Positions 1 through 64,000 of a DNA stretch of 64,000 nt are shown piece by piece (position 1 is the first letter of the stretch; every line of letters begins with the position of its first letter). The stretch spans positions 1-64,000 of the forward strand of contig JARXWK010000010.1 of NCBI GenBank assembly GCA_029916745.1, written 5' to 3'. Under the pieces are notes generated by a model that saw only the letters and a program-made list of their open reading frames with translations, was not told where the DNA came from and searched no databases. Source of the DNA: Dysgonomonadaceae bacterium PH5-43. Lineage in GTDB: Bacteria > Bacteroidota > Bacteroidia > Bacteroidales > Azobacteroidaceae. The translations under genes and the position numbers were made by a program.

Positions 1-1567
1 CGTAAGCTCTACCTTTTCCCGACAAAGTATTGTCTAAATACGTTTTGTTAGCATCGCTTGTTATTGTCTGATTATATTCGTTTACGTTTCGCATCGACCG
101 ATAATAAGCATCGACCGATAAGTTTATCGCATCATCAAATAAAGAAATATTATATCCTGCCGATATATCATCGCCTGTTTGATGTGGAAGTTCTTTACCT
201 GCTGCAACCCAAAACTCTAAAGGTAAACCTACACTTGTAGGGCTTAACATATTCATAAACTGATTTTGTCTATGATAAGCCAAGCGCACTATAGATGTAT
301 TGTTTAGTTGGTAACTTAACTTAGCACGAGGCTCAACACTGAATATGTTTGTGTTGTAATGAAACAGATTGGCTCTTATACCTAATTCGGCACTAAAACG
401 AGGATTAATATCAAATTTCATATCTCCATAGATATTAGCTTCGTGCGCTTTTATTTTATCTGTTATATTATTGTTTATAGTAGATATGTTGGTGATAGTA
501 ATGCTCTGAGGTTGTATTGTATGATAGGCATATTGTATTCCTGTTTCAAACGCAATATGATTTACAGAAAACAAATATCTATTGCGATACGATAAGTCTT
601 GTATCTCTGAAAATATACTCATATTTACCTGCGCCTGATCGGACGATAAGTTGTTGAGGTAGTTGCTAAAATACACTTGTTGTGTAAACAAATTCTTTCC
701 TATGGTTCTATCCCATTTGAGCGATAGCAGTCGGTTCTGCCAATTTAAGACTCCATCTAACGACATATCCATATCGTTAATAAAGAACTTATCTTTCCCC
801 CACATTGCATTAACGGTTAATCGGTCTTTATCGCTAACCTTTCCTATAAGTGTAAGGTTAGTATCGAAGAAGTCGTAGTTAAGTTCTTCTACCTTGTTTT
901 TTGCACCATTATTAACAGTAGAGTTAATAAGAGGTTGAATAATCCATTCGAGATAAGTTTTGCGTCCCGATAAATACAAACCAAACTTTTCGCTAATAGG
1001 AAGTTCTACAGTAAATTGTGTAGCTAACAGTCCCACGTTTGCTTTTACTGATGTTTTATTAGGAATAGATTTAGGAGTAGTTACATTTATAACCGAACTA
1101 AGTCGCCCACCATAACGAGAAGATATTCCCGATTTATGCAGTTCTAACGACGATATATGGTCGGAATTAAACAACGAAAAGAAACCCAATAGATGCCCCG
1201 AAGAATATAAAGGTATATCATCGTATATAAGCAAGTTTTGTCCTGGGTCGCCACCTCTAACGTATGTGTTAGAATTAGCATCTCCGGCGTTTTGTACTCC
1301 AGGAGTTAGTTCTAAAAGTTTCAATAAATCTGTTCCTCCCGATAAAGACGGCATAGTAGACATACTCTCAGGATTAAAAACAATTTTACCAGCAGTTAAT
1401 CCTGTAACTTTTATATCTTTAGTTGAGTTTATAACAACGTCTTTAAGCTCGATAGCTGTAGTGTCGGTAGGGGTTTGATTGTTTTTGTTTTCTACCTGAG
1501 CCAAAACATTAACCCCAAAAAGAGATAGAGATAAAAATAATAATATTTTAACTTTTAACGAATGCAT
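1..1567 (-). CDS. TonB-dependent outer-membrane receptor (3' part missing, runs off window)
   Basis: Outer-membrane receptor that imports a substrate using energy from TonB-ExbBD; the substrate cannot be told. The reading frame opens at 1567 with a clear signal peptide (hydrophobic LLFLSLSLFGV, cleavage after LAQ), then a plug domain at about residues 55-155 with the typical TPGVQNAGD, YVRGGDPGQN and YGGRLSSVINV segments, then beta-barrel strands to the window edge. It has no N-terminal carboxypeptidase-like regulatory domain of the SusC class, so it is a simpler receptor. About 522 codons are visible and the C-terminal barrel is cut off. No SusD-like partner is visible on this side. It diverges from the lipoprotein gene at 1648. 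Family is certain; ligand is unknown. Confidence 0.93.
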   Translation of the reverse strand, partial: MHSLKVKILLFLSLSLFGVNVLAQVENKNNQTPTDTTAIELKDVVINSTKDIKVTGLTAGKIVFNPESMSTMPSLSGGTDLLKLLELTPGVQNAGDANSNTYVRGGDPGQNLLIYDDIPLYSSGHLLGFFSLFNSDHISSLELHKSGISSRYGGRLSSVINVTTPKSIPNKTSVKANVGLLATQFTVELPISEKFGLYLSGRKTYLEWIIQPLINSTVNNGAKNKVEELNYDFFDTNLTLIGKVSDKDRLTVNAMWGKDKFFINDMDMSLDGVLNWQNRLLSLKWDRTIGKNLFTQQVYFSNYLNNLSSDQAQVNMSIFSEIQDLSYRNRYLFSVNHIAFETGIQYAYHTIQPQSITITNISTINNNITDKIKAHEANIYGDMKFDINPRFSAELGIRANLFHYNTNIFSVEPRAKLSYQLNNTSIVRLAYHRQNQFMNMLSPTSVGLPLEFWVAAGKELPHQTGDDISAGYNISLFDDAINLSVDAYYRSMRNVNEYNQTITSDANKTYLDNTLSGKGRAY

Positions 1568-1592
1568 ATACAAAATTAAGTTATTATTCTGT

Positions 1593-1620
1593 TTTGGAAG
1601 ATGTTTTTTGTTTATTTTTG
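1593..1620 (+). promoter_or_regulatory. Bacteroidota-type promoter for the 1648 lipoprotein operon
   Basis: TTTG at 1593-1596 and TATTTTTG at 1613-1620, 16 bases apart. The -7 box fits the TAnnTTTG consensus; the spacing is somewhat shorter than the usual 19-20. Start codon follows 27 bases later. Confidence 0.55.
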
Positions 1621-1647
1621 CGCTAAATAAGAATAACACTAAACAAA

Positions 1648-2289
1648 ATGAACAAAGTATTGAAGATTAACAATCTATTATTAGTTGCAATTTCGGGTCT
1701 TTTACTTTTCTCTTGCTCTCCTTCGGCAAAAGAGAAAAGAGTAATGTCGATGGGTAAGTATAATGAAGCCCTTAATGTTTATTCAAACTCAGTATTCTTT
1801 TCTACATTAAACAACGACACTATAAATAAGGTGATAAACTTATTAGACGAGGCTATTAAGATAGACCCTAAATATAGCTTTTCTTACTGTAAAAAGGCAA
1901 GTATGCAAAGTAAGTTAGGAAATAATGAAGAAGGCATACAAACTCTTACTTTGGCTGCCGAAAAGCTTGGAGAAAACAATACAGATTTACTTATTCAGAA
2001 AGCAGTATTGTACGAACGAATGAATCTTCCCGAAGAGTTGAATCTGAATTACGAAAAGCTTATAACTCTGTTTGATGAAGCAATAAAGATTAATCCTAAC
2101 GACTTTTATGCAGTAAGCAATAGAGCGGTTGTTGTGGCTCTGTATAAAGGTATTGATGCAGGCTTGCAAATATTAAAAGACATAAACTACGACAAACTTC
2201 AAAAAGAAGAGCAAGTGCAATTGCGATATATGATAAATGTATTTGAAAAGAACGACAGACAACTTATATTAGATAAATTAGATTTATAA
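1648..2289 (+). CDS. TPR-repeat lipoprotein
   Basis: Predicted cell-envelope lipoprotein, 213 residues. The N terminus is a lipoprotein signal peptide ending in LLLFSC-SP, so Cys23 would be acylated. The rest is helical with tetratricopeptide-like repeats: LLDEAIKIDPKYSFSYCKKA (about 70-90), a middle repeat with GIQTLTLAAEKLG, and LFDEAIKINPNDFYAVSNRA (about 138-157), each with the A-x-x-x-x-P TPR pattern. TPR proteins scaffold other proteins; no enzymatic motif is present. The gene is 2 bases upstream of the next lipoprotein gene and almost surely shares its transcript, so the two may act together. Specific role unknown. Confidence 0.8.
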   Translation: MNKVLKINNLLLVAISGLLLFSCSPSAKEKRVMSMGKYNEALNVYSNSVFFSTLNNDTINKVINLLDEAIKIDPKYSFSYCKKASMQSKLGNNEEGIQTLTLAAEKLGENNTDLLIQKAVLYERMNLPEELNLNYEKLITLFDEAIKINPNDFYAVSNRAVVVALYKGIDAGLQILKDINYDKLQKEEQVQLRYMINVFEKNDRQLILDKLDL

Positions 2290-2291
2290 GA

Positions 2292-3635
2292 ATGAAACAA
2301 ATAGTATGCCTATTGTTGTTGGTAATGTTTATTTCGTGTTCGCCTAAGCACGATTATAACTTGAAGTTTACAACTGCTAATCCCGAAGATATGAAATGGA
2401 ATATATCTTCTGGTTATGCCTTAGATACAACAGAAACAATAAACGGTAAACACCCCATAGTATTCGAAACAAAACAAAGCGATGATACTGTTCAGGCTTT
2501 TTCGGCTATAGTGTATCAACAAATAGCATTGCCAAGTAAACAGAAAGATACCGACCAGTTGTTTGTCTCTATTAATAACAAATGTTCTAATCTTACTCAG
2601 GCTTGTTTGCAAATATACTGTTTAGATAATGAAAACAATATTTCGTTCGGCGATACTATTAATATACTAAATAGTAGTGGGTGGAATAAGAGGTCGTTGC
2701 TTCTTCCGTTAGGCAATGTTTCGCATCTGCTTATAGGTGTATACGCTTTTGGAGAATGGACTGATGCTAAAAATATATCGTCTCAAAAACTATGGATAGA
2801 CAAAATAGATATTAAACTAAATGGAGAAGATATAGAAAATGTAAGATACAATCAACCTCAACCATTGACGTGCGAAAACAAACAATTAGATGAAAGCCTA
2901 ATTCAAGAAAAACGAATAGTAGGGATAGCTAATGGCGATTTAGATAAACTAAAGCTCTTGGTTGAAAACAATAAATGTAAGATAATCTTCTTCGATACCG
3001 ACTTCTACTCTGCTTTACTCTGGAATCTTTATGTTGAGGGGAGATTAAACAATTCATCGGCTCTAATGCTGAACGAACAGAATGATACAGATAATCAGTT
3101 GTTCGACTTCTTAACGTGGCTTCGAGAATACAATACAACTCAAGAGCGAAAAGTAAGAGTGTATGGGCTGGTAGAGTATTTATATGATGAACAAATCAAT
3201 CCTCTATACTATTATGTTAAAGCTTTCGATAGCAAAGATACAGAGTCTCACGTAATAAAAGAACTACTTTCTTTGCTCGAAACAGGTAATTATGGTGAGG
3301 CTAAAGAACTTGTTCGTAATAATAATGAGTTAAGAGAAGTGTTAGATAATAACTCAGAGAGTGATTTGCTTTATGCCTTATCTCAAAAGGAAGTATATTC
3401 GCCCAATATTAAGTTTAGTGTTTATTCGCATCGACGCTTAAATGCCGAGTTTGGTATGTATGGACTTATAAACAGATTTATGAAGCAATACATAACAAAT
3501 AGCGAATTAGCAGTGGTGTTCTCTACTCCCGAACGCTTAAACGCCAAGCCATCTTCGCATTTATTTCCATACATTAACCCTTTAGGCTTTGTTCTTAAGC
3601 GTGTGTATGGCAAGCAGTTTGATGTGGTTTACTAA
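2292..3635 (+). CDS. Lipoprotein with a degenerate erythromycin-esterase-like domain
   Basis: 447-residue predicted lipoprotein (signal peptide ending MFISC, Cys16). Residues about 25-180 look like a beta-rich accessory domain. Residues about 205-447 follow the layout of the erythromycin esterase-like family: RIVGIAN..., then a strand-helix with FFDTDFYSALLWN, then LFDFLTWLREYN..RKVRVYGL (about 270-292), and a C-terminal INPLGFVLKRVYGKQFDVVY resembling the family's closing strand. The family's catalytic GE-x-THG-type motif is replaced by GIANGDLDKL, so it is probably not a hydrolase. This assignment is inference from pattern, not a search. Co-transcribed with the TPR lipoprotein 2 bases upstream. 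Confidence 0.5.
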   Translation: MKQIVCLLLLVMFISCSPKHDYNLKFTTANPEDMKWNISSGYALDTTETINGKHPIVFETKQSDDTVQAFSAIVYQQIALPSKQKDTDQLFVSINNKCSNLTQACLQIYCLDNENNISFGDTINILNSSGWNKRSLLLPLGNVSHLLIGVYAFGEWTDAKNISSQKLWIDKIDIKLNGEDIENVRYNQPQPLTCENKQLDESLIQEKRIVGIANGDLDKLKLLVENNKCKIIFFDTDFYSALLWNLYVEGRLNNSSALMLNEQNDTDNQLFDFLTWLREYNTTQERKVRVYGLVEYLYDEQINPLYYYVKAFDSKDTESHVIKELLSLLETGNYGEAKELVRNNNELREVLDNNSESDLLYALSQKEVYSPNIKFSVYSHRRLNAEFGMYGLINRFMKQYITNSELAVVFSTPERLNAKPSSHLFPYINPLGFVLKRVYGKQFDVVY

Positions 3636-3643
3636 GAAGAACC

Positions 3644-3674
3644 TTTGTTCTTTAAGTATTTTTGTGTAAGTTTG
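3644..3674 (+). promoter_or_regulatory. Promoter of the DUF5009 gene
   Basis: TTTG (3644-3647), 19-base spacer, TAAGTTTG (3667-3674): a textbook Bacteroidota promoter. It lies downstream of an in-frame non-ATG extension, which supports the ATG at 3711 as the true start. Confidence 0.8.
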
Positions 3675-3710
3675 CCGCTTAATAAATATGAATTAATTAA
3701 ACTTACAACA

Positions 3711-4847
3711 ATGAACAACAGAACAACAAACCGTTTAGAATCTTTAGATATATTGCGAGGCTTAGATCTCTTTATGATAGTTGCATTAGAAGGTATAATG
3801 CACCCATTATCTAATGCTGTAGATAAATCTTGGTTCCATTCTTTTATGTGGAATTTCACTCACGTGCATTGGGAAGGCTTTTCTCCTTGGGATTTAATAA
3901 TGCCTCTTTTTATGTTTATGGCAGGAGTATCTATGCCTTTCGCTCTTTCTAAATACAGAAACTCTTCTGATAAGAATGCAGTTTATAAACGGATAATAAA
4001 GAGGGTTTTGCTTCTTTGGATATTCGGAATGATGTGTCAGGGTAATCTGTTAGGTCTTAACCCTGATAGAATTTACTTATACTCAAACACTCTTCAATCT
4101 ATCGCTTTCGGATATTTGTTTGCTGCAATTTTCTTTATCAATACTAAGATTAAAACACAGATTATTATAGCGTCTTCTTTGTTGCTTATTTATTGGGGTG
4201 CTATGCAGTTTATTTCTATTAATGGTTATGGAGGAGGCAACTATACACCCGAAGCTAATCTTGCAGAGTATATCGATAGGGTAGTGCTTGGACGATTTAG
4301 AGATGGCGCTTACACCGAGAATGGAGCAGTGGTGTTTAGTTCTTATTACCGATACACTTGGATATTAAGTAGCTTAAACTTTGTTGTAACAGTAATGACA
4401 GGAGTTTTTGCGGGTTATATTCTTAAGAATAAAGAGACTCTTCCCTTAAAAAAGTTTTATCTTCTTTTCGGGATAGGTGTTGCTATGGTTGCAGTTGGTT
4501 GGTTGTGGGGATTGCAACAACCAGTAATCAAGAAATTGTGGACAAGCTCTATGGTGCTTGTTAGTAGTGGCTATTGTTTTGTACTTATGAGTTTGTTTTA
4601 TTATTGGATAGATTATAAAGGGCATCGCAAGCACACTACTTGGCTTAAAGTGTACGGAATGAACTCTATTGTTGCCTATATGCTTGTAACGGTAATAAAC
4701 TTTTCGAGTGTTAGTCGCTCGTTGCTTTATGGTTTAGAACAATATGTAGGGGCGTATTACCCTGTTGTTATAGCTACTTCTAATGCAGTTTTGATATACT
4801 TGATACTGTATGCAATGTATAAGAGAGGAGTTTTCTTAAAGGTTTGA
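3711..4847 (+). CDS. DUF5009 / HGSNAT-like multi-pass membrane acyltransferase-family protein
   Basis: 378-residue inner-membrane protein with about ten hydrophobic segments. The N terminus has the family hallmark RLESLDILRGLDLFMIVALEG, followed by WNFTHVHWEGFSPWDLIMPLFMFMAGVSMPFAL, which matches the DUF5009/COG4299 group related to eukaryotic heparan-alpha-glucosaminide N-acetyltransferase. That enzyme moves an acetyl group from cytoplasmic acetyl-CoA to a sugar on the other side of the membrane; an analogous role in sugar acetylation is inferred. The His in THVHWEG is the likely conserved acetyl-carrying region, not proven here. Start set to 3711 because the promoter ends at 3674. It is monocistronic. 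Confidence 0.8.
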   Translation: MNNRTTNRLESLDILRGLDLFMIVALEGIMHPLSNAVDKSWFHSFMWNFTHVHWEGFSPWDLIMPLFMFMAGVSMPFALSKYRNSSDKNAVYKRIIKRVLLLWIFGMMCQGNLLGLNPDRIYLYSNTLQSIAFGYLFAAIFFINTKIKTQIIIASSLLLIYWGAMQFISINGYGGGNYTPEANLAEYIDRVVLGRFRDGAYTENGAVVFSSYYRYTWILSSLNFVVTVMTGVFAGYILKNKETLPLKKFYLLFGIGVAMVAVGWLWGLQQPVIKKLWTSSMVLVSSGYCFVLMSLFYYWIDYKGHRKHTTWLKVYGMNSIVAYMLVTVINFSSVSRSLLYGLEQYVGAYYPVVIATSNAVLIYLILYAMYKRGVFLKV

Positions 4848-4913
4848 TAAGTGTTTTCTATAAAGAGTGTTATCCTCTAAATCTACAAATGCGAACGAAT
4901 GTTAATTAACACT

Positions 4914-4943
4914 TGACAAATGCCTTTTTATTTTGTATCTTTG
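4914..4943 (+). promoter_or_regulatory. Orphan promoter with no gene downstream
   Basis: TTG at 4914-4916, 19-base spacer, TATCTTTG at 4936-4943. The expected transcript start (about 4950) is only some ten bases before the strong hairpin at 4960-4991, and no open reading frame follows on this strand. Confidence 0.6.
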
Positions 4944-4959
4944 TGTAAGCAAAAAAAAT

Positions 4960-4995
4960 AAAGTCGCCAGGAGATAGCTCTTGGCGACTTTTTGT
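4960..4995 (+). terminator. Strong rho-independent terminator (14-bp stem)
   Basis: AAAGTCGCCAGGAG (4960-4973), a 4-base ATAG loop, and the complementary arm ending at 4991, followed by a T-rich tract. One G-T wobble. It can also stop transcripts from the gene ending at 4847, but its position directly behind a full promoter suggests a tiny independent RNA. Confidence 0.8.
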
Positions 4996-5009
4996 TTTGT
5001 GAGTTGGGG

Positions 5010-5199
5010 AAATATCAGTGTCTTTCGACCTCAAATACACCGAGATTTAGGTAGAAACACACTGAGTTTAAAGGTATAACTCACTGAGGTTTTTCTGTAA
5101 CGCACTGTGCTTTTCTAAAAACTCCTTATCTCTTCTAAAACATACATTTTGTGTAGAAACGCAAGCAGTTAAAGATTGTAAAACAGAGTTAAAGTTTAG
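5010..5199. repeat. Degenerate tandem repeat of about 22 bp, plus a 30-bp repeat shared with 52.64 kb
   Basis: The core motifs ACACCGAG (5037), ACACTGAG (5058), TCACTGAG (5081) and GCACTGTG (5102) recur at 21-23-base steps with T-rich flanks between them. The 3' end of the segment (5168-5198) has two GTTAAAG words 20 bases apart and matches 52642-52670 with few differences. The whole gap 4848-5202 has no coding potential. Confidence 0.55.
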
Positions 5200-5202
5200 C
5201 GA

Positions 5203-7017
5203 TTACTCTACTCTAATGTGTGTATCTTTATCAAACTCGTAATCGAAAGTATTGTCTTCGATAGTGAAGTTTACAACACGTTGGAAATAAAACGGGTGCT
5301 TGTTCCAGTGAAAAGCAGGATAGTCGTTGTTATTATGAACGGTGTTGTTTCTAAAAGTCAATCCGTCTACCGATTTTGCGTACAGAATAGGATTGTCGAA
5401 AGTGTTGAATGTATTGTTTTCGATAACTATATTGCTGTGAAAATATTTGTTCTGATTGTTTAGATCAGGTATTTCAGGGTATATAGAAATTATAGCATTC
5501 GTAAACTGAAACATATTTGTAAGTGCATTAACAAACGTATTGTTGCGAATAATAACCTCTTTACAAGCTCCGGTTTCGTACCAGCCGTTGCAATCACCGC
5601 ATAATAATATAGCCGTACCAGAAGTGTGGTCGAAAGTATTGTTTTCGACTATTGTTTTCTTAGGAGTGCTGAATAATGTTCCTCTTGCTCGATTGTTGCG
5701 TATAGTATTGTTTGCGAATAACACTTCGGGAGTCCATTCAAGGTTTTCAATACCGAAGGCTTCATCTTCAGTAATAGCAGAGTCTAACGGTTGTTCGAAA
5801 GTTATCTTAAATAGTTTAGCTTCGTGATGAGTAGGCATATCCACTGCTTCAATGTTTTTTATGGTATTTGTTTCTCCGAATATTTCCATAGTTTTTGACT
5901 TTACGAACTGAACTTTGTCTCCTTTCATTCCCCACTCAAAGCCGTAACACTGACTGTGCATATATCGAGCCTCTAAAGTCTGGTCGTCTATTCGTTTCAT
6001 CACTTTAAGGTATGTGCCGTGAATGTTTATAGCATCGTCCATCATACCTTCATATAGTCCGTTAATCGAAGTTATTTTTCCCTTGCAGCCCGAGAAGTGA
6101 GTAGCATCTGCCTGAGTGGTAAAGTAACGAGGGTCGTTATCTCCTTTAAGGCATACCGAAAGCTTGTCTAAAGTAATGTTTTCAGACATCTGCGCTAATA
6201 CTCCCATACCTTCGGCGTAGTGTATTTTAATGTTTTCTAAAGTAGTATTCTTGTTGTGAGATAAGAAAATGCCAGGGGTAGGACGTTTCCAAGCTCTCAT
6301 AGCAACAACAGTTCCGGGTATAAGCTTTTTGTTATTCCATTGAACTTGTATGGTGCGAGGAGCAATCTCAATAACTTTCCTTGTTCCTACACCTATATCG
6401 CTTGTTTGGTACACTATATGACGAGTATCTTTTTCAAAAGCGATACCACTTGAAGGAGTATGTTCCCAGCCTTCACCTTTAGCAACAAAAACACTATCGC
6501 GTATTTCGTATTCTACCCAAGGAGCTATTTCGTAAGTGATAACTCCGTTAATAGTATCGTTCTCTAAAATAGAAATTTGTGATATGTGAGGGTTTTCGAA
6601 GTCTATACTAAAGTTTGTAAGTTTAATATTCTCGGAGTTAAGAAGTGATACAGGAAGCATTCGTCCGTGAAAAACAAACTCAGAGCCTTGAGCATCAAAA
6701 GTTACATTGTTTATATCTTCCAAAGCGATACCAACGTTCTTAGGATTGTTTTGATCGTGATTAGATATAAAATACTCTCGAGAAGAAGATTCTTCAGGAT
6801 AGAAATCATATCTTCCAGCAGGTAGGGTAATGCGAACCTTCTTACCATCTTTTACTTCTTCTTTAATACTTTCTATCGCCTTAGCAAATAGAGGCGACGA
6901 GTTTTCTTTTGTATCGGGTTTTACACCATAATCAGCTAAGTCGATTGTTTTAGTAGTGCACGATACGAAGCATATAGCCATTAGCACTATGCTTGAAAAT
7001 AATTTGTAATTCATCAT
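5203..7017 (-). CDS. glaB: GH110 alpha-1,3-galactosidase (right-handed beta-helix lipoprotein)
   Basis: Exported glycosidase removing terminal alpha-1,3-linked galactose, as in linear B-type or alpha-Gal epitopes, with inverting mechanism in family GH110. 604 residues, usual for GlaB. A lipoprotein signal ends at ICFVSC (Cys20). The body is a parallel beta-helix: VTFDAQGSEFVFHGRMLPVS, a run of N-N-T-F/I turns and repeated helix coils from about 255 to 600. The most conserved segments are QADATHFSGCKG (Asp304) and GMMDDAINIHGTY (Asp327, Asp328); their 23-residue spacing equals that which I recall for the acidic catalytic residues described in a marine GH110. Monocistronic, minus strand, no neighbouring carbohydrate-utilisation genes. 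Family call is firm; linear versus branched specificity cannot be read. Confidence 0.9.
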   Translation of the reverse strand: MMNYKLFSSIVLMAICFVSCTTKTIDLADYGVKPDTKENSSPLFAKAIESIKEEVKDGKKVRITLPAGRYDFYPEESSSREYFISNHDQNNPKNVGIALEDINNVTFDAQGSEFVFHGRMLPVSLLNSENIKLTNFSIDFENPHISQISILENDTINGVITYEIAPWVEYEIRDSVFVAKGEGWEHTPSSGIAFEKDTRHIVYQTSDIGVGTRKVIEIAPRTIQVQWNNKKLIPGTVVAMRAWKRPTPGIFLSHNKNTTLENIKIHYAEGMGVLAQMSENITLDKLSVCLKGDNDPRYFTTQADATHFSGCKGKITSINGLYEGMMDDAINIHGTYLKVMKRIDDQTLEARYMHSQCYGFEWGMKGDKVQFVKSKTMEIFGETNTIKNIEAVDMPTHHEAKLFKITFEQPLDSAITEDEAFGIENLEWTPEVLFANNTIRNNRARGTLFSTPKKTIVENNTFDHTSGTAILLCGDCNGWYETGACKEVIIRNNTFVNALTNMFQFTNAIISIYPEIPDLNNQNKYFHSNIVIENNTFNTFDNPILYAKSVDGLTFRNNTVHNNNDYPAFHWNKHPFYFQRVVNFTIEDNTFDYEFDKDTHIRVE

Positions 7018-7044
7018 GTTTGTTTGTTATTGTTTGTGTTATGA

Positions 7045-7150
7045 GAACTAAGAACTAAGAGTGAAGAACTAAGAGTTAGTGTCGCAAAGCGGCAATACAC
7101 GCTTCGCGCCCATTCTTAGTTCTTAGTTCTTAGTTCTTCACTCTTAGTTT
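7045..7150. repeat. Intergenic inverted-repeat element, family A (copy 1)
   Basis: Left arm 7045-7079 is made of repeated AACTAAGA words; right arm 7113-7150 is the reverse complement (CTTAGTTCTTAGTTCTTCAC). The centre carries GCAAAGCGG and CGCTTCGCG words. A second copy sits at 19576-19686 and a half copy at 62107-62153. It lies directly downstream of the OPT transporter gene and could act as its terminator. Confidence 0.75.
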
Positions 7151-9145
7151 TTATCTTTTAGCTCTTAAGCTGTCCCAAGTTAGGTAAGCAATAAGGGCAA
7201 CATAAACCAATACTGCAACCCATTGCGAGCCTACTTTCTCTAACCAAGTTTCGTTTAAGAAGTCGAATCCAGCAAAGCGTATAGCAACGCTTACTACTCC
7301 CATTAAAGCACCACCAGCTATAAAGCCAGAAGCAAGCAGAGTTCCTCTATCAAGGCGAGCTTTATTAACTGCTTCGTCTTTACTGCGAGAGCTTACAAAC
7401 CAAGCTATTGCACCTCCAATCATTAAAGGAAGATTTAGTTCTATAGGAATAAACATTCCAAGAGCAAAAGCCAATGCAGGTATTTTAAGGAAATAAAGAA
7501 TAATAGCTATAACAGCTCCTATGCCATAAAGCAACCAAGGCGCACCAGCTCCCGACATAAGAGGATCAATAACAGCGGCCATAGCATTTGCTTGTGGAGC
7601 AACTAAACTGTTGTCGCCCGTAAATCCATAAGTTTTGTTAAGTATCATAATAACACCAGCAACGGTAGCTGCCGATACTATTGCACCTAAAAATTTCCAA
7701 CCTTCTTGCTTGGCAGGCGTAGTGCCTAACCAATATCCTATCTTTAAGTCGGTAATAAATCCTCCTGCCATAGACAAAGCGGTGCAAACAACGCCTCCCA
7801 TAATAAGGGCGGCTAACATACCAGAAGTACCTTTTAGTCCTACGGCTACAAGAACTACCGAAGCAAGAATAAGAGTCATTAAAGTCATACCAGAAACTGG
7901 GTTAGTTCCAACAATAGCGATAGCATTAGCCGCCACTGTTGTAAACAAGAATGCTATAACGGTTACTAATAGCCAACCAACCAATGCGTATAGTATATTG
8001 TGTATAACTCCGAAATAAAAGAATGCAAGAATAACAAGAAGAGTGATTACACTGGCTATAGAAATAAACTTCATCGAAAGGTCGCGTTGAGTACGTTTAA
8101 CTTCTTTGTTAACATCAGAGTCTTTGCCTTTAAGTTCTTTGCCAGCTAATCCGACAGCACTTTTTATTACTCCCCAAGAGTTGATAATTCCTATTACTCC
8201 CGCCATCGCTATTCCACCTATACCAACAGAGCGAGCATATTCTTTGAATATCATTTCGGGTTCCATATCTCCAATAGTTGTTGTGATATTAGGATTCCAC
8301 ATATTTAAGACTTCGCCTCCCCATATCATATTCATTATAGGAATAACCAAGAACCATACAAGAAAAGAACCACAACAGATAATTGTAGCATATTTCAAAC
8401 CAACAATATAACCAAGTCCGAGTACGGCAGCTCCTGAGTTTACTTTGAATACAAACTTAAACTTCTCGGCAATAGTTTCGCCGAAAGGAAGTATACGAGA
8501 AGATATAACCTCGTTCCACCAACCGAATGTAGCAGCAATAAAGTCGTACAAACCTCCGATAAGCCCGGCAAAGATTAATGGCTTAGCCTGACTTCCACCT
8601 TTTTCTCCAGAAATAAGAACTTGTGTAGTTGCTGTAGCTTCAGGAAATGGATACTTGCCGTGCATATCTTTTACAAAGTATTTACGGAATGGAATAAGGA
8701 ATAATATACCCAAAACACCACCAAGTGCAGAACTGAAAAATACTTGCCAGAAGTTTACCGCCATATCGGGATACTTGGCTTGAAGAATATAAATAGCAGG
8801 AAGTGTGAAGATAGCACCTGCTACTATAACTCCCGAACTTGAGCCTATCGACTGTATTATAACATTTTCACCTAAAGCATTTTTTCGTTTTAACGAGCTT
8901 GATAATCCTACGGCAATAATAGCAATAGGTATTGCGGCTTCAAATACTTGTCCTACCTTGAGACCGAGGTATGCGGCGGCGGCAGAAAACAAAACTGCCA
9001 TTAAGATTCCCCAGATAACCGACCAAGGGGTTACTTCCTTATAGGTCTTGTTATGCGACATTACGGGTTCGTACTCTTCTCCTGGTTTTAACTCTCGGTT
9101 AGCATTATCGGGCAATCCGGGAAGCTTTTCTGTGTCTTTGTTCAT
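7151..9145 (-). CDS. OPT-family oligopeptide transporter
   Basis: Inner-membrane secondary transporter of the OPT/YSL superfamily, which moves small peptides or metal chelates into the cell with protons. 664 residues with roughly 15-16 hydrophobic segments, the normal size for bacterial members. Family marks seen: TPWSVIWGILMAVLFSAAAAYLGLKVGQVFEAAIP near the N terminus (residues 40-75), GKYPFPEATATTQVLISGEKGG (about 160-180), SWGVIKSA, and the NAIAIVGTNPVSGMT segment. A short polar N-terminal tail precedes the first helix. It has its own promoter (9181-9211) and reads away from recR. The substrate is not readable from the sequence. Confidence 0.92.
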   Translation of the reverse strand: MNKDTEKLPGLPDNANRELKPGEEYEPVMSHNKTYKEVTPWSVIWGILMAVLFSAAAAYLGLKVGQVFEAAIPIAIIAVGLSSSLKRKNALGENVIIQSIGSSSGVIVAGAIFTLPAIYILQAKYPDMAVNFWQVFFSSALGGVLGILFLIPFRKYFVKDMHGKYPFPEATATTQVLISGEKGGSQAKPLIFAGLIGGLYDFIAATFGWWNEVISSRILPFGETIAEKFKFVFKVNSGAAVLGLGYIVGLKYATIICCGSFLVWFLVIPIMNMIWGGEVLNMWNPNITTTIGDMEPEMIFKEYARSVGIGGIAMAGVIGIINSWGVIKSAVGLAGKELKGKDSDVNKEVKRTQRDLSMKFISIASVITLLVILAFFYFGVIHNILYALVGWLLVTVIAFLFTTVAANAIAIVGTNPVSGMTLMTLILASVVLVAVGLKGTSGMLAALIMGGVVCTALSMAGGFITDLKIGYWLGTTPAKQEGWKFLGAIVSAATVAGVIMILNKTYGFTGDNSLVAPQANAMAAVIDPLMSGAGAPWLLYGIGAVIAIILYFLKIPALAFALGMFIPIELNLPLMIGGAIAWFVSSRSKDEAVNKARLDRGTLLASGFIAGGALMGVVSVAIRFAGFDFLNETWLEKVGSQWVAVLVYVALIAYLTWDSLRAKR

Positions 9146-9180
9146 ATTATTAAATGATTGTTTGTAAATGTTTCAGATAA

Positions 9181-9211
9181 CAAAAGTAAAACAAAACGAG
9201 CAAAGAACAAA
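9181..9211 (-). promoter_or_regulatory. Promoter of the OPT transporter gene
   Basis: On the minus strand TTTG (9211-9208), exactly 19 bases, then TACTTTTG (9188-9181). Start codon at 9145. Confidence 0.8.
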
Positions 9212-9229
9212 TAATTGTAAAAAAACAGT

Positions 9230-9237
9230 TACTTTTG
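9230..9237 (+). promoter_or_regulatory. -7 box of the recR operon
   Basis: TACTTTTG fits TAnnTTTG. No good -33 TTTG at the usual distance. It overlaps an upstream in-frame extension of recR and so argues for the ATG at 9268. Confidence 0.55.
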
Positions 9238-9267
9238 TACGAAGTTATTATACGAAATAGAAGAAGA

Positions 9268-9891
9268 ATGACAAATAAATACCCATCGGCTTTGCTCGAA
9301 AATGCAGTGAACGAATTTGCCAAACTTCCCGGTATAGGCAGAAAAACAGCTTTACGTCTTGTGCTTCATTCATTAAAACGTTCGGTAGAAGAGGTTGAGG
9401 CTTTTGGAAATGCTATGATAAATCTTCGTAACGATGTGAACTACTGTAAAGTATGCCACAATATATGCGACGATGAAGTCTGCGATATTTGCAGCGACCC
9501 ATCGCGCGACTCTTCTTTGGTTTGTGTGGTAGAGAATATAAAAGAAGTAATGGCTATTGAGAATACAGGGCAATTCAGAGGATTGTACCACGTGCTTGGT
9601 GGAATTATATCTCCGATGGAAGGGATAGGACCTTCTAACTTAGAAATAAATAGTTTGGTAGAAAGGGTAGGTGAGGATAATGTAAAAGAAATTATTCTTG
9701 CTCTTAGCACAACAATGGAGGGCGATACAACCAACTTTTACATATATCGAAAACTTGCCGATAAAGACGTTAAAGTATCTGTGATAGCTCGTGGTGTTTC
9801 TATAGGTGATGAAATAGAGTATGCAGATGAAATTACACTCGGTCGTTCTATCGTTAATAGAACTAACTTTAAAGACTCTTTGAAAGTATAA
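9268..9891 (+). CDS. recR: Recombination mediator protein RecR
   Basis: RecR of the RecFOR pathway, which loads RecA at gapped DNA. 207 residues, family-normal. Seen: N-terminal helix-hairpin-helix [16 protein letters not shown] (about 20-35), a four-cysteine zinc finger with [16 protein letters not shown] (about 57-72), and the Toprim domain from [26 protein letters not shown] to the C-terminal Walker-like [22 protein letters not shown]. The longer open frame from 9235 begins inside the promoter region, so the ATG at 9268 preceded by a purine-rich AGAAGAAG is chosen. First gene of a three-gene operon with the HAD phosphatase and aminotransferase. Confidence 0.96.
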
Positions 9892-9911
9892 ATTAAAACA
9901 TATAAAGTATT

Positions 9912-10367
9912 ATGACTATTGCTGTAGATTTTGATGGAACCATTGTAGAACACGAATATCCGAAGATAGGTAAACCTATACCTTTTGCGATAGATGTTCT
10001 GAAAAAATTACAACAGGAAGAACAACATATCCTGATATTGTGGACAATGAGAGAGGGTGCGCTTCTTCAGGAAGCAATAGATTATTGTGAAGCTAAAGGT
10101 TTAACTTTTTATGCTCACAATAAAAACTTCCCTAAAGAGGAGTATGAAGAAGGTTCTCCTCGTAAACTTGGCGTGGATTTATTTATAGACGACAGAAATG
10201 TTGGTGGACTACCCGATTGGGGAGTTATATATAGAGTTATAAAATCAGGACGAAACAGTTTCGATGGTATAGAAAACATAATGGAGAAGTCTCGTAAACA
10301 AAATAAAAAGAATTGGCTAATATCTTTAGGCGAAGCTTGGGATAGAGCAAGAGGACGTAGTTATTAA
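9912..10367 (+). CDS. HAD-superfamily phosphatase, BT0820-like
   Basis: Small cytoplasmic phosphohydrolase, 151 residues, with the HAD fold. Motif I is AVDFDGTIVEHEYP (Asp6 nucleophile, Asp8), motif II is the LWTMREG region (T at about 45), and motif IV is DLFIDDRNVGG (about 94-104). There is no large cap domain, and the compact form resembles the Bacteroides BT0820-type structural-genomics family. The natural substrate is unknown. 20 bases after recR and 5 bases before the aminotransferase gene, so co-transcribed with both. No signal peptide. Confidence 0.85.
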   Translation: MTIAVDFDGTIVEHEYPKIGKPIPFAIDVLKKLQQEEQHILILWTMREGALLQEAIDYCEAKGLTFYAHNKNFPKEEYEEGSPRKLGVDLFIDDRNVGGLPDWGVIYRVIKSGRNSFDGIENIMEKSRKQNKKNWLISLGEAWDRARGRSY

Positions 10368-10372
10368 TTAAT

Positions 10373-11680
10373 ATGAAAATCCCAGTAGAACAAGAGATTA
10401 TACAAGAGGCTATAGACGAATTGTATATTAAAGACTTCTCGAAAGCTACAATTAGAGAAGTAGTGGCCGTTGCAACAAAAATAGAAAAACAAACAGGTTT
10501 AGAGTTTATCCATATGGAAATGGGAGTTCCTGGACTTCCTGCCGACGAAATAGGTGTTAATGCCGAAATTAATGCTTTGAAGAATGGTGTAGCATCTATA
10601 TATCCTGTACTTGATGGACTGCCAGAGTTAAAGAGCGAAGCATCTCGCTTCATCAAAGCATTTATCGACTTAGATATATCTTCTAATGCTTGTATTCCTG
10701 TGGTTGGTTCTATGCAAGGAACATTTATGTCGTTCTTAGTTGCCGGACAATGCGACGAGAAGAAAGATACTATTTTGTTTATAGACCCTGGTTTCCCAGT
10801 TCAGAAACAACAGGCTGTAGTATTAGGTTATAAATACGAAACATTTGATGTGTATGATTATCGAGGTGATAAACTAAAAGATAAACTCGAATCGTACCTT
10901 TCTAAAGGTAATATCGCTTGTGTTATATACTCTAATCCTAACAATCCGGCTTGGTTTTGTCTTAAAGATTCAGAACTAAAAACTATAGGAGACCTTGCTA
11001 ATAAATACGATACAATAGTTATAGAAGACTTGGCTTATTTCGCTATGGATTTCCGTCGCGACTTAGGAACTCCGTTTGAAGCTCCATTTCAGGTTAGTGT
11101 GGGTAAATATACCGATAACTATTTGTTGCTTATCTCTGGCTCTAAAGCATTTAGTTATGCTGGTGAGCGTATCGCTATAGTTGCAATATCTGACAAGCTA
11201 TATAATCGTAATTACGATGGTTTAATAAAACGTTATGGAAGTGGTACTTTTGGTAGTGTTTTTGTTCACCGTGTGTTTTACGGAATAACAGCGGGAGCTC
11301 CTCACGCTGCTCAATATGCTTTGGCTGCTATGATGAAAGCTGCATCCGATGGTAAGTTTCGTTTCTTAGAAGATGTAAAAGAGTATGGAAGAAGAGCTCG
11401 TAAGCTAAAAGAGATATTCCTTAAATATGGATTTAAGATTGTTTATGATAATGATTTAGGAGAGGATATTGCTGATGGTTTCTACTTTACTATATCTTAT
11501 CCAGGAATGACAGGCGGACAACTTATGGCTGCTTTAGTTCCTTATGGTATTACCGCCATATCGTTAGATACAACAGGTAGTAAGCAAGACGGACTTAGAG
11601 CTTGTACATCTTTTATTAAAGATAATCAATATGCTTTGCTCGACGAACGATTAGCAGCCTTCGTTAAAGAATTAAGATAA
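10373..11680 (+). CDS. PLP-dependent class I/II aminotransferase
   Basis: Cytoplasmic fold-type I aminotransferase, 435 residues. Seen: HMEMGVPGLPADEIG near residue 50, VVGSMQGTFMSFLVAGQ (cofactor phosphate region), IYSNPNNPAWFCL (the NPNNP motif, about 186), the VIEDLAYFAMD Asp-Tyr pair, and LLISGSKAFSYAGERIA where the lysine of SGSKAFS binds PLP and the downstream R anchors its phosphate. The closing TISYPGMTGGQLMAALVPYGITAISL fits the small domain. Amino-acid specificity cannot be read; relatives in Bacteroidota are annotated only generically. Last gene of the recR operon, followed by a strong terminator at 11714. Confidence 0.9.
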   Translation: MKIPVEQEIIQEAIDELYIKDFSKATIREVVAVATKIEKQTGLEFIHMEMGVPGLPADEIGVNAEINALKNGVASIYPVLDGLPELKSEASRFIKAFIDLDISSNACIPVVGSMQGTFMSFLVAGQCDEKKDTILFIDPGFPVQKQQAVVLGYKYETFDVYDYRGDKLKDKLESYLSKGNIACVIYSNPNNPAWFCLKDSELKTIGDLANKYDTIVIEDLAYFAMDFRRDLGTPFEAPFQVSVGKYTDNYLLLISGSKAFSYAGERIAIVAISDKLYNRNYDGLIKRYGSGTFGSVFVHRVFYGITAGAPHAAQYALAAMMKAASDGKFRFLEDVKEYGRRARKLKEIFLKYGFKIVYDNDLGEDIADGFYFTISYPGMTGGQLMAALVPYGITAISLDTTGSKQDGLRACTSFIKDNQYALLDERLAAFVKELR

Positions 11681-11713
11681 TAGTATAGATCTAAACTTTA
11701 GTTTGTAAATAAT

Positions 11714-11752
11714 AAGAGGGTGTGTCTAAACGGAGGAAAGACACACCCTCTT
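11714..11752. terminator. Bidirectional terminator, 14-bp perfect stem
   Basis: AAGAGGGTGTGTCT (11714-11727) pairs fully with AGACACACCCTCTT (11739-11752) over an 11-base loop, with T-rich sequence after it on the plus strand. Separates the aminotransferase gene from the convergent gene ending at 11760. Confidence 0.9.
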
Positions 11753-11759
11753 GTTGTTT

Positions 11760-12590
11760 TTATTCTTTTAAAGTATAAATGAATAATATAGGATTATCGT
11801 CTTCTTTCATAGTTTTGACAACCTCTTTTACCCTTGATTCAAAATCTTTATTCTTGAAATCTTTATTCGCTAACACATATTTATATATCAATAACATATC
11901 AGCAGCGTCTAAATAATCAATAATCTTATTGTCAATTATTTTCTTTACTCTGATTTGCATATCATCAAGTATATCTCCACTGCTATAAGGCTTTTCAGAG
12001 TAACGTATTGCTTTCGTCTTTGTGTTGTACAAACAATTATATCCACTTTTAACTGTTTTTATGTTTAGAAATAGATAGTTATTTGTTGCGTTTATGCTAT
12101 TCAATCCAATTATAGCATTACCTGAATTGTCCTCGTAGAGTTTGTTTATTTCATTTATAGAGTATATAGCACGAGGATCTTTGTATTCAATTTTCCATTC
12201 GGCTATTGCATTGTCTTCTCTATTTAATTTGTATATAATATCTTCATTGCCTGAATAAATAATAAGAGCTTCTTGATTATCATTATAAATAGAATATACA
12301 GAGCCGTTTAATCCCATACGTTCATAATCTTTATCAAAAGGAAGGTGCGTTTTGTAGGTATAATCAGTAAATGCACGAGAGAATAGCAAGTATTTACCCT
12401 TATTACTATTACTATAGTTATTCCAATAATATAGAGTGTTGTTTATCGAAAAAATATCCATAGACCAAATATCATTTAATACTTGTTTTTCTGATATAAA
12501 GTTGCCGGATAAGTCGTAGGTTATTTCTTTATTACTTAAATTATCAATTACAAGAATGGAAGAGTCAGTCACGGTCATAGATGTTGGCAT
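11760..12590 (-). pseudogene. 5'-truncated 6-bladed beta-propeller protein gene
   Basis: 276 codons whose product looks like the C-terminal two thirds of the Bacteroidota 6-bladed beta-propeller lipoproteins (DUF4934/DUF5128-like): repeated strands such as SSILVIDNLSNKEITYDLSGNFI, EALIIYSGNEDIIYKLN and NAIAEWKIEYKDPRAIYSI, then a helical C-terminal tail from about residue 210. Intact relatives start with a lipoprotein signal peptide and one or two more blades; here the frame begins abruptly with MPTSMTVTDSS and no signal peptide. An AGGAGA stretch lies upstream, so a shortened protein may still be made. The family call is an inference; function of the family is unknown. Confidence 0.5.
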
Positions 12591-12664
12591 TTAGTATCTA
12601 TCTGTTTTCTCCTAAAAATACAAAGCTGCATTCTTGGTAGTCTTTATATAGATAAGAGATATCT

Positions 12665-12707
12665 AATAACACTACGAGCCGCAAATTTTGCGGCTCGTAG
12701 TGTTATT
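12665..12707. terminator. 21-bp perfect hairpin downstream of the efflux operon
   Basis: A perfect inverted repeat centred on 12686, with AATAACACTACGAGCCGC in the left arm. It lies 14 bases after the stop of the PII-like gene (minus strand). The T-tract is weak, but position and strength fit a transcription end for the 19.3-12.7 kb operon. Confidence 0.75.
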
Positions 12708-12720
12708 AAGATTTATCCTC

Positions 12721-13014
12721 TTAAACGAAAGTTTCAACATTCCACACAAAAGCGTGAATACCTAACATTTCGGCTTCTTTATCTAATTCGTGAATTTTCT
12801 GAAGAAGACTATCTACTTTTTCATCTGGGATAACTGCAAGGATAGAAGAGTTAAGAGTAGGCCAGGCGTGGTCGCCATAATGAGGCTGCCCTCCATTAGT
12901 GCCTCTGCCTTGAACCTCTTCCCACATAGTGAAACCTCTGATACTCATACGGTCTAAAATTTCAACCAGGCGAGCTTTGTTCGCCTGATTGAATGGAATA
13001 AAAACTGCTTTCAT
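12721..13014 (-). CDS. PII-like small protein linked to an RND pump
   Basis: 97-residue cytoplasmic protein with the ferredoxin-like beta-alpha-beta pattern of PII/CutA-like trimers: MKAVFIPFNQANKARLVEILDRM, a T-loop-like polar insertion WEEVQGRGTNGGQPHYGDHAW (about 31-51), then SSILAVIPDEKVDSLLQKIHELDKEA. Classical PII uridylylation Tyr in its T-loop is not evident. Its start codon overlaps the RND gene stop by one base (TAATG), so translation is coupled. Such PII-like proteins commonly sit beside membrane transporters and tune them by binding a small ligand; a role in gating or sensing for this pump is inferred. No metal-binding cysteines. Confidence 0.75.
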   Translation of the reverse strand: MKAVFIPFNQANKARLVEILDRMSIRGFTMWEEVQGRGTNGGQPHYGDHAWPTLNSSILAVIPDEKVDSLLQKIHELDKEAEMLGIHAFVWNVETFV

Positions 13015-16000
13015 TATCTGTTTTTGAATTTATTAGCGTGTTTACGTCTGTTGTTCCTTACTCCGAAAGATGCAAATATAGAATATAATGCAGGAACATA
13101 TATCAATGTAAGTATAGTAGAGAATGTAAGTCCGAATACGATAGCCACACCCATAGGTTGCCACATTTCAGAACCTGCACCTCTTGGTATTGCTAAAGGA
13201 ATCATACCTAAAACGGTAGTTGCAGTAGTCATAAGAATAGGACGAAGTCTTGAACGACCACCATCTATAACGGCTTTATCTATCGACATACCACGTTCTC
13301 TGTTTAAGTTCATATAGTCGATCATCACAATACCGTTTTTCACAACTATACCCAGAAGCATTACCATACCAATCATACCCATCAAACTTATAGGTTGACC
13401 TGTGATTACTAATCCTAATACAACCCCAGCAAATCCGAATAAGATAGAAACAATGATTATAAAAGGATAAGTTAACGATTCAAATTGAGCTGCCATCACA
13501 ATGTATACCAATATAACGCAGATAATCATCAATAAACCTAAGTCACCAAATGTTTCTTGTTGGTCTTCAAACGAACCACCTATTTGTAGACCTATATCAG
13601 AAGGAATAGTACCATCTTCTCTAAGTTCTTTTATAACAGCATTAGTGCCTGCTACAACATCACTTAAACTTGCATTGTAGATAGAACCAGTAACTTTGTT
13701 TACGCGCTGGCGGTTTTCACGGTCAATCTGAGGCAAAGTGCTTTTTTCTATAACTTTACCTAATTCTTTAACACGTATACCTTTTCCTTGATTGTTGTAA
13801 ACAATAATGTTTTCTACTTCTTCAATAGATTTACGGTGAGATTCGTCGTAACGAACTTTAATGTCGTACTCTTCACCATCTTCACGGAATTTAGTAGTGT
13901 TGAAACCGTTAATACGGTTACGAACATAATTAGCAACAGTTGCCGAGTTTAGTCCGTTTTCAGCCAACTTAGTTCTGTCTAGCTCTATTTGATATTCCGT
14001 ACGGTAATCTTCACGACTTACAATAAGGTCTCTTAAACCATTTACTTCCGATAATTTAGTTTTTAATTGTTCTGCAATATTATCAGTCAGAGCAAGGTCG
14101 TAACCATATATTTCAACTTCTACTGTACTTGCGCCAGAGCCCATACCTCCACTACCACCAGGTGTAACGGTGTATTTATCTATAAGAGGCATATTATCGA
14201 AGTCTTTACGAAGTAAATCTCCCACATCGTATATACTACGGTCGCGTTCGTCTGCATCTACAAATCGCATACGCATAGATATAAGGTTAGAAGCATTAGC
14301 TTGCATAGATGCGAAAGTATTGTCTTCGTCTGCCTGACCAACAGTGAATTGGAATGTACTTATTTCAGGATATTTTTCTTTAATAAGTTTATCTATTTCA
14401 ATGGCTGTTTCTCTTGCAGCTTCCATACGCGTACCTGTTTGAAGATATGCAGTAGCCTGAATCATAGAGTTATCAGAAGCAGGCATAAAGTCTGATTTGA
14501 TAACCATAGCACCAGGTATGATTATTATAAGGAAAGAAGCGAAACAAGCTAAGAACGTTTTCCAACGATTACGCACACACCAATTAACAACCTTAGCATA
14601 GAAGTTGTCTAATCTGTCTAATGAGCGTCCGATAGGAGCGTATAAACGGTCGAAGAATTTACCTTGTGTTGTTGTTAATTTTAATATCTGAGAACAAAGC
14701 ATAGGTGTAAGAGATAGAGCGACTATAGTAGACGCTGTAACCATAATAGTTACCATCCAACCTAATGGTTTGAACATTACACCAGCCAACCCTGTAGTTA
14801 ATGTAAGAGGGAAGAACACTGCAACAATGGTAAGAGTAGATGCTATAACCGCAACACCAACCTCGTTGGTAGCGTGAATAGCAGCTTCTTTAGGAGCACT
14901 TCCTCGTTCAATGTGTTTAGTTATATTTTCTAATACTACAATGGCATCGTCAACCACAAGCCCGATTGCTATAGACAGAGATGATAGCGTGATGATATTT
15001 AAACTTTCGCCCACCGCCATAAGGTAGATAAACGAACATATCAAAGATATAGGAATTGTAATGATAACTATAAAGGTAGCGCGCCAACGTCCTAAGAAGA
15101 ACATTACTACTATTATTACGAATAACATTGCAAGTAATATAGTTTCCGAAAGACTCGAGATAGAATCTTTAATAAAGTCGGAACTGTCCATAATCATCGA
15201 CAACTGAATGTCGGGTGGAAGTGTTTCTTGCAATTCGGGCATCATAGTGTTGATAGTGTTAGCTATATTCACTGTATTTGCTCCCGATTGCTTTTGTACA
15301 ACTATTGTAGCACCCTTAACTCCATTAGTATAAGACTCTTGAACTCGCGATTCGATAGTGTCGTTGATAGTAGCAACATCGTTTAAGAATATGTTACGTC
15401 CTTCTTTGCTACCTACAACTATTAATCCTAATTGCTCACTTGCTTTAAACTCTCCTTCAACACGTAAAGCGTAAGTTTGAGTACCAATATCGAAGCTACC
15501 TGCAGGAACGTTAAGGTTCTCCATATTTATGGCGTTACCTATTTGCTCAACAGTAAGATTAAACGCTTCAAGCTTTTCAGGATTTACATTAACCTGCACT
15601 TCACGTTGAGGCGCACCAGCAATAGTAACGGCACCAACACCTGCTACACGATTAAGTGGGTTAGCGATTTTATCATCTAAGATTTTATAAAGCGAATTAA
15701 TGCTTGTTGTTGCTGTAGCCGAATATATAACTACAGGTATCATATCGGCACTAAACTTAAAGATAATAGGGTTGGATATTTCGTCGGGTAACGACGATTT
15801 TACCATTTCTATTTTATCTCTAACGTCGTTAGTAGCGTGGTCGATATCTGTACCATAATTAAATTCGAGTATAACCAGCGACATATTATCTTTCGACTGA
15901 GAAGAGATAGTTTTTAAGTTTTCTGTCGAATTCAATGTGTTCTCCATCGGACGGGTTACGTTGGTTTCAATATCCGAAGCACTGGCTCCTGGATATGCCG

Positions 16001-16145
16001 TAATAACCGTAAGCATATTTGTTTCTATGTCAGGAAATAAGTCGATAGACAAACGTGTGTATGAGAAAATCCCCATAAGCACGACTCCTGCGAATATTAA
16101 AGCGGTAGCGATAGGTTTTTTTACCGCTGTTGAATATAAACTCAT
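13014..16145 (-). CDS. RND multidrug efflux permease (AcrB/HAE1-like)
   Basis: Inner-membrane proton-driven exporter, 1043 residues, the usual size for AcrB-type pumps. N terminus SLYSTAVKKPIATALIFAGVVLMGIFSYTRLSIDLFPDIE is the first membrane segment; two periplasmic loops (about 35-330 and 555-870) carry the porter domains. The proton relay is intact: adjacent Asp-Asp in GLVVDDAIVVLENI (TM4, near residue 405) and Lys in MLLGIVVKNGIVMIDY (TM10). Sequence style (YPGASASDIETNVTRPME, GASTVEVEIYG) fits hydrophobe efflux rather than Cus/Czc metal pumps. Second-to-last gene of the operon tetR-OMF-MFP-RND-PII, ending in a one-base overlap with the PII-like gene. Confidence 0.95.
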   Translation of the reverse strand: MSLYSTAVKKPIATALIFAGVVLMGIFSYTRLSIDLFPDIETNMLTVITAYPGASASDIETNVTRPMENTLNSTENLKTISSQSKDNMSLVILEFNYGTDIDHATNDVRDKIEMVKSSLPDEISNPIIFKFSADMIPVVIYSATATTSINSLYKILDDKIANPLNRVAGVGAVTIAGAPQREVQVNVNPEKLEAFNLTVEQIGNAINMENLNVPAGSFDIGTQTYALRVEGEFKASEQLGLIVVGSKEGRNIFLNDVATINDTIESRVQESYTNGVKGATIVVQKQSGANTVNIANTINTMMPELQETLPPDIQLSMIMDSSDFIKDSISSLSETILLAMLFVIIVVMFFLGRWRATFIVIITIPISLICSFIYLMAVGESLNIITLSSLSIAIGLVVDDAIVVLENITKHIERGSAPKEAAIHATNEVGVAVIASTLTIVAVFFPLTLTTGLAGVMFKPLGWMVTIMVTASTIVALSLTPMLCSQILKLTTTQGKFFDRLYAPIGRSLDRLDNFYAKVVNWCVRNRWKTFLACFASFLIIIIPGAMVIKSDFMPASDNSMIQATAYLQTGTRMEAARETAIEIDKLIKEKYPEISTFQFTVGQADEDNTFASMQANASNLISMRMRFVDADERDRSIYDVGDLLRKDFDNMPLIDKYTVTPGGSGGMGSGASTVEVEIYGYDLALTDNIAEQLKTKLSEVNGLRDLIVSREDYRTEYQIELDRTKLAENGLNSATVANYVRNRINGFNTTKFREDGEEYDIKVRYDESHRKSIEEVENIIVYNNQGKGIRVKELGKVIEKSTLPQIDRENRQRVNKVTGSIYNASLSDVVAGTNAVIKELREDGTIPSDIGLQIGGSFEDQQETFGDLGLLMIICVILVYIVMAAQFESLTYPFIIIVSILFGFAGVVLGLVITGQPISLMGMIGMVMLLGIVVKNGIVMIDYMNLNRERGMSIDKAVIDGGRSRLRPILMTTATTVLGMIPLAIPRGAGSEMWQPMGVAIVFGLTFSTILTLIYVPALYSIFASFGVRNNRRKHANKFKNR

Positions 16146-16160
16146 AATTGATTAGTAATA

Positions 16161-17183
16161 TTAATTATTAATAACTTCAACTTCTGTTCCTTCCTTTAAG
16201 CGAGATTGTCCTGCAACTACTACTTTGTCGCCAGGGTTAACACCAGAAAGAACTTCGTATTTGTCGTCTAAGCGTTGTCCTAAAGTAACTAATCTGTATT
16301 TAGCTACATTGTTTTCGATAACGTACACAAATCTGTCGTTAGAGCCTGCTTGTTTTTGTACTGCTACATCTTGCAAAACAATGCTTTGCTTTTCTCCAAG
16401 ATTAAGAGTTACGCGAGAATACATACCCGGACGCACTCTTAAGTTTTTGTTGTCTATTGCAATTTCAACACCGAAAGTGTGTGTAGTAGCATCAATAACA
16501 GGATAGATTAGAGATACTTTACCTGAGAATACTTCATCGCCATAAACATCAAGCTTTACACTAACAGGCATACCAATATTTACTTTCGTGAAATGAGTTT
16601 CAGATACATAAATAATAGCTTTCAAAGAGTTTAATTGCTCTACAGTTAAAATAGATTTTTGAGAATAAACATCACCATTGTCGTAGTTGCGAGCAGTAAT
16701 AACTCCGTTGATAGGGCTTCTTAGTTTTGTATTCTCTTCTAAGTTAGCGATTGCAGTTTTTAATACATCTAACTGAGTTTTCACTTGGTCTACTTGTTGT
16801 TGAGCTATACCGCCAACTTTTAGTAGTTCCATATATCTGTCGTAGTCTTTTTGCAAACTCTCTAATTGAGTGATTTGTTGCGTTAAGTTCGACGATTCCA
16901 TTTGAGCCAGTAGCTGACCTTTACTTACTTTATCTCCTATCTCAACATATATTTTTTCTATACGTCCGAGCATAGTAGGGGTTATCTGATTTACAACATC
17001 AGCTTGCACATTAGCAGTGTAAGTTACTGTTTCTTCTACAGTCTGAAGAGCTGCTACAGCAGTATTCACCTTTGCAATTGAAGATTCTTCGACAGTTGCT
17101 TCTTGTTCTTTTTCTCCACAAGAAACTAATAAAGCCATTCCTAAAAGGAAAGAAAGTCCTTTTAATGAGATTTTTGTTTTCAT
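16161..17183 (-). CDS. RND periplasmic adaptor (membrane fusion lipoprotein)
   Basis: 340-residue adaptor joining the RND pump to the outer-membrane channel. The lipoprotein signal ends at MALLVSC (Cys22). Order of modules: lipoyl half-motif TPTMLGRIEKIYVEIGDKVSKGQLLAQME (about 70-95), a short coiled-coil hairpin with LTQQITQLESLQKDYDRYMELLKVGGIAQQQVDQVKTQLDVL (about 97-140), second lipoyl half LRSPINGVITARNYDNGD, beta-barrel VSVKLDVYGDEVFSGKVSLIYPVID, and membrane-proximal domain ending VVVAGQSRLKEGTEVEV. 15 bases upstream of the RND gene and 6 bases after the OMF gene: same transcript. Confidence 0.94.
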   Translation of the reverse strand: MKTKISLKGLSFLLGMALLVSCGEKEQEATVEESSIAKVNTAVAALQTVEETVTYTANVQADVVNQITPTMLGRIEKIYVEIGDKVSKGQLLAQMESSNLTQQITQLESLQKDYDRYMELLKVGGIAQQQVDQVKTQLDVLKTAIANLEENTKLRSPINGVITARNYDNGDVYSQKSILTVEQLNSLKAIIYVSETHFTKVNIGMPVSVKLDVYGDEVFSGKVSLIYPVIDATTHTFGVEIAIDNKNLRVRPGMYSRVTLNLGEKQSIVLQDVAVQKQAGSNDRFVYVIENNVAKYRLVTLGQRLDDKYEVLSGVNPGDKVVVAGQSRLKEGTEVEVINN

Positions 17184-17189
17184 ATATGT

Positions 17190-18701
17190 TTATTTATTAT
17201 TATCATTAATTTTTACTTCGGGTTCGATTCCTAATGTTTTGTCTAAGTCGGCTTTAGAAGCCAAATAGTTGTATATAGCCTGATTGAACGCTAAACTTGC
17301 TTGAGTTAATCCAAGTTGAGCATCGTTTAGTTCCAATAAAGTTCCCATACCGGTGTCGTATAGTTTTTGAGAAATCTCATATCCTTTTTTAGCTTGAGCA
17401 ACAACGTCTTTAGTTGAGAAAACTTGTTCTACATAGTTTGTCATATTATTAAAGCTATTGTTTATCGCTAATTTAAGATTTCTAACAACATCTTCTCTTT
17501 GCCATTTCATTTGCTCTATAGAAACTTTAGTTTGTTTAATGTCGTTGTGTTTCTTAAAACCATCGAATAAAGGAATTGAGATAGAAACTTCTAAGTTAGA
17601 GTAGGGGTTCCATCTGTAATCTCCGAATTTGAAGTCGTTGTTCATCGACATATACATATAGTTTCCAGAAAGAGAAAGCACAGGATAATATTGAGCTTTA
17701 TAAATCTGTAAAGATTTCTCTAACTGATCAGTTTGTATATCAAATTGTTTCAAGTCGGAGTTGTTTGTTAAAGTAGTATCAAGAGCTAAAACATCTTGAT
17801 ACAATCCTTGTTCGTACTCTAATAAACTACCTTCGATAACAATTTCTTGATCCATATCTACGCCCATTAAAGCCTTTAATTGCAAGGTAGATAAGTTGTA
17901 TGAGTTTTGAGCTTGAATAAGATTAGGTTTGATGTTTTTCATATTAACATCAGCGCGTATCACATCAAATTCAGATACTATACCTTGATCGAATTTGTTT
18001 TTAATATCATTGTAGCTCAATTCGGCATTCTTATAGCTTTGCTCTAAAACATTGTAAGAGTCTTTAGCTAATAAAACAGCATAATAAGTTTTTCTTACCG
18101 AATTAACCATATCTATTTTCGATGCTCTTGCTTTTTCTACAGCTAACTCTACATCTATGCTTGTAAGCTCTAAACTTTTCCAAAGAGTAGGAACTATTAT
18201 AGGCCAAGAAACGTTAACACCACCAGCCCAAGTATTGTCACGCCCCATAGTAATGCCTCCATCTCCCGATGATTGACTTGCTGCGCTTTGTTGAGCTATT
18301 GCAATATTTTCATAAAGTGTGCCAAGTTGGTAACTATTATCTATTCCTTTGAATGTAGCTTCTGCACCGTCTATTATAGGAGTAAACATATCACTAAACA
18401 TTCCTCCTCCATCGCCGCCACTATCCATATACATTACTTGTTTTTTAATAGCACGAGTGTATTGTCCAACCAAGTCGATTTGAGGATAGAGTGCCGACTG
18501 CGCTGATTTTCTCGCATACTTCTTCTTCTTAATTTCCAAATCGGCAACCTTTACGGTTGGGTTCTCACTCAATGCGATTTCGACAGCTCTCTCCAAGTTG
18601 ATAGTAATAGGAGGAGTTTGTTCGTTTTGAGCACTCGCCATAATAGGAGCGAGTATTGCAATAAATACTGCGCTCATCTTTTTGCCTAAACCTAAATTCA
18701 T
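17190..18701 (-). CDS. TolC-family outer-membrane efflux protein
   Basis: Outer-membrane channel of the tripartite pump, 503 residues. Signal peptide MSAVFIAILAPIMASA within the first 25 residues, not a lipoprotein. Two TolC repeat halves are visible: INLERAVEIALSENPTVKVADLEIKKKK (about 33-60) with the following helical region to about 270, and the second half from VLALDTTLTNNSDLKQFDIQTDQLEKSLQIYKAQYYPVLSLSGNYMYM, closing with KGYEISQKLYDTGMGTLLELNDAQLGLTQASLAFNQAIYNYLASKADLDKTLG. There is a Gly/Asp/Ser-rich insertion near residues 85-150. First structural gene after tetR (33-base gap). Confidence 0.93.
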   Translation of the reverse strand: MNLGLGKKMSAVFIAILAPIMASAQNEQTPPITINLERAVEIALSENPTVKVADLEIKKKKYARKSAQSALYPQIDLVGQYTRAIKKQVMYMDSGGDGGGMFSDMFTPIIDGAEATFKGIDNSYQLGTLYENIAIAQQSAASQSSGDGGITMGRDNTWAGGVNVSWPIIVPTLWKSLELTSIDVELAVEKARASKIDMVNSVRKTYYAVLLAKDSYNVLEQSYKNAELSYNDIKNKFDQGIVSEFDVIRADVNMKNIKPNLIQAQNSYNLSTLQLKALMGVDMDQEIVIEGSLLEYEQGLYQDVLALDTTLTNNSDLKQFDIQTDQLEKSLQIYKAQYYPVLSLSGNYMYMSMNNDFKFGDYRWNPYSNLEVSISIPLFDGFKKHNDIKQTKVSIEQMKWQREDVVRNLKLAINNSFNNMTNYVEQVFSTKDVVAQAKKGYEISQKLYDTGMGTLLELNDAQLGLTQASLAFNQAIYNYLASKADLDKTLGIEPEVKINDNNK

Positions 18702-18734
18702 AAAATCTTTACCTTATTATATATGTTATTTTAC

Positions 18735-19346
18735 TTATTCGTTATTTTTCAAATTTTCAATCATACTATCTATCACTTCGTTGCCCTTTATGGTTGCAAT
18801 ACCACGAGTGTAGTTTAGAATAATTGTTCTTACAAATTCGTTCATCGAATATTGATGTGTGGGCAATTCACCTTCCATAAGCATACGAAACTGACCTTTT
18901 ATTATCCATACGCATATTTCAACATTAATATCGTTGCGAATTAAACCCTGTTCTACTCCTCTCTTAAATAGAGGAATTAGTTTTTGTATGTCATCACCTT
19001 GCCTGCTTTCTATTTGTTGATATAAGCGAGGGTGGTATTTCTTTAAGTCGAAAATCGCAAACTTATTAACACTATGCACTTCATTCAAATGTTTTGCATA
19101 AACACGCATCATTGTATCTATTACGTTTTCAGAGCTTTGAATGATAGATTCTATAGCTTCATCTGCCTTTTTTGAGTGTTCTTTTATCACTTGCTCAAGA
19201 AGACTTTCTTTATCACTGAATATTTCGTAAAGAGTACGCTTCGATATACCCATTTGTTGGGCAATATCCGACATTGTAACGGCTCTTATTCCTTTCTTAG
19301 AAAAAAGGTGTGAAGCTTCTTTTATGATGCGTTCTTTTAATTCCAT
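18735..19346 (-). CDS. TetR/AcrR-family regulator of the efflux operon
   Basis: 203-residue repressor-type protein. The N-terminal HTH is typical: KERIIKEASHLFSKKGIRAVTMSDIAQQMGISKRTLYEIFSDKESLL (residues 4-50). The C-terminal ligand domain (about 55-190) is divergent, as usual. It is the first gene of the efflux operon, so it probably represses its own transcript together with the pump; a palindrome lies over its promoter (19381-19408). The inducer cannot be inferred. Ends 33 bases before the TolC-like gene. Confidence 0.92.
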   Translation of the reverse strand: MELKERIIKEASHLFSKKGIRAVTMSDIAQQMGISKRTLYEIFSDKESLLEQVIKEHSKKADEAIESIIQSSENVIDTMMRVYAKHLNEVHSVNKFAIFDLKKYHPRLYQQIESRQGDDIQKLIPLFKRGVEQGLIRNDINVEICVWIIKGQFRMLMEGELPTHQYSMNEFVRTIILNYTRGIATIKGNEVIDSMIENLKNNE

Positions 19347-19371
19347 TTTTCAATATTTCAAAAACAGCCCG

Positions 19372-19408
19372 CAAAGGAACGAAAACTTTTGAAACGTTCA
19401 AAGTTTTC
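19372..19408 (-). promoter_or_regulatory. Efflux operon promoter with overlapping TetR-type operator
   Basis: Minus-strand promoter: TTTG (19402-19399), 19-base spacer, TTCCTTTG (19379-19372). The spacer and -33 are covered by a near-perfect palindrome: GAAAACTTTTGAA (19381-19393), ACG, TTCAAAGTTTTC (19397-19408). This is where a TetR repressor would block RNA polymerase; the link to the 18735-19346 product is inferred from position. Confidence 0.75.
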
Positions 19409-19433
19409 TTAGTACATTTAATGTTAAAAGAAG

Positions 19434-19481
19434 TTGAAAGTGTGAATAATCTTTATTATCACGCTTTCAATAATATCTTTG
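19434..19481 (+). promoter_or_regulatory. Inverted repeat next to an orphan -7 box
   Basis: TTGAAAGTGTGAATAAT (19434-19450) pairs with ATTATCACGCTTTCAA (19455-19470) apart from one bulge and one wobble. TATCTTTG (19474-19481) follows on the plus strand. No gene is downstream before the palindrome array. It may be a second operator of the tetR region or the start of an unannotated transcript. Confidence 0.4.
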
Positions 19482-19575
19482 CCGCTGTCTTCTGTGCAAA
19501 ATTACACCTAATTATTAATGTGAACTTGTGATTTTTTACTGAAACGAACAAAATGCATACTGAAACAACAAAAAA

Positions 19576-19686
19576 GAGAACTAAGAACTAAGAGTGAAGA
19601 ACTAAGAATTAATGAGAAGAACTAAGAGTTGGCGCGAAGTGGCGCAAAGCGACTCTAATACGCTTCGCCTTCACTCTTAGTTCTTA
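19576..19686. repeat. Intergenic inverted-repeat element, family A (copy 2)
   Basis: Left part 19576-19630 has repeated AACTAAGA words and right part 19669-19686 the complementary CACTCTTAGTTCTTA. Between them are GGCGCAAAGCGAC and ACGCTTCGCC, as in the copy at 7045-7150. Confidence 0.75.
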
Positions 19687-19697
19687 TTGCTACGTTT

Positions 19698-19852
19698 GTT
19701 TCACCCGTGTGAAACAGGTTGTTTCAATAGGGTGAAACGAGTTGTTTCAGTTAGGTGAAACAAGTAATTTCAGTAGTGTGAAACAAGTAGTTTCAGTAGT
19801 GTGAAACAAATAGTTTCAGTAGTATGAAACAAGTAGTTTCAAAGTATGAAAG
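19698..19852. repeat. Seven-unit palindrome array with exact 23-bp period
   Basis: GTTTCA (or ATTTCA) starts at 19698, 19721, 19744, 19767, 19790, 19813 and 19836, every 23 bases. In units 1-6 each is followed after 6 bases by TGAAAC, making an 18-bp palindrome with a 5-base linker (AGGTT, GAGTT, AAGTA, AAGTA, AAATA, AAGTA order approximate). Unit 7 is shortened and ends TGAAAG. Units 4-6 share the GTAGTG-type centre; units 1-3 differ in the centre only, so the half-sites are what is conserved. Two lone TGAAAC words precede the array at 19540 and 19561. Not coding. Confidence 0.9.
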
Positions 19853-19872
19853 GGATTTCTTGTAGGTAAGAA

Positions 19873-19903
19873 CAAAAAAAAACAGAACCGATTTCAGTTC
19901 TGT
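19873..19903 (-). terminator. Terminator of tRNA-Ser
   Basis: On the minus strand ACAGAAC (19903-19897) pairs with GTTCTGT (19888-19882), followed by nine T (19881-19873). Confidence 0.85.
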
Positions 19904-19915
19904 TTCTTTGTTTTG

Positions 19916-20002
19916 CGGAAGCGGCGAGATTCGAACTCGCGGTACGGTTACCCGTACGTCAGTTTAGCAAACTGGTGGTTTCAGCCACTCACCCACACTT
20001 CC
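19916..20002 (-). tRNA. tRNA-Ser (GCT)
   Basis: 87-base class II tRNA with a long variable arm. Acceptor GGAAGTG pairs with CGCTTCC (one G-T), anticodon loop TTGCTAA gives anticodon GCT for AGC/AGU serine codons, variable-arm stem has GTACGG/CCGTAC, T arm GCGAGTTCGAATCTCGC. CCA is not encoded. A terminator follows at 19903-19873. Confidence 0.96.
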
Positions 20003-20090
20003 AGGCTCATTAAGACCTCATTCTTGCGAATTGCGGTGCAAATATAGGAGTTTATTTTGAACTAATCAAAGAAAAAACAGACTATTTTTA

Positions 20091-20098
20091 TATCTTTG
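20091..20098 (+). promoter_or_regulatory. -7 box of mltG
   Basis: TATCTTTG followed by C, with start codon at 20122. A TTG-initiated extension from 20110 would begin almost at the transcript start, so ATG 20122 is preferred. Confidence 0.65.
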
Positions 20099-20121
20099 CA
20101 TTTATTTTATTGCAAATAGAT

Positions 20122-21147
20122 ATGAATAATAAGAATATCGTTATAGTAGTCAGCGCGTTACTGTCTATAATTATTTTTGGAGGAGTAGTTGCGTGGTTGC
20201 TCTACAACAAGGCAAATTCTTCGGCATTTGGCGTTGAAGAAGATTCTTTTGTGTATATTGACGAAAATAAAAACTATGCTGCTGTTGTTTACCAACTCGA
20301 AGAAGAGGCAGGTCTTAAAGATACCCAATTCTTTATGAAGGTAGCTAATGTATTAAAGTATCCCGATAATATAAAGGTGGGGCGATATAAGATTACTCCT
20401 AATATGACTTACCTCGAAGCTATTCGTTTGTTGCGAAGTGGAGCTCAAGAGCCTGTAAAACTTACATTTAATAATATTCGTCTAAAAACAGATTTGGTAA
20501 ATAGAATAGGGGAGCAGCTTATGTTTACTAACGAAGAGTTGCTTGCTCTGTTGAACGATTCGGCTGTAACGGCATCTTATGGCTTCGATACAACAACAAT
20601 AGTTGCAATGTTTATTCCTAATACTTACGAAATGTATTGGACGGTAAAAGCTGCCGACTTTATGGATAGAATGCACAAAGAGTATAATCGTTTCTGGACT
20701 AAAGAACGAACAGATAAAGCTGCTGCAATTAACTTAACGCCAATAGAGGTGTCGATACTTGCCTCTATTGTAGAAGAAGAAACGGCTTCGCAATCAGAAT
20801 ATCCTATTGTGGCAGGTTTGTATATTAATCGATTAAAGAAGGGAATGTTACTGCAAGCCGACCCAACGGTTAAGTTTGCGGTTGGAGATGTTACCTTAAA
20901 ACGTATTCTGTTTAAGCATCTCGAAGTAGAGTCGCCTTACAATACTTACAAATATGTAGGCTTGCCTCCTGGTCCGATACGTATTCCTTCTATAAAAGGT
21001 ATTGATGCTGTTTTGAATTATAAGCATCACCCTTATATATATATGTGTGCAAAAGAAGATTTCTCGGGAACTCACAACTTCGCAGTTACTTTGGCAGAAC
21101 ATAATCGTAATGCAAAGAGGTATCAGTCGGCTCTTAATAAGAGATAA
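20122..21147 (+). CDS. mltG: Endolytic murein transglycosylase MltG
   Basis: Inner-membrane lytic transglycosylase that cuts nascent peptidoglycan strands and sets their length. 341 residues: cytoplasmic MNNKN, one membrane helix IVIVVSALLSIIIFGGVVAWLLY (about 5-28), a LysM-like stretch, then the YceG catalytic domain. The conserved catalytic region is SILASIVEEETASQSEYPIVAGLYINRLKKGMLLQADPTVKFAVGD (about 205-250), where the Glu of IVEEET is the expected acid, and the closing SPYNTYKYVGLPPGPIRIPSIKGIDAVLNYKHHPYIYMCA is diagnostic. ATG 20122 chosen over the upstream TTG because of the promoter position. Monocistronic with bamD having its own promoter. Confidence 0.95.
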   Translation: MNNKNIVIVVSALLSIIIFGGVVAWLLYNKANSSAFGVEEDSFVYIDENKNYAAVVYQLEEEAGLKDTQFFMKVANVLKYPDNIKVGRYKITPNMTYLEAIRLLRSGAQEPVKLTFNNIRLKTDLVNRIGEQLMFTNEELLALLNDSAVTASYGFDTTTIVAMFIPNTYEMYWTVKAADFMDRMHKEYNRFWTKERTDKAAAINLTPIEVSILASIVEEETASQSEYPIVAGLYINRLKKGMLLQADPTVKFAVGDVTLKRILFKHLEVESPYNTYKYVGLPPGPIRIPSIKGIDAVLNYKHHPYIYMCAKEDFSGTHNFAVTLAEHNRNAKRYQSALNKR

Positions 21148-21216
21148 AAGACTATTGCTTTTCTGTTCTTATTGTTAATAAATGTTCTATCCCTTTTATT
21201 ATTAAAATCGAATGAC

Positions 21217-21224
21217 TACCTTTG
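21217..21224 (+). promoter_or_regulatory. -7 box of the bamD-rpoZ operon
   Basis: TACCTTTG followed by T-C-C-G-C; ATG 21242 follows after 17 bases. Its position excludes the longer reading frame beginning at 21212. Confidence 0.7.
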
Positions 21225-21241
21225 TCCGCAAATTTTATAGT

Positions 21242-22069
21242 ATGAGATTCAAGTACGTATATATTTCCTTGTTATTCGTTTTATTAGCTTCATTTACTTC
21301 TTGTAGTGAATATAGCAAAATACTTAAGAGTACAGATGTAATGTTTAAGTTAGATGCAGCAAAGAAGTATTTTGCAGAAGGAAAATACGACAAGGCAGCA
21401 ACTTTGTTTGAAGATGTAGTTCCTGCATTAAGAGGCTCGGCATACGGAGAAGAGGCTTTGTATATGCTTGCTCAATCTTACTATTCTCAGAAAGACTATA
21501 TAACATCAACTGAGTATTTTAGAAGCTATTATAATGCTTACCCTAAAGGTGAGTTTACAGAACTGGCAAGATATTATGCAGCTTATGGATTATATCTTGA
21601 ATCGCCCGACCCTCGTTTCGACCAGATAGATACATACACGGCGATGCAGTATTTTCAAGAGTTTTTAGATTATTATCCTCAAAGTGAAAAGAGGGCTGAT
21701 GCTCAGAATGCTTTGTTTGAACTTCAAGAGAAATTAGCTCTAAAAGAATTGATGGCTGCTCGTTTATATTACAACTTGGGAGAATATATACTATTCCCTT
21801 TCCCAGGAGGAAACTATTTGTCGTGTATAATTACATCTCAAGCAGCGATACGTACATACCCTTATTCTCAATACAAAGAAGAATTTTTGTATTATATCTT
21901 CAAATCGAAATACGAGATAGCAGTAAAGAGTGTGGAAGAAAAGAAAGATGTTCGTTATCGTGATGTAATAGACGAATATTACAACTATATGAATGAGTTT
22001 CCACAAGGTGGTGTATACTCAAACGAGATAAAAAGTCTTTATACAAACATTCAAAAAGAATTAAATTAA
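21242..22069 (+). CDS. bamD: Outer-membrane protein assembly factor BamD
   Basis: Lipoprotein of the BAM complex that folds beta-barrels into the outer membrane. 275 residues from the ATG at 21242; signal peptide VYISLLFVLLASFTSC with the lipid-bearing Cys, then SEYSKILKSTD. The body is TPR: DAAKKYFAEGKYDKAATLFEDVVPALRGSAYGEEALYMLAQSYYSQKDYITSTEYFRSYYNAYPKGEF, EFLDYYPQSEKRADAQNALFELQEKLA and a C-terminal YNYMNEFPQGGVYSNEI. Length and repeat order fit Bacteroidota BamD (YfiO). 16 bases before rpoZ; the two are typically linked in this phylum. Confidence 0.94.
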   Translation: MRFKYVYISLLFVLLASFTSCSEYSKILKSTDVMFKLDAAKKYFAEGKYDKAATLFEDVVPALRGSAYGEEALYMLAQSYYSQKDYITSTEYFRSYYNAYPKGEFTELARYYAAYGLYLESPDPRFDQIDTYTAMQYFQEFLDYYPQSEKRADAQNALFELQEKLALKELMAARLYYNLGEYILFPFPGGNYLSCIITSQAAIRTYPYSQYKEEFLYYIFKSKYEIAVKSVEEKKDVRYRDVIDEYYNYMNEFPQGGVYSNEIKSLYTNIQKELN

Positions 22070-22085
22070 TAACGTTATATAAATT

Positions 22086-22421
22086 ATGGATTACAGAAAA
22101 ACAAAAGCGCCTAACAATACGGTTACTCGTGATATGATGAGTATGGCAGAAGCAACTGGTAATGTTTACGAAACTGTGCGTGTGATAGGTAAAAGAGCTA
22201 ATGAAATATCAGTAGAAATTAAGCACGACTTAGAAAAGAAACTTCAAGAGTTTTCTTCTTGTTCTGATAGTCTTGATGAAGTATTTGAAAACAGAGAACA
22301 AATAGAAATCTCTCGTTACTTCGAACGTTTGCCTAAGGCAACTCTTATTGCAGCTCAGGAATATGTAGACGGTGAAGTTTATCATCGTAACCCAGCTAAA
22401 GATAATTTAGACAACCTATGA
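22086..22421 (+). CDS. rpoZ: RNA polymerase omega subunit (Bacteroidota type)
   Basis: 111-residue omega homologue that helps assemble RNA polymerase. The Bacteroidota form starts MDYRKTKAPNNTVTRDMMSMAEATGNVYETVRVIGKRANEISVEIKHDLEKKLQEF; the SMAEATGNVYETVRVIGKRANEI segment is the equivalent of the conserved R-A-x-Q-L region of omega. The C-terminal 45 residues are acidic and specific to the phylum. Lies between bamD and the DUF4293 gene, with which it overlaps by four bases (ATGA), so translation is coupled. Confidence 0.88.
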   Translation: MDYRKTKAPNNTVTRDMMSMAEATGNVYETVRVIGKRANEISVEIKHDLEKKLQEFSSCSDSLDEVFENREQIEISRYFERLPKATLIAAQEYVDGEVYHRNPAKDNLDNL

Positions 22422-22870
22422 TTCAGCGTATACAAACAGTATGGCTATTTGTTGTAGCTGTTTTGTTTTTATTGTTTACTTTCAATCCGGGAGCTTGGAC
22501 AGAAGGGTTTCAATACGAAACAGAACTTTCGATAGCTACAAAAACTGTTAATATAGTAGTTGTATTGCTTTCTCTGATAACTATATTTTCGTATAAAAAC
22601 AGAAAGTTACAGATAAAACTATGCGGTTCTATTATAGCTTTAACCATACTAAGTATAATACTAACAGCAAGTGTATTTTTGTTATCTCCAGGAGAGGGGG
22701 TGCCTCCTACTGCTGATTTAGCAGAACAAGGTATTGAGGCTGTAGCGCATCTTCGATGGGATTTTGTTAGTATGTTTTATCCTGTAGTATCGTTGATATT
22801 TACTGTTTTAGCTATTGTAGCTATCAATAAAGATGAAAAATTGGTTAAGTCGTTAGACCGACTAAGATAA
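22418..22870 (+). CDS. DUF4293 four-helix membrane protein
   Basis: 150-residue inner-membrane protein with four hydrophobic segments (about 7-24, 45-60, 70-90, 115-138), matching DUF4293, which regularly follows rpoZ in Bacteroidota. N terminus MIQRIQTVWLFVVAVLFLLFTFNPGAW is typical. There are no catalytic motifs; function unknown. Overlaps rpoZ by ATGA and precedes the FecCD permease gene by 11 bases. Confidence 0.85.
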   Translation: MIQRIQTVWLFVVAVLFLLFTFNPGAWTEGFQYETELSIATKTVNIVVVLLSLITIFSYKNRKLQIKLCGSIIALTILSIILTASVFLLSPGEGVPPTADLAEQGIEAVAHLRWDFVSMFYPVVSLIFTVLAIVAINKDEKLVKSLDRLR

Positions 22871-22881
22871 TATAAATATGA

Positions 22882-23904
22882 ATGAAAAGTAGAAGTTATA
22901 TCTGTATTGGTATTGCTATCTTTATAGTTATTCTATTTTTCTGTAATTTATTCTTTGGAACAGTATCCATTCCTGCTTCGGCGGTAATGGATATTCTTTT
23001 TGGTAGAGAGGTAGAACGCTCTTCGTGGACTGCTATAGTTATTCAATCGCGACTACCACAAGCAACAACGGCAATGTTTGCTGGAGCAGCATTGGCTGTT
23101 AGTGGTTTAATGCTGCAAACTTTATTTCAGAATCTTCTGGCAGGACCGAGTATCCTTGGTATAAGCAATGGTGCAAATCTTGGAGTAGCTATTGTTATGC
23201 TTTATTCGGGAGGAATGTTAGGCTCTGAAGTTTCTATAGGGATTAACATATCTACGGTGTTGGCTGCTTTTGTAGGGGCAACCTTTGTTTTACTCCTTAT
23301 ATTATATTTCTCTACTAAGGTTAGGAGTAATATACTTATACTTATTATCGGAATGATGATAGGTTATCTGGCTTCGTCGGGTATATCGGTGCTTAACTCG
23401 CTGGCTTCATCTGAGAATATTCGTTCGTATGTATTGTGGGGATTAGGAAGCTTTTCAGATGTGTCTTATAATCAGTTGATGTTTTATAGTGTTGCAGTAA
23501 TGCTTGGCTTGATAGCATCTATTTTATTAATAAAACCATTGAATGTTTTGTTGTTGGGAGAGAATTATGCTACTAACTTAGGTCTGAATATTAGGCTAAC
23601 AAGAATACTAATTCTGATAGTAACGGGGTATCTTACCGCTATAGTTACAGCATTTTGTGGTCCTGTGGGTTTTATTGGTTTGGCAGTTCCTCATATAGCT
23701 CGTTTGTTATTGACAACTTCAAATCAGCGAGTATTGTTACCTGCTACAATCTTGTTGGGAGCAGCTATAGCCTTACTTTGTAATTTGTTGACGATAATTC
23801 CCTTTGGGAACACTTTATTGCCACTTAACGCAGTAACTCCTATTATTGGAGCTCCTGTTATTATTTATGTTATATTGAGCAAGTCAAATTCGCAGTATTT
23901 TTGA
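22882..23904 (+). CDS. FecCD/BtuC-type ABC importer permease
   Basis: Membrane permease of iron-siderophore, heme or cobalamin ABC importers; 340 residues with about nine to ten helices. Marks: RLPQATTAMFAGAALAVSGLMLQTLFQNLLAGPSILGISNGANLG (about 58-102) and the ATPase-docking GLNIRLTRILILIVTGYLTAIVTAFCGPVGFIGLAVPHIARLLL (about 230-275). The ATG at 22878 leads to a stop after four codons, so the start is 22882. The usual ATPase and substrate-binding lipoprotein genes are not adjacent: downstream is a terminator and then convergent glyA. Either the partners are elsewhere or this is an orphan permease. Confidence 0.92.
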   Translation: MKSRSYICIGIAIFIVILFFCNLFFGTVSIPASAVMDILFGREVERSSWTAIVIQSRLPQATTAMFAGAALAVSGLMLQTLFQNLLAGPSILGISNGANLGVAIVMLYSGGMLGSEVSIGINISTVLAAFVGATFVLLLILYFSTKVRSNILILIIGMMIGYLASSGISVLNSLASSENIRSYVLWGLGSFSDVSYNQLMFYSVAVMLGLIASILLIKPLNVLLLGENYATNLGLNIRLTRILILIVTGYLTAIVTAFCGPVGFIGLAVPHIARLLLTTSNQRVLLPATILLGAAIALLCNLLTIIPFGNTLLPLNAVTPIIGAPVIIYVILSKSNSQYF

Positions 23905-23940
23905 GTTGCAACAATCGATAGAGCAAAAGGGTATAAATAC

Positions 23941-23977
23941 AAAAGCGATGAATAGTTCAAGACCATTCATCGCTTTT
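23941..23977. terminator. Bidirectional terminator between fecCD-like gene and glyA
   Basis: AAAAGCGATGAAT (23941-23953) pairs with ATTCATCGCTTTT (23965-23977), 13 bp, A-run before and T-run after. Confidence 0.9.
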
Positions 23978-23995
23978 ATTACAATACTAAAAAGT

Positions 23996-25276
23996 TTACC
24001 AAGCAAATAAAGGATAATCCTTCATAATACTATTAACCTTCTCAGCAACCGATTTAATAACTTTATCGTTGTCGACATTGCTAAGTACAACATCTATAAG
24101 ATCTACAATATCTCCCATTAAATCTTCTTTAACACCACGAGTTGTGATTGCTGGAGTACCGAAACGTAGTCCTGAAGTTTGGAAAGGAGAACGAGAATCA
24201 AAAGGAACCATATTCTTGTTAGACGTAATATCTGCTTTTACCAATGCTAATTCAGCAACTTTACCTGTTAGATCTGGGAATTTAGAACGAAGGTCAACAA
24301 GCATAAGGTGATTGTCAGTTCCTCCGGATACTATCTTATAACCTTTGTCAACTAAAGCTTGAGCCATAGCGGCTGCGTTTTTCTTTACTTGTGTTTGGTA
24401 AGTGATATATTCAGGTTGAAGGGCTTCGTTAAAAGCTACAGCCTTAGCAGCTATAACGTGTTCTAATGGTCCGCCTTGAACTCCTGGGAATACGGCAGAG
24501 TCTAATAGAGCCGACATCATTCTTATTTCTCCCTTAGGAGTTGTTTTACCCCAAGGATTTTCAAAGTCTTTACCCATCATAATAACTCCACCTCTTGGTC
24601 CTCTAAGTGTTTTATGAGTGGTAGAGGTAACTATGTGTGCATATTTAACAGGATTGTTTAGCAAACGAGCAGCAATAAGTCCGGCAGGGTGAGCCATATC
24701 TACTAAAAATATAGCACCAATGCTATCAGCAACCTGACGAATACGAGCATAATCCCATTCTCTTGAATAAGCCGAAGCTCCGGCTATAATTAATTTAGGT
24801 CTTTCTCTTAAAGCAACAGCCTCTAATTGTTCGTAATCTACTTGTCCTGTAATATCGTTTACGTTGTATTCTAAAGCTTGATAAACTAATCCGGAGAAGT
24901 TTACTGGCGAACCGTGGCTAAGGTGTCCTCCGTGAGATAAGTTTAGTCCTAAGAATTTATCTCCCGGATTAAGGCAAGCCATAAACACTGCCATATTAGC
25001 CTGAGCTCCAGAGTGAGGTTGAACGTTAGCCCATTCGGCACCAAACAATTCTTTTAAGCGATTTATAGCCGTTTGCTCTATTTCGTCGACAAACTGACAG
25101 CCTCCGTAATATCTTTTACCAGGGTATCCTTCGGCGTATTTGTTGGTTAACACCGACCCGGCAGCGTCCATTACTTCTTGGCTCACAAAGTTCTCAGAAG
25201 CTATCAACTCTATACCGTGTAACTGACGGTTATATTCTTTGTTGATAATGTTAAAAATTAATTCATCTCTCTTCAT
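23996..25276 (-). CDS. glyA: Serine hydroxymethyltransferase
   Basis: PLP enzyme converting serine and tetrahydrofolate to glycine and methylene-tetrahydrofolate, the main one-carbon source. 426 residues, family-normal. Seen: [14 protein letters not shown] (23-36), [16 protein letters not shown] (45-60), [15 protein letters not shown], the cofactor Asp in [14 protein letters not shown] and the PLP lysine in [14 protein letters not shown] (Lys222). Last gene of the minus-strand group pyrB-pyrI-flavin reductase-barrel protein-glyA, 39 bases after the barrel gene, followed by a terminator. Folate, glycine and pyrimidine supply are metabolically linked, which fits the shared transcript. Confidence 0.97.
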
Positions 25277-25315
25277 AATAATTACTATAATATTAATTTA
25301 TTCTTAATTCGATAA

Positions 25316-26023
25316 TCAAAACATTACCCCTAAAGATAATTTTAGAATATTCTCAGTTTTATCTAATCTTATATCCTTTAACTCGTTTGGCGCATTCTTT
25401 ATCTTGCCAAAGTCTACGTCAGTATTTGTTATACTTATCTGGTATCTTATGTCGAATATTAATCTGTTTACATTAAATGAAAAGCCTATAATGCCGTAAG
25501 TATTGTAGTCGGCAGAATAGTCGTAAAAAGAACCATTGTCGTATTCGTATTTCGAGTTATAGTTATATATAATCGAAGGACCTATAAATGCGTTAAGAAT
25601 AAAAGGTCTGTCATTGATAATATTATAACCGACAAGAATATTGAAATTAAGACACTGAGTTTGTTTTTGTATATTATACAGAGTTGCTGCCGTTTCGTTT
25701 GAACCTACTGTTGCGAACGAAAGTTTTTGTCTATGAATATTCCAAGCGGTTTCGGGTTGCATAAAGAAGTTGTCGAGGTTTATTCTTAGAAAACAATTAG
25801 CAGTAAAGCCAGCTTTGTTGAAACTTGAAGTTTTCGATAGTTTTGTGTTTCCTTGGTATGCTTCGTAATTATTAGATGATAAAGCATTGATTCCAATCTT
25901 GAAACCTATATTAACAGGCTTACTATTTATAAGAGCAGTAGAGTTTTGACTGTAACTTAGTTGCGTTGCAAACAAGATACAGATATAAAGAAAAACATAT
26001 TTTATGTCTTTTTTACCGTTCAT
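25316..26023 (-). CDS. Outer-membrane beta-barrel protein (PF13568-like)
   Basis: 235-residue small outer-membrane barrel. Signal peptide KDIKYVFLYICILFATQLSYSQ, then alternating-residue strands ending in KLSLGVMF, a proper C-terminal aromatic barrel signal. KPVNIGFKIGINALSS and the Tyr-rich PSIIYNYNSKYEYDNGSFYDYSADYNTYGIIGFSF resemble porin-family barrels of Bacteroidota. The frame is open further upstream to 26056, but that would overlap the flavin reductase gene, and the ATG at 26023 gives a proper signal peptide. It is 1 base after the flavin reductase stop. Unusual to find in a pyrimidine operon; function unknown. Confidence 0.75.
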   Translation of the reverse strand: MNGKKDIKYVFLYICILFATQLSYSQNSTALINSKPVNIGFKIGINALSSNNYEAYQGNTKLSKTSSFNKAGFTANCFLRINLDNFFMQPETAWNIHRQKLSFATVGSNETAATLYNIQKQTQCLNFNILVGYNIINDRPFILNAFIGPSIIYNYNSKYEYDNGSFYDYSADYNTYGIIGFSFNVNRLIFDIRYQISITNTDVDFGKIKNAPNELKDIRLDKTENILKLSLGVMF

Positions 26024-26024
26024 T

Positions 26025-26594
26025 TTATTTTTTGCGGCGTTGAACACTCCAACCAAACTTACCTATAAACTCGCCAAGTTCGTGATATTTACCGTGAGAG
26101 TAGGCCAATAAGTTTGCTTTCTCCATATCGAAACTTCCTGATAGAGGATTTATGTATTTATCGTCGGCCAATACATTCACAACTTCGGCAATAAACATAT
26201 CGTGACTCCCCAGAGGTATAATTTCTTTAACTCTACACTCTATACATAAAGGAGATTCTTCTATGTAAGGAGCCTTTACTATATGAGATTTGCCAGGTGT
26301 AAGCTTCATTTCGCTAAATTTGTTATAATCTTTACCCGAACGTACTCCGCACCAGTCGGTAGCGTAAGCCAAATCTTTAGTCGTAAGATTAATAACAAAC
26401 TCCATATTCTTTTTTAGTATAGAGTAAGAATGTCTTTCGGGACGTACAGATATATAACACATTGCAGGGTCGGTACAGATAGTTCCTGTCCACGCCACAG
26501 TAATAATGTTATATTCGCTTTCATCGTTTCCTACCGAAACCATAATAGCAGGTAGGGGATAGATGAGCGTTCCGGGTTTCCAACTTACTTTCAT
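26025..26594 (-). CDS. Flavin reductase family protein (FMN-binding split barrel)
   Basis: 189-residue cytoplasmic flavoprotein. Family marks: [51 protein letters not shown] (about 10-60), which covers the FMN phosphate site, and [29 protein letters not shown] (about 65-94). C-terminal [24 protein letters not shown] is common in this group in anaerobes. Overlaps pyrI by four bases (ATGA). Relatives reduce flavin or act as small NAD(P)H oxidoreductases; the physiological partner is unknown. Confidence 0.87.
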
Positions 26595-27049
26595 AATAAT
26601 TCTATATCTTCTTTAGCAATTTGCATTTCGCAGTATTGGCATTTAAGCGTTACCGCATCTTTGTTTATAACCTTGAAACGAGTTTTCATAGGCTCATTAT
26701 TAGTTATACATACAGGATTATTGCATTTAACTATACCTAATAACTCATCAGGAAGAGAAACAAGTTTCTTTTCTACAACCTCATAATCCTTAATAATGTT
26801 TAGTTTTACTTGAGGAGCGATTAAGGCAATTCTATTTATTTCGTCTTCTTCAAAGAATTTATCTGCAATCTTTAAGATACCTTTCTTCCCCATCTTCTTG
26901 CTATCTAAATTATAGCCTATGGTAACGGGAGTTGTTAATTGCTCTATTTCTAATAAAGAAACAACATTGAATAATTGTTCTGAAGGTATATGATCTATAG
27001 CGGTACCGTTTTCTAAGGCAGCTACTTGGAGTTCTTTATTTTTTGTCAT
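26591..27049 (-). CDS. pyrI: Aspartate carbamoyltransferase regulatory chain
   Basis: Regulatory subunit of ATCase, which binds CTP/ATP and gives feedback control of pyrimidine synthesis. 152 residues from the ATG at 27049. N-terminal nucleotide domain: [29 protein letters not shown] (5-33) with the TAIDHI motif. C-terminal zinc domain has four cysteines at about 109, 114, 137 and 140 (KCNNPVC, KCQYC), which bind zinc and contact PyrB. An in-frame ATG 9 bases upstream (27058) is possible but overlaps the pyrB end more closely. Directly behind pyrB (10 bases). Confidence 0.96.
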
Positions 27050-27059
27050 AACGCACATA

Positions 27060-27977
27060 TTACTTACAATTAATATTTAGAGAATTACAAATTATGGCTT
27101 GTCGTGCAAACAATCCGTTTTTGGCTTGTTCGAAGTAGTATGCTTTAGGATTATCGTCAACATCATAAGCTATTTCGTTTACACGTGGTAGCGGGTGAAG
27201 TATTCTTAAATTATCTTTACTATTTGCCAACATAGCATTATTAAGTACGTATAAGTTTTTTACCTTTTCATACTCCATAAGATCTGTAAATCTTTCTCGT
27301 TGAACACGTGTCATATACAATATATCCGACTGATTGATTACCTCTGTTGAGAAATCGGAGTATTCGAAGTAAGGTATATTATTCTTGTTCATAAACTCTT
27401 TATATAGCTCTGGTATTTTAAGTTCGTCGGGAGCGATTAAGTAAAAAGTAGGATTGAAGTGTGCCAACCCCGAAATAATAGAGTGTACCGTGCGACCATA
27501 CTTTAAGTCGCCCACCAATGCTATTTTAAGATTGTCTAAAGTGCCTTGAGTTTTATATATCGAATATAAATCGAGTAGAGTTTGCGAAGGATGCTGATTA
27601 GCACCATCTCCTGCGTTAATGATAGGAATATCTGTAACTTCGGCAGCATATCGTGCCGCACCTTCCAGATAGTGTCGCATAATAATCAGGTCGGCATAGT
27701 TGCTAACCATTCTTATTGTATCTTTAAGTATTTCCCCTTTAGATGAGCTTGTGGTAGCTGCATCGCTAAATCCTATAACACGTCCACCCAGTCGGTTTAT
27801 AGCTGTTTCAAAACTCAAACGTGTGCGTGTTGAAGGCTCAAAAAAGAGAGTAGCGCACACTTTGCCTTCCAATACTTTTTGATTTGGATTCTGTTCAAAG
27901 TACTCGGCTTTTTTTATAAGCTCAAGAATATCTTCTTTTGAACAATCTGCTATAGATACAAAGCTGTTCTTTTTCAT
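27060..27977 (-). CDS. pyrB: Aspartate carbamoyltransferase catalytic chain
   Basis: Catalyses carbamoyl phosphate + aspartate to carbamoyl-aspartate, the committed step of pyrimidine synthesis. 305 residues. Carbamoyl-phosphate loop [13 protein letters not shown] (Ser49-Arg53), [20 protein letters not shown] (the HPxQ signature, about 130-149), [12 protein letters not shown], and the aspartate loop with VQRERF. Usual length. First gene of the pyrBI-flavin reductase-barrel-glyA group; promoter -7 box at 28005-27998. No attenuator-type leader is evident. Confidence 0.97.
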
Positions 27978-27997
27978 TTGTTACTGACATTTATTTA

Positions 27998-28005
27998 CAA
28001 ATGTA
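27998..28005 (-). promoter_or_regulatory. -7 box of the pyrB operon
   Basis: TACATTTG on the minus strand, 21 bases before the pyrB start. No convincing -33 element; the upstream flank is repeat-family B sequence. Confidence 0.5.
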
Positions 28006-28008
28006 CAA

Positions 28009-28244
28009 TAAAACTAAAAACTAAGAGCTAAAATAAAAAAGTTTTTTGTGTGCTTGCACGCAAAAAGTTACAAGATAAAAATTAGGGCTGCCCAAAGTGC
28101 ATAATTTGCATAATCGTATGGAGAGCGAAGCGTTACCTGCAGTTGTTGAGGTATATTGCCGTTTCGCGATTTTGCTGCGATTTGTGTCAACTATTAGTTT
28201 TTATCTTGTATCTTTTATCTTGCAACGAAGCGGTATGTACTTCG
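28009..28244. repeat. Intergenic repeat element, family B (copy 1)
   Basis: Flanked by AAAACTAAAAACTAAGAG at the left and the complementary TAGTTTTTATCTTG/TTTTATCTTG words at the right (28194-28222). The core GGAGAGCGAAGCGTTACCTG (28120-28139) recurs at 52455-52479 and 61988-62011. Fills the whole gap between pyrB and the metY stop codon. No gene. Confidence 0.7.
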
Positions 28245-29525
28245 TTACAACAACGCTTGCTCTAAGTCTGCAATTAAGTCGTCTATATGTTCTGTTCCGA
28301 TAGACAGGCGAATAGTGCTTGAATTAATACCCTGTTCGGCAAGTTCTTGTTCGCTAAGTTGCGAGTGTGTTGTTGTTGCAGGGTGAATAACCAACGATTT
28401 TGCATCAGCAACATTTGCCAGTAGAGAGAAAATTTCTAATCGATCAATAAAACGGTATGCTTCCTCTTTTCCGCCCTTTATGTCGAAAGTAAATATAGAG
28501 CCTGCTCCATTCGGGAAATACTTATTATACAACAAGTGATCGGGGTGGTTTTGGAGCGAAGGGTGGTTTACTTTAGTTATTTTAGGGTGATTGTTTAGGT
28601 AGTTTACCACCTTAATGGCGTTGTGTATATGACGTTCTACACGCAACGAAAGAGTTTCCAGACCTTGTAATAATATAAATGCGTTGAAAGGACTGAGCGT
28701 TGAGCCAGTGTCGCGCAACAATACAGCACGTATGCGAGTAACGTATGCCGCAGCTCCCACAGCTTCAATAAAACGAACTCCGTGATAGCTTGGGTCGGGT
28801 TCGGTAAGTTGGGGGAATTTGCCAGAGGCAACCCAGTTAAACTTTCCCGAATCTACAATAACTCCACCTAAAGAACTGCCGTGTCCGCCTATAAATTTCG
28901 TAGCCGAGTGAACTACAATATCAGCTCCGTGTTCGATAGGGCGAATTAAAAACGGAGTTCCAAATGTATTGTCTATAATTAAAGGAATTCCGTGTTTATG
29001 AGCAATGCTTGATACAACTTCGATGTTGATAATGTTAGAGTTAGGATTACCTAAAGTTTCAATAAATATTGCTTTGGTATTAGGTTTTATAGCTCGTTCG
29101 AAGTTAGATAAGTCTGAAGGGTCTACAAATGTGGTAGTTACACCAAACGAAGGTAAAGTATTTGCAAGTAAGTTATATGTGCCTCCATAAATAGTGTTAG
29201 CCGAAACAATATGATCGCCTACACGAGTTATATTCTGAAACGCATAAGTAACAGCTGCAGCGCCAGACGAAACAGCAAGTCCAGCTACTCCACCTTCGAG
29301 TGCGGCTATTCTGTCCTCGAATACTCCTTGTGTAGGATTAGTTAGTCTGCCGTATATATTGCCAGCATCTGTTAATCCGAAGCGAGCAGCAGCGTGTTCG
29401 GAGTTATTGAATACATACGAAGTTGTTTGATAAATAGGCACCGCTCTCGCTCCGGTTGCCGAATCGGGTTGTTCTTGTCCAACGTGAAGTTGTAGAGTCT
29501 CAAAATGTAAATTGTTCTTTTTCAT
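28245..29525 (-). CDS. metY: O-acetylhomoserine sulfhydrylase (MetY type)
   Basis: PLP enzyme that makes homocysteine from O-acetylhomoserine and sulfide (direct sulfhydrylation). 426 residues, the size of MetY rather than the 380-400 of cystathionine synthases. Seen: [46 protein letters not shown], the [44 protein letters not shown] block with PLP lysine Lys210, and [29 protein letters not shown] near the C terminus, diagnostic for the Cys/Met PLP family. Divergent from an Lrp-type regulator whose control region is shared. No SAM riboswitch is seen in the 160-base gap. Confidence 0.93.
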
Positions 29526-29556
29526 CTTTGTTTTAATTTTATTCTTATTGTTCCAG

Positions 29557-29587
29557 CAAAGGTATGGTTAGTAGGAATATCAAACAA
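29557..29587 (-). promoter_or_regulatory. metY promoter
   Basis: Minus strand: TTG (29587-29585), 20 bases, TACCTTTG (29564-29557). metY begins at 29525. Confidence 0.7.
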
Positions 29588-29591
29588 TAAA

Positions 29592-29623
29592 TTTGTAAAA
29601 TACAGAAAACATTACTATTTTTG
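29592..29623 (+). promoter_or_regulatory. Promoter of the Lrp-type regulator
   Basis: TTTG (29592-29595), 20 bases, TATTTTTG (29616-29623). It lies back to back with the metY promoter, only a few bases apart. Confidence 0.7.
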
Positions 29624-29630
29624 GGTTTTT

Positions 29631-29651
29631 AAACAGAGAAAAACTCTGTTT
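29631..29651. promoter_or_regulatory. Perfect 8-bp inverted repeat, candidate Lrp operator
   Basis: AAACAGAG (29631-29638), AAAAA, CTCTGTTT (29644-29651). It sits just after the expected start point of the regulator gene, where binding would give autorepression. Alternatively it is an RNA hairpin in the leader. Confidence 0.5.
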
Positions 29652-29689
29652 GTGTTTGGGTATTTACAAACAAAAAGAATTATATTCTG

Positions 29690-30151
29690 ATGGACAATTT
29701 AGACAAAACTGATTTGCAGATACTGCGAATTATGCAGAACAACTCAAAGCTGACTACCAAAGAACTTGCAGCTCGGGTAAATCTTTCTACTACTCCTGTG
29801 TTTGAACGCCTTAAGCGTTTAGAGAGTGAAGGATATATAAAGAAATATGCAGCAATTCTTGATGCCGAAAAACTTAATTGCGGGTTTATGGTGTTTTGTA
29901 GTGTAAAGTTAAGACGATTAAACAGAGATATTGCAAGTGAATTTATAAGCATTATTCAAGATATTCCCGAAGTTACAGAGTGTTATAATATCTCTGGCGA
30001 ATACGATTACTTATTAAAAATTCACGCTCCAGATATGAAATACTATCAAGAGTTTATCTTAAATGTTTTGGGTACAATAGAGAGTTTAGGCTCGCTAACA
30101 AGTACTTTTGTTATGGCAGAAGTAAAGCAAAATTACGGAATATCAATATGA
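29690..30151 (+). CDS. Lrp/AsnC-family transcriptional regulator
   Basis: 153-residue DNA-binding regulator. N-terminal HTH: LDKTDLQILRIMQNNSKLTTKELAARVNLSTTPVFERLKRLESEGYIKKYAAILD (residues 3-57). The C-terminal RAM/AsnC ligand domain spans about 65-150 (FCSVKLRRLN, IQDIPEVTECYNISGEYDYLLKIHAPDMKYYQEF). Divergent from metY across overlapping control DNA, so control of methionine/cysteine synthesis in response to an amino acid is a fair inference. Its stop overlaps the next gene's start (ATGA). Confidence 0.93.
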   Translation: MDNLDKTDLQILRIMQNNSKLTTKELAARVNLSTTPVFERLKRLESEGYIKKYAAILDAEKLNCGFMVFCSVKLRRLNRDIASEFISIIQDIPEVTECYNISGEYDYLLKIHAPDMKYYQEFILNVLGTIESLGSLTSTFVMAEVKQNYGISI

Positions 30152-30741
30152 AGATACTACATCTCTCAGATACGCATAATATGCACTATTTATTGCGGAA
30201 CTTGCCCGATGCAGATATAATTATTCATTCGGGCGATGTTTCTTTCGCTGGCTCTGAATCCGAAGTATTGGATTTTGTTGAATGGTTCGAGAAACTACCA
30301 TACAAATATAAAATCTTTGTGGCAGGTAATCATGATGATTGCTTGTTTGGAGAAACAATAAATGGCTTGCTCGATAACTGTTTCTATTTGTGTAATTCCG
30401 AAGTTGTAATAGAGGGCATAAAGTTCTACGGCATACCGCTGTTTATGGAAGATGTATTGTCGAGAGAATGCGATAAGCATATTTCGAATATTCCGACAGA
30501 TACCGATGTGCTAATAACGCACCAGCCGCCTTATTCTGTGTTAGATTTTTCGGAAAATACTCATTACGGCGACCCTCTTTTGTTGCAGCAAGCATTAGCA
30601 ATTCAACCTCAATACCATCTTTTCGGTCATATACACAAGGCTTACGGTATAGAGAAGATAGAGAATACAACTTTTGTAAATGCTTCTTTGGTTGATAATA
30701 ATTACAAACTCTTGAATAATCCTATTTTATTGAAAATATAA
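30148..30741 (+). CDS. Calcineurin-like metallophosphoesterase
   Basis: 197-residue cytoplasmic phosphoesterase with the full set of metal ligands: LSDTHNMHY (Asp-x-His, 7-9), IIHSGDVSFAG (GD, about 29-30), FVAGNHDD (GNHD, about 63-66), LITHQPPY (His about 128) and LFGHIHKAYG (GHxH, about 157-160). Small size and the short DTHN start match the group annotated as metallophosphatases of unknown substrate near UDP-sugar or cyclic-nucleotide hydrolases. Translationally coupled to the Lrp-type gene by four bases, though no functional link is evident. Confidence 0.88.
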   Translation: MKILHLSDTHNMHYLLRNLPDADIIIHSGDVSFAGSESEVLDFVEWFEKLPYKYKIFVAGNHDDCLFGETINGLLDNCFYLCNSEVVIEGIKFYGIPLFMEDVLSRECDKHISNIPTDTDVLITHQPPYSVLDFSENTHYGDPLLLQQALAIQPQYHLFGHIHKAYGIEKIENTTFVNASLVDNNYKLLNNPILLKI

Positions 30742-30773
30742 AAACAAATTTTATTAATTATAAAAACTAAGAA

Positions 30774-31568
30774 ATGAGAATAAAACTTTGGAACTTAAAC
30801 ACAGAAGAAGTAAGTAAATGTTTTGAAGAAATAGCTTCTTTTAATAAAACGCTGAAAGAACAACTGTTATGCATTGCAGAATCAGAAAATCAGACTCCGC
30901 AAAATATAGAACAACTATTAAAAATTCATTATCATTCGTGGAAGAAACAAGGTGCTGATGAATTAATACGCTTGTTGTTGGAAAAACGTAAATATTTGCT
31001 CGACAAAACATTTGAATACACGCCCGAAAACATTAAAAATCTTCTTAGGGTAAACCGTATTTTGTCTGAAGGTAGCGAGAAAGTTCAATTGCAAGCCCGA
31101 AAACTATTCAAAGAAATCATATCTCGAAACGATGGCTTTACTCAAGATTTTGAAATAGACGGCACCGTTAGGGTATCATATAATGGAGTTCACTCCTTAT
31201 TTTATCCCACATTAGAAGAAGAAGAGGAGGAAGAAAAAGCTACATATCCTAATATTCTTGAAATAATAGACTCAGCAATGTTTAGGAAATTTCCAAAAGA
31301 TCTTTATGCTTGTTGTTATAACGATGGCTATACTCCAGAAAAGGAAGATGAGCTTGAACTCAGCAATATGTATGTTGATGATGATGGTTGGAGATATGCT
31401 TTAGGAACAAATCGTCCTGAATTTCAAGGTGTTCGTTGTTCTTGGGCATTTAAGACCTTAACAAAAGACAGTCTTTACGCTCTGCAAGACATTGTACGTC
31501 TTAATGATTTTTGGAATGAAGTTACTGCGATTTACCAAAATTGGGGACAAAGTAATTCTTATTATTAA
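30774..31568 (+). CDS. Hypothetical protein, 264 aa, acidic run in the middle
   Basis: Not recognised. A soluble protein without signal peptide or membrane helix. Residues 1-120 are mostly helical and charged; a run of seven glutamates (about residues 147-154) separates this from a C-terminal half with CCYNDGYTPEKEDELELSNMYVDDDGWRYALGTNRPEFQGVRCSWAFKTLTKDSLYALQDIV. The C-terminal half, with many aromatic and acidic residues, resembles the small SMI1/immunity-like or DUF-type domains seen in polymorphic-toxin loci only in general style; no toxin gene is next to it. 32 bases after the phosphoesterase gene. Terminator follows at 31604. Confidence 0.7.
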   Translation: MRIKLWNLNTEEVSKCFEEIASFNKTLKEQLLCIAESENQTPQNIEQLLKIHYHSWKKQGADELIRLLLEKRKYLLDKTFEYTPENIKNLLRVNRILSEGSEKVQLQARKLFKEIISRNDGFTQDFEIDGTVRVSYNGVHSLFYPTLEEEEEEEKATYPNILEIIDSAMFRKFPKDLYACCYNDGYTPEKEDELELSNMYVDDDGWRYALGTNRPEFQGVRCSWAFKTLTKDSLYALQDIVRLNDFWNEVTAIYQNWGQSNSYY

Positions 31569-31603
31569 CAATTAACAGTAGAGTAGGTTTTACGTTACAA
31601 AAA

Positions 31604-31642
31604 AAAAGACACTGTGATTTCTAAAAACCGCAGTGTCTTTTT
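31604..31642. terminator. Bidirectional terminator (GACACTG type)
   Basis: AAAAAGACACTG (31604-31615) pairs with CAGTGTCTTTTT (31631-31642). The left flank and arm are almost the same as those of the hairpin at 39819-39860. Confidence 0.9.
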
Positions 31643-31654
31643 AGGATTATAATA

Positions 31655-34099
31655 TTAAATAAATAAGCTCATATTAGATTTCTCGGCTCTTTCTAAATAA
31701 GAAGCTACACCTCCTAATTGAACATTGTCTAACAACTCTTCTTTTTTAACACCCATAACGTCCATCGACATATTGCAGGCTATCATTTCTACTCCCGAAT
31801 CTACGGCTTGTTGTATAAGAGCTTCCAAACTATCAATGTTTTTCTTTTTCATAATCAGACGCATCATTTGACTACCCATACCTCCCATATTCATCTTAGA
31901 AAGAGATAGTTTGCGGCTGTTGGCAGGAAGCATCATACCAAACATTTTGCCGAAAAAGTCTTTCTTGACAGAAGGTTTTTCTCTTTTTTTAATTACATTT
32001 AATCCCCAGAAAGTAAAGAATAAACTAACTTTCTTTCCAGTAGCGGCAATTCCATTCGCGATAACGAAAGACGCTAAAGCTTTATCTAAATCGTCACTAA
32101 AAACAATAATTGTTTTATCGTCTCCATTATGTGTTGCTGTCTTGTCTTTAGCTTTACATACTTTTTCTACAGTAACAGATATTATGCCAGCTTCTGTTTT
32201 TTGTTCTACAAGTAGAGCACCAGTTATGTTGCACCAGCTTTCAGCATCTTTACTGAATGCTATATCTGTTGATTTTACTTCCAGACGCTCTCCTTCATTA
32301 AGTAAATCGAAATGTTTCTTAAGTTGAGTAATAGGACCAGGACAAGCTAATCCACAGGCATCTACCTTAATTGTTTTTGTATTGTTGTTATCTTGTTGTT
32401 TAGTATTTTGCATCTTGTTATTACTATTGAGTTTCTGATAGTTTGATTGTTCGCACGTAACATTAGAATAGGTCTTAAACCCACCAGAAAGGTTATGTAT
32501 ATTCTCGAATCCTTTTTGTGCAAGTATTCTATAGGCTAAATAACCACGCAGTCCAATGGCGCAATATATAATTATTCGTTTGTTAGATGGTATTTCGTTT
32601 AATCTGTTTCGTAATTCATCTACAGGAATATTTACAGCTCCGTTTATGTGATTTAGATTGTATTCATACGCGGTGCGAACATCTAAAAGAAAGTCCTTTG
32701 CAGGGTCGATTGTTGTAATGTCTCGCCAATGTAAAATTTTCATCTTTCCATTTATTATATTTTCAGCTACAAATCCAGCAATATTCACAGGGTCTTTGGC
32801 AGATGAAAATGGGGGAGCGTAGGCTTGTTCTAATTCAGTTAGGTCGTAAATAGTGCCTTTGTTTTGTATAACTTGAGCCATCATCTCTATGCGTTTATCT
32901 ACACCATCGTAACCAACAACTTGTGCTCCATATAATTGTCCGGTTTGAGGTGCGAAAACTATTTTAATAGAAAGAGGTAATGCACCAGGGTAATATCCAG
33001 CGTGTGAAGAACTATGAGTGTATGACGAAATATAGTTTACGTTCATTCTTTTTAGTACTTTACCTGTAATGCCAGCAGCTGCCACAGTTAAATCGAACAC
33101 TTTAGCGATAGATGTTCCGATAGTGCCTTTGTAAGTGTATTTGTTTCCTTCCGAAATGTTGTTGGCAACAATTCTGGCTTGTTTATTTGCCGGACCAGCT
33201 AATGGAATAAGAGCAGGTGTGTTGGTTAGCGGATTGATAACCTCAACAGCATCGCCCACAGCATATATATTAGCATCTGACGTTTGCATATATTCATTTA
33301 CCCAAATACCACCAAGCGAACCAATTTTCAATCCCGCCGATTCGGCTAATTGTTTCTCAGGTCGAACGCCCACACTACAGATAACCATATCGGTTTCTAT
33401 TTGTTTCCCTCCGTCGAGCAATACATTCAAATGGTTTCCATTGGGTTCAAATCCGGTAACTCTTTCTTTCAGCCAAAGGTTAATGTTTTTCTCTTTTAGA
33501 TGTTGATGCACTATAGTAGCCATAGAAAAGTCGAGGGGAGCCATCACTTGGTCGCTCATCTCAACTATATTAACTTCCAACCCTGCTTCGTGTAAGTTTT
33601 CCGCCATTTCTAAACCTATAAACCCTGCACCCATAACCACTGCTCGTTTGGGTTTATGCTGCTCAATATAGTTTTTGATAGCATCTGTATCGGGTACGTT
33701 TCTCAATGTAAATATTTTAGGATTATCAATGCCTGGGATAGGGAGTTTCAGAGGTTCGGCTCCGGTTGACATAATTAGTTTGTCGTAAGATTCGGTATAG
33801 GTTTCTCCTGTTAGTAAGTTTTTTACATTTATGGTTTTGTTGTCGGGAGAAATAGATACAACTTCAGATTGTAACCTAATGTCGATGTTAAAGCGATTGA
33901 TAAACCCATCAGCCGTTTGCACAAACAGTCGGTCTCGCTCTGCAATTGTTCCTCCTATGTAATAAGGAAGTCCGCAATTGGCGTACGATACATACTCTCC
34001 ACGTTCAAAGAGTATTATTTCTGCATTTTCGTCTATTCGACGAAGGCGAGCTGCTGCAGTTGCTCCTCCTGCTACGCCTCCAATAATTAATACTTTCAT
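31655..34099 (-). CDS. Four-module sulfur-transfer protein: CoA-disulfide-reductase-like, rhodanese, TusA, DsrE
   Basis: 814 residues from ATG 34099 (the frame is open to 34150, but the Rossmann strand MKVLIIGGVAGGATAAAR begins at 34099). Modules: FAD/NAD(P)H disulfide reductase of the CoADR/Nox class 1-445 with redox Cys42 in SYANCGLPYYIGG and NAD site VVMGAGFIGLEMAE; rhodanese 455-545 with catalytic Cys513 in IYCAIGLRG; an Asn/Gln-rich linker 550-578; TusA-like domain 578-650 with Cys586 in GLACPGPITQLKKHF; DsrE-like domain 662-814 with Cys775 in EMIACNMSMDVMG. All four thiols are kept, so it may pass persulfide sulfur along one chain and reduce it with NAD(P)H. Follows a MarR gene. Exact acceptor unknown. 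Confidence 0.93.
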   Translation of the reverse strand: MKVLIIGGVAGGATAAARLRRIDENAEIILFERGEYVSYANCGLPYYIGGTIAERDRLFVQTADGFINRFNIDIRLQSEVVSISPDNKTINVKNLLTGETYTESYDKLIMSTGAEPLKLPIPGIDNPKIFTLRNVPDTDAIKNYIEQHKPKRAVVMGAGFIGLEMAENLHEAGLEVNIVEMSDQVMAPLDFSMATIVHQHLKEKNINLWLKERVTGFEPNGNHLNVLLDGGKQIETDMVICSVGVRPEKQLAESAGLKIGSLGGIWVNEYMQTSDANIYAVGDAVEVINPLTNTPALIPLAGPANKQARIVANNISEGNKYTYKGTIGTSIAKVFDLTVAAAGITGKVLKRMNVNYISSYTHSSSHAGYYPGALPLSIKIVFAPQTGQLYGAQVVGYDGVDKRIEMMAQVIQNKGTIYDLTELEQAYAPPFSSAKDPVNIAGFVAENIINGKMKILHWRDITTIDPAKDFLLDVRTAYEYNLNHINGAVNIPVDELRNRLNEIPSNKRIIIYCAIGLRGYLAYRILAQKGFENIHNLSGGFKTYSNVTCEQSNYQKLNSNNKMQNTKQQDNNNTKTIKVDACGLACPGPITQLKKHFDLLNEGERLEVKSTDIAFSKDAESWCNITGALLVEQKTEAGIISVTVEKVCKAKDKTATHNGDDKTIIVFSDDLDKALASFVIANGIAATGKKVSLFFTFWGLNVIKKREKPSVKKDFFGKMFGMMLPANSRKLSLSKMNMGGMGSQMMRLIMKKKNIDSLEALIQQAVDSGVEMIACNMSMDVMGVKKEELLDNVQLGGVASYLERAEKSNMSLFI

Positions 34100-34159
34100 A
34101 TATAAACTGTATTTGATGTTAATAGTTTTCATTAGAAAATAATAAGGCAAAAAAAACGA

Positions 34160-34516
34160 TTACTCGTTTTTTATTAGTTTCGACAAAACATCGTCTAAGG
34201 GGATAGACTGTTTCTTCATAACTTTTACTATTTTTTTGCCTTCTTCTGATAAAGAAAAGATCATTTTCCGCTTATCTTCTGTTCCTATTTCACGTATTAT
34301 CCAAGCTCTTTCTTCTACCGATGTAATAATTTTGGATACACGAGAGTTAGAAAGACCTATAAATTCTGCTATTTCGAATGCCGAGTGTGGTTTCCCATCT
34401 TTCATACAGCACAAAAGCATAGCTTCGTTTATTGTCATATTAAACTTTTTGACAAACTCTTTCTCGAATGAATATAATGCTTTGTATATATCCTTTATCT
34501 GACAAATTAATTCCAT
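34160..34516 (-). CDS. MarR-family regulator
   Basis: 118-residue winged-helix regulator. FNMTINEAMLLCCMKDGKPHSAFEIAEFIGLSNSRVSKIITSVEERAWIIREIGTEDKRKMIFSLSEEGKKIVKVMKKQ spans residues 25-102, with the DKRKMIFSLSEEGKK wing typical for MarR. Shorter than usual at both ends. Two cysteines (CCMKD) at 37-38 in helix 2 and one near the start could allow thiol or persulfide sensing, which would fit the sulfur-transfer gene that follows 60 bases downstream, but this is inference. Promoter at 34578-34547. Confidence 0.88.
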   Translation of the reverse strand: MELICQIKDIYKALYSFEKEFVKKFNMTINEAMLLCCMKDGKPHSAFEIAEFIGLSNSRVSKIITSVEERAWIIREIGTEDKRKMIFSLSEEGKKIVKVMKKQSIPLDDVLSKLIKNE

Positions 34517-34546
34517 TGGTTATATTTTCTAATATGAATTATTTTG

Positions 34547-34578
34547 CAAAGGAAATAATATTTTTTGAAATAAACAAA
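34547..34578 (-). promoter_or_regulatory. Promoter of the marR-sulfurtransferase operon
   Basis: Minus strand: TTTG (34578-34575), 20 bases, TTCCTTTG (34554-34547). The -7 box deviates from TAnnTTTG in the same way as the efflux operon promoter at 19372. Confidence 0.6.
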
Positions 34579-34632
34579 TAGGATCATTAGTAAACTTTAT
34601 CCGATTAGAATAAACAACCTCAAATACAGTAC

Positions 34633-35133
34633 TTTATAAAGCACAAAAATAAAAGCTTCACTTAGGGTCTTCTCTCTTAGTAGAGACCCCTCTTCTCTCT
34701 TAGTAGATAGGCGAGGTGTCTCTACTAAGAACGGCGGGGTGTCTTAAGTATTAAGGCGGGGCGGTTATACTAAGAGCGATATCGGGTCTCTACTAAGAGC
34801 GACGAGGTGTCTCTACTAAGAACGACAGGGGGTATCTAATAACAAGCAATTCGCCTTTCTACTAAGAGCGATTAGAGGGTTCTCCTAAGAGTGGTGGAGT
34901 GCTTCATAAGAGTGATATAGCTGTCCATTTGTCCACACGCTAAATTTTACGCTCTTCTTCGAGAGTTAAGTATTTACAGATAGTTGCCTATTGGGATAAT
35001 TAGCTTACACTCTTGCCTTAGTTCTTAAACCAAGCAAAGGGTCGATAATGTCAAAATAATAGAATATAGAGAAGTCTTGTGAAAATAAGTAAGTATAGAA
35101 AATGTCGAGAATTGGGGTGAAATAGAAAAAAAG
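34633..35133 (+). repeat. Large intergenic element C, copy 1: 22-23-bp array plus unique tail
   Basis: Non-coding. From 34650 to about 34920 there are about eleven degenerate units of 22-23 bp around CTACTAAGAGCGA (clearest at 34719, 34764, 34786, 34809, 34856, 34879); the first two units are inverted (TCTTAGTAGA). A roughly 210-260-base tail follows without repeats. The entire element is matched, in reverse complement, by 51881-52384, with scattered differences and small indels. The gap 34517-35181 contains otherwise only the marR promoter. Confidence 0.92.
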
Positions 35134-35181
35134 TTCTACTGGACAATAATAATTTTTATTGCAAAGTTATGTAAATAAAGT

Positions 35182-36687
35182 TTACGCTCGTTTCTTTCTT
35201 TTATATTTCTTTCGGTACACAATGTATCCTGATATAAGTAAAATAAGAATAAATAATCCAGAAAAGAAAGTGTAGGTGTCGCCAGATAAGCCTAAAGGAT
35301 AGGCGTATGCTCTTCCTGTGTGAATTTCGAGAGCAGCGTGATAAAGTGAAATACGTCCTTTGCCTATTTCTTCTGGCATAGGAGAAAAACTGTTTTGAGA
35401 ATTGATGCCAGTAGCTCCTTTATTGTATTCGAATATTACTTGTTTTTCAAAATCATTACTATATCCACTTATTGGAGTTGAGGATACCGGTCGTCCTCGA
35501 GTTGTGCCAATTACTGGTTGTTTTGTATAAAGGTTAAATATAAAATCATATTGCCTATTCCAAGTGAATAGCCCACTAAATGAACCAACAAGCCATCCAT
35601 TAGATGTAGGCTCTAAGACGGTTATACCCATAACGCTTACTGGAGGAGTAATAATAACTTTTTCAGGAGTGGCTTCAAAGTTACTTAAAGAATAAAATCC
35701 ATCGGAAGTATAGAGTAGCCAATGTTGTTGTTGCGTGTCATAGCGTATTATTCGTAGTTTGTCTTGCCAAGGGTTGCTACTATTAAGTATGGTACATTTC
35801 GGATTGTTTATTTTATTCTTGATAATAGCAATTAGCAAAGGAGGACGAAGAAACATACCAGACAAAGTAATTAATAAAAAGAATAGGATAAAAAACACTC
35901 CGATTTTGTTATGCCACTTGATAGAGCTTTTCATTGTCTTTATTGCCGAATGAGCAGATAGTTCTTGTTTCTTTCTTCGTTTAACAACTCTTGGTAAAAA
36001 AGAATAAAGAATGCCAGTAACTGAAATTATTATTAGCAAAACACCTAATAAATCAACAAATAATTGTCCGCCTATGCCGAATAGTTTACCACTATGAAGT
36101 AACCAAAAAGTACGGAACAGGCTTGTTTTTGCCTCGTAATCGGTGGGCTTTAATAACTCTGTTTTATGAAAATCAGAAAAAGGAGCAACCGAATAGTGTA
36201 AGTGAGATCGAGTTATAATAGCTAATGTATCATTGTGATATGTTATATCGCTTATTCGTTCGTTTATTTTTGCACGTTTTGTTATCTTTTCCCAGTTATT
36301 GTTTGCACTTAAAGAGTAAAGATTAAAGGTTGTTATAGCATAGGTATTGTTATTGTTAGTTCTGATAATACGGTTTGTAATTTGGTTGTCGGCTCCTTTG
36401 TCTATCCCGTTGGTAAAAGACGAGAAATTACTACGAAGCGAATCGGTTAACCAAATGCCACTTCCTCCATATAATAAGATAGAATCTGGAGATATTTTTA
36501 ATGTTCCTTTTACTGAAGCATTGTTCCAATTGTTGTAATGAAAGTTTTTCGGGAGTAACTTACGTGAAAGATCAATTTTAGAGACTGTTTTACGGTGGTT
36601 GAGAATAATTCCCGATATGGAAAACATTATTAAGAAAAAGGCAAGCAACAATCCAGCCCATTTATGGTATTTGCGAAAAAACTTCAT
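35182..36687 (-). CDS. PepSY-associated transmembrane protein
   Basis: 501-residue inner-membrane protein of the PepSY_TM family, often linked to iron or siderophore reduction. Four hydrophobic segments: WAGLLLAFFLIMFSISGIILNH (about 10-31, with conserved H after), LFVDLLGVLLIIISVTGILYSFLPRVV (about 205-230), IGVFFILFFLLITLSGMFL (about 260-280) and FFSGLFILILLISGYIVYRKKYKRKK at the C terminus. Between them are large periplasmic parts; the second (about 285-455) has repeated beta strands (WLLYTSDGFYSLSNFEA, WLVGSFSGLFTWNRQ), unlike short PepSY proteins. HxxxG-type start MKFFRKYHKWAGLLLAFF is diagnostic. Divergent from the Crp/Fnr gene. Confidence 0.85.
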   Translation of the reverse strand: MKFFRKYHKWAGLLLAFFLIMFSISGIILNHRKTVSKIDLSRKLLPKNFHYNNWNNASVKGTLKISPDSILLYGGSGIWLTDSLRSNFSSFTNGIDKGADNQITNRIIRTNNNNTYAITTFNLYSLSANNNWEKITKRAKINERISDITYHNDTLAIITRSHLHYSVAPFSDFHKTELLKPTDYEAKTSLFRTFWLLHSGKLFGIGGQLFVDLLGVLLIIISVTGILYSFLPRVVKRRKKQELSAHSAIKTMKSSIKWHNKIGVFFILFFLLITLSGMFLRPPLLIAIIKNKINNPKCTILNSSNPWQDKLRIIRYDTQQQHWLLYTSDGFYSLSNFEATPEKVIITPPVSVMGITVLEPTSNGWLVGSFSGLFTWNRQYDFIFNLYTKQPVIGTTRGRPVSSTPISGYSNDFEKQVIFEYNKGATGINSQNSFSPMPEEIGKGRISLYHAALEIHTGRAYAYPLGLSGDTYTFFSGLFILILLISGYIVYRKKYKRKKRA

Positions 36688-36688
36688 A

Positions 36689-36705
36689 CGTTAAATATTT
36701 TAACG
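36689..36705. promoter_or_regulatory. 17-bp perfect palindrome in the PepSY gene leader
   Basis: CGTTAAA-TAT-TTTAACG lies between the -7 box (36707-36714) and the start codon (36687), where a repressor would block transcription start. Different from the GTAAC-N4-GTTAC site nearby. Confidence 0.55.
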
Positions 36706-36706
36706 A

Positions 36707-36714
36707 CAAAGATA
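36707..36714 (-). promoter_or_regulatory. -7 box of the PepSY gene
   Basis: TATCTTTG on the minus strand, 20 bases before the start codon. No clear -33 element. Confidence 0.6.
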
Positions 36715-36775
36715 ATTCTTAATTCTAAATTATAGTAGTCTGGAATTTTTTCATAAAATACATATTGATAAAACC

Positions 36776-36818
36776 GTAACGCTTGTTACAGTTATGAAGT
36801 TTATTATATATAACTTTG
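36776..36818 (+). promoter_or_regulatory. hcpR promoter with Crp/Fnr-type operator
   Basis: GTAAC-GCTT-GTTAC (36776-36789) is a perfect palindrome, centre 36782.5. TAACTTTG (36811-36818) is the -7 box, centre 36814.5, so the operator centre is 32 bases upstream of it, near -40 from the start point. No -33 TTTG is present, as expected for an activator-dependent promoter. The same palindrome sits before hcp. Confidence 0.75.
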
Positions 36819-36832
36819 CAAAAAAAGAACTT

Positions 36833-37492
36833 ATGAACGCTAACTTACTCTTTTTTTGCACAATGTGTCGAGATAAATCGCCAAAAGAAATTGAGGAAAT
36901 AAGCTGCGAAATCGATCATAATGTAAAGTATTATAAGCGTGGAGATATAATAGCTTCGCAAGGCGACCGTATTTCTCATCTATATATATTGACTAAAGGG
37001 CAGGTTAAGACCGAGATTGTATCTAAATCTGGGCTTACCGTTTCTGTTGAAGAGATTAAGGCACCTTATCCCTTAGCTGCAGCATTTATATTTGCAGATA
37101 ACAATCGTTTCCCTGTTGAGGTTACGGCAATGGAAGATAGTGAAGTTATACTGATTAGTAAATCTGTTATCGAAAAACAGATGGCTCTTTGTCCTGGCTT
37201 TTTGAGAGGGTTTATGGCTTTTACGGCTAATCGTGTACAGTTTCTATCGGAAAGGCTAAAAATATTTTCTCAAAAAAGTATAAAGGCGAAGATTGCGTAC
37301 TATATTCTACAACACGATAAAAATGGAACCTTTGAGTTGGGTAGGAGTATAGCATCGCTGTCTGAATATTTTGGGGTAGAACGTCCATCTCTTTCAAGAG
37401 CTATTTCTGAAATGGCGCGTGATGGTATAATCGAATTTAAGGCAGGGAAAGGCAAAATATTAAAATATAATGATCTGAAAGAATTATTATGA
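36833..37492 (+). CDS. hcpR: Crp/Fnr-family regulator, HcpR-like
   Basis: 219 residues from ATG 36833, chosen because the -7 box ends at 36818. cNMP-binding-like domain about 15-135 (YYKRGDIIASQGDRISHLYILTKGQVKTEIVSKSGLTVSVEEI), dimer helix LCPGFLRGFMAFTANRVQFLSERLKIFSQ, then HTH with GTFELGRSIASLSEYFGVERPSLSRAISEMARDGIIEF (about 170-207). It lacks the N-terminal four-cysteine cluster motif of FNR. Placement beside hcp and the shared operator identify it as the nitrosative-stress regulator HcpR, known from Porphyromonas to respond to NO/nitrite through heme. Overlaps the next gene by ATGA. The symbol rests on context. Confidence 0.85.
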   Translation: MNANLLFFCTMCRDKSPKEIEEISCEIDHNVKYYKRGDIIASQGDRISHLYILTKGQVKTEIVSKSGLTVSVEEIKAPYPLAAAFIFADNNRFPVEVTAMEDSEVILISKSVIEKQMALCPGFLRGFMAFTANRVQFLSERLKIFSQKSIKAKIAYYILQHDKNGTFELGRSIASLSEYFGVERPSLSRAISEMARDGIIEFKAGKGKILKYNDLKELL

Positions 37493-37998
37493 TGAAAAGT
37501 AATGTTAGGTTTAATAACGACTCTGTTCGCCGACGCGAACGTTTATTGGAAGAAAAAGAAGCAATAAACTTATTACGCATAGGAGAGTATGGTGTGCTTT
37601 CTATGGTTGAAAATATTGAAGGAGAAATAGGAGGTTATGGTATTCCTCTTAACTACGTTTGGGACGGTAATAATTCCATCTATTTTCATTGTGCACCCGA
37701 AGGATATAAATTAAATTGTTTGAGAGAAAATTCGATGGTGTCATTCTGTGTAGTGGGGCATACAAAGGTTATATCAAATAAGTTCACTACTGCATACGAA
37801 AGCATTATAGTTAGAGGCTCGATATGTATGAACCTAACAGAAGAAGAATGTCGACAGGCTTTAATATTAGTGTTAGATAAATATTCGCCTGCCGACAAAG
37901 AAATAGGATTAAAGTATATCGAAAAATCTTTTCACCGAACAAATATAATACGACTTGATATTAAAGAGATGTCGGGAAAAACGAAAAGAATAAATTAA
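37489..37998 (+). CDS. Pyridoxamine 5'-phosphate oxidase-like flavoprotein (Nim-type family)
   Basis: 169-residue FMN-binding split-barrel protein of the group containing nitroimidazole reductases. Marks: VRRRERLLEEKEAINLLRIGEYGVLSM (about 13-39), YGIPLNYVWDGNNSIYFHCAPEGYKLNCLRENSMVSFCVVGH (about 50-92; the HCAPEGYKL stretch is the family signature) and a C-terminal FHRTNIIRLDIKEMSGKTKRI. Translated from the hcpR transcript with a four-base overlap, so it is likely part of the NO/hydroxylamine stress response; electron transfer to a nitrogen species or protection of a flavin enzyme is inferred. It ends 10 bases from the convergent hcp stop. Confidence 0.88.
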   Translation: MMKSNVRFNNDSVRRRERLLEEKEAINLLRIGEYGVLSMVENIEGEIGGYGIPLNYVWDGNNSIYFHCAPEGYKLNCLRENSMVSFCVVGHTKVISNKFTTAYESIIVRGSICMNLTEEECRQALILVLDKYSPADKEIGLKYIEKSFHRTNIIRLDIKEMSGKTKRIN

Positions 37999-38008
37999 TA
38001 AGTTGCTT

Positions 38009-39646
38009 TTATCCTAAAAACATTTTCATATCTTCATCGGGAGTTGTGATGCCTCCAATGCCGAATGTGTCTATTAGTACTTTGGCTACATTTTGAGAAA
38101 GGAATGCCGGTAATGTTGGTCCTAAGTGGATATTCTTAACTCCTAAAGAAAGTAGAGCCAGAAGCACTATTACTGCTTTTTGTTCATACCACGCGATATT
38201 ATAAGCTATTGGCAATTCGTTTATGTCATTTAGTTCAAAAACTTCTTTGAGTTTTAATGCTATTAGTGCAAGCGAATAGCTATCGTTACATTGACCGGCA
38301 TCTAAAACTCGAGGAATACCGCCTATATCGCCTAACGGTAATTTGTTGTAGCGATATTTGGCACAGCCAGCGGTAAGGATAACAGTATCTTTAGGTAGTT
38401 TTTCTGCAAATTCGGTATAGTAGCTGCGGTTTTTCATACGACCGTCGCAACCTGCCATAACAAAAAACTTGCGTATAGCACCCGATTTTACGGCATCTAC
38501 CACCTTGTCTGCCAATGCAAATACTTGTGCGTGAGCAAAGCCTCCGATTATTTCTCCTGTTTCGATTTCGGTAGGAGCTTTACACTGTTTGGCGTGTTCG
38601 ATTAGTTTAGAAAAATCTTTAGCTTTACCTTCCTTGCGGTCTGCAATATGAGGAAATCCAGTAAATCCTGCTGCTCCAGTAGTGTAAACGCGGTCGGCGT
38701 AAGTAGAAATAGAGCGAGGAGGTACAATACAATTGGTTGTAAACAATATAACCCCATTGAATGATTCAAAATCTTCATTCTGACGCCACCAAGCACTACC
38801 ATAGTTGCCTGCAAAGTGTTTGTATTTCTTAAATGCAGGATAGTAATGAGCAGGAAGCATCTCGCTGTGAGTGTAAACATCAATGCCCGTACCTTCGGTT
38901 TGTTCAAGTAGATCTTGCATATCACGCAAGTCGTGTCCTGATATTAGTATGGCAGGATTATTACGCACACCAATATTTACTTTAGTTATTTCAGGATTTC
39001 CATAAGTTGATGTATTTGCTTTGTCGAGTAGAGCCATTGTTTTTACACCATATTCACCGCATTTAATAACCAGAGCCGTTAATTCGTCGGCAGAAAGATT
39101 TTGCGTAGTAGCAACTAAGGCTTCTTGCATAAAGGCTTGTATAGTATCATCGTCGAAACCAAGATTGACAGCGTGCTCGGCGTATGCTGCCATTCCTTTT
39201 AAACCGTATGTAAGTAGTTCTCTAAGCGAGCGAATATCTTCATTTTCCGTTTTAAGCACTCCCACTGTAGTGGCTTTTGCTTCCATCTCTTCCAGAGTAT
39301 TTCCTTTCCAGGTCATACAATCACAATCGATAGTTATGTTTCCTGCTTCCGCTGCAAGTTTATCTCGCAAAACTATAGCTTCTTTAATACGGGTTACAAA
39401 ACGAGCTTTGTCGAAGTTAGCATTAGTGATAGTCATAAAAAGCGACTCCATCACAAAATGATTGGTTTGGGCAGATACTTCAACGCCTTTTTTACGCATC
39501 TCGACAGTGTAACGAGAAATCCCTTTAAGCAAAAAGATTAATAAATCTTGTAGGTTAGCCACATCGGAAGTTTTTCCGCAGACACCTTTTACAGTACACC
39601 CTTTGTTTTGTACTGTTTCCTGACATTGATAACAAAACATACTCAT
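38009..39646 (-). CDS. hcp: Hydroxylamine reductase / hybrid-cluster protein
   Basis: 545-residue cytoplasmic Fe-S protein, class I of obligate anaerobes. N-terminal [4Fe-4S] ligands Cys5, Cys8, Cys17 and Cys23 (FCYQCQ...GCTVKGVCG) have the C-x2-C-x8-C-x5-C spacing of that class. Hybrid-cluster ligands are in the C-terminal two thirds: [44 protein letters not shown] and [18 protein letters not shown]. Proposed roles are NO or hydroxylamine reduction and protection from nitrosative stress. A HcpR-type operator lies at 39763-39776. No hcr reductase gene is adjacent. Confidence 0.97.
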
Positions 39647-39732
39647 TGTTCTTTGTTTTTATTGTTTATACTAAATTCTTTATTGTTCTACTCCTTCTAT
39701 GTATAACAACCACTTTATATTGGTTTTGTTTG

Positions 39733-39776
39733 CAAAAGTACAATTGAGTTAACTCGCAATCTGTAACATTGGTTAC
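39733..39776 (-). promoter_or_regulatory. hcp promoter with HcpR-type operator
   Basis: GTAAC-ATTG-GTTAC (39763-39776), centre 39769.5; -7 box TACTTTTG on the minus strand (39740-39733), centre 39736.5. Distance 33 bases, compared with 32 at hcpR: a class II activator position near -41. There is no -33 TTTG. The leader to ATG 39646 is about 80 bases. Confidence 0.78.
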
Positions 39777-39818
39777 GGGTGTGTAATTTGTTACGCAACT
39801 TTTGTCCTTACGTCACAA

Positions 39819-39860
39819 AAAAAAGACACTGTGTTTTTTTAATAACTCAGTGTCTTTTTT
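39819..39860. terminator. Bidirectional terminator (GACACTG type)
   Basis: AAAAAAGACACTG (39819-39831) pairs with CAGTGTCTTTTTT (39848-39860). On the minus strand it ends in eight T and terminates ribE. A second weaker hairpin CACAGTC/GACTGTG at 39867-39896 precedes it in the ribE direction. Confidence 0.85.
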
Positions 39861-39912
39861 AGAAACCACAGTCAGTTTTCTTAGAATCAGACTGTGTTTT
39901 TTTTCTACAAAC

Positions 39913-40512
39913 TTATATAGAATTTATCTTACTAATATATTTACCTATAATATCAAATTCAAGATTAACTACCGAGTCTGCTTTTATTTGATGAAAGTTT
40001 GTAAACTCATAAGTATAAGGTATTATAGCAACCTGAAAGCTATTGTTTTTAGAATTAACTACTGTAAGACTAACTCCGTTTACACAAACAGAGCCCTTTT
40101 CTACAGTCATATAGCCTTGTTTTGCCATCTCTTTATTAAAATCGTACTCGAACGAGAAGTACCAACTACCGTCGTTTTCTTCAACTTTGGTGCAGGTTGC
40201 AGTTTGGTCTACGTGTCCTTGAACTATATGTCCATCTAAGCGACCGTTAATCATCATACTTCTTTCTAAGTTTACTTTGTCGCCCACTTTTAATAATCCA
40301 AGGTTCGACTTATCGAGAGTTTCTTTTATTGCCGTTACTGTATATGTATCGTCTGTTATGTTAACTACTGTAAGGCATACACCATTGTGCGAAACACTTT
40401 GGTCTATCTTTAATTCGTTTACAAACGAGCAGGTCATTGTTAAGTGTAGATTGCCTTGCTCTTCTTTACGACCAACAACAATGGCCGCCTCTTCAACTAT
40501 TCCTGAAAACAT
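39913..40512 (-). CDS. ribE: Riboflavin synthase, alpha subunit
   Basis: Dismutes two 6,7-dimethyl-8-ribityllumazine molecules to riboflavin. 199 residues with two lumazine-binding repeats: MFSGIVEEAAIV (1-12) through SVSHNGVCLTVVNITDDTYTVTAIKETLDKSNLG, and the second repeat from MINGRLDGHIVQGHVDQTATC (about 70-90) with KGSVCVNGVSLTVVNSKNNSFQVAIIPYT. The MFSGIVE start is diagnostic. No FMN riboswitch is seen before it (the gap to the antiporter gene is about 100 bases). Single gene with terminator at 39860-39819. Confidence 0.96.
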   Translation of the reverse strand: MFSGIVEEAAIVVGRKEEQGNLHLTMTCSFVNELKIDQSVSHNGVCLTVVNITDDTYTVTAIKETLDKSNLGLLKVGDKVNLERSMMINGRLDGHIVQGHVDQTATCTKVEENDGSWYFSFEYDFNKEMAKQGYMTVEKGSVCVNGVSLTVVNSKNNSFQVAIIPYTYEFTNFHQIKADSVVNLEFDIIGKYISKINSI

Positions 40513-40538
40513 ATTCTTTGTATTTTATAAATGAAAGC

Positions 40539-40546
40539 CAAAGATA
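40539..40546 (-). promoter_or_regulatory. -7 box of ribE
   Basis: TATCTTTG on the minus strand, 27 bases before the start codon; -33 not clear. Confidence 0.55.
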
Positions 40547-40618
40547 CGGATTTTAACTGCAATAATTAAACTATTTTACCTAATTTCGCATTCTGTTAGT
40601 GATATTAATATTTGTGTG

Positions 40619-41602
40619 ATGGAGTATTTATTGTTAGTAGGCGGACTTGTTTTATTGGTTGTAAGTGGTAATTATTTAATTGAGGCGGCTGTAGGTATTG
40701 CTCAGAAGTTTAAGCTATCGCCTCTGATTATCGGTATGACTATTGTTGCTTTCGGAACTTCGGCTCCCGAACTTATGGTTAGTGTGCAGGCTGCTTTGGG
40801 CAATCACTCCGAAATGGCTTTGGGTAATGTGTTGGGGTCGAATATAGTTAATATCGGACTTATATTAGGAGTTACGGCTCTTATACTTCCTATAAGGGTG
40901 GAAGCAAAGTCGATAAAGGTCGATTGGTCTTTCCTTATGACAATATCGATATTGCTTGTAGCTTTGGCTTGGGGTGGTAGTTTTGGTAGAGTAGAGGGTG
41001 CTATTGCTGTTTGTTTATTGCTATTGTTTACGGTATATTCTATTTATAGCAGTAGAAAAGATAGCGTACAGGAAGAATACGAGAGTCCGAAGAAGTCTTT
41101 CTTGTTTAACATAATTATATTCGTTGTTGCTTGTGTGGGTATAGCTTACGGAGCCGACTTTATGGTGCAAGGAGCTACTGTTATAGCTTCAAATTTAGGG
41201 GTTTCGGAACGAATAATATCTATATTTATAATAGGAGTAGGCACAAGTTTACCCGAACTTACAGCTTCGTTGGTGGCTGCTATAAAGAAAGAAGACAGTA
41301 TGTCGCTTGGTAATATTATAGGTTCTAATATATTCAATACATTATCGGTATTGGGCATAACAGCAATTATAAAGCCAATTACGTTTACCGATGCAAACTT
41401 TCACTCCGACTTTATTTGGATGCTTGTTTTTACTCTTCTTCTTTATGTTGGAATGATAAATGTGAAACAAAACATAAAAGAAACCGAACGAACTAAAAAG
41501 CCCATTAAATTATTTAATACGGGCAATGGTATAATAGGTCGCCTTTTTGGTGTATTGTTAATTGCAGTATACGCTTGCTATATAGCCTCTCAGTTTCTGT
41601 AA
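40619..41602 (+). CDS. CaCA-family calcium/sodium antiporter (YrbG-like)
   Basis: 327-residue inner-membrane cation exchanger with ten hydrophobic segments in two homologous halves. Each half has the alpha-repeat with acidic ligand: PLIIGMTIVAFGTSAPELMVSVQAALGNHSEMALGNVLGSNIVNIGLILG (about 38-86) and ERIISIFIIGVGTSLPELTASLVAAIKKEDSMSLGNIIGSNIFNTLSVLG (about 198-247). The FGTSAPEL and VGTSLPEL motifs carry the conserved glutamates. The ion cannot be fixed, but GNxxGSN elements fit Ca/Na exchange. ATG 40619 is preferred to an overlapping GTG three bases earlier. Monocistronic. Confidence 0.95.
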   Translation: MEYLLLVGGLVLLVVSGNYLIEAAVGIAQKFKLSPLIIGMTIVAFGTSAPELMVSVQAALGNHSEMALGNVLGSNIVNIGLILGVTALILPIRVEAKSIKVDWSFLMTISILLVALAWGGSFGRVEGAIAVCLLLLFTVYSIYSSRKDSVQEEYESPKKSFLFNIIIFVVACVGIAYGADFMVQGATVIASNLGVSERIISIFIIGVGTSLPELTASLVAAIKKEDSMSLGNIIGSNIFNTLSVLGITAIIKPITFTDANFHSDFIWMLVFTLLLYVGMINVKQNIKETERTKKPIKLFNTGNGIIGRLFGVLLIAVYACYIASQFL

Positions 41603-41620
41603 TCTAAGATTGTTTTGGAC

Positions 41621-42052
41621 TTACATTCGAGTCCAAGTTTGTTTTTTACCATTGTTCCACTTATCTAAGATAGAAATTTCCATCTTCTTTGCAGTAAGAG
41701 AGGTTACGATACAGGTATACGTATGAGCGCCATTTATGTTTAAGTATATGCGATGGTTTTCAATATCTAACAGATAGGTATAATGTATTTCGTTCACTAC
41801 CTCTTGAGTGGTTTCTTCTCCTTTCTGTTCTTTATATCTTATTGTTCTGTCGTAAGCATTCCCGTCTTCCTGAAACTCAAAAGTATTTTGAGTTGTGTAT
41901 AAAACATCATCGTTGTTGTATGAAGAAGTGCTAACCAACCAAGTGCCTTGTATAGCACTATAAAGAGAATCGAGGTAGTTGTCGTCGTCATTGCAAGATA
42001 CGAGAAGTAAAGGTAAAATAAGTAAGCAAAGTTTTTTAATTAAAGAGTTCAT
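41621..42052 (-). CDS. Small lipocalin-like lipoprotein, unknown function
   Basis: 143 residues from ATG 42052, which gives a lipoprotein signal KKLCLLILPLLLVSC-NDDD. The rest has the beta-strand pattern of lipocalin-like Bacteroidota proteins: IQGTWLVSTSSYNNDDVLYTTQNTFEFQEDGNAYDRTIRYKE, then IHYTYLLDIENHRIYLNINGAHTYTCIVTSLTAKKMEISILDKWNN. The GTWLVS start of the first strand and xxMEISxxD near the end are typical. The open frame upstream to 42076 overlaps its own -7 box (42081-42074), so it is rejected. Convergent with the antiporter gene. Confidence 0.75.
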   Translation of the reverse strand: MNSLIKKLCLLILPLLLVSCNDDDNYLDSLYSAIQGTWLVSTSSYNNDDVLYTTQNTFEFQEDGNAYDRTIRYKEQKGEETTQEVVNEIHYTYLLDIENHRIYLNINGAHTYTCIVTSLTAKKMEISILDKWNNGKKQTWTRM

Positions 42053-42073
42053 TTTATTTTGAATTAGTTTCGA

Positions 42074-42081
42074 CAAAGATA
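42074..42081 (-). promoter_or_regulatory. -7 box of the lipocalin-like gene
   Basis: TATCTTTG on the minus strand, 22 bases before ATG 42052. Confidence 0.6.
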
Positions 42082-42093
42082 TTAATTTTAGTT

Positions 42094-42101
42094 TATCTTT
42101 G
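42094..42101 (+). promoter_or_regulatory. -7 box of the YitT-family gene
   Basis: TATCTTTG followed by CACC, 33 bases before ATG 42135. The two divergent -7 boxes are only 12 bases apart. Confidence 0.6.
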
Positions 42102-42134
42102 CACCGAAAAATTCAAAAATACTAAAGAAGAAAA

Positions 42135-43031
42135 ATGTTACAAAAACTTTTGCCAGTAAATAGTTCTCTTAGAGAGGGTATAAAAGACTATTCATTTATT
42201 GTAGTTGGAGCCTTTCTGCAAGCTTTGGGTTATGTGCTTTTTATAGCTCCATCTAATATTGTGCCTGGTGGGGTTTATGGTATTTCAATTGCATTGCATC
42301 ACGTTACGGCAGGAAAGTTTAGTGCTTTCCCCGATGGCTTGCCTCTCGGAACAATGGCTTTGTGTATGAATATTCCGTTAATGATATTAGCTATGAAGAA
42401 GTTGGGTCTTGCTTCGGGTCCTAAAACTGTTGTTACGTTTTTGCTTATATCCATATTTACCGATATATTGTCTTTTGTTTTTGGAGGAGAACCTTTGGTT
42501 GAGGGCGATAAGTTTCTTTCGTGTTTCTATGGTGGTGCTTTATTAGGACTGGGAGTTGCTTGTGTTTTTGCAGCACAAAGCACGAGTGCCGGTACTGATG
42601 TTTTGGCTCGTGTATTGGCTAAAAACTCCAATCAAAAGGTTAGTGATTTAGTTCTTATAGTAGATTCGATTGTAGTTTTGTTTGGGTTGATAGTTTTTAG
42701 AGATTGGGCTGTGCCTTTATATTCTTTATTCACAATACTTGTATACGCTAAAACGGTAGAGATGTTTCAGCCCGAAAACCCTAAGCGTGCTGTGTTTATT
42801 GTTTCTAAGAAAAACAAAGAAGTAAAAGAGGTTGTTGTTGATAAATTAAAAATGAGAGGCACTTACATTCACGGTAGGGGAATGTATGAAGGAGCTGAAA
42901 CCGACATCATCTTTACTATAACAGATAGAAAAGATCTTCGCAAGTTAAAAGATGAAGTAAAAGAGGTTGACCCCAAAGCATTTATTTCTACAATGCACGC
43001 AAGCCAAGACTCTCCACGTCCGGGTATTTAA
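42135..43031 (+). CDS. YitT-family membrane protein
   Basis: 298-residue protein with five to six membrane helices (residues about 20-200) and a soluble C-terminal DUF2179 domain. Marks: YSFIVVGAFLQALGYVLFIAPSNIVPGGVYGISIALHH (about 19-56), FYGGALLGLGVACVFAAQSTSAGTDVLARVL (about 135-165) and the C-terminal VFIVSKKNKEVKEVVVDKLKMRGTYIHGRGMYEGAETDIIFTITDRKDLRKLKDEVKEVDPKAFIST, which resembles a PII-like fold. Function unknown in the family. Convergent with the ABC-F gene, with only a 14-base gap. Confidence 0.93.
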   Translation: MLQKLLPVNSSLREGIKDYSFIVVGAFLQALGYVLFIAPSNIVPGGVYGISIALHHVTAGKFSAFPDGLPLGTMALCMNIPLMILAMKKLGLASGPKTVVTFLLISIFTDILSFVFGGEPLVEGDKFLSCFYGGALLGLGVACVFAAQSTSAGTDVLARVLAKNSNQKVSDLVLIVDSIVVLFGLIVFRDWAVPLYSLFTILVYAKTVEMFQPENPKRAVFIVSKKNKEVKEVVVDKLKMRGTYIHGRGMYEGAETDIIFTITDRKDLRKLKDEVKEVDPKAFISTMHASQDSPRPGI

Positions 43032-43045
43032 TAGTGTATGTGTTT

Positions 43046-44653
43046 CTAATTGTTTTTGCTATCTAAATACTCATTCACACCGCCTATGTGTTCTCTTACT
43101 CGTTTGTCGGAAAATTCAAAAACTTTAGTTACTAATCCGTCTAAGAAGTCGCGGTCGTGCGAAACGAGTATAACGGTTCCATCGTAATCGAGCAAAGCAT
43201 TCTTTAGAATTTCTTTAGTTTTTAAGTCTAAGTGATTAGTAGGCTCATCTAAGATAAGAAGATTTACGGGTTCTAAAAGAAGCTTTATCATAGCCAGTCG
43301 GGTTCTTTCTCCTCCCGATAATACTTTCACCTTTTTGTCGGAGTCGTCTCTCCCAAATAAGAAAGCACCTAATATACTTCTAATCTGAGTTCGAATATCA
43401 CCTTCGGCTACTTGGTCGATAGTTTCAAAAACAGTTAAGTCTTCGTCTAACAGTTGAGCTTGGTTTTGAGCGAAGTATCCAATCTTTACATTATGTCCGA
43501 GCATTATATTGCCAGAGTAATTAGTTTCGCCCATAACACACTTAACGAAAGTAGATTTCCCTTCTCCGTTTTTCCCAGCAAGAGCTACTTTCTCGCCACG
43601 AGAAATCATAAGACTTGCATTTTCGAATACTAAATAATCGTCGTAATGCTTAGTAACCTGTTCTACGGTAAGAGGGTAGTTGCCCGAACGAGTAGCAGGT
43701 TGAAACTTTATTCTGATATGAGCCTTATCCTCTTCGTCGATATGTACACGCTCCATCTTTTCTAATTGACGTATTCTCGATTGCACCAATACCGCCTTAG
43801 CAGCTTGAGCTCTAAAACGTTCAATAAACTCTTCTATCTCGGCAATTTGTTTCTGTTGAGCCTCCCAGGCGTGTAGCTGTTGTTGTCTGCGTTCTTCTCT
43901 TAGTTGTTGATAGGTAGTAAAGTTTACTTTATAGTCGTATATCTTACCAAGCGTAAGTTCTATAGTTCTATTAGTAACCGAGTCGATAAATCGTCGGTCG
44001 TGCGAAATAAGAACAACAGCATTAGCTTGTGTATTTATAAAGTTTTCTAACCAGCCAATAGTTTCTATATCTAAGTGATTGGTAGGCTCATCAAGCAACA
44101 TCACGTCGGGGTTTTGAAGTAGAAGTTTTGCAAGTTCGATGCGCATACGCCAACCCCCACTAAAAGCATTGGTAGGCATATCTAAGTCGCTACGCTTAAA
44201 CCCTAACCCCATAAGAGTTTTTTCTACATCACCTTCAAAGTTTATGTTTTCTATTCCTGCAAGTCGTTCGTGAGCTGCCGTAAAGCGATTAATAAGGTCG
44301 GAATAACTGTCAGACTCGTAATCAGTGCGAGTTTCTAACTGTTTATTCATATCTTCTATTTCGCTTTGTAAATCAAATATGGGAGCAAAGGCTTGCGATG
44401 CTTCTTCTCTTACGGTTTTAGTGTCAGACACTTCCATAACTTGAGGTAGATAACCAATAGTCATTCCATCAGGACCAGTTACGCTCCCTTTGTAGCTTTT
44501 GTTTACTCCTGCAAGTATTTTAAGCATAGTGCTTTTGCCAGCACCGTTTTTTCCAACTAAAGCTATCTTGTCTTTCTTATTAATAATGAAATTTATATTA
44601 TCAAAAAGAGTTTGTCCACCAAATTCAACCTTTAAGCCTTCAACAATCAACAT
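43046..44653 (-). CDS. ABC-F family ATPase
   Basis: 535-residue soluble protein with two ABC nucleotide domains and no membrane part, as in ribosome-associated ABC-F factors. Domain 1: Walker A GKNGAGKST (about 35-43), signature FSGGWRMRIELAKLLLQNPDVMLLDEPTNHLD (about 164-195). Linker about 240-320 with REERRQQQLHAWEAQQKQIAEIEEFIERFRAQAAKAVLVQSRIRQLEKMERV. Domain 2: GKNGEGKST and LSGGERTRLAMIKLLLEPVNLLILDEPTNHLD. All ATPase motifs are kept. Members rescue or regulate ribosomes, some give antibiotic resistance; nothing here points to resistance. Start at 44653 close to the promoter region shared with the DUF1015 gene. Confidence 0.94.
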   Translation of the reverse strand: MLIVEGLKVEFGGQTLFDNINFIINKKDKIALVGKNGAGKSTMLKILAGVNKSYKGSVTGPDGMTIGYLPQVMEVSDTKTVREEASQAFAPIFDLQSEIEDMNKQLETRTDYESDSYSDLINRFTAAHERLAGIENINFEGDVEKTLMGLGFKRSDLDMPTNAFSGGWRMRIELAKLLLQNPDVMLLDEPTNHLDIETIGWLENFINTQANAVVLISHDRRFIDSVTNRTIELTLGKIYDYKVNFTTYQQLREERRQQQLHAWEAQQKQIAEIEEFIERFRAQAAKAVLVQSRIRQLEKMERVHIDEEDKAHIRIKFQPATRSGNYPLTVEQVTKHYDDYLVFENASLMISRGEKVALAGKNGEGKSTFVKCVMGETNYSGNIMLGHNVKIGYFAQNQAQLLDEDLTVFETIDQVAEGDIRTQIRSILGAFLFGRDDSDKKVKVLSGGERTRLAMIKLLLEPVNLLILDEPTNHLDLKTKEILKNALLDYDGTVILVSHDRDFLDGLVTKVFEFSDKRVREHIGGVNEYLDSKNN

Positions 44654-44697
44654 ATTTATTTATTTTTTTAAGCTTGCAAAATTACATAAAAAGTTTG

Positions 44698-44705
44698 TAT
44701 CTTTA
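44698..44705 (+). promoter_or_regulatory. -7-like box of the DUF1015 gene
   Basis: TATCTTTA followed by CCC, one base off the TAnnTTTG consensus, 26 bases before ATG 44732. Confidence 0.45.
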
Positions 44706-44731
44706 CCCAAACATTAAAAATAGAAAGAGTT

Positions 44732-45979
44732 ATGGCAGTAATTAAACCTTTTAAGGGAGTGCGTCCTCCTAAAGAATTTGTAGTAGAAGTAGCTTCTCGT
44801 CCTTACGATGTGCTTAGTTCTGAAGAAGCTCGCGAAGAGGCTAAAGGTAACGAAAAGTCGTTGTACCATATTATTAAGCCAGAAATTGATTTCCCAGTAG
44901 GGAAAGACGAACACGATGCTGATGTTTATGATAAAGCAGCCGAAAACTTCAAAATGTTTCAAAACAAAGGCTGGTTGGTGCAAGATAACAAAGAAAACTA
45001 TTACGTTTATGCTCAAACTATGAATGGGCGTACACAATATGGCTTAGTAGTAGGGTCGTATGTAGATGACTATATGAAAGGTAATATTAAAAAGCACGAA
45101 CTAACTCGTAAAGATAAGGAAGAAGATAGAATGAAGCACGTTAGAGTAAACGATGCTAATATAGAACCTGTGTTTTTTGCTTATCCGGAAAATCCCGAGT
45201 TAGACGCTATTGTTCAAGATGTTGTGAAGAATAAAACTCCAGAATACGACTTTGTTTCGGAAGATAAAATAGGTCATCACTTCTGGGTAATAGATAACGA
45301 AGATAAGATTAAAAAGATTACTGAGTTGTTTGCTCAAATACCTTATTTATATATAGCAGACGGACATCATCGCTCGGCAGCGGCTGCATTAGTTGGAGCA
45401 GAAAAAGCCAAAAACAATCCAAACCATACAGGCAACGAAGAGTATAACTACTTTATGGCTGTGTGTTTCCCTGCCGATCAGCTTATGATTATGGATTATA
45501 ATCGTGTGGTAAAAGATATTAACGGATTGTCGGACGAAGAGTTCCTTAAAGCCCTATCAGAAGATTTTATTATAGAAGACAAAGGTACAAGTATTTATCG
45601 TCCTGATAAGTTACATAATTTCGCATTGTATATTAATAAACACTGGTATTCGTTAGATGCTAAGCCAGGAACTTATAACGATAACGATCCTATAGGAGTG
45701 TTAGATGTAACAATTTCGTCGAATCTTATTTTAGATAAGATATTAGGAATGAAAGACCTACGCACTGATAAACGTATCGACTTTGTTGGCGGTTTACGCG
45801 GACTTGAAGAGTTGTCGCGCCGAGTAGATAGTGGGGAAATGAAAGCAGCTTTAGCTCTTTATCCTGTTTCTATGAAACAACTAATGGATATTGCTGATAC
45901 AGGTAATATTATGCCTCCCAAAACAACTTGGTTTGAGCCAAAACTTCGTTCGGGTTTAGTTATACACAAGTTGAGCTAA
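44732..45979 (+). CDS. DUF1015 family protein
   Basis: 415-residue cytoplasmic protein of DUF1015 (COG4198). Marks: MAVIKPFKGVRPPKEFVVEVASRPYDVLSSEEAREEAKGNEKSLYHIIKPEIDFP at the N terminus, YLYIADGHHRSAAAALVGAEKA (about 208-229; the ADGHHR motif is diagnostic), the MIMDYNRVVKD strand and a C-terminal KDLRTDKRIDFVGGLRGLEELSRRVDSGEMKAALALYPVSMKQLMDIADTGNIMPPKTTWFEPKLRSGLVIHKL. The two histidines after Asp-Gly recall the phosphate-binding H-R of serine-kinase relatives, and archaeal members were linked to serine metabolism; here no serine-biosynthesis gene is adjacent. Confidence 0.93.
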   Translation: MAVIKPFKGVRPPKEFVVEVASRPYDVLSSEEAREEAKGNEKSLYHIIKPEIDFPVGKDEHDADVYDKAAENFKMFQNKGWLVQDNKENYYVYAQTMNGRTQYGLVVGSYVDDYMKGNIKKHELTRKDKEEDRMKHVRVNDANIEPVFFAYPENPELDAIVQDVVKNKTPEYDFVSEDKIGHHFWVIDNEDKIKKITELFAQIPYLYIADGHHRSAAAALVGAEKAKNNPNHTGNEEYNYFMAVCFPADQLMIMDYNRVVKDINGLSDEEFLKALSEDFIIEDKGTSIYRPDKLHNFALYINKHWYSLDAKPGTYNDNDPIGVLDVTISSNLILDKILGMKDLRTDKRIDFVGGLRGLEELSRRVDSGEMKAALALYPVSMKQLMDIADTGNIMPPKTTWFEPKLRSGLVIHKLS

Positions 45980-46071
45980 AACATTTGTAAATTGCCTCAC
46001 GCTTATTTAAACATTTTGTCTTTTTAAGTTGTTAAACTTGTGTTATTAGTAATCAAATAAAACAAAGAGCA

Positions 46072-46338
46072 ATGAAAGCAAGTTATTATTTAGGCGGGTT
46101 GGCTTTAGGGATTTTAGCAGGAGGTGTTGTTGGCTACATAGTAGCGAGTAATCCAAGAAACAGAGTTAGAGTAAGGCGTTTCTTTAACGATGTTGAAGAT
46201 AAAGCAAAAGACATTAGCGATAAGGTAAAGTGCGCCTGTGGCTATAATGGAGGAGACTTAACGGAAGAAGAGCTGTTAGAGATTGAAACTGTTTTGGCTA
46301 ACGAAGCCATTGCTGATGCACAAGCTAAAGCTAAATAG
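46072..46338 (+). CDS. Small YtxH-like single-helix membrane protein
   Basis: 88 residues: one membrane helix YLGGLALGILAGGVVGYIVA (about 6-25), a basic stretch NPRNRVRVRRFFNDVEDKAKDISDKVKC, then an acidic C-terminal helix LTEEELLEIETVLANEAIADAQAKAK. The layout resembles the YtxH/general-stress type proteins. The KCACGYNGGD segment has two cysteines. Preceded by AAAGAGCA near the start. Function unknown. Lies between the DUF1015 gene and tRNA-Lys. Confidence 0.7.
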   Translation: MKASYYLGGLALGILAGGVVGYIVASNPRNRVRVRRFFNDVEDKAKDISDKVKCACGYNGGDLTEEELLEIETVLANEAIADAQAKAK

Positions 46339-46390
46339 CAACCAATTTTATTAAAAAAAACATTCGAGGACTCAGTTTTTAAGAAATTCT

Positions 46391-46422
46391 TTTGGAGATT
46401 TAAGAAGTTAGTAGTACCTTCG
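46391..46422 (+). promoter_or_regulatory. tRNA-Lys promoter
   Basis: TTTG (46391-46394), 20 bases, TACCTTCG (46415-46422) followed by CGCC. tRNA begins 27 bases later. Confidence 0.75.
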
Positions 46423-46449
46423 CGCCGTGTTTAACACATAGGCACTAAA

Positions 46450-46522
46450 GTCTCCGTAGCTCAGTTGGTAGAGCAATTGACTCTTAATCAATGGGTCCAG
46501 AGTTCGAGTCTCTGCGGGGACA
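46450..46522 (+). tRNA. tRNA-Lys (CTT)
   Basis: 73 bases with cloverleaf: acceptor GTCTCCG/CGGGGAC, D arm GCTC..GAGC, anticodon loop CTCTTAA (anticodon CTT, AAG codon), T arm CAGAGTTCGAGTCTCTG, discriminator A. CCA not encoded. Own promoter and a terminator. Confidence 0.96.
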
Positions 46523-46528
46523 CAAAGC

Positions 46529-46562
46529 AAAAACGGCTATAACAAACAGTTAAGCCGTTTTT
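46529..46562. terminator. Terminator between tRNA-Lys and the araC-type gene
   Basis: AAAAACGGCT (46529-46538) pairs with AGCCGTTTTT (46553-46562). The right arm overlaps the last codons of the convergent AraC-family gene. Confidence 0.85.
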
Positions 46563-47389
46563 GTTTTTATATTGCCTGGGGTGATGCCGAATTGTTTTTT
46601 GAAAGCAGTACTAAAATGAGAAAAGTTTTTAAAACCAACCTCAAGATATACATCAGAAACAGACTTCCCCGTCTCTTGAAGTTTGTCGTAAGCAGCTTCA
46701 AGACGTCTTTGAATCAACCACTTTTCGGGAGATAGGTCGCTTATCTTCTTAAAATCTCGCTTAAAAGTAGAAAGACTTCGCCCAGTGAAAGATGCCATCT
46801 CTTCCATCGAAAGGTCGTACATATAATTCTTATTCAGAAACTCAAGAATATCTATTTTCCAAGGCTCTGCAAAATCAAAAAGGGTAGGGTAGAAGCGTTC
46901 GTCAATCCGTAATAAGGCGTGGAGACCTTCCATCATCTTCAAACACATAATATCGTCAGAGGGTTTTACCGACGAATCAAAGTATGGAGTAATGGATAAG
47001 AACAGACCTTTAATGTCTGGCGTTTCGGGTAGTTTAATAACGCTCTGCTTGTGTTTGCTGATTTCAGTAGGTAGTTTATCTTTCTCGAACTTCTGAAAAA
47101 CTTGACGAAGAAAATCTCGCTTGTAACAGATGAAGATACCCATAAAAGGTTCTCCGTTTTTTGGTTGCTTTTTCATCTCTACACGATTATCTCTACGCAA
47201 GAAAGCACATTCTCCGGGTCGTACTATTGTTTTCTTTTTCCCTTCTTCCAGTATGTATTCGCCAGAATAAACATAAACCAAAAAATGATCGAGCACCATC
47301 TTTGAGCACATACAATCGTCGCTGAAGTAGTAGCTATAGATTATGTCGGAATAGTTGAATGTAACGTATGTTTCTTTTCCTGTTCCCAT
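46550..47389 (-). CDS. AraC-family transcriptional regulator
   Basis: 279 residues. C-terminal double HTH: DILEFLNKNYMYDLSMEEMASFTGRSLSTFKRDFKKISDLSPEKWLIQRRLEAAYDKLQETGKSVSDVYLEVGFKNFSHFSTAFKKQFGITPGNIK (about 175-272). The N-terminal half is a cupin-like sensing domain (VYSGEYILEEGKKKTIVRPGECAFLRRDNRVEMKKQPKNGEPF), with FSDDCMCSKMVLDHFLVYVYSG ahead of it. Starts 8 bases after the hydrolase stop, so it is the last gene of the cupin-hydrolase transcript and probably controls it. The terminator on tRNA-Lys overlaps its 3' end. Confidence 0.92.
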   Translation of the reverse strand: MGTGKETYVTFNYSDIIYSYYFSDDCMCSKMVLDHFLVYVYSGEYILEEGKKKTIVRPGECAFLRRDNRVEMKKQPKNGEPFMGIFICYKRDFLRQVFQKFEKDKLPTEISKHKQSVIKLPETPDIKGLFLSITPYFDSSVKPSDDIMCLKMMEGLHALLRIDERFYPTLFDFAEPWKIDILEFLNKNYMYDLSMEEMASFTGRSLSTFKRDFKKISDLSPEKWLIQRRLEAAYDKLQETGKSVSDVYLEVGFKNFSHFSTAFKKQFGITPGNIKTKTA

Positions 47390-47397
47390 ATTGTTTT

Positions 47398-48510
47398 TTA
47401 TTTTAAGTTTAGCTGAAAGAAAGACTCTAATTTGTCGAAGGGAATAATGTCGATGCGGTCGTATAGGTCGGTATGAACAGCATCAGGAATTATTAACAAC
47501 TCTTTGTTATCTCCTTTAAGTTTTTTGAAAGCATCTTCGCTAAAATAACGAGAGTGAGCTTTTTCGCCGTGCATCATAAGTATGGCACTCCTAATTTCAG
47601 CGCTATAAGCAAGTTGAGGCATATTCATAAACGAAAGAGCCGATGTTACATTCCAACCTCTATTAGAGTTAAGCGAACGCTCGTGGTAGCCACGCTCGGT
47701 TTTGTAGTAGTTGTGATAATCCTTCACAAACCAAGGCGCATCGTCGGGTAGAGGATCAATTACACCTCCAGCAAGAGCATACATACCATTCTTGTAATCT
47801 GCAGTGCGTTGCTCATTAAGTTTCTTACGAAGCTCATAACGGTCGTCTGCATTCATAGCGTCATAATATCCGTTGGCATTTACTCGACTCATATCATACA
47901 TAGTTGAAGTAGCAGTTGCCTTGATGCGAGTATCCATAGCAGCAGCATTAATAGCCAATCCGCCCCAGCCGCAAATACCTATAAGTCCGACATGTTCAGG
48001 GTCTATGTTGCTGTGGGTAGAAAGGAAATCAACCGCAGCGCAAAAGTCTTCAGTATTAATATCAGGAGAAGCCACATATCGAGGCTCGCCGCCACTCTCT
48101 CCCGTATAAGAAGGATCGAAAGCAAGCGTTATAAATCCACGTTCTGCCATCTGGTTGGCGTAAAGCCCCGACGATTGTTCTTTTACAGCACCGAAAGGAC
48201 CGCTAATGGCTATAGCAGGCAGGGTTTTACCCTCTGAGTTTTTCGGAACGTATAAATCGCCAGTTAATGTTATACCATAACGGTTTGTGAAGTTTACTTT
48301 CTGGCGTGTAACTTTCTCACTTAGTTTAAAAGTGTAATGTTCTTGTTTTTCTGTGTTGTTCATATTGTAACTATTATATTCTTCATCAGAAACAGCTTCA
48401 TACCAAATTGCAGCACCTTTATCAGCCTGAGTAGTAACACCTATATGGATAAATTCGCAGTCGGGAGTAGCACCGTGCCAGTGAATAATATCAGGTTTTA
48501 TTTCTACCAC
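47398..48510 (-). pseudogene. Alpha/beta hydrolase (dienelactone-hydrolase-like), out of frame with its cupin 5' part
   Basis: 370 open codons. The first 45 residues (VEIKPDIIHWHGATPDCEFIHIGV...AIWYEAVSDEEY) are the C-terminal half of the cupin encoded in the previous frame. From MNNTEKQEHYTFKLSEKVTRQKVNF (ATG 48363) to the end is a complete alpha/beta hydrolase: LPAIAISGPFGAVKEQSSGLYANQMAERGFITLAFDPSYTGESGG, nucleophile elbow GLIGICGWGGLAI (Cys as in dienelactone hydrolases) and the late His in IIPDAVHTDLYD. So the hydrolase itself may be translated from 48363 and active; the break concerns the cupin. No stop separates the two in this frame. Substrate unknown. Confidence 0.7.
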
Positions 48511-48844
48511 ATCTTCCAGGTTGAAGCAGTTGTATAGGTTTTCCTTTCTCCTGATAATAACCCTTTCCAGAAGTAACCATCAGGAGTTGACCTCCTGGGT
48601 GAGAATGCCAATAATTTCGGCAGCCAGGTTCAAAGGTTACATTATAAACTTGTGTATTGAAGGTTGTATTGTCAGTTACTAACATTTCAACCCAAGCAGT
48701 ACCAGTGAAATTGGCTTCTGCCTTTTGTCCTTTAGGAAAAATCTTGTTTGTTTCCATATTGCCATTGTTGTTATAATTATTACCATTGCAGCCCATAAAT
48801 AAGATAGAAATGCAAGCTATTGCGAAGTAAGATAATGTTTTCAT
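48491..48844 (-). pseudogene. Cupin lipoprotein, frameshifted near its C-terminal third
   Basis: 117 codons with a lipoprotein signal MKTLSYFAIACISILFMGC, then the cupin domain: VEMLVTDNTTFNTQVYNVTFEPGCRNYWHSHPGGQLLMVTSGKGYYQEKGKPIQLLQPG, with the metal-binding HSH and the following E/Q positions. The frame then turns into RCGRNKT-stop. Removing one A of the GGAAGATG at about 48511-48517 restores DVVEIKPDIIHWHGATPD, with the second cupin motif. So the gene has a one-base insertion or a sequencing error. The promoter -7 box is at 48904-48897. Confidence 0.85.
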
Positions 48845-48896
48845 TTACTCATTATTTAATAATTAGTTACTTATTGATTTGCAAGGCAAAGGTAAA

Positions 48897-48904
48897 TAGA
48901 AAGC
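48897..48904 (-). promoter_or_regulatory. -7 box of the cupin-hydrolase-araC group
   Basis: TACCTTTG on the minus strand, about 53 bases before the cupin start. Confidence 0.55.
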
Positions 48905-48911
48905 CGCTAAA

Positions 48912-48939
48912 CGAATTTGTTTAACGGCTCAAACTATTT
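48912..48939 (-). terminator. Terminator after the HicB-like gene
   Basis: AGCCGTTAAAC (minus strand, 48939-48929) pairs with GTTTAGCGGCT (48922-48912) with one mismatch, followed by TTTCT. It ends right before the next promoter. Confidence 0.65.
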
Positions 48940-48978
48940 TGTTCAAAAGTTCAAAGTAGAACTTTTGATAAATGTTAA

Positions 48979-49389
48979 TCACACGAAATGTACTTGACTA
49001 AGATCTTTAGCAAACGCATGTAAGTTTTTTTCAATTTTCTCAATTGTTCGTTTACTTGGATTGCGATATCCATTTAGATAATGAGATAATTGTCCTTGAT
49101 TAACACCAGTTATTTTTTCTAATCCAGACAATGACATAAAATTAGAATAGTAGCTCAAGAATGAAGCCATATCATATTTAATATTAAATTTAGCTTCAAT
49201 AAAAGTCTTTCCTTCTTCATTGAAATATTTACGCATAGCTTCGTATGCTGAAAAGAAATCATCAATAGCGTCTTTGACTGTAGCTCCAGTTCCGTGTATG
49301 CCATAATTCAAAGTGTTGTCGTCTAAATCAACATAAACGCTATAGTTGCCATCATTGCCACGTTCAACAAATGCTTTAATTGTCTTCAT
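48979..49389 (-). CDS. HicB-like protein with XRE-type HTH (orphan antitoxin-like)
   Basis: 136 residues in two parts. N-terminal HicB-type partial RNase-H fold: KAFVERGNDGNYSVYVDLDDNTLNYGIHGTGATVKDAIDDFFSAYEAMRKYF (4-55), the usual opening of HicB antitoxins. C-terminal HTH: SGLEKITGVNQGQLSHYLNGYRNPSKRTIEKIEKNLHAFAKDLSQV (about 88-133). No HicA toxin frame (about 60 residues with a catalytic His) is seen on either side: 42 bases upstream is the CGGC gene. So it is an orphan regulator, or a chromosomal antitoxin remnant, of a type common in Bacteroidota. Confidence 0.8.
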   Translation of the reverse strand: MKTIKAFVERGNDGNYSVYVDLDDNTLNYGIHGTGATVKDAIDDFFSAYEAMRKYFNEEGKTFIEAKFNIKYDMASFLSYYSNFMSLSGLEKITGVNQGQLSHYLNGYRNPSKRTIEKIEKNLHAFAKDLSQVHFV

Positions 49390-49431
49390 AATTATATCTT
49401 TTTATCAAGGGATTAAAGTTTAATTCTATTT

Positions 49432-49773
49432 TTAGTGCGTATTCTCAAGTAGTACAATGTCGGGACCTATTGCTTTTTGTATGGCAGCGCGCATTTGCTC
49501 TGTGTGTGGACAAGGAAATCCAATTGGTGTGCCTTTGGAGATACAAGTAGCTAAGGCTAAAACCTGAGCTCCTCTATCTACCAACATCTTTGCTCTTGGA
49601 ATGGCTCGTTTGCCGGGGCAACCGCCGCAAGAAACAAAACCAACTATTTCGCATTCGCCATAGTCGGCAAAAGCTATTTTGCCTTTGGTGGCTACTTTAA
49701 GGCAGGTGGTACCCGGACACATATCTTCGGTTTGCTGACAACGTATTATTCCTACTTTTACTTTCGATTCCAT
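49432..49773 (-). CDS. CGGC-domain protein
   Basis: 113-residue cytoplasmic protein of the CGGC family (PF08821), of unknown function, thought to bind metal through cysteines. It has IIRCQQTEDMCPGTTCLKVA (about 9-28), the name-giving FVSCGGCPGKRAIPRAKMLVDRG (about 47-69), LALATCISKGTPIGFPCPHTEQMRAAIQKAIG near the C terminus: eight cysteines in total. Common in anaerobes beside metal or redox genes. It follows crcB after 30 bases and may share the sulfatase-crcB transcript. Confidence 0.88.
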   Translation of the reverse strand: MESKVKVGIIRCQQTEDMCPGTTCLKVATKGKIAFADYGECEIVGFVSCGGCPGKRAIPRAKMLVDRGAQVLALATCISKGTPIGFPCPHTEQMRAAIQKAIGPDIVLLENTH

Positions 49774-49803
49774 TGTTATTAGTTATCTATTGTATTTGTA
49801 AAA

Positions 49804-50178
49804 TTAAGTAATTGCTTTGGTTAAGGCATATCCTCCCCAAGTTGCAAGTAAACAGACAATTACACTTGCTATTGAGTAAATGAAAAACATTCCTATTTCA
49901 CCTTGTTTTATTAGATTGAAACTTTCCCAAGAGAATGAAGAGAAGGTGGTGAAGCCTCCGCAAAAACCTACTATAAGCATACCTACAAACATAGGTTTCG
50001 ATGATATGAATGGCGAAGCCCATAAGGCTCCTATTATAAAAGAACCAATAACGTTAACGCCAAAGGTAGATATAAATCCCACAGTGGGAAGTATTCTGCT
50101 TATTCCTAACCCTAAAATATACCGGCAGACACTGCCTAAGCCTCCACCTAAAAATATGCTTAATAGAATTTTAATCAT
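49804..50178 (-). CDS. crcB: CrcB fluoride channel
   Basis: 124-residue inner-membrane fluoride channel (Fluc), which works as a dual-topology dimer. Marks: LGGGLGSVCRYILGLGI (11-27), TFGVNVIGSFIIGALWA (39-55; GxxxxNxxG), VGFCGGFTTFSSFSWESFNLI (70-90; the G-G-x-T-T-F-S-T/S-F motif with Phe and Ser lining the pore). Four helices and family-normal length. Starts 14 bases after the sulfatase stop, so it has no own leader and no fluoride riboswitch of the crcB type, unlike many crcB genes. Confidence 0.95.
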   Translation of the reverse strand: MIKILLSIFLGGGLGSVCRYILGLGISRILPTVGFISTFGVNVIGSFIIGALWASPFISSKPMFVGMLIVGFCGGFTTFSSFSWESFNLIKQGEIGMFFIYSIASVIVCLLATWGGYALTKAIT

Positions 50179-50192
50179 TTATAAAAGTTTAT

Positions 50193-51731
50193 TTACATTC
50201 TTGCTTTCTCTTTATCCATAATAGCTTTTAGCTCCATAACTTTCTTCGGATTCTTTTCAGCCAAATTGTTTGTTTCGCCCTTGTCTTTCTTCAGATTGTA
50301 TAGTTGAGGAAGCTTGTCGTTGCCCAGTTCGGTGTTAGTTAGTTTGTTGTATTTGTAACCATTACTTGGTTCTATATATTTCCAAGTGCCATCGTATACC
50401 GACATCGAACCAGCTTTTTCAATGATATACTTTCTTCCTTTTTTATCTTTTCCGAGTAGGGTGTTTAGTTGGTTTTTGCTATCAGGAGCTGCCTCTGCGG
50501 GTATCTCGCTCCCTGTAAGGTGAGCTAACGAAGCATATATGTCTATTTGAGAAACTAAAGCTTTCGATACGCTTCCCTTTGTTTTGCCAGCCCAGCTAAC
50601 AATAAAAGGAATGCGAGTGCCAGCTTCAAATATGCTATATTTGCCACCTCTGTAATCGCCCCAAGGACGATGATTGCCTAATAATTCCACAGCCTTATCT
50701 TGATAGCCATCGTCTACCACTGGACCATTGTCGCTCGATAGTATGATAAGAGTATTTTCTGTTAAGCCGAGTTTTTCTAACGTTTCCATAATTTGCCCTA
50801 CGCTCCAATCGAACTCAAGAATAGCATCTCCACGAGCTCCCATTCCGCTTTTTCCTGCAAATCGAGGGTGGGGAACACGAGGTACGTGAATGTCATTCGT
50901 TGCGAAATATAGAAAAAATGGCTTGTCTTTATTCTCTTCTATAAAACTTACGGCGTGAGTGGTTATGCTATCGGCAATGTTTTCATCTACCCAAAGTGCA
51001 CTCTTGCCGCCTTTCATATATCCGATACGAGAAATGCCATTAACAATAGCTTGGTCGTGTCCGTGATTGATGCTTGGTTTTAGTAGATATAAAAGTTCGG
51101 GATTAGTTCTACCCAAAGGCTCTCCTTCAAAGGGTGTTTTATAGCTAACCGAAATAGGGTCGTTAGTGTCTAAGTTTACCACTCTCTGATTTTCGACAAA
51201 CACACAAGGAACTCTATCTCCCGTAGCCGCCATAATATAAGAATAATCAAATCCTATATCCGAAAGACCAGGAGTTATGTAACCGTTCCAATTCTGAGTA
51301 CCTGTTTTGTCGCCCAATCCTAAATGCCACTTCCCAACGGCAGCTGTAGTATATCCTTTGTTGCGAAATAAATCGGCTATGGTTGGTTGTTCGGGACGTA
51401 TAACCATACCTGCATCACCTGTGGCAATGCCAGTGTCGTTGCGTCTCCAAGCATAATGCCCCGTTAAAAGCGAGTAGCGCGAAGGGGTGCTTGTTGCCGC
51501 CACCGAATGAGCATCGGTAAATCTAACTCCCGTCGAAGCTAATTTGTCTACATTAGGAGTGTTGATGGTGGGTTCGCCATAGCAACCTAAATCGCCATAA
51601 CCTATATCGTCTGCCAGTATGATAATCACATTGGGTTGTTTGTCGCTATTAGTGATATTCTGAGAGTGTAAAAAATGAGGAGATAATAGGCTTGTGCCTG
51701 TGCCTATCCACGCTACAAGGTTCTTGTTCAT
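50193..51731 (-). CDS. Serine-type arylsulfatase (S1 family)
   Basis: 512-residue exported sulfatase hydrolysing sulfate esters, probably of glycans. Signal peptide up to about residue 24. Metal site PNVIIILADDIGYGDLGCYG (Asp41, Asp42). Catalytic formylglycine is formed from Ser81 in ATSTPSRYSLLTGHYAWR: S-x-P-x-R, so it needs the anaerobic radical-SAM maturase anSME, not the aerobic enzyme. Other marks: AVGKWHLG, HVPRVPHPRF and LSSDNGP (late Asp-Asn). The maturase is not in this window. First gene of a transcript continuing into crcB and perhaps further. Substrate cannot be read. Confidence 0.94.
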   Translation of the reverse strand: MNKNLVAWIGTGTSLLSPHFLHSQNITNSDKQPNVIIILADDIGYGDLGCYGEPTINTPNVDKLASTGVRFTDAHSVAATSTPSRYSLLTGHYAWRRNDTGIATGDAGMVIRPEQPTIADLFRNKGYTTAAVGKWHLGLGDKTGTQNWNGYITPGLSDIGFDYSYIMAATGDRVPCVFVENQRVVNLDTNDPISVSYKTPFEGEPLGRTNPELLYLLKPSINHGHDQAIVNGISRIGYMKGGKSALWVDENIADSITTHAVSFIEENKDKPFFLYFATNDIHVPRVPHPRFAGKSGMGARGDAILEFDWSVGQIMETLEKLGLTENTLIILSSDNGPVVDDGYQDKAVELLGNHRPWGDYRGGKYSIFEAGTRIPFIVSWAGKTKGSVSKALVSQIDIYASLAHLTGSEIPAEAAPDSKNQLNTLLGKDKKGRKYIIEKAGSMSVYDGTWKYIEPSNGYKYNKLTNTELGNDKLPQLYNLKKDKGETNNLAEKNPKKVMELKAIMDKEKARM

Positions 51732-51880
51732 AATGTAATGTTTGTTTTTGTGCTTTTTTATCGTACTAACGACAAAATTAGTTACATTTAATTGGATTTC
51801 CTAACGAATTTCTAAATATATTTCCGTAGATAAAACCAAAACTGGTAACTATCCAGCGAAGGTTTTGTCTTTATTTTTTC

Positions 51881-52384
51881 TATTTCACTCAAATTCTCAA
51901 CATTTTCTCTACTTACTTATTTTCACAAGATTTCTATTTTCTCTATTATTTTGATATTGTAGATCCTTTGCTTAATTTAAGAAAGGAGGCAAGAGAGTAA
52001 GCAAACTACCCACAATAATCAACTATCTGAAATTTCTTAACTCTCGGAGAAGAGCGTGAAAGTTAGCGAGTGGATAAATGGACGGCTCTATCTCTATCAA
52101 GAAGAGTTCCGATGCTCTTAGGAGAACCCTCTAATCGCTCTTAGTAGATGGGTGAGCGGCTTCTTAGTAGATACCCCTTGTCGCTCTTAGTAGATATCCC
52201 TCACCTTTGTTAGTAGATAGGGGAGCTGTTTCTTGGTAGAGACCCGATGCAGCTCTTAGTATAACGGTCTCGTCTTTATACTTAAGACACCCCGCCGTTC
52301 TTAGTAGAGAGACCTCGTCGATCTACTAAGAGAGAGCAGGGGTCTCTTAGTAGAGAGAAGACCCTAAGTGAAGCTTTGTGTTTC
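51881..52384 (-). repeat. Large intergenic element C, copy 2 (inverted relative to copy 1)
   Basis: Read on the minus strand it begins near 52384 (AAGCTTCACTTAGGGTCT at 52372-52355), goes through a 22-23-bp unit array to about 52085, and then a tail matching that of copy 1, e.g. GAGAGTTAAG, TCAGATAGTTG, AAGCAAAGG and CTTGTGAAAATAAGTAAGTA. Some units are inverted relative to copy 1 (first unit CTCTACTAAGAG versus TCTCTTAGTAGAG), possible since the unit is near-palindromic. Non-coding; gap 51732-52779 is the longest in the window. Confidence 0.92.
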
Positions 52385-52385
52385 A

Positions 52386-52530
52386 CAAGTTAAAAACTAA
52401 AAACTAAAAGATAAAAGTTAAGTTACCCAAAGGGTAAAAATTCCATAGCCGTACGGCGAGCGAAGCGTTGCCTACGGGGATAGAGAAAGCTAAAAGTTAA
52501 CAACTAAAAGATAAAAGTTGGCGTAAAACG
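52386..52530. repeat. Intergenic repeat element, family B (copy 2)
   Basis: Flanks with AACTAAAAGATAAAAGTT at 52396-52420 and again at 52500-52520. The core GGCGAGCGAAGCGTTGCCTA at 52455 matches 28120 and 61988. It abuts element C copy 2. From 52531 to 52691 nothing is recognised except a 30-bp repeat (52642-52670) shared with 5168. Confidence 0.7.
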
Positions 52531-52691
52531 TTGCGTAATAGCCAATTCTGTTCTTTGGTATTCCTAACACTCAATAATGAGGGGTGTGGAGAAATGATTT
52601 TGAAATTTATATATTTGTATGTCCGGTATAGTGTTTTTGGGGTTAAAGATTGCAAAATAGGGTTAAAGTTGTAATTGAAATAGCATAATGT

Positions 52692-52722
52692 TTTGATATG
52701 CAAATTATTATTATTACATTTG
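52692..52722 (+). promoter_or_regulatory. Promoter of the Ser-rich secreted protein gene
   Basis: TTTG (52692-52695), exactly 19 bases, TACATTTG (52715-52722). The leader is about 50 bases, with AGAAAGGAG before the ATG at 52780. Confidence 0.85.
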
Positions 52723-52779
52723 TGTTGAAAAGAAGTTTTTCGATAGAAAATAAATAGAAATTTAGAAAGGAGACTCGTT

Positions 52780-53880
52780 ATGAAAACACAAAAATGGTAC
52801 TTGCTGATTATTGCATTGTTTGTTGCTTTTGCAGCATCGGCTCAAGATGACTTTTCTGATGATATATATTTCACAAAGAAAAAGAAAAATACAAAGGTAA
52901 AACAAGAAAAAAAGGTTGAAGACCAAAGAGTTATCGTGTCTATGTCGGCAGAGTCGGTATCTGTAAACGAAAGGGATATTGATGAATATAACAGACGTTA
53001 TGCTGCTGTTGATTATAACAACGAATATGCTGAAAACGATACTATCGTTGAGTATATCGATGGAGATTTATCGAAGCGTATAGTTCAGTTTCACGACCCT
53101 TCTAAGATTACTATAGTGGGGGCGGATAATGTAAATATCTATTACGATGGCGAAGACTATGAGATAGACTTCGAAGAAACTGCTCAGCCTACAACAAATA
53201 TTTCTTTTGGTGTGTATGGTTACGACCCTTGGTATTACAATGCTTATTACCCTTGGTATTCTCCTTGGGGTTATTATGGTTGGAACTATGGTTGGTCGTC
53301 TTGGCACTACAATCCTTGGCATTGCCATCATTGGTATGGACATAACCATTATTATGGTGGTTATCATCATTATCCAGTGTATGCTGGTAATAGATATAAT
53401 TACAGACAGTCGTCGATGTCGAGCAGGAATACGTATTCATCTCGAGATAGAAACTCTTCTGGCGCTTATTCTCGAACCAATGATGCTTCTGCACGAAGTA
53501 TAAATCGCACTTCTTCGTCTTTATCAAGAAATACAAGTGTGAGTTCTTCAACTCGTTCATCGAACACTAATACACGTCAGAGTTCTACTGTAGGTACTAA
53601 TCAAACAAACACAAGAACAAGAGTTTCAAATAATAACGCTTCTACAAATAATAATTCGAGTGTGAATCGTTCGTCTAATACGTCAACACGTTCCTCTTCA
53701 TCAAGTAATTCTACGTATAATAATTCAAGCAGTAGCTCCAGAAGTTCAAGTAGTAGTTATTCAAGTGGAAGCAGTTCGCGAAGCTCAAGCAGTGGAAGTT
53801 TCTCTTCAGGAGGAAGTAGCTCAAGATCTTCATCAGGAGGAGGAAGTAGTTCGCGTTCGAGTGGCGGCGGTAGAAGATAG
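52780..53880 (+). CDS. Secreted low-complexity protein (Tyr/Trp/His-rich, then Ser-rich)
   Basis: 366 residues. Signal peptide KWYLLIIALFVAFAASAQ; a globular part with acidic and lysine-rich sequence to about residue 145; a Tyr/Trp/Gly/His-rich stretch about 145-205 (YGYDPWYYNAYYPWYSPWGY, WHCHHWYGHNHYYGGYHHYP); then a 160-residue Ser/Asn/Thr/Arg tail which becomes almost pure Ser-Gly-Arg and ends GGGRR. Such composition suggests an extended surface or periplasmic protein, possibly adhesive or metal-binding through the histidines. AGAAAGGAG precedes the ATG. 26 bases before the FadL-like gene, so co-transcribed. No enzymatic motif. Confidence 0.8.
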   Translation: MKTQKWYLLIIALFVAFAASAQDDFSDDIYFTKKKKNTKVKQEKKVEDQRVIVSMSAESVSVNERDIDEYNRRYAAVDYNNEYAENDTIVEYIDGDLSKRIVQFHDPSKITIVGADNVNIYYDGEDYEIDFEETAQPTTNISFGVYGYDPWYYNAYYPWYSPWGYYGWNYGWSSWHYNPWHCHHWYGHNHYYGGYHHYPVYAGNRYNYRQSSMSSRNTYSSRDRNSSGAYSRTNDASARSINRTSSSLSRNTSVSSSTRSSNTNTRQSSTVGTNQTNTRTRVSNNNASTNNNSSVNRSSNTSTRSSSSSNSTYNNSSSSSRSSSSSYSSGSSSRSSSSGSFSSGGSSSRSSSGGGSSSRSSGGGRR

Positions 53881-53906
53881 TAGTAAATCAAAGTTAGATG
53901 TTTAGT

Positions 53907-55454
53907 ATGAAAAAGAATATATTAGTAATAGCAGCTATAGTTGTGTGCGGTAGTTTGTTCGCACAAGGAGAAGTTGAAGCACTTCGCTCGAGTAAAACCG
54001 AATTGCAAGGTACGGCTCGTGGTCAGGCAATGGGTGGGGCGTTCGGAGCTTTAGGTGGTGATGTAACAGGAGTTATGATTAATCCTGCCGGATTGGGAGT
54101 TTATCGATCTTCGGAAGTAAATATTACAGGAAGTTTATCGTCGGTAGATGTCAACTCAAAAATAGGGGGATTGTCTAAAGATGATAATAAGTTTAATGCC
54201 AACATAGATAATTTGTCGTATATAGGATATTTCCCTTTAGATGGCGATAATATGCGATCATTTAATTTTGGCTTTAGCTATAACAGGCAGAAAAACTTTA
54301 ATCGCAGATATAAATCAATGGATGCAGGCAGAGCAAGCTCTTTGTCGGATTATATCACTACAATTACTGATGGGATAAATGCTGATATTTTAGATCAAGG
54401 CGACCCATATTACGATAGCCCTTGGCTTAGCGCTTTGGCTTGGCAAGCTTATATAATAGATCCGGGAGCGTCAGACTATGAATATAATTCGATATTGCAA
54501 AATGGAGAAACCTCAGATGCAAGGCTTAATGTTCTTGAAAAAGGACAAATAGAAAGTTATGATTTCTCTTTAGCAACCAATATTTCTGATAACTTTTATA
54601 TAGGAGCAACATTGGCATTAACAGATATATATTATAGACAAGACTCTTACTATACAGAAAAATTTGCAAGAGGAGATTTTGCTTTAGAGAACTATCACGA
54701 AACCGAAGGTTATGGCTTTCAGCTTAGAGTGGGTGCTATATGGAGTCCTTTAGACTTTTTGAGAGTAGGAGTTGCTTATAGTTCTCCAACGTGGTATTCG
54801 ATGACCGACTACTATAAGGCTTTTGCAGATGCTACTTATTATGATGCAGGAGGAGAATATATTAACAAGTCGGCAGAAACTCCATCTTCGGCTTTTACGG
54901 AATATAAATTCCACTCTCCTTATAGCTGGACTTTTAGTATTGCAGGAATTTTAGATACAAAAGCAATATTAAGTCTTGATTACGAAATAAAAGATTACAG
55001 ATCTATGAATTATTCTTTTGAAGGGATTGGTAGTAGTGCTTGGGAAGATAATGAAAACTCTTATATAGATGATGATTATCGTGTTGCATCAACCTTAAGA
55101 ATGGGGCTGGAGTATCGTTTTACTCCTCAGTTTGCTGGTCGTTTAGGATTTGCGTTTGTTCAGAATCCTTACGAAACAACATATAGAGATGGCGAACGCG
55201 AAACAATTATAAACGGAACTATACCTCACTTTACGGTAGAAGGAGATGCTACTTATGTAACAACGGGTATAGGTTATCGCTTTACACCTAACTTTTATGC
55301 CGACTTAGCTTTTGTTTATCGTACGCAAACTGATAAGTTATATTATTATTCGTCTGCAATTAATAGCGATTACGATTCTTTTGTTATATCAGATCCTGCC
55401 AACTTAAAAACAAATTCGGTTAAAGGATTGTTAACTTTAGGTTATAAGTTCTAA
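53907..55454 (+). CDS. FadL/OmpP1-like outer-membrane barrel protein
   Basis: 515 residues if started at ATG 53907 (an ATG at 53898 is also in frame). Signal peptide KKNILVIAAIVVCGSLFAQG. GTARGQAMGGAFGALGGDVTGVMINPAGLGVYRSSEVNITGSLS (about 35-80) matches the NPAGL/L segment of the FadL/TodX hydrophobic-compound channel family. The C terminus NSVKGLLTLGYKF is a proper barrel end. Many aromatic strands between. Role: import of hydrophobic or aromatic compounds is the family function; in Bacteroidota these are often annotated as hemin receptors without proof. Between the low-complexity gene and the sigma-factor gene. Confidence 0.85.
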   Translation: MKKNILVIAAIVVCGSLFAQGEVEALRSSKTELQGTARGQAMGGAFGALGGDVTGVMINPAGLGVYRSSEVNITGSLSSVDVNSKIGGLSKDDNKFNANIDNLSYIGYFPLDGDNMRSFNFGFSYNRQKNFNRRYKSMDAGRASSLSDYITTITDGINADILDQGDPYYDSPWLSALAWQAYIIDPGASDYEYNSILQNGETSDARLNVLEKGQIESYDFSLATNISDNFYIGATLALTDIYYRQDSYYTEKFARGDFALENYHETEGYGFQLRVGAIWSPLDFLRVGVAYSSPTWYSMTDYYKAFADATYYDAGGEYINKSAETPSSAFTEYKFHSPYSWTFSIAGILDTKAILSLDYEIKDYRSMNYSFEGIGSSAWEDNENSYIDDDYRVASTLRMGLEYRFTPQFAGRLGFAFVQNPYETTYRDGERETIINGTIPHFTVEGDATYVTTGIGYRFTPNFYADLAFVYRTQTDKLYYYSSAINSDYDSFVISDPANLKTNSVKGLLTLGYKF

Positions 55455-55508
55455 TTAATAATATTGTTTTTTTTTATTGAAAAATTGCAACATATTAAAA
55501 TATTTATA

Positions 55509-55516
55509 TATCTTTG
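55509..55516 (+). promoter_or_regulatory. -7 box of the ECF sigma gene
   Basis: TATCTTTG, with TTG at 55484-55486 (spacing 22, slightly long). Leader of about 75 bases before ATG 55597. Confidence 0.55.
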
Positions 55517-55596
55517 TGATATAAATTATTGTTTAACATCTAAAATTATATGCCTATAGCACAAACATTACTCTTTAATAATTAGAAATAATAGTA

Positions 55597-56187
55597 ATGA
55601 TACAGTTAAAAACGATGACTGACGAAGCTTTGGTCAGCGCTTATGCTCAAGGTAATAATAAGGCATTTGATGTTCTTCTCTCACGACACGAGAGTAACGT
55701 TTATTCCTACATTTATTTTATTGTACGCAATAGAGAGATGGCAGAAGACATCTTTCAAGAGGCTTTTATTAAAGCTATTGCAACTATCAAACAAGGTCGT
55801 TATACAGAAACAGGCAAGTTTAGAGCTTGGATTAATCGTATAGCTCATAATCTTATTATAGATAGTTATCGTCAAGAAAAGAACGAACAAACTATATCTA
55901 ACGATGATTCGGAAATAGATTTGCTAAATAACTCGAAGTATACCGATAGCACAATAGAAGATATTTTGATAAAAGACCAGATATTAGCAGATGTGAAAAA
56001 GCTGGTCGACTACTTGCCGGATAATCAAAGAGAAGTTTTAATACTTCGCTATTATCAAGATTTAAGTTTTAAAGAAATTGCAGATATAACAGGCGTAAGT
56101 ATTAATACGGCTTTAGGGCGTATGCGCTATGCTATCTTAAATATGAGAAAGATAGCAGAAGAAAAGCAGGTAATACTAACTGTGTAG
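55597..56187 (+). CDS. ECF-type RNA polymerase sigma factor
   Basis: 196-residue sigma-70 family protein with regions 2 and 4. Region 2: DEALVSAYAQGNNKAFDVLLSRHESNVYSYIYFIVRNREMAEDIFQEAFIKAIATIKQGRYTETGKFRAWINRIAHNLIIDSYR (about 8-92; the AEDIFQEAFIKA and FRAWINRIAHNLIIDSYR signatures). Region 4: VDYLPDNQREVLILRYYQDLSFKEIADITGVSINTALGRMRYAILNMRK (about 132-182). There is no anti-sigma gene after it; instead a 59-codon gene follows. It may be a housekeeping-type regulator such as that placed near rpe in other Bacteroidales. Confidence 0.94.
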   Translation: MIQLKTMTDEALVSAYAQGNNKAFDVLLSRHESNVYSYIYFIVRNREMAEDIFQEAFIKAIATIKQGRYTETGKFRAWINRIAHNLIIDSYRQEKNEQTISNDDSEIDLLNNSKYTDSTIEDILIKDQILADVKKLVDYLPDNQREVLILRYYQDLSFKEIADITGVSINTALGRMRYAILNMRKIAEEKQVILTV

Positions 56188-56260
56188 AAATTTTTTCTGA
56201 AACAAAAGCAATATATATATAAGGCATACGTTTTATAAGTAAACGCTTAAAATATTGCCT

Positions 56261-56440
56261 ATGTATCAGAAATTTACTCAAAAAAAGAAAATTGATTGTA
56301 GTAATGTATTAAAGGATGGAAGTTGCAAAGGAGAGGTATCTCCTCGCAAAGATACGCTGGCATTTATTATGCAATTTGCACGAGCGTATCACGTAGAGAA
56401 AGACTTGCCCGTTGCTGTTTCGGGGTTTGTCTTAAACTAA
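56261..56440 (+). CDS. Small protein of 59 aa after the sigma factor
   Basis: Starts at ATG 56261 (a TTG lies two codons earlier). Product begins MYQKFTQKKKIDCSNVLKDGSCKGEVSPRKDTLAFIMQFARAYHVEKDLPVAVSGFVLN. The C-terminal LAFIMQFARAYHVEKDLP...GFVLN resembles a short protein I know beside sigma factors in Bacteroidales, so I think it is a real gene. Charged N terminus, helical C terminus, two cysteines. A long terminator hairpin (56441-56527) follows immediately. It could be an anti-sigma-like regulator; no evidence beyond position. Confidence 0.6.
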   Translation: MYQKFTQKKKIDCSNVLKDGSCKGEVSPRKDTLAFIMQFARAYHVEKDLPVAVSGFVLN

Positions 56441-56527
56441 TGTTCAGTACATCATCTTGAACGAACTAAATGTTGATTTGTAATCTACCAAGTTTCGCTC
56501 AAGATGGAGTTCTGAACTTTTTATTTT
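56441..56527 (+). terminator. Long-stem terminator of the sigma-factor operon
   Basis: The arm TGTTCAG..CATCTTGAACGAA (56441-56465) pairs with TTTCGCTCAAGATG..CTGAAC (56493-56517), imperfect 25-bp stem with a 27-base loop, followed by TTTTTATTTTT. Confidence 0.75.
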
Positions 56528-56561
56528 TAATGTCAAATACTTAATACATTCTTTATTAATT

Positions 56562-57218
56562 ATGTTTTATCTTGCACCATCGTTATTGTCAGCCGACTTT
56601 TTACACTTACAAAGAGATGTGGAAATGATTAATGCCAGTGAAGCCGACTGGTTGCACTTAGATATTATGGACGGAGTATTTGTTCCTAATATATCTTTTG
56701 GATTTCCAGTGCTGAAAAACTTGGCTAAGTTGTCGACAAAAACATTAGATGCACATCTAATGATAGTAGAGCCTCAGAAGTTTATAACTCAATTTAGAGA
56801 TATAGGAGTAGAATATCTTACTGTTCATTACGAGGCCTGCACCCATTTACATAGAACTATTCAACAGATAAAAGATGCAGGAATGAAGCCCGGTGTAGTG
56901 CTTAATCCTCATACGCCAGTAGAGTTGCTTTACGATATTATAGGCGAAGTGGATATGGTTTTATTGATGTCGGTTAATCCAGGCTTTGGAGGTCAGGCGT
57001 TTATTCCTCAAACCATAGATAAGGTTCGTAGATTAAGAAAGATGATAGACGAACGCGGTCTTAATGTAATTATTGAAGTAGACGGAGGGATTAATATCGA
57101 AACAGGAAAATTAGTTGTAGAGGCAGGAGCAACAGCTCTTGTGGCGGGCAACTCGGTGTTTGGAGCTCCCGATCCAATAGAAATGACAAGGCATATGAAA
57201 AGACTTATAACTAACTAA
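56562..57218 (+). CDS. rpe: Ribulose-phosphate 3-epimerase
   Basis: TIM-barrel epimerase of the pentose phosphate pathway, ribulose-5-P to xylulose-5-P. 218 residues. Marks: LAPSLLSADFLHLQRDVEMI (3-22), DWLHLDIMDGVFVPNISFGFPVLK (metal ligands His, Asp, about 31-54), DAHLMIVEPQKFI, HYEACTHLHRTI, GVVLNPHTPVELL, VLLMSVNPGFGGQAFIPQTIDKVRRLR and IIEVDGGINIETGKLVVEAGATALVAGNSVFG. All metal-binding residues kept. Hairpin AATGATGAATA/TATTCATCATT (57224-57267) follows before comEC. Confidence 0.97.
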   Translation: MFYLAPSLLSADFLHLQRDVEMINASEADWLHLDIMDGVFVPNISFGFPVLKNLAKLSTKTLDAHLMIVEPQKFITQFRDIGVEYLTVHYEACTHLHRTIQQIKDAGMKPGVVLNPHTPVELLYDIIGEVDMVLLMSVNPGFGGQAFIPQTIDKVRRLRKMIDERGLNVIIEVDGGINIETGKLVVEAGATALVAGNSVFGAPDPIEMTRHMKRLITN

Positions 57219-57282
57219 TAAGTAATGATGAATAGTTAGATATATTTTTATCTAATTATTCATCATTCATTATCCTTTAACT

Positions 57283-58812
57283 ATGATTTTTTTACGACTA
57301 TTACCATTCCTTGTGTTTGGTATATTGTTGCAGACTTACTATGATGTAACTCCTCTATTGTATTTTAGCTTAGGATTAGGAGTTTCCTTTACTGTAATAT
57401 CTTTCATGCCATTTGTAAAAACTCAATACAAATTAAGGTTTGTTTCAGTGGTAGGAATATCTTTAATCTTATTCTCTCTTGGAATATACATTATGAATGT
57501 TTCTGCTAAAAATGTAGAATGGAATAATGTAGATGGTGTTGGTGTTTACGAAGTGCAACTAATTGATATTCCAATTAAGAAACCTAAAACTTATCAATGT
57601 AAACTTAAGGTACTGAAAGCCGAACAGAGTAATCATTCATCTATAAATAAACATATTATAGCTTATATTCCTATAGATAGTATTTCTCAAGCATTAAATA
57701 TAGGCGACCACTTGTTGCTGTGTTCTCAGTTTGCAGATGCTCCTCATTATCTTAAAACCAAATCTGTATCTGCTGTAGGGTTAGTTAATAAACAAGCTTG
57801 GCATAAGGTAAAAGAAGCTTCGTTTGCTTCTTTAGAATTGACATTGAAGATGCTTGTTGTTAAACAAAAACTTCTTATTAAGCTTAGAGATGTTATCCCA
57901 GATTCTAAACATTATGCAATAGCTTCTGCCCTTATGTTTGGCTATAAAGGCGATTTAGATCAAGAAAGTCGACAAGCATTTGCTAATATAGGAGCAGGAC
58001 ATATACTGGCGGTTAGTGGTTTGCATTTTTCTATTATATTCGGAATCTTATATTTTATATTGTCTTTTATCGGCAATTCTTTATTGAAACGAATAATAAG
58101 GCAACTAATACTCCTCCCTTTGGTATGGGCATTTGCTTTAATGCTCGGAATGCCTCCATCTGTAATAAGAGCAGCGTCTATGTTTACTGTTGTTGGTATA
58201 GGAAATGTATTCTTCTATAAATCATTCTCTATAAACACTCTTGCCTTTGTAGCATTCTTTATGCTCTTTAGTAATCCATTCTATCTATATGATGTGGGTT
58301 TTCAGCTTAGCTTTTTGGCTGTATTGTCGATACTCATTATTAATCCTTATATTGAAAAGTTATATAAAACTCAAAATAAGATATTGGGTTATTTTTGGTC
58401 GCTTATATCAGTCTCTTTTTCGGCACAAATAGGAGTGTTGCCACTATCGATATATTACTTTAATCAGTTTCCATTAATATTCTTAATAACAAATATTTGC
58501 ATAATACCTTTAGCTACAGTATTGTTAATTATGATACCCGTTAGTTTGTTGTTTCATTCGCTTTTTCAAACGTCATTTGTGTCTATTATTCTTAATAAGT
58601 TGCTTAACTTATTTGTAGATGTAATATGTTTCTTGGATAATCTACCATTCAGAAGTATAGATAATATAAGCATATCTCTGTTTGATTTGTTTCTTGTTTA
58701 TATTTTGATGATAAATATAGCACTCATCTTTATAAAAAAGAAAATAGTTTACGTCTATAGTTCAATTATTATTGTGATATTTTTACTTATTTACTACCTT
58801 TGTTCGCATTAA
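57283..58812 (+). CDS. comEC: ComEC/Rec2-family competence membrane protein, short form
   Basis: 509-residue inner-membrane protein. N-terminal DUF4131-like part (1-170: two or three helices, then an OB-like loop VYEVQLIDIPIKKPKTYQCKLKV), then the competence domain with HYAIASALMFGYKGDLDQESRQAFANIGAGHILAVSGLHFSIIFGILYFILSFIGNSLLKR (about 205-266; AGxxHILAVSGLH is diagnostic). LLPLVWAFALMLGMPPSVIRAASMFTVV and FQLSFLAVLSILIINPYI follow. Full-length ComEC has a C-terminal metallo-beta-lactamase domain of about 250 residues; this one ends without it. DNA uptake is the family role; not shown here. Ends overlapping the nrnA promoter. Confidence 0.88.
   Translation: MIFLRLLPFLVFGILLQTYYDVTPLLYFSLGLGVSFTVISFMPFVKTQYKLRFVSVVGISLILFSLGIYIMNVSAKNVEWNNVDGVGVYEVQLIDIPIKKPKTYQCKLKVLKAEQSNHSSINKHIIAYIPIDSISQALNIGDHLLLCSQFADAPHYLKTKSVSAVGLVNKQAWHKVKEASFASLELTLKMLVVKQKLLIKLRDVIPDSKHYAIASALMFGYKGDLDQESRQAFANIGAGHILAVSGLHFSIIFGILYFILSFIGNSLLKRIIRQLILLPLVWAFALMLGMPPSVIRAASMFTVVGIGNVFFYKSFSINTLAFVAFFMLFSNPFYLYDVGFQLSFLAVLSILIINPYIEKLYKTQNKILGYFWSLISVSFSAQIGVLPLSIYYFNQFPLIFLITNICIIPLATVLLIMIPVSLLFHSLFQTSFVSIILNKLLNLFVDVICFLDNLPFRSIDNISISLFDLFLVYILMINIALIFIKKKIVYVYSSIIIVIFLLIYYLCSH
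58772..58802 (+). promoter_or_regulatory. nrnA promoter inside the comEC 3' end
   Basis: TTG (58772-58774), 20 bases, TACCTTTG (58795-58802). It shows that the open frame from 58800 cannot be the nrnA start; ATG 58830 is. Confidence 0.7.
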
Positions 58813-58829
58813 AAAACAATATCTATAAA

Positions 58830-59855
58830 ATGCTGAATAAAGTAATAAAGGAAAAGTTAATACAGCAAGCAGAAAAGATTCTCGACGAATCAGACAAAAT
58901 AGTAATCATATCTCACGTATCACCCGATGGAGATGCAATAGGGTCTTCACTCGGACTATACCACTTCTTAGTTAAATTAGGAAAATCGGCAAATGTTTTA
59001 GTACCTAATAGTTATCCCGACTTCTTGCATTGGCTTACGGGAGCTGGAGATATAACTGTAGGTGATAAAAGTCCAGAAATGGCTCAAGAGCTTATCGATG
59101 CTGCCGACCTAATATTTTGTTTAGATTTTAACGGATTAAAAAGAATAGACGCTTTGGGTGCTGTGCTCGAAAAAGCATCAGCTAAAAAGATTCTGATAGA
59201 CCATCATCTTGAGCCTGAAAGTTTTTGTGATGTAACAATCTCTTATCCCGAAATATCATCAACGAGCGAATTAGTGTTCAGATTTATTTGTCGTTTAGGA
59301 ATGTTCGAAATGATAGATAAAACAATCGCCGAATGTATTTATACGGGAATGATGACAGATACGGGTGCTTTTACTTTTAATTCAAATACACCTCAGATAT
59401 ACTTTATAATTAGTCAGCTAATAGAAAAAGGTATCGATAAAGACGAAATTTACGACAAAGTATACAACAATTACTCAGAAAGCAGAATAAGATTGCAGGG
59501 TTTTGTATTGTATGAAAAAATGAAAATATACAAAGAGTATAATGCTTCATTAATAACTTTGTCGGGAGAAGAACAAAAACAATTTCAATGGAAAAAAGGA
59601 GATACTGAAGGTTTTGTAAATATCCCATTAAGTATAGACGGTGTAGTCTTTTCTGTATTTATAAGAGAAGAAAAAGGAGTTGTAAGAGTGTCTCTTCGTT
59701 CAAAAGGTAGTTTCCCTGCAAATAAATTCTCATCTGATGTGTTCGGAGGAGGAGGACATCTTAATGCTGCAGGAGGCGAATATTACGGTTCTCTTGAAGA
59801 TGCAGTTGCTTTATTTGAAGATGCATTGCCTAAATACAAACATTTATTGTTATAA
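58830..59855 (+). CDS. nrnA: NrnA-type DHH phosphoesterase
   Basis: 341-residue cytoplasmic nanoRNase/pAp phosphatase or cyclic-dinucleotide-linked DHH-DHHA1 enzyme. DHH domain: KIVIISHVSPDGDAIGSSLGLYHFL (about 22-46; metal Asp residues), LIFCLDFNGLKRID (about 92-105), KKILIDHHLEPESF (DHH, about 122-135), ECIYTGMMTDTGAFTFNS. DHHA1: GVVRVSLRSKGSFPANKFSSDVFGGGGHLNAAGGEY (about 287-322; GGGGHxxAAG). It probably degrades oligoribonucleotides or pApA, thereby closing cyclic-di-nucleotide turnover. It overlaps comEC only by promoter. ATG 58830 chosen as above. Confidence 0.93.
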   Translation: MLNKVIKEKLIQQAEKILDESDKIVIISHVSPDGDAIGSSLGLYHFLVKLGKSANVLVPNSYPDFLHWLTGAGDITVGDKSPEMAQELIDAADLIFCLDFNGLKRIDALGAVLEKASAKKILIDHHLEPESFCDVTISYPEISSTSELVFRFICRLGMFEMIDKTIAECIYTGMMTDTGAFTFNSNTPQIYFIISQLIEKGIDKDEIYDKVYNNYSESRIRLQGFVLYEKMKIYKEYNASLITLSGEEQKQFQWKKGDTEGFVNIPLSIDGVVFSVFIREEKGVVRVSLRSKGSFPANKFSSDVFGGGGHLNAAGGEYYGSLEDAVALFEDALPKYKHLLL

Positions 59856-59883
59856 AAATACATATCTTTACAAAGACTTTATT

Positions 59884-59891
59884 TACCTTTG
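59884..59891 (+). promoter_or_regulatory. -7 box of the DUF4827-glmM pair
   Basis: TACCTTTG, 18 bases before ATG 59910; a TATCTTTA lies 13 bases earlier. Confidence 0.55.
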
Positions 59892-59909
59892 TTTTAGAAA
59901 TTAAATTAT

Positions 59910-60479
59910 ATGAAGAAGACATTAGTTTTTATTACTCTGTGTGTGCTTGGAGCGTTTTTTATGACTGCTTGCGAGAATGAAAAAACAACACAAGAGTACC
60001 TTAGAGAAGAGAAAAAAGCAATAGAACGTTTTATGGCTAATAGAAATTTTAAGGTGTTGAGTAAATACCCCGAAGACCATAAATTTGCAGCTGACGAATT
60101 TTACAGAACAAGCGAAGGACTATACCTTCAAGTTGTAGACTCGGGCAATGGACGTAAAGTAATACCTCTTAAAGATGAGGTGCAAGTAAGATTTGAGTAC
60201 ACAATAGATATAAAATCTTATTTAGGTAGCAATAAAGACTCTTTAGTATACGCTTCGTACAATCCTCCAATGACATTTATATACGGTAATCCAGGAACTT
60301 ATGGAAAGCCAAGCGTATCAGAAAATTACTCTTGTGATGGTTGGGCTATCCCATTAAATTACGTTTATGAGAAAGCTATAGTAAATCTTATTGTGCCTTC
60401 ATCTATAGGTATGCAATACGATAATACATACTTCGTAGCTCGTTACTACAAAAATTTAGAATATAAAAAATTTTATTAA
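59910..60479 (+). CDS. DUF4827 lipoprotein (FKBP-like fold)
   Basis: 189 residues; lipoprotein signal ending FFMTAC (Cys21), then ENEKTTQEYLREEKKAIERFMANRNFKVLSKYPEDHKFAADEFYRTSEGLYLQVVDSGNGRKV and a beta-rich body with VRFEYTIDIKSYLGSNKDSL and WAIPLNYVYEKAIVNLIVPSSIGMQYD. This pattern is DUF4827, a Bacteroidales group whose fold resembles peptidyl-prolyl isomerases, and IKEALxxA/IVPSxxG-like segments appear but the catalytic signature is not obvious. It is next to glmM in this phylum as here. Function unknown, probably cell-envelope. Confidence 0.85.
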   Translation: MKKTLVFITLCVLGAFFMTACENEKTTQEYLREEKKAIERFMANRNFKVLSKYPEDHKFAADEFYRTSEGLYLQVVDSGNGRKVIPLKDEVQVRFEYTIDIKSYLGSNKDSLVYASYNPPMTFIYGNPGTYGKPSVSENYSCDGWAIPLNYVYEKAIVNLIVPSSIGMQYDNTYFVARYYKNLEYKKFY

Positions 60480-60488
60480 TCAAATAAT

Positions 60489-61850
60489 ATGTCTTTAATT
60501 AAATCAATATCCGGTATTCGTGGCACAATCGGAGGTAATGCAGGTGAAGGTCTGTCTCCTTTAGATATTGTGAAATTTACAGCAGCTTACGCTACTTTAA
60601 TTAAATCAAGAAACAACCCTTCTAAAACAATCGTAGTTGGAAGAGATGCTCGTATATCGGGCGAAATGGTAAGGAATATAGTTGTAGGTACTCTTATGGG
60701 TATGGGGTTAGATGTTGTTGATATAGGTTTAGCAACAACTCCAACTACCGAACTGGCTGTTACTATGGAAAAAGCAGCAGGAGGTATAATACTTACTGCT
60801 TCACATAACCCTAAACAATGGAATGCTCTTAAGCTTCTTAACGAAAAAGGAGAGTTCTTGAATGCTGCCGAAGGAAACGAAATATTAAAGATAGCCGAAG
60901 AAGAAACATTCGTTTTTGCTGATGTTGATGATTTGGGAAAGGTGAAAACAGATAACTCGTACACTAAAAAACATATCGACCACGTAATGGCTTTAGATTT
61001 AGTAGATGTAGATGCTATTCGTAAAGCTAATTTTACTGTTGCTATAGATGCAGTAAACTCGGTTGGTGGTGTTGTGTTACCCGAACTTCTAAAAGCTCTT
61101 GGAGTAAAAGAAGTTATAGAACTAAATGCAGAGCCAACGGGAGAGTTTGCACATAACCCAGAACCACTACCTAAACATCTTACTCAAATAGCAGATACAA
61201 TGAAGAATACTAAAGCAGATGTAGGCTTTGTTGTAGACCCCGATGTAGACCGTTTGGTTATCGTAAATGAAGACGGAAGTATGTTTGGTGAAGAATATAC
61301 ATTAGTGGCAGTAGCAGATTATATTCTTTCTAACACTCCAGGTAATACAGTTTCTAATCTTAGTTCAACAAGAGCTTTGAGAGATGTTACTGAAAAACAC
61401 GGACAAACGTATACCGCTGCTGCTGTAGGGGAGGTAAATGTTGTTGCAAAAATGAAAGAAACAAATGCTGTTATTGGTGGCGAAGGAAACGGTGGAATTA
61501 TATACCCAGCTTCTCACTACGGACGTGATGCTTTGGTGGGTATAGGCTTATTCTTAACTCAATTAGCAAAGTCGGGCAAAACAACAAGCGAATTACGTGC
61601 CGACTATCCTAACTACTTTATGGCTAAGCAACGTATGGATTTAACACCAGATACAGATGTTGACGCTCTTCTTACTTCTATAAAAGAAAAGTATGCCGAC
61701 TATCCAGTAAACGATATAGATGGAGTGAAGGTTGACTTCCCTGATAAATGGGTTCACTTTAGAAAGTCTAACACTGAGCCTATTATACGTATCTACACAG
61801 AAGCTCCAACATTAGATGAAGCTGAAGATTTGGCAAACTCAGTAATGTAA
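60489..61850 (+). CDS. glmM: Phosphoglucosamine mutase
   Basis: 453 residues, alpha-D-phosphohexomutase fold; makes glucosamine-1-P for UDP-GlcNAc, a peptidoglycan and LPS precursor. MSLIKSISGIRGTIGG (N-terminal start of domain 1), active-site serine Ser105 in ILTASHNPKQWNALKLL, metal loop DPDVDRL (250-255), sugar loop GGEGNGGIIYP (about 332-342) and phosphate loop RKSNTEPIIRIYTEA near residue 430. It ends NSVM, slightly shorter than some homologues by a few residues. 9 bases after the DUF4827 gene. Such Bacteroidota enzymes may also act on phosphomannose/glucose, so specificity for glucosamine is likely, not proven. Confidence 0.92.
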   Translation: MSLIKSISGIRGTIGGNAGEGLSPLDIVKFTAAYATLIKSRNNPSKTIVVGRDARISGEMVRNIVVGTLMGMGLDVVDIGLATTPTTELAVTMEKAAGGIILTASHNPKQWNALKLLNEKGEFLNAAEGNEILKIAEEETFVFADVDDLGKVKTDNSYTKKHIDHVMALDLVDVDAIRKANFTVAIDAVNSVGGVVLPELLKALGVKEVIELNAEPTGEFAHNPEPLPKHLTQIADTMKNTKADVGFVVDPDVDRLVIVNEDGSMFGEEYTLVAVADYILSNTPGNTVSNLSSTRALRDVTEKHGQTYTAAAVGEVNVVAKMKETNAVIGGEGNGGIIYPASHYGRDALVGIGLFLTQLAKSGKTTSELRADYPNYFMAKQRMDLTPDTDVDALLTSIKEKYADYPVNDIDGVKVDFPDKWVHFRKSNTEPIIRIYTEAPTLDEAEDLANSVM

Positions 61851-61869
61851 GAAAGGCGAGGAAGATCGC

Positions 61870-62036
61870 AGAAAAGATAAAAACTAAAAGATAAAAGTTA
61901 CGCAAAGCGGATAAAAACGCAATGCACAGTAGAGACGTGGCGTGCCGCGTCTCTATTTAATATACAACCGTTGAATGCACTAGGCGTGGAGAGCGTGGCG
62001 TTGCCTACGGGAATAAATAGAGCGTAACGTTAAAAC
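61870..62036. repeat. Intergenic repeat element, family B (copy 3) with a central palindrome
   Basis: Flanks AACTAAAAGATAAAAGTT at 61880-61900 and AAAACTAAAAGTT near 62032. The core GGAGAGCGTGGCGTTGCCTA at 61988-62007 matches the cores at 52455 and 28120. At 61930-61955 lies the near-perfect 26-bp palindrome TAGAGACG..GGC/GCC..CGTCTCTA, of the kind known as an intergenic palindrome in many genomes. No gene in 61851-62156. Confidence 0.7.
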
Positions 62037-62038
62037 TA

Positions 62039-62082
62039 AAAGTTGGCAGAAAGCTTATTATGCAAGCTTAATGCCAACTTTT
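62039..62082 (+). terminator. Terminator downstream of glmM
   Basis: AAAGTTGGCA..AAGCTT (62038-62056) pairs with AAGCTT..TGCCAACTTT (62064-62081), then TTTGTTTTT. Closes the glmM transcript and may also stop family B read-through. Confidence 0.75.
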
Positions 62083-62106
62083 GTTTTTAACTATTATCTC
62101 TTTCGC

Positions 62107-62153
62107 ATTGTGAAAAACTCTTAGTTTTTCACTCTTAGCTCTTAGTTCTAAAG
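62107..62153. repeat. Repeat family A, half copy
   Basis: TCACTCTTAGCTCTTAGTTC and preceding CTCTTAGTTTTTC words match the right arm of the elements at 7113-7150 and 19669-19686. It lies immediately downstream of the DUF4332 gene. Confidence 0.6.
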
Positions 62154-62156
62154 CGA

Positions 62157-62567
62157 TTAATAAGTTAATACTCTTGGAAGAGCTTTAGCTTCTTCAACCC
62201 ACTTTTCAACTTCTTTTAGAGAAGGAGTGCGGCGAGTAAGTTTCTTTTCTTCATTTACTTCTTCCATCTTAGCGCATAAGTTTTCAGGTTTTCTCATAGC
62301 TAATTCAGGAACGGTGTCTACTCCAGCAGCTTCAAGAAGTTCGGAAAACTCTTGACCTACACCTGTTATTCTGAATAAATCGCTCATATTAGCAAACTTT
62401 AGAATTTGCTTTTCAGAGATTCCTGTTTCTTCAGCTAAGCTCTTTCTTTGAGCTTTAGAAGCTGTTGCTTCAAGTAGCTTGTCGGTTGTTGTAACACCTG
62501 CGTTACGAAATTTCTCACCCAATACAGGACCTATGCCCTCTATTTCTTCAATCTTGTAATTAGCCAT
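62157..62567 (-). CDS. DUF4332 protein with helix-hairpin-helix motifs
   Basis: 136-residue small protein. Two HhH-like turns with GIGP/GVGQ: IEEIEGIGPVLGEKFRNAGVTTTDKLLEA (5-35) and FRITGVGQEFSELLEAAGVDTVPELAMR (about 65-92), typical of DUF4332 and radC/topoisomerase-type HhH domains. The C-terminal helix SLKEVEKWVEEAKALPRVLTY ends with an aromatic. Likely binds DNA or a protein partner nonspecifically; no nuclease motif. The gene is alone, minus strand, 96 bases from typA. Confidence 0.87.
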   Translation of the reverse strand: MANYKIEEIEGIGPVLGEKFRNAGVTTTDKLLEATASKAQRKSLAEETGISEKQILKFANMSDLFRITGVGQEFSELLEAAGVDTVPELAMRKPENLCAKMEEVNEEKKLTRRTPSLKEVEKWVEEAKALPRVLTY

Positions 62568-62663
62568 AATGTTCTCTATTTAATAGTTTGTAAAAATATG
62601 AGCCACTAAGATAGGTAATTTATATTAAAGTGCAAAACTGAAAATTAATTTGCGTGATAATTA

Positions 62664-64000
62664 TTACTTCTTACCAGCCCTTTTTCTTTCTGTTTCGTCA
62701 AGAATAATTTTTCTCAAACGCATAGCGTTAGGAGTTATCTCTACATATTCGTCTTCTTTAATATACTCGAGAGCTTGTTCTAAGCTAAACTGAACAGGAG
62801 GTGCCAGTTTTACCTTATCATCACTACCAGAAGCGCGAACGTTAGTAAGTTTCTTTGATTTAGTAACGTTTACAACCAAGTCTCCTTCTTTAGAGTGCTC
62901 TCCAACTATTTGTCCGGCATAAATGTCGGTTTGTGGGAATATAAAGAATTTACCTCTATCTTGTAGTTTGTCGAGTGCGTAAGCAAAGGCATTACCTGTT
63001 TCCATAGCTATTATAGAACCGTTTTGACGTTTTTCTATTTCACCTTTCCAAGGTTGATATTCTAAAAAGCGGTGAGCCATAATTGCTTCACCAGCTGAAG
63101 CTGTAAGCACATTGTTGGTAAGACCGATAATTCCACGCGATGGGATAATAAACTCTAAGTGTATGCGGTCGTTTTTGCTTTCCATTGTTTGCATTTCACC
63201 TTTACGCTTAGTAACCATATCGATAATTCTGCTCGAATATTCTTCTGGTAGATTAATAGTTAGATGTTCAATTGGTTCACACTTTTCGCCATTAATCTCT
63301 TTTATTATCACTTGAGGCTGACCAACTTGTAGCTCGTAGCCTTCTCTTCGCATTGTTTCTATAAGCACGGATAAGTGAAGTACACCACGACCAAATACAT
63401 TCCAAGCATCGGCAGTGTCGGAGTTTACAACTCTAAGAGCTAAGTTTTTATCAAGCTCGCGCATTAGTCTGTCGTGTATATGGCGAGATGTAACAAATTT
63501 ACCATCTTTGCCGTAAAAAGGCGAGTCGTTGATTGTGAAGAGCATCGACATTGTAGGTTCGTCGATAGATATAGGAGGTAGAGGTTCGGGGTTTTCTAAG
63601 TTAGAGATAGTATCTCCAATCTCAAAGCCTTCGATACCTACTATAGCACAAATATCTCCCGACTTAACCGAAGGTACTTTTGTTCTGCCTAACCCTGTAA
63701 ATACGTTAACTTCTTTTATTCTTGATTTTGTGATACTGCCATCACGTTTGCAAAGGGCTATATCCATTCCTTCACGCAGCTCACCACGATGAACACGTCC
63801 TACAGCAATACGCCCTACATAGTTAGAATAATCTAAAGATGTAATTTGCATTTGAGGTTCGCCTTCTATCATCAATGGTTCGGGAACATATTTTATTATT
63901 GCATCTAATAAAGCAAAGATATTGTCGGTAGGGGTTTTCCAACTGTCAGACATCCAGCCTTGTTTTGCCGAACCGTATATAGTTGGGAAGTCTAATTGCT
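62664..64000 (-). CDS. typA: GTP-binding protein TypA/BipA (5' part missing, runs off window)
   Basis: Ribosome-associated GTPase active in ribosome assembly and stress. The reading frame has an ATG at 63953, but it continues beyond it upstream in the window as QLDFPTIYGSAKQGWM, which is the natural TypA interior, so the gene is cut by the window edge and its G-domain (residues 1-180) is not visible. Present: domain 2 with YVGRIAVGRVHRGELREGMDIALC, domain III/V parts DSPFYGKDGKFVTSRHIHDRLMRELDKNLALRV and the BipA C-terminal domain with MAHRFLEYQPWKGEIEKRQNGSIIAMETGNAFAYALDKLQDRGKFFI and AGQIVGEHSKEGDLVVNVTKSKKLTNVRASGSDDKVKLAPP. C terminus ends GKK. Confidence 0.95.
   Translation of the reverse strand, partial: QLDFPTIYGSAKQGWMSDSWKTPTDNIFALLDAIIKYVPEPLMIEGEPQMQITSLDYSNYVGRIAVGRVHRGELREGMDIALCKRDGSITKSRIKEVNVFTGLGRTKVPSVKSGDICAIVGIEGFEIGDTISNLENPEPLPPISIDEPTMSMLFTINDSPFYGKDGKFVTSRHIHDRLMRELDKNLALRVVNSDTADAWNVFGRGVLHLSVLIETMRREGYELQVGQPQVIIKEINGEKCEPIEHLTINLPEEYSSRIIDMVTKRKGEMQTMESKNDRIHLEFIIPSRGIIGLTNNVLTASAGEAIMAHRFLEYQPWKGEIEKRQNGSIIAMETGNAFAYALDKLQDRGKFFIFPQTDIYAGQIVGEHSKEGDLVVNVTKSKKLTNVRASGSDDKVKLAPPVQFSLEQALEYIKEDEYVEITPNAMRLRKIILDETERKRAGKK

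Follow-up and report, generated by a model that had tools for sequence, protein, structure and literature searches.

The window analysed here, a stretch of 64,000 nucleotides of Dysgonomonadaceae bacterium PH5-43, contains a tandem array at 19698-19852, in a gap between a gene for a TetR-family regulator and a gene for tRNA-Ser (Table 1). This gap was given in the earlier note as gene-free and about 570 bases long, in agreement with the 568 bp that we measured (from the end of the TetR gene at 19346 to the start of the tRNA gene at 19915). The array was described there as seven 18-bp palindromes with an exact 23-bp period. The seven starts and the uniform 23-bp steps between them stand, but GTTTCA-N6-TGAAAC is exact in only five units (1-3, 5 and 6); unit 4 carries a mismatch and unit 7 is both degenerate and one base shorter. 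TRF calls the array at 19707-19841 with a period of 23 and a score of 191. It was also proposed that all sites face the same side of the helix; since 23 bp amount to about 2.2 turns of B-DNA (10.5 bp per turn), each unit is instead rotated by about 70 degrees relative to the previous one. The hairpin repeat to the left of the array is based on AGAACTAAGAACTAAGAGTG, has a 7/21-bp internal period and belongs to another dispersed family, which often adjoins 23-bp arrays; it is seen once more in the window at 7044-7167, and 7/21-bp minisatellites of different sequence are present in same-genus relatives.

Table 1. Features of the TetR to tRNA-Ser gap (positions in the window)
Feature	Position	Strand	Description
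TetR-family regulator	18735-19346	-	bounds the gap on the left; situated upstream of OEP and AcrB-type efflux genes
Neighbouring hairpin repeat	19577-19691		AGAACTAAGAACTAAGAGTGAAG ... CTTCACTCTTAGTTCTTA; other dispersed family, often beside arrays
Full copy of dispersed seven-unit element	19698-19851	+	end-to-end alignment to the L052 reference copy
Unit 1	19698-19715	+	exact, GTTTCA-CCCGTG-TGAAAC; fixed left-end unit of the element, first in most copies
Unit 2	19721-19738	+	exact; centre ATAGGG
Unit 3	19744-19761	+	exact; centre GTTAGG
Unit 4	19767-19784	+	one mismatch (ATTTCA); centre GTAGTG
Unit 5	19790-19807	+	exact; centre GTAGTG
Unit 6	19813-19830	+	exact; centre GTAGTA
Unit 7	19836-19852	+	degenerate, 17 bp, N5 centre, one mismatch, GTTTCA-AAGTA-TGAAAG
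tRNA-Ser(GCT)	19915-20002	-	right bound of the gap

The array is not a chance product because, with up to two mismatches allowed, the window holds 11 sites where 4.6 are expected (none of 100 shuffles reaches 11), and because the genome-wide search for GTTTCA-N6-TGAAAC clusters that the earlier note had suggested returned 109 exact sites against one for a reversed-palindrome control. The genome (2.54 Mb in 46 contigs, 99.97% complete) contains at least 39 arrays, compiled from BLAST and pattern lists and holding 97 of the 109 exact sites, and all 39 can be aligned to a single seven-unit element of 152 bp. The copy in the window aligns to positions 1-151 of the 152 positions of the reference copy with 75% identity. 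A protein-binding site unique to this locus is thus not what the array represents; it belongs to a short non-coding repeat that is scattered over the genome in at least 39 copies. The centres of the units do not vary freely, since the same ones recur in the same order in different copies: CCCGTG is followed by TTAGTA, then by CCTATA and then by degenerate N5 units with 22-bp steps, similar to unit 7, which make up the distal part. The copies contain from three to seven units with a period of 23 bp that gives way to 22-bp steps distally, and in some of them (L057, L051) pieces of the array are inverted. The left end of the element is fixed and reads AAATTT or TGTC followed by GTTTCACCC, while the right end is ragged. 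A conserved leader of about 90 bp (AACAGTCAACTAAAAACGTTAACA..ACAGTGCTAAATTT) precedes about eight of the copies, with none evident in the window copy, and its strongest matches in the genome all lie beside arrays; no common tail was seen when array flanks were compared. Although the ends of the element read GTTTCA...TGAAAC, they do so simply through its palindromic units, and no terminal inverted repeat (TIR) has been demonstrated. A consistent target-site duplication was sought at the array ends and not found.

All 39 arrays lie outside open reading frames, though about 88% of the sampled sequence is coding. The arrays separate convergent genes 12 times, divergent genes 10 times and co-directional genes 14 times, which is close to the background of intergenic gaps, and therefore no clear preference for promoters or for terminators and gene ends can be discerned. 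No function dedicated to the gap between the TetR and tRNA-Ser genes is needed, although the stable stem-loops expected of the array could affect the transcript of a neighbour. It is conceivable, but improbable, that the arrays act at the RNA level, being transcribed into strings of hairpins that terminate transcription, direct RNA processing or stabilise mRNA. Both strands of the array do fold far better than shuffled sequences (z of -9.4 and -10.8), but low folding energy follows from the palindromes themselves. The arrays show no 3'-end preference, and the only Rfam matches are the tRNA itself and a below-threshold hit located there, neither of which covers the array. Moreover, arm changes affect one side alone in 83 cases and are compensated in three, which means that pairing as such is not the property being conserved.

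The earlier note compared the array to iterons, and tandem repeats of iteron-like length are indeed what one would expect at a replication origin or in an integrated plasmid or phage. The notion of a local site of this kind is not supported, given that the same multi-unit element has at least 39 copies in the chromosome, all of them intergenic and indifferent to gene orientation. No Rep or partner gene adjoins the window array (the neighbours tested were TetR, OEP, AcrB and YceG), plasmids gave no match, phages gave one weak match, and a two-unit pattern was absent from 2.9 million viral contigs, which makes an iteron origin hardly credible. A relation to the centromere-like sites of the ParB/parS system is suggested by the half-site. 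The parS site is a 16-bp palindrome, TGTTTCACGTGAAACA, in which two GTTTCA half-sites are separated by 2 bp; the half-site of the array is identical, and ParB is encoded in the genome. The gap between the half-sites of the array is, however, 6 bp instead of 2, at least 39 dispersed arrays missing from relatives do not resemble a centromere, and the genome contains no GTTTCACGTGAAAC, its sole close match being GTTCCACGTGGAAC, with a different half-site. We thus consider it very unlikely that the arrays are parS-related. The single parS-like GTTCCACGTGGAAC is located in a short intergenic gap (G000:C9:59519-59532, L189), and the ParB gene is at C1:47310.

Among relatives, the tRNA-Ser/yceG(mltG) gene order is kept in most same-genus genomes, the array is absent from all loci that keep it, and a two-unit pattern is found in none of the 37 same-genus genomes and in only 7 of 247 Bacteroidales genomes. 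Conservation of the array, which the earlier note had put forward as a check, is not observed within the genus. Among the 84,980 species genomes scanned, 115 stretches showed the pattern, mostly from Bacteroides and otherwise from Mediterranea, Parabacteroides, Paraprevotella, Marinifilum and some Treponema; lone scattered matches outside those genera look like chance. Ten Bacteroidales genomes contain from 13 to 98 GTTTCA sites each, compared to 0-3 control sites. The spacing of units in other genomes is either 22 bp (220 cases) or 23 bp (136 cases) and almost nothing else, and only 2 of 87 arrays there overlap a predicted open reading frame; for 22, no pair of bordering genes could be assigned. 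Periods other than 23 bp, which the earlier note had named as a sign against its interpretation, thus occur in part, as 22-bp steps in distal units here and as the predominant step in Bacteroides. Centres common to this genome and to others are weakly enriched. Our search of the open-access literature found no relevant paper on tandem palindromes of Bacteroides.

The earlier note regarded conserved half-sites around a variable centre as the mark of a protein-binding site. Over 159 units, the information content per position is 1.35-2.0 bits in the arms and 0.1-0.6 bits in the centre. When older copies of this genome are paired and compared at homologous columns, 5-7% of arm positions are changed against 12-14% elsewhere (p = 4e-7), so for these copies the contrast stands. 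It fails in the most recent pairs (below 7% divergence), where the arms carry 17 of the 24 changes and the remaining positions 7. Because of this excess, the conservation of arms in this genome may owe as much to turnover and to the way in which exchanged units align as it does to selection.

A second comparison is provided by Bacteroides faecalis, B. bouchesdurhonensis and B. faecichinchillae, which have arrays at the same loci within flanks that are about 93-96% identical (the orthologous sets are L075/L099/L165, L095/L132/L164 and L111/L147). Stretches used to find the loci were excluded from the counts, since finding both partners by the same pattern creates an ascertainment bias. Differences affect 16 of 353 arm positions (4.5%), 42 of 179 centre positions (23.5%), 34 of 122 spacer positions (27.9%) and 196 of 2139 flank positions (9.2%), centres and spacers together being 2.7 times more diverged than the flanks. 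The p values are nominal, as positions are not independent: 1e-14 for arms versus centres and spacers, 1e-13 for centres and spacers versus flanks, and 0.003 for arms versus flanks. The last of these partly reflects a bias from defining units on one partner, for which the other two contrasts are too large. In these orthologous arrays the arms are held constant and the rest turns over faster than the surroundings. The changes include single substitutions, replacements of centres in blocks of 4-5 bases, and gains or losses of complete units (22 or 23 bp). Inversion of centres was considered as a source of their hypervariability and rejected: exact inversions account for none of the 22 centres that changed and for a single one of the 20 spacers that did, no more than chance. 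In L099 and L165, a 175-bp insertion containing another 22-bp repeat adjoins the array.

These data allow one to evaluate the possibility that the arrays are kept as binding sites for a conserved Bacteroidales protein, either a nucleoid-organising one or a CRP/FNR-like dimer, that reads GTTTCA half-sites. Conserved arms with variable centres, both at homologous columns here and at orthologous Bacteroides loci, are in line with such a protein, as is the recurrence of the same half-site with 22/23-bp spacing in many genomes, among them the ten Bacteroidales genomes with counted sites. The half-sites of CRP-type sites are likewise six bases apart. On the other hand, the 97 of 109 sites that are accounted for all fall in arrays and none has been shown to be a single operator, the arrays lack promoter preference, and they are missing from 240 of 247 Bacteroidales genomes and from every same-genus relative. 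There is no arm constraint in the most recent copies, the same genomes hold other families of different sequence with the same period, and binding alone does not predict centres that evolve faster than flanks. The binding-site interpretation of the earlier note is thus right about arms being more conserved than centres, but it describes what is a dispersed repeat, and we find it rather unlikely as an explanation of the arrays.

The element can be compared to several known kinds of bacterial repeats. The closest is BrickBuilt of Porphyromonas gingivalis, a 23-nt minisatellite MITE with 19 intergenic copies, a leader and a tail, which is species-limited and has an IS5-like TIR, GAGACCTTTGCA / TGCAAAGGTCTC (GAGACC..) (PMC4596501). 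As with BrickBuilt, the host belongs to Bacteroidales, the 23-nt repeats are in tandem without a spacer, dispersed, strictly intergenic and non-coding, and there is a leader in some copies, a variable number of units, a restriction to one or two species and predicted stem-loops. Unlike BrickBuilt, the element is present in at least 39 copies, has no defined tail, and has its leader in about eight copies only. A BrickBuilt-like TIR was searched for within 400 bp of arrays, and the best matches averaged 3.5 mismatches against 3.7 in a shuffled control. The element is a variant of the BrickBuilt kind in its repeats and placement; we do not call it a member because it lacks the terminal repeat and because the comparison is one of descriptions and not of units (the unit here is GTTTCA-N6-TGAAAC, and the text of PMC4596501 prints no unit sequence). 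With REP/BIME and RAYT-associated repeats the element shares short palindromes in intergenic mosaics at many sites, but its units form strict 22/23-bp head-to-tail arrays and no RAYT gene (PF01797) is present in this nearly complete genome, which rules out a RAYT/REP system; no other transposase for the element was identified. Correia, ERIC and CIR MITEs are likewise small, non-coding, dispersed and intergenic, but the element differs from them in its internal minisatellite structure and in that a TIR with target duplication has not been demonstrated.

The 22-23-bp period is more general than the GTTTCA sequence. A second family in this genome, TCTACTAAGA-N13, has a strict 23-bp period and forms 22 arrays in 464 kb, and its unit pairs (up to two mismatches) number 402 genome-wide against 0 in the control. 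This family, more abundant than the GTTTCA one, occurs in the window at 34660-34900 (plus strand) and as a minus-strand array near 52.2-52.4 kb; it is probably what the earlier note listed as the array of its element C. Another array mentioned there, at 5.0 kb, is a CACTGAG-type short repeat (4990-5110) that was read by eye and not found by TRF. In random stretches of the genome without GTTTCA arrays, the autocorrelation at 23, 46 and 69 bp is 247, 221 and 254 compared to a typical value of about 10. In Paraprevotella, the GTTYC family is accompanied by palindromes of other sequence (TACGAT and AAGTAAGAT types) that likewise recur at 22-23 bp; samples L265, L267, L269 and L276, from the Paraprevotella genome that has 98 GTTTCA sites, contain TACGAT- and AAGTAAGATATCTTACTT-type tandem palindromes with this period. 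Periods of 22-23 bp are found in 20 of 49 intergenic tandem repeats here, in 8 of 17, 7 of 15 and 11 of 16 of those in three other array-bearing genomes, and in 2 of 18 of those in 16 other Bacteroidales genomes, although these comparisons rest on small samples.

Taken as a whole, the evidence leads us to favour, with some confidence, the view that the array is a copy of a dispersed non-coding element of MITE/BIME-like character, which consists of about seven tandem 22-23-bp GTTTCA/TGAAAC palindrome units, has spread in blocks and has been remodelled by recombination or template switching between units. That it is a dispersed repeat follows from the collinear units, the exclusively intergenic placement, the leader found only beside arrays, the inverted pieces, the variation in unit number and the absence from genus relatives. 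Its remodelling is indicated by indels of whole units, block replacements of centres, and centres and spacers that outpace the flanks at orthologous arrays. Some trans-acting machinery would have spread the copies as blocks, after which the alternating inverted half-sites would undergo recombination, gene conversion or template switching within an array. Such exchange between units would add, remove or replace them in steps of 22 or 23 bp, and would homogenise the arms while scrambling the centres and spacers. There may also be a half-site-binding protein, and the period might even be determined by it. Counting against a dispersed, remodelled element are the lack of an identified transposase or target-site duplication and the recurrence of the same half-site in distantly related genomes; besides, selection for binding would also explain why arms are better kept than their surroundings in moderately old copies and in orthologous Bacteroides arrays.

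Considered alone, the locus is ordinary repeat DNA, and the broader interest lies in the class to which it belongs. We put forward, as a tentative proposal that may well prove wrong, that some Bacteroidales genomes carry a process or protein, acting in trans, that assembles and reshapes tandem palindromes in 22-23-bp steps almost regardless of their sequence, giving rise to several unrelated families per genome, with fixed half-sites and with centres and spacers that outpace the neighbouring DNA. The combination of a shared period, fixed arms and fast centres points to a specific mechanism, be it a recombinase, template switching by a polymerase or a binding protein, and BrickBuilt of P. gingivalis may represent an example of it.

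Follow-up and report, generated by a model that had tools for sequence, protein, structure and literature searches.

The window analysed here, a 64,000-nucleotide stretch of one contig, contains two long non-coding elements in opposite orientation. Their parts and immediate surroundings are as follows.

34594 to 34652, + strand: 5′ end extension (ACTTTATCCGATTAGAATAAACAACCTCAAATACAG...), common to loci L041, L044, L049, L051 and L052 and partly to L109
Outer end of 34594 to 34652, + strand: degenerate terminal repeat
34652 to 34690, + strand: head (AAAGCTTCACTTAGGGTCTTCTCTC...), the start of the block found at 87 loci
34675 to 34905, + strand: array, ∼10 imperfect tandem units of 23 bp (core TCTACTAAGA), with partial inversion among the first ones
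34906 to 35132, + strand: conserved tail (..GTCCATTTGTCCA..CTTCGAGAGTTAAG..GTGAAAATAAGTAAG..GTGAAATAGAAAAAA)
35133 to 35152, + strand: 3′ end GTTCTACTGGACAATAATAA, a degenerate form of GTTTTATCGGACAGCAATAA, the terminal repeat of the presumed IS4-family element on contig C26
51846 to 51873, − strand: 3′ terminus of the second copy (AATAAAGACAAAACCTTCGCTGGATAGTTAC), of the type more usual in long forms
51874 to 52384, − strand: second long copy, with head, array and tail
52385 to 52500, − strand: upstream repeat modules beside the second copy (CCCCGTAGGCAACGCTTCGCTCGCCGTACGGCTATGG.. and TTTTAGTTTTTAACTT heptamers), common to other long copies and present elsewhere too

We compared positions 34401-35400 with the whole window by BLASTN. 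Positions 34652-35131 (+) matched 51874-52377 (−) with 403/504 identities (80%), 24 gaps, and E = 1e-130. The first-pass annotation had aligned the two segments over their full length; this holds for the head, array, and tail (∼480–500 bp), and the first 19 bases (34633-34651) fall outside the match. These bases are unmatched in the second copy, yet they are part of a longer 5′ end common to six other loci. Because the similarity spans head and tail as well as the array, it is more than a likeness of tandem units, and the original observation stands. Neither copy has a long open frame (the longest start-to-stop frames are 57 and 78 bp, and there is no transposase gene in either), and neither touches a tRNA, as had been noted. 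The earlier contrast with REP sequences and IS remnants was also sound: the unit is a nonpalindromic block of 480–500 bp and not a palindrome of 20–40 bp, and blastn and tblastn comparison of the cores with the intact C26 element and its transposase, made to detect remnants of it, returned chance-level matches only. The description of a long, diverged, non-coding unit that is dispersed was thus borne out, now at many loci. In contrast, the statement that terminal inverted repeats are absent has to be corrected: the copy at 34.6 kb carries both the longer 5′ end and the IS4-like 3′ end, at 34594 (ACTTTATCCGATTAGAA) and 35152 (GTTCTACTGGACAATAATAA), so degenerate terminal repeats do exist, and they are better preserved in other copies.

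The two elements, described initially as a pair, are members of a family with nearly ninety copies. We examined the genome of origin (2.54 Mb in 46 contigs) by searches and by inspection of individual stretches. BLAST scored 40 places, full or partial, of which 34 were essentially full length; the 33 of these other than the query were 74–82% identical to it. Stray occurrences of the 14-mer TCTACTAAGAGCGA revealed a second form, in which head and array are alike and the tail is missing, and a profile of the head found ∼80 near-full copies together with several fragments. Among the loci retrieved, 87 had a recognizable 5′ end, and these were divided into 35 long forms (head, 23-bp array, and conserved tail) and 52 short forms (head and array), so that ∼40% of copies carry the tail. 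L072, classed among these 52, is an internally deleted long form, which leaves ∼51 true short forms. By our estimate, the family makes up ∼32 kb (1.3%) of the genome. Copies lie at unrelated intergenic sites in either orientation, with ORFs flanking both sides at every locus that is not cut by a contig end. This is a real and sizeable repeat family, and it is of a known kind.

The head begins with AAAGCTTCACTTAGGG, which is preceded in many copies by AAAATGC; next come imperfect units of 23 bp with the core TCTACTAAGA. The most frequent core-to-core spacing, by a wide margin, is exactly 23 bp (393 intervals), and the core lengths of long forms cluster near 455, 478, 502, and 524 bp; array length varies in steps of whole units. 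At a fixed position, the first two units may point either way (the first unit reads CTACTAAGAGA in 54 copies and CTTAGTAGAGA in 22), a pattern that inversion of a short loop in a hairpin would predict. The tail, ∼240 bp long, contains long invariant blocks. The head of a long form is preceded by any one of several further repeats of the genome; these 5′ flanks are modular, with four or more kinds distinguished. Immediately 5′ of long copies there are often runs of heptamers (TTAGTTCT / AAGAACTAAG) and hairpins of REP-like type (CCGTAGGCAACGCTTCGCTCGCCGTACGG), both of them dispersed repeats; in the window, they occur at 7050-7170, 19577-19680, and 52385-52500.

Several other repeats accompany the family. 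Another 23-bp array, built of palindromic units (GTTTCA..TGAAAC), occupies 19707-19841 of the window beside a tRNA-Ser. Related arrays in L137, L138, L140, L141, L142, and L144 have the IS4-like end TATTGCTGTCCGGTAAAACTTTAAC at one of their borders. Two chimeras were seen: in L091 the family tail is joined directly to a GTTTCA-array element, and in L141 (reverse complement, ∼1950-2025) it is joined to the IS4-like end of such an element. GATA tetranucleotide microsatellites lie near the 3′ side of short copies (L080, ∼2200-2260; L089, ∼2560-2660), and a sequence beginning CGTGAGTTCGATATAAGATTAGAATAAAGCAAGC.. is common to three contig ends beside short copies (L083, L089, and L129), where it is probably a further repeat at which the assembly stops. 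Two divergent copies, L134 and L135, have units of the TCTCCTAAGAGAGACGGGG type and are possibly an older subfamily.

The idea that a copy might be transcribed as one RNA found no support in sequence. The copy at 34.6 kb has a somewhat low minimum free energy (z = −2.15, + strand), which would suit an element encoding a structured non-coding RNA, but minus-strand and DNA z-scores were similar. The long stem of this copy is also removed in the many copies whose first units are reversed. Alignment of 31 copies with RNAalifold gave a consensus of −22.9 kcal/mol over 553 columns, with covariation (a two-sided change) in 1 of 59 consensus pairs, and Rfam returned no family at either window copy, tRNAs being the sole matches. 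With conserved structure unsupported by z-scores and covariation alike, we regard an RNA gene as very improbable.

To describe variation among copies, we used 31 aligned long forms and the 139 columns in which a second base occurs in at least four copies. Linkage (r2) fell from 0.30 at 1–2 bp to 0.05 beyond 80 bp, close to the shuffled level of 0.033, while the fraction of column pairs showing all four gametes rose with distance from 0.35 to 0.82. Distances between heads were uncorrelated with distances between tails (Mantel r = 0.06, P = 0.23). Variants are common to copies in short tracts, which indicates that the copies evolve as a recombining pool. Neither simple history fits: a star-like burst predicts mostly private variants, and tree-like descent predicts linkage along the element, and neither pattern was seen. 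The simplest reading is that copies exchange short tracts, presumably by gene conversion, with possible additional contributions from recurrent mutation and from shifted units within the array.

We then examined the ends of the copies. A longer 5′ end (..TTATCCGATTAGAATAAACAACCTC..) is present at seven loci, including the 34633 window copy. A 3′ end like GTTTTATCGGACAGCAATA occurs at five of these seven and at 8 of the 80 others (P = 6e-4), and it resembles the terminal repeat of an element preserved intact on contig C26. The protein of the C26 element (404 aa) combines DDE_Tnp_1 (PF01609) with DUF4372 (PF14294), and we take the element to be a member of the IS4 family. It has the terminal inverted repeat ATTACTGTCCGATAAAA and is flanked on either side by the 10-bp direct repeat AGTTGAGAAT. 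The pattern of its terminal repeat gave 21 matches, among them solo elements of 135 bp and ∼50 bp, compared with none for the reversed control. The intact element is the single copy left, lies near an integrase gene, and may have arrived recently. The idea that every copy of the family has an IS4-like end was considered and rejected, as only a subset carries one: 3′ ends recognizably of this type are limited to 13 of the 87 loci, and at the 5′ end the likeness is confined to the surroundings of TCCGAT. The common terminus of long forms (GATAAAGCTTTCGCTGAATAGTTAC) bears a distant likeness to the IS4 end. Among the short forms, 17 of 52 end with the motif ACTAAGATTGTTTT (2.1 expected in shuffles), followed in some by ACTGGATAGCAATA, which is also like an IS end. 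No target-site duplication was found at the window copies, as the first-pass annotation had noted, or at any other copy of the family, including those with recognizable ends. Given this result and the few clear IS-like ends, we propose the IS4-family element only as a plausible candidate partner, judged by its terminal sequence.

In our assessment, the copies probably constitute a MITE-like, non-autonomous family that was mobilized in trans, with a transposase of IS4 type as the most likely mover, and that was later reshaped by erosion, changes in unit number, and gene conversion. Non-coding elements made of a head, a 23-bp minisatellite, and, in some, the ∼240-bp tail would have spread in this lineage by using a transposase supplied from elsewhere. 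The enzyme would most likely have been an IS4-family DDE transposase, the terminal repeat of which resembles the best preserved element ends. After the spread, most copies would have lost or eroded their ends, arrays would have grown and shrunk by whole units, and short tracts would have been swapped between copies through ectopic gene conversion. The elements look like small parasitic mobile elements, and that they spread by transposition is likely.

The same repeats could instead have been multiplied by recombination and segmental duplication among intergenic repeats, with no transposase involved and with the modules being separate repeats variously joined. The modular 5′ flanks, of which there are four kinds or more, would fit this, as would the strong mosaicism and the two chimeric tails, one joined to a different GTTTCA/TGAAAC array (L091) and the other to an IS4-type end (L141). 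However, the copies have a common head start and a few recurrent 3′ ends, and their 5′ and 3′ end types are associated. We therefore consider spread by recombination quite unlikely, and we favor transposition followed by exchange among the copies.

The family was sought in other genomes. BLAST found no copy in 99 relatives or in phages and plasmids, and the head profile found none in 40 congeners. The tail profile found none in 294 other Bacteroidales apart from one match (E = 8.8e-4, in G277, one of 295 genomes), which we discarded as no more than chance would give. An exact 20-mer of the tail, a strict pattern, was absent from GTDB contigs and IMG/VR, with the genome of origin excluded. By these sequence searches, the family is found so far in one genome only. 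The closest congeners have 89–91% of residues alike in one housekeeping protein, for which the best named match is a Candidatus Symbiothrix MAG (84%); because of this match, the genome probably belongs to a termite-gut lineage of Bacteroidales. At both window loci, the flanking genes are absent from the congeners, synteny is lost, or divergence is too great, so filled and empty sites could not be compared. In the literature, we found no description of the 23-bp-array family and nothing relevant on repeats in Symbiothrix genomes.

Long and short forms differ in gene context. Long forms occupy 13 divergent and 5 convergent gaps, and short forms 6 divergent and 18 convergent (Fisher P = 0.004). 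With element-free gaps ≥120 bp as the reference, short forms were in excess between convergent genes (P = 0.018) and long forms at divergent starts (P = 0.09). Because gene calls came from a simple ORF rule and multiple tests were performed, the tendency of short forms to lie mostly between convergent genes, and of long forms to lie more often between divergent ones, is suggestive only. Genes in Bacteroidota have the −7 promoter motif TAnnTTTG. This motif is not enriched in the long core (4 vs. 6.8 expected on one strand and 5 vs. 10.2 on the other) and is enriched in the resident DNA directly downstream (24 vs. 5.9 expected). By this test, long forms lie upstream of resident promoters and bring none, and the proposal that the tail carries a promoter was dropped. 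A strong hairpin (GGCAAGG..CCTTGCC) closes some short forms; of the 17 short ends with the ACTAAGATTGTTTT motif, only 5 have a strong one.

These data bear on whether the element is a host regulatory unit under selection (a mobile promoter, terminator, or insulator), with long forms acting upstream of genes and short forms serving as gene 3′ ends. Both context biases and the terminal hairpins agree with such a role, and promoter activity in Escherichia coli has been reported for the BrickBuilt elements of P. gingivalis (PMC4596501). Nevertheless, the −7 motif belongs to the resident DNA, most motif-bearing short ends are without a strong hairpin, purifying selection against insertions could yield the same context bias, and no copy occurs in the relatives searched. 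A host function is possible, to which the context points weakly, and selection for a regulatory unit appears unlikely as the explanation of the family. A related view, which we hold to be rather doubtful, is that the genome-wide recombining pool has had its two forms sorted to opposite contexts, the long ones upstream of genes and the short ones where convergent genes end, with a former parasite now supplying boundary or 3′-end elements to a few per cent of genes. We retain non-autonomous transposition as the preferred account.

The family can be placed among known systems. BOX and RUP of Streptococcus pneumoniae are likewise many-copy modular or mobile intergenic repeats, and BOX likewise has internal units variable in number; they differ from the present family in being unrelated in sequence and in having another unit size and another partner transposase. 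An IS982-derived MITE in Cardinium, the endosymbiont of Oedothorax gibbosus, offers a parallel in its lineage-specific, non-autonomous spread within a Bacteroidota symbiont and in the survival of the parental IS, although its parent is IS982 and the abstract of the study mentions no minisatellite (PMC9769881). The closest likeness is to BrickBuilt, in which spacer-free 23-nt tandem repeats lie between a leader and a tail, copies have both flanks, one, or neither and are always intergenic, arrays expand and contract by whole units, and the termini are short imperfect repeats; BrickBuilt is confined to P. gingivalis and its sister P. gulae, with 19 loci (PMC4596501). The present family shares the direct 23-bp repeats without spacers (393 spacings of exactly 23 bp), the head and tail around the array with some copies lacking one (tail in 35/87), the intergenic placement, the whole-unit length steps, and the restricted distribution. 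Unlike BrickBuilt, the 87 loci contain no match at ≤1 mismatch to the IS5-family terminal repeats GAGACCTTTGCA/TGCAAAGGTCTC; the best ends here resemble an IS4-family element, whereas those of BrickBuilt belong to the IS5 group. The family also has 87 loci compared with 19, and loss of the tail defines a major second form. No sequence match was found among the Bacteroidales sampled, in searches that did not target P. gingivalis by name. Because the plan is alike and the IS5-type terminal repeats are absent, we suggest by analogy that the family works like BrickBuilt, without assigning it membership.

The family would be a second example in Bacteroidales of a mobile element organized around a 23-bp minisatellite, here with other terminal repeats. 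A second case suggests that the combination recurs and is no mere accident in P. gingivalis. Because a single genome holds nearly ninety copies, the family also provides a natural sample for the study of exchange among dispersed non-coding repeats in a symbiont-type lineage.
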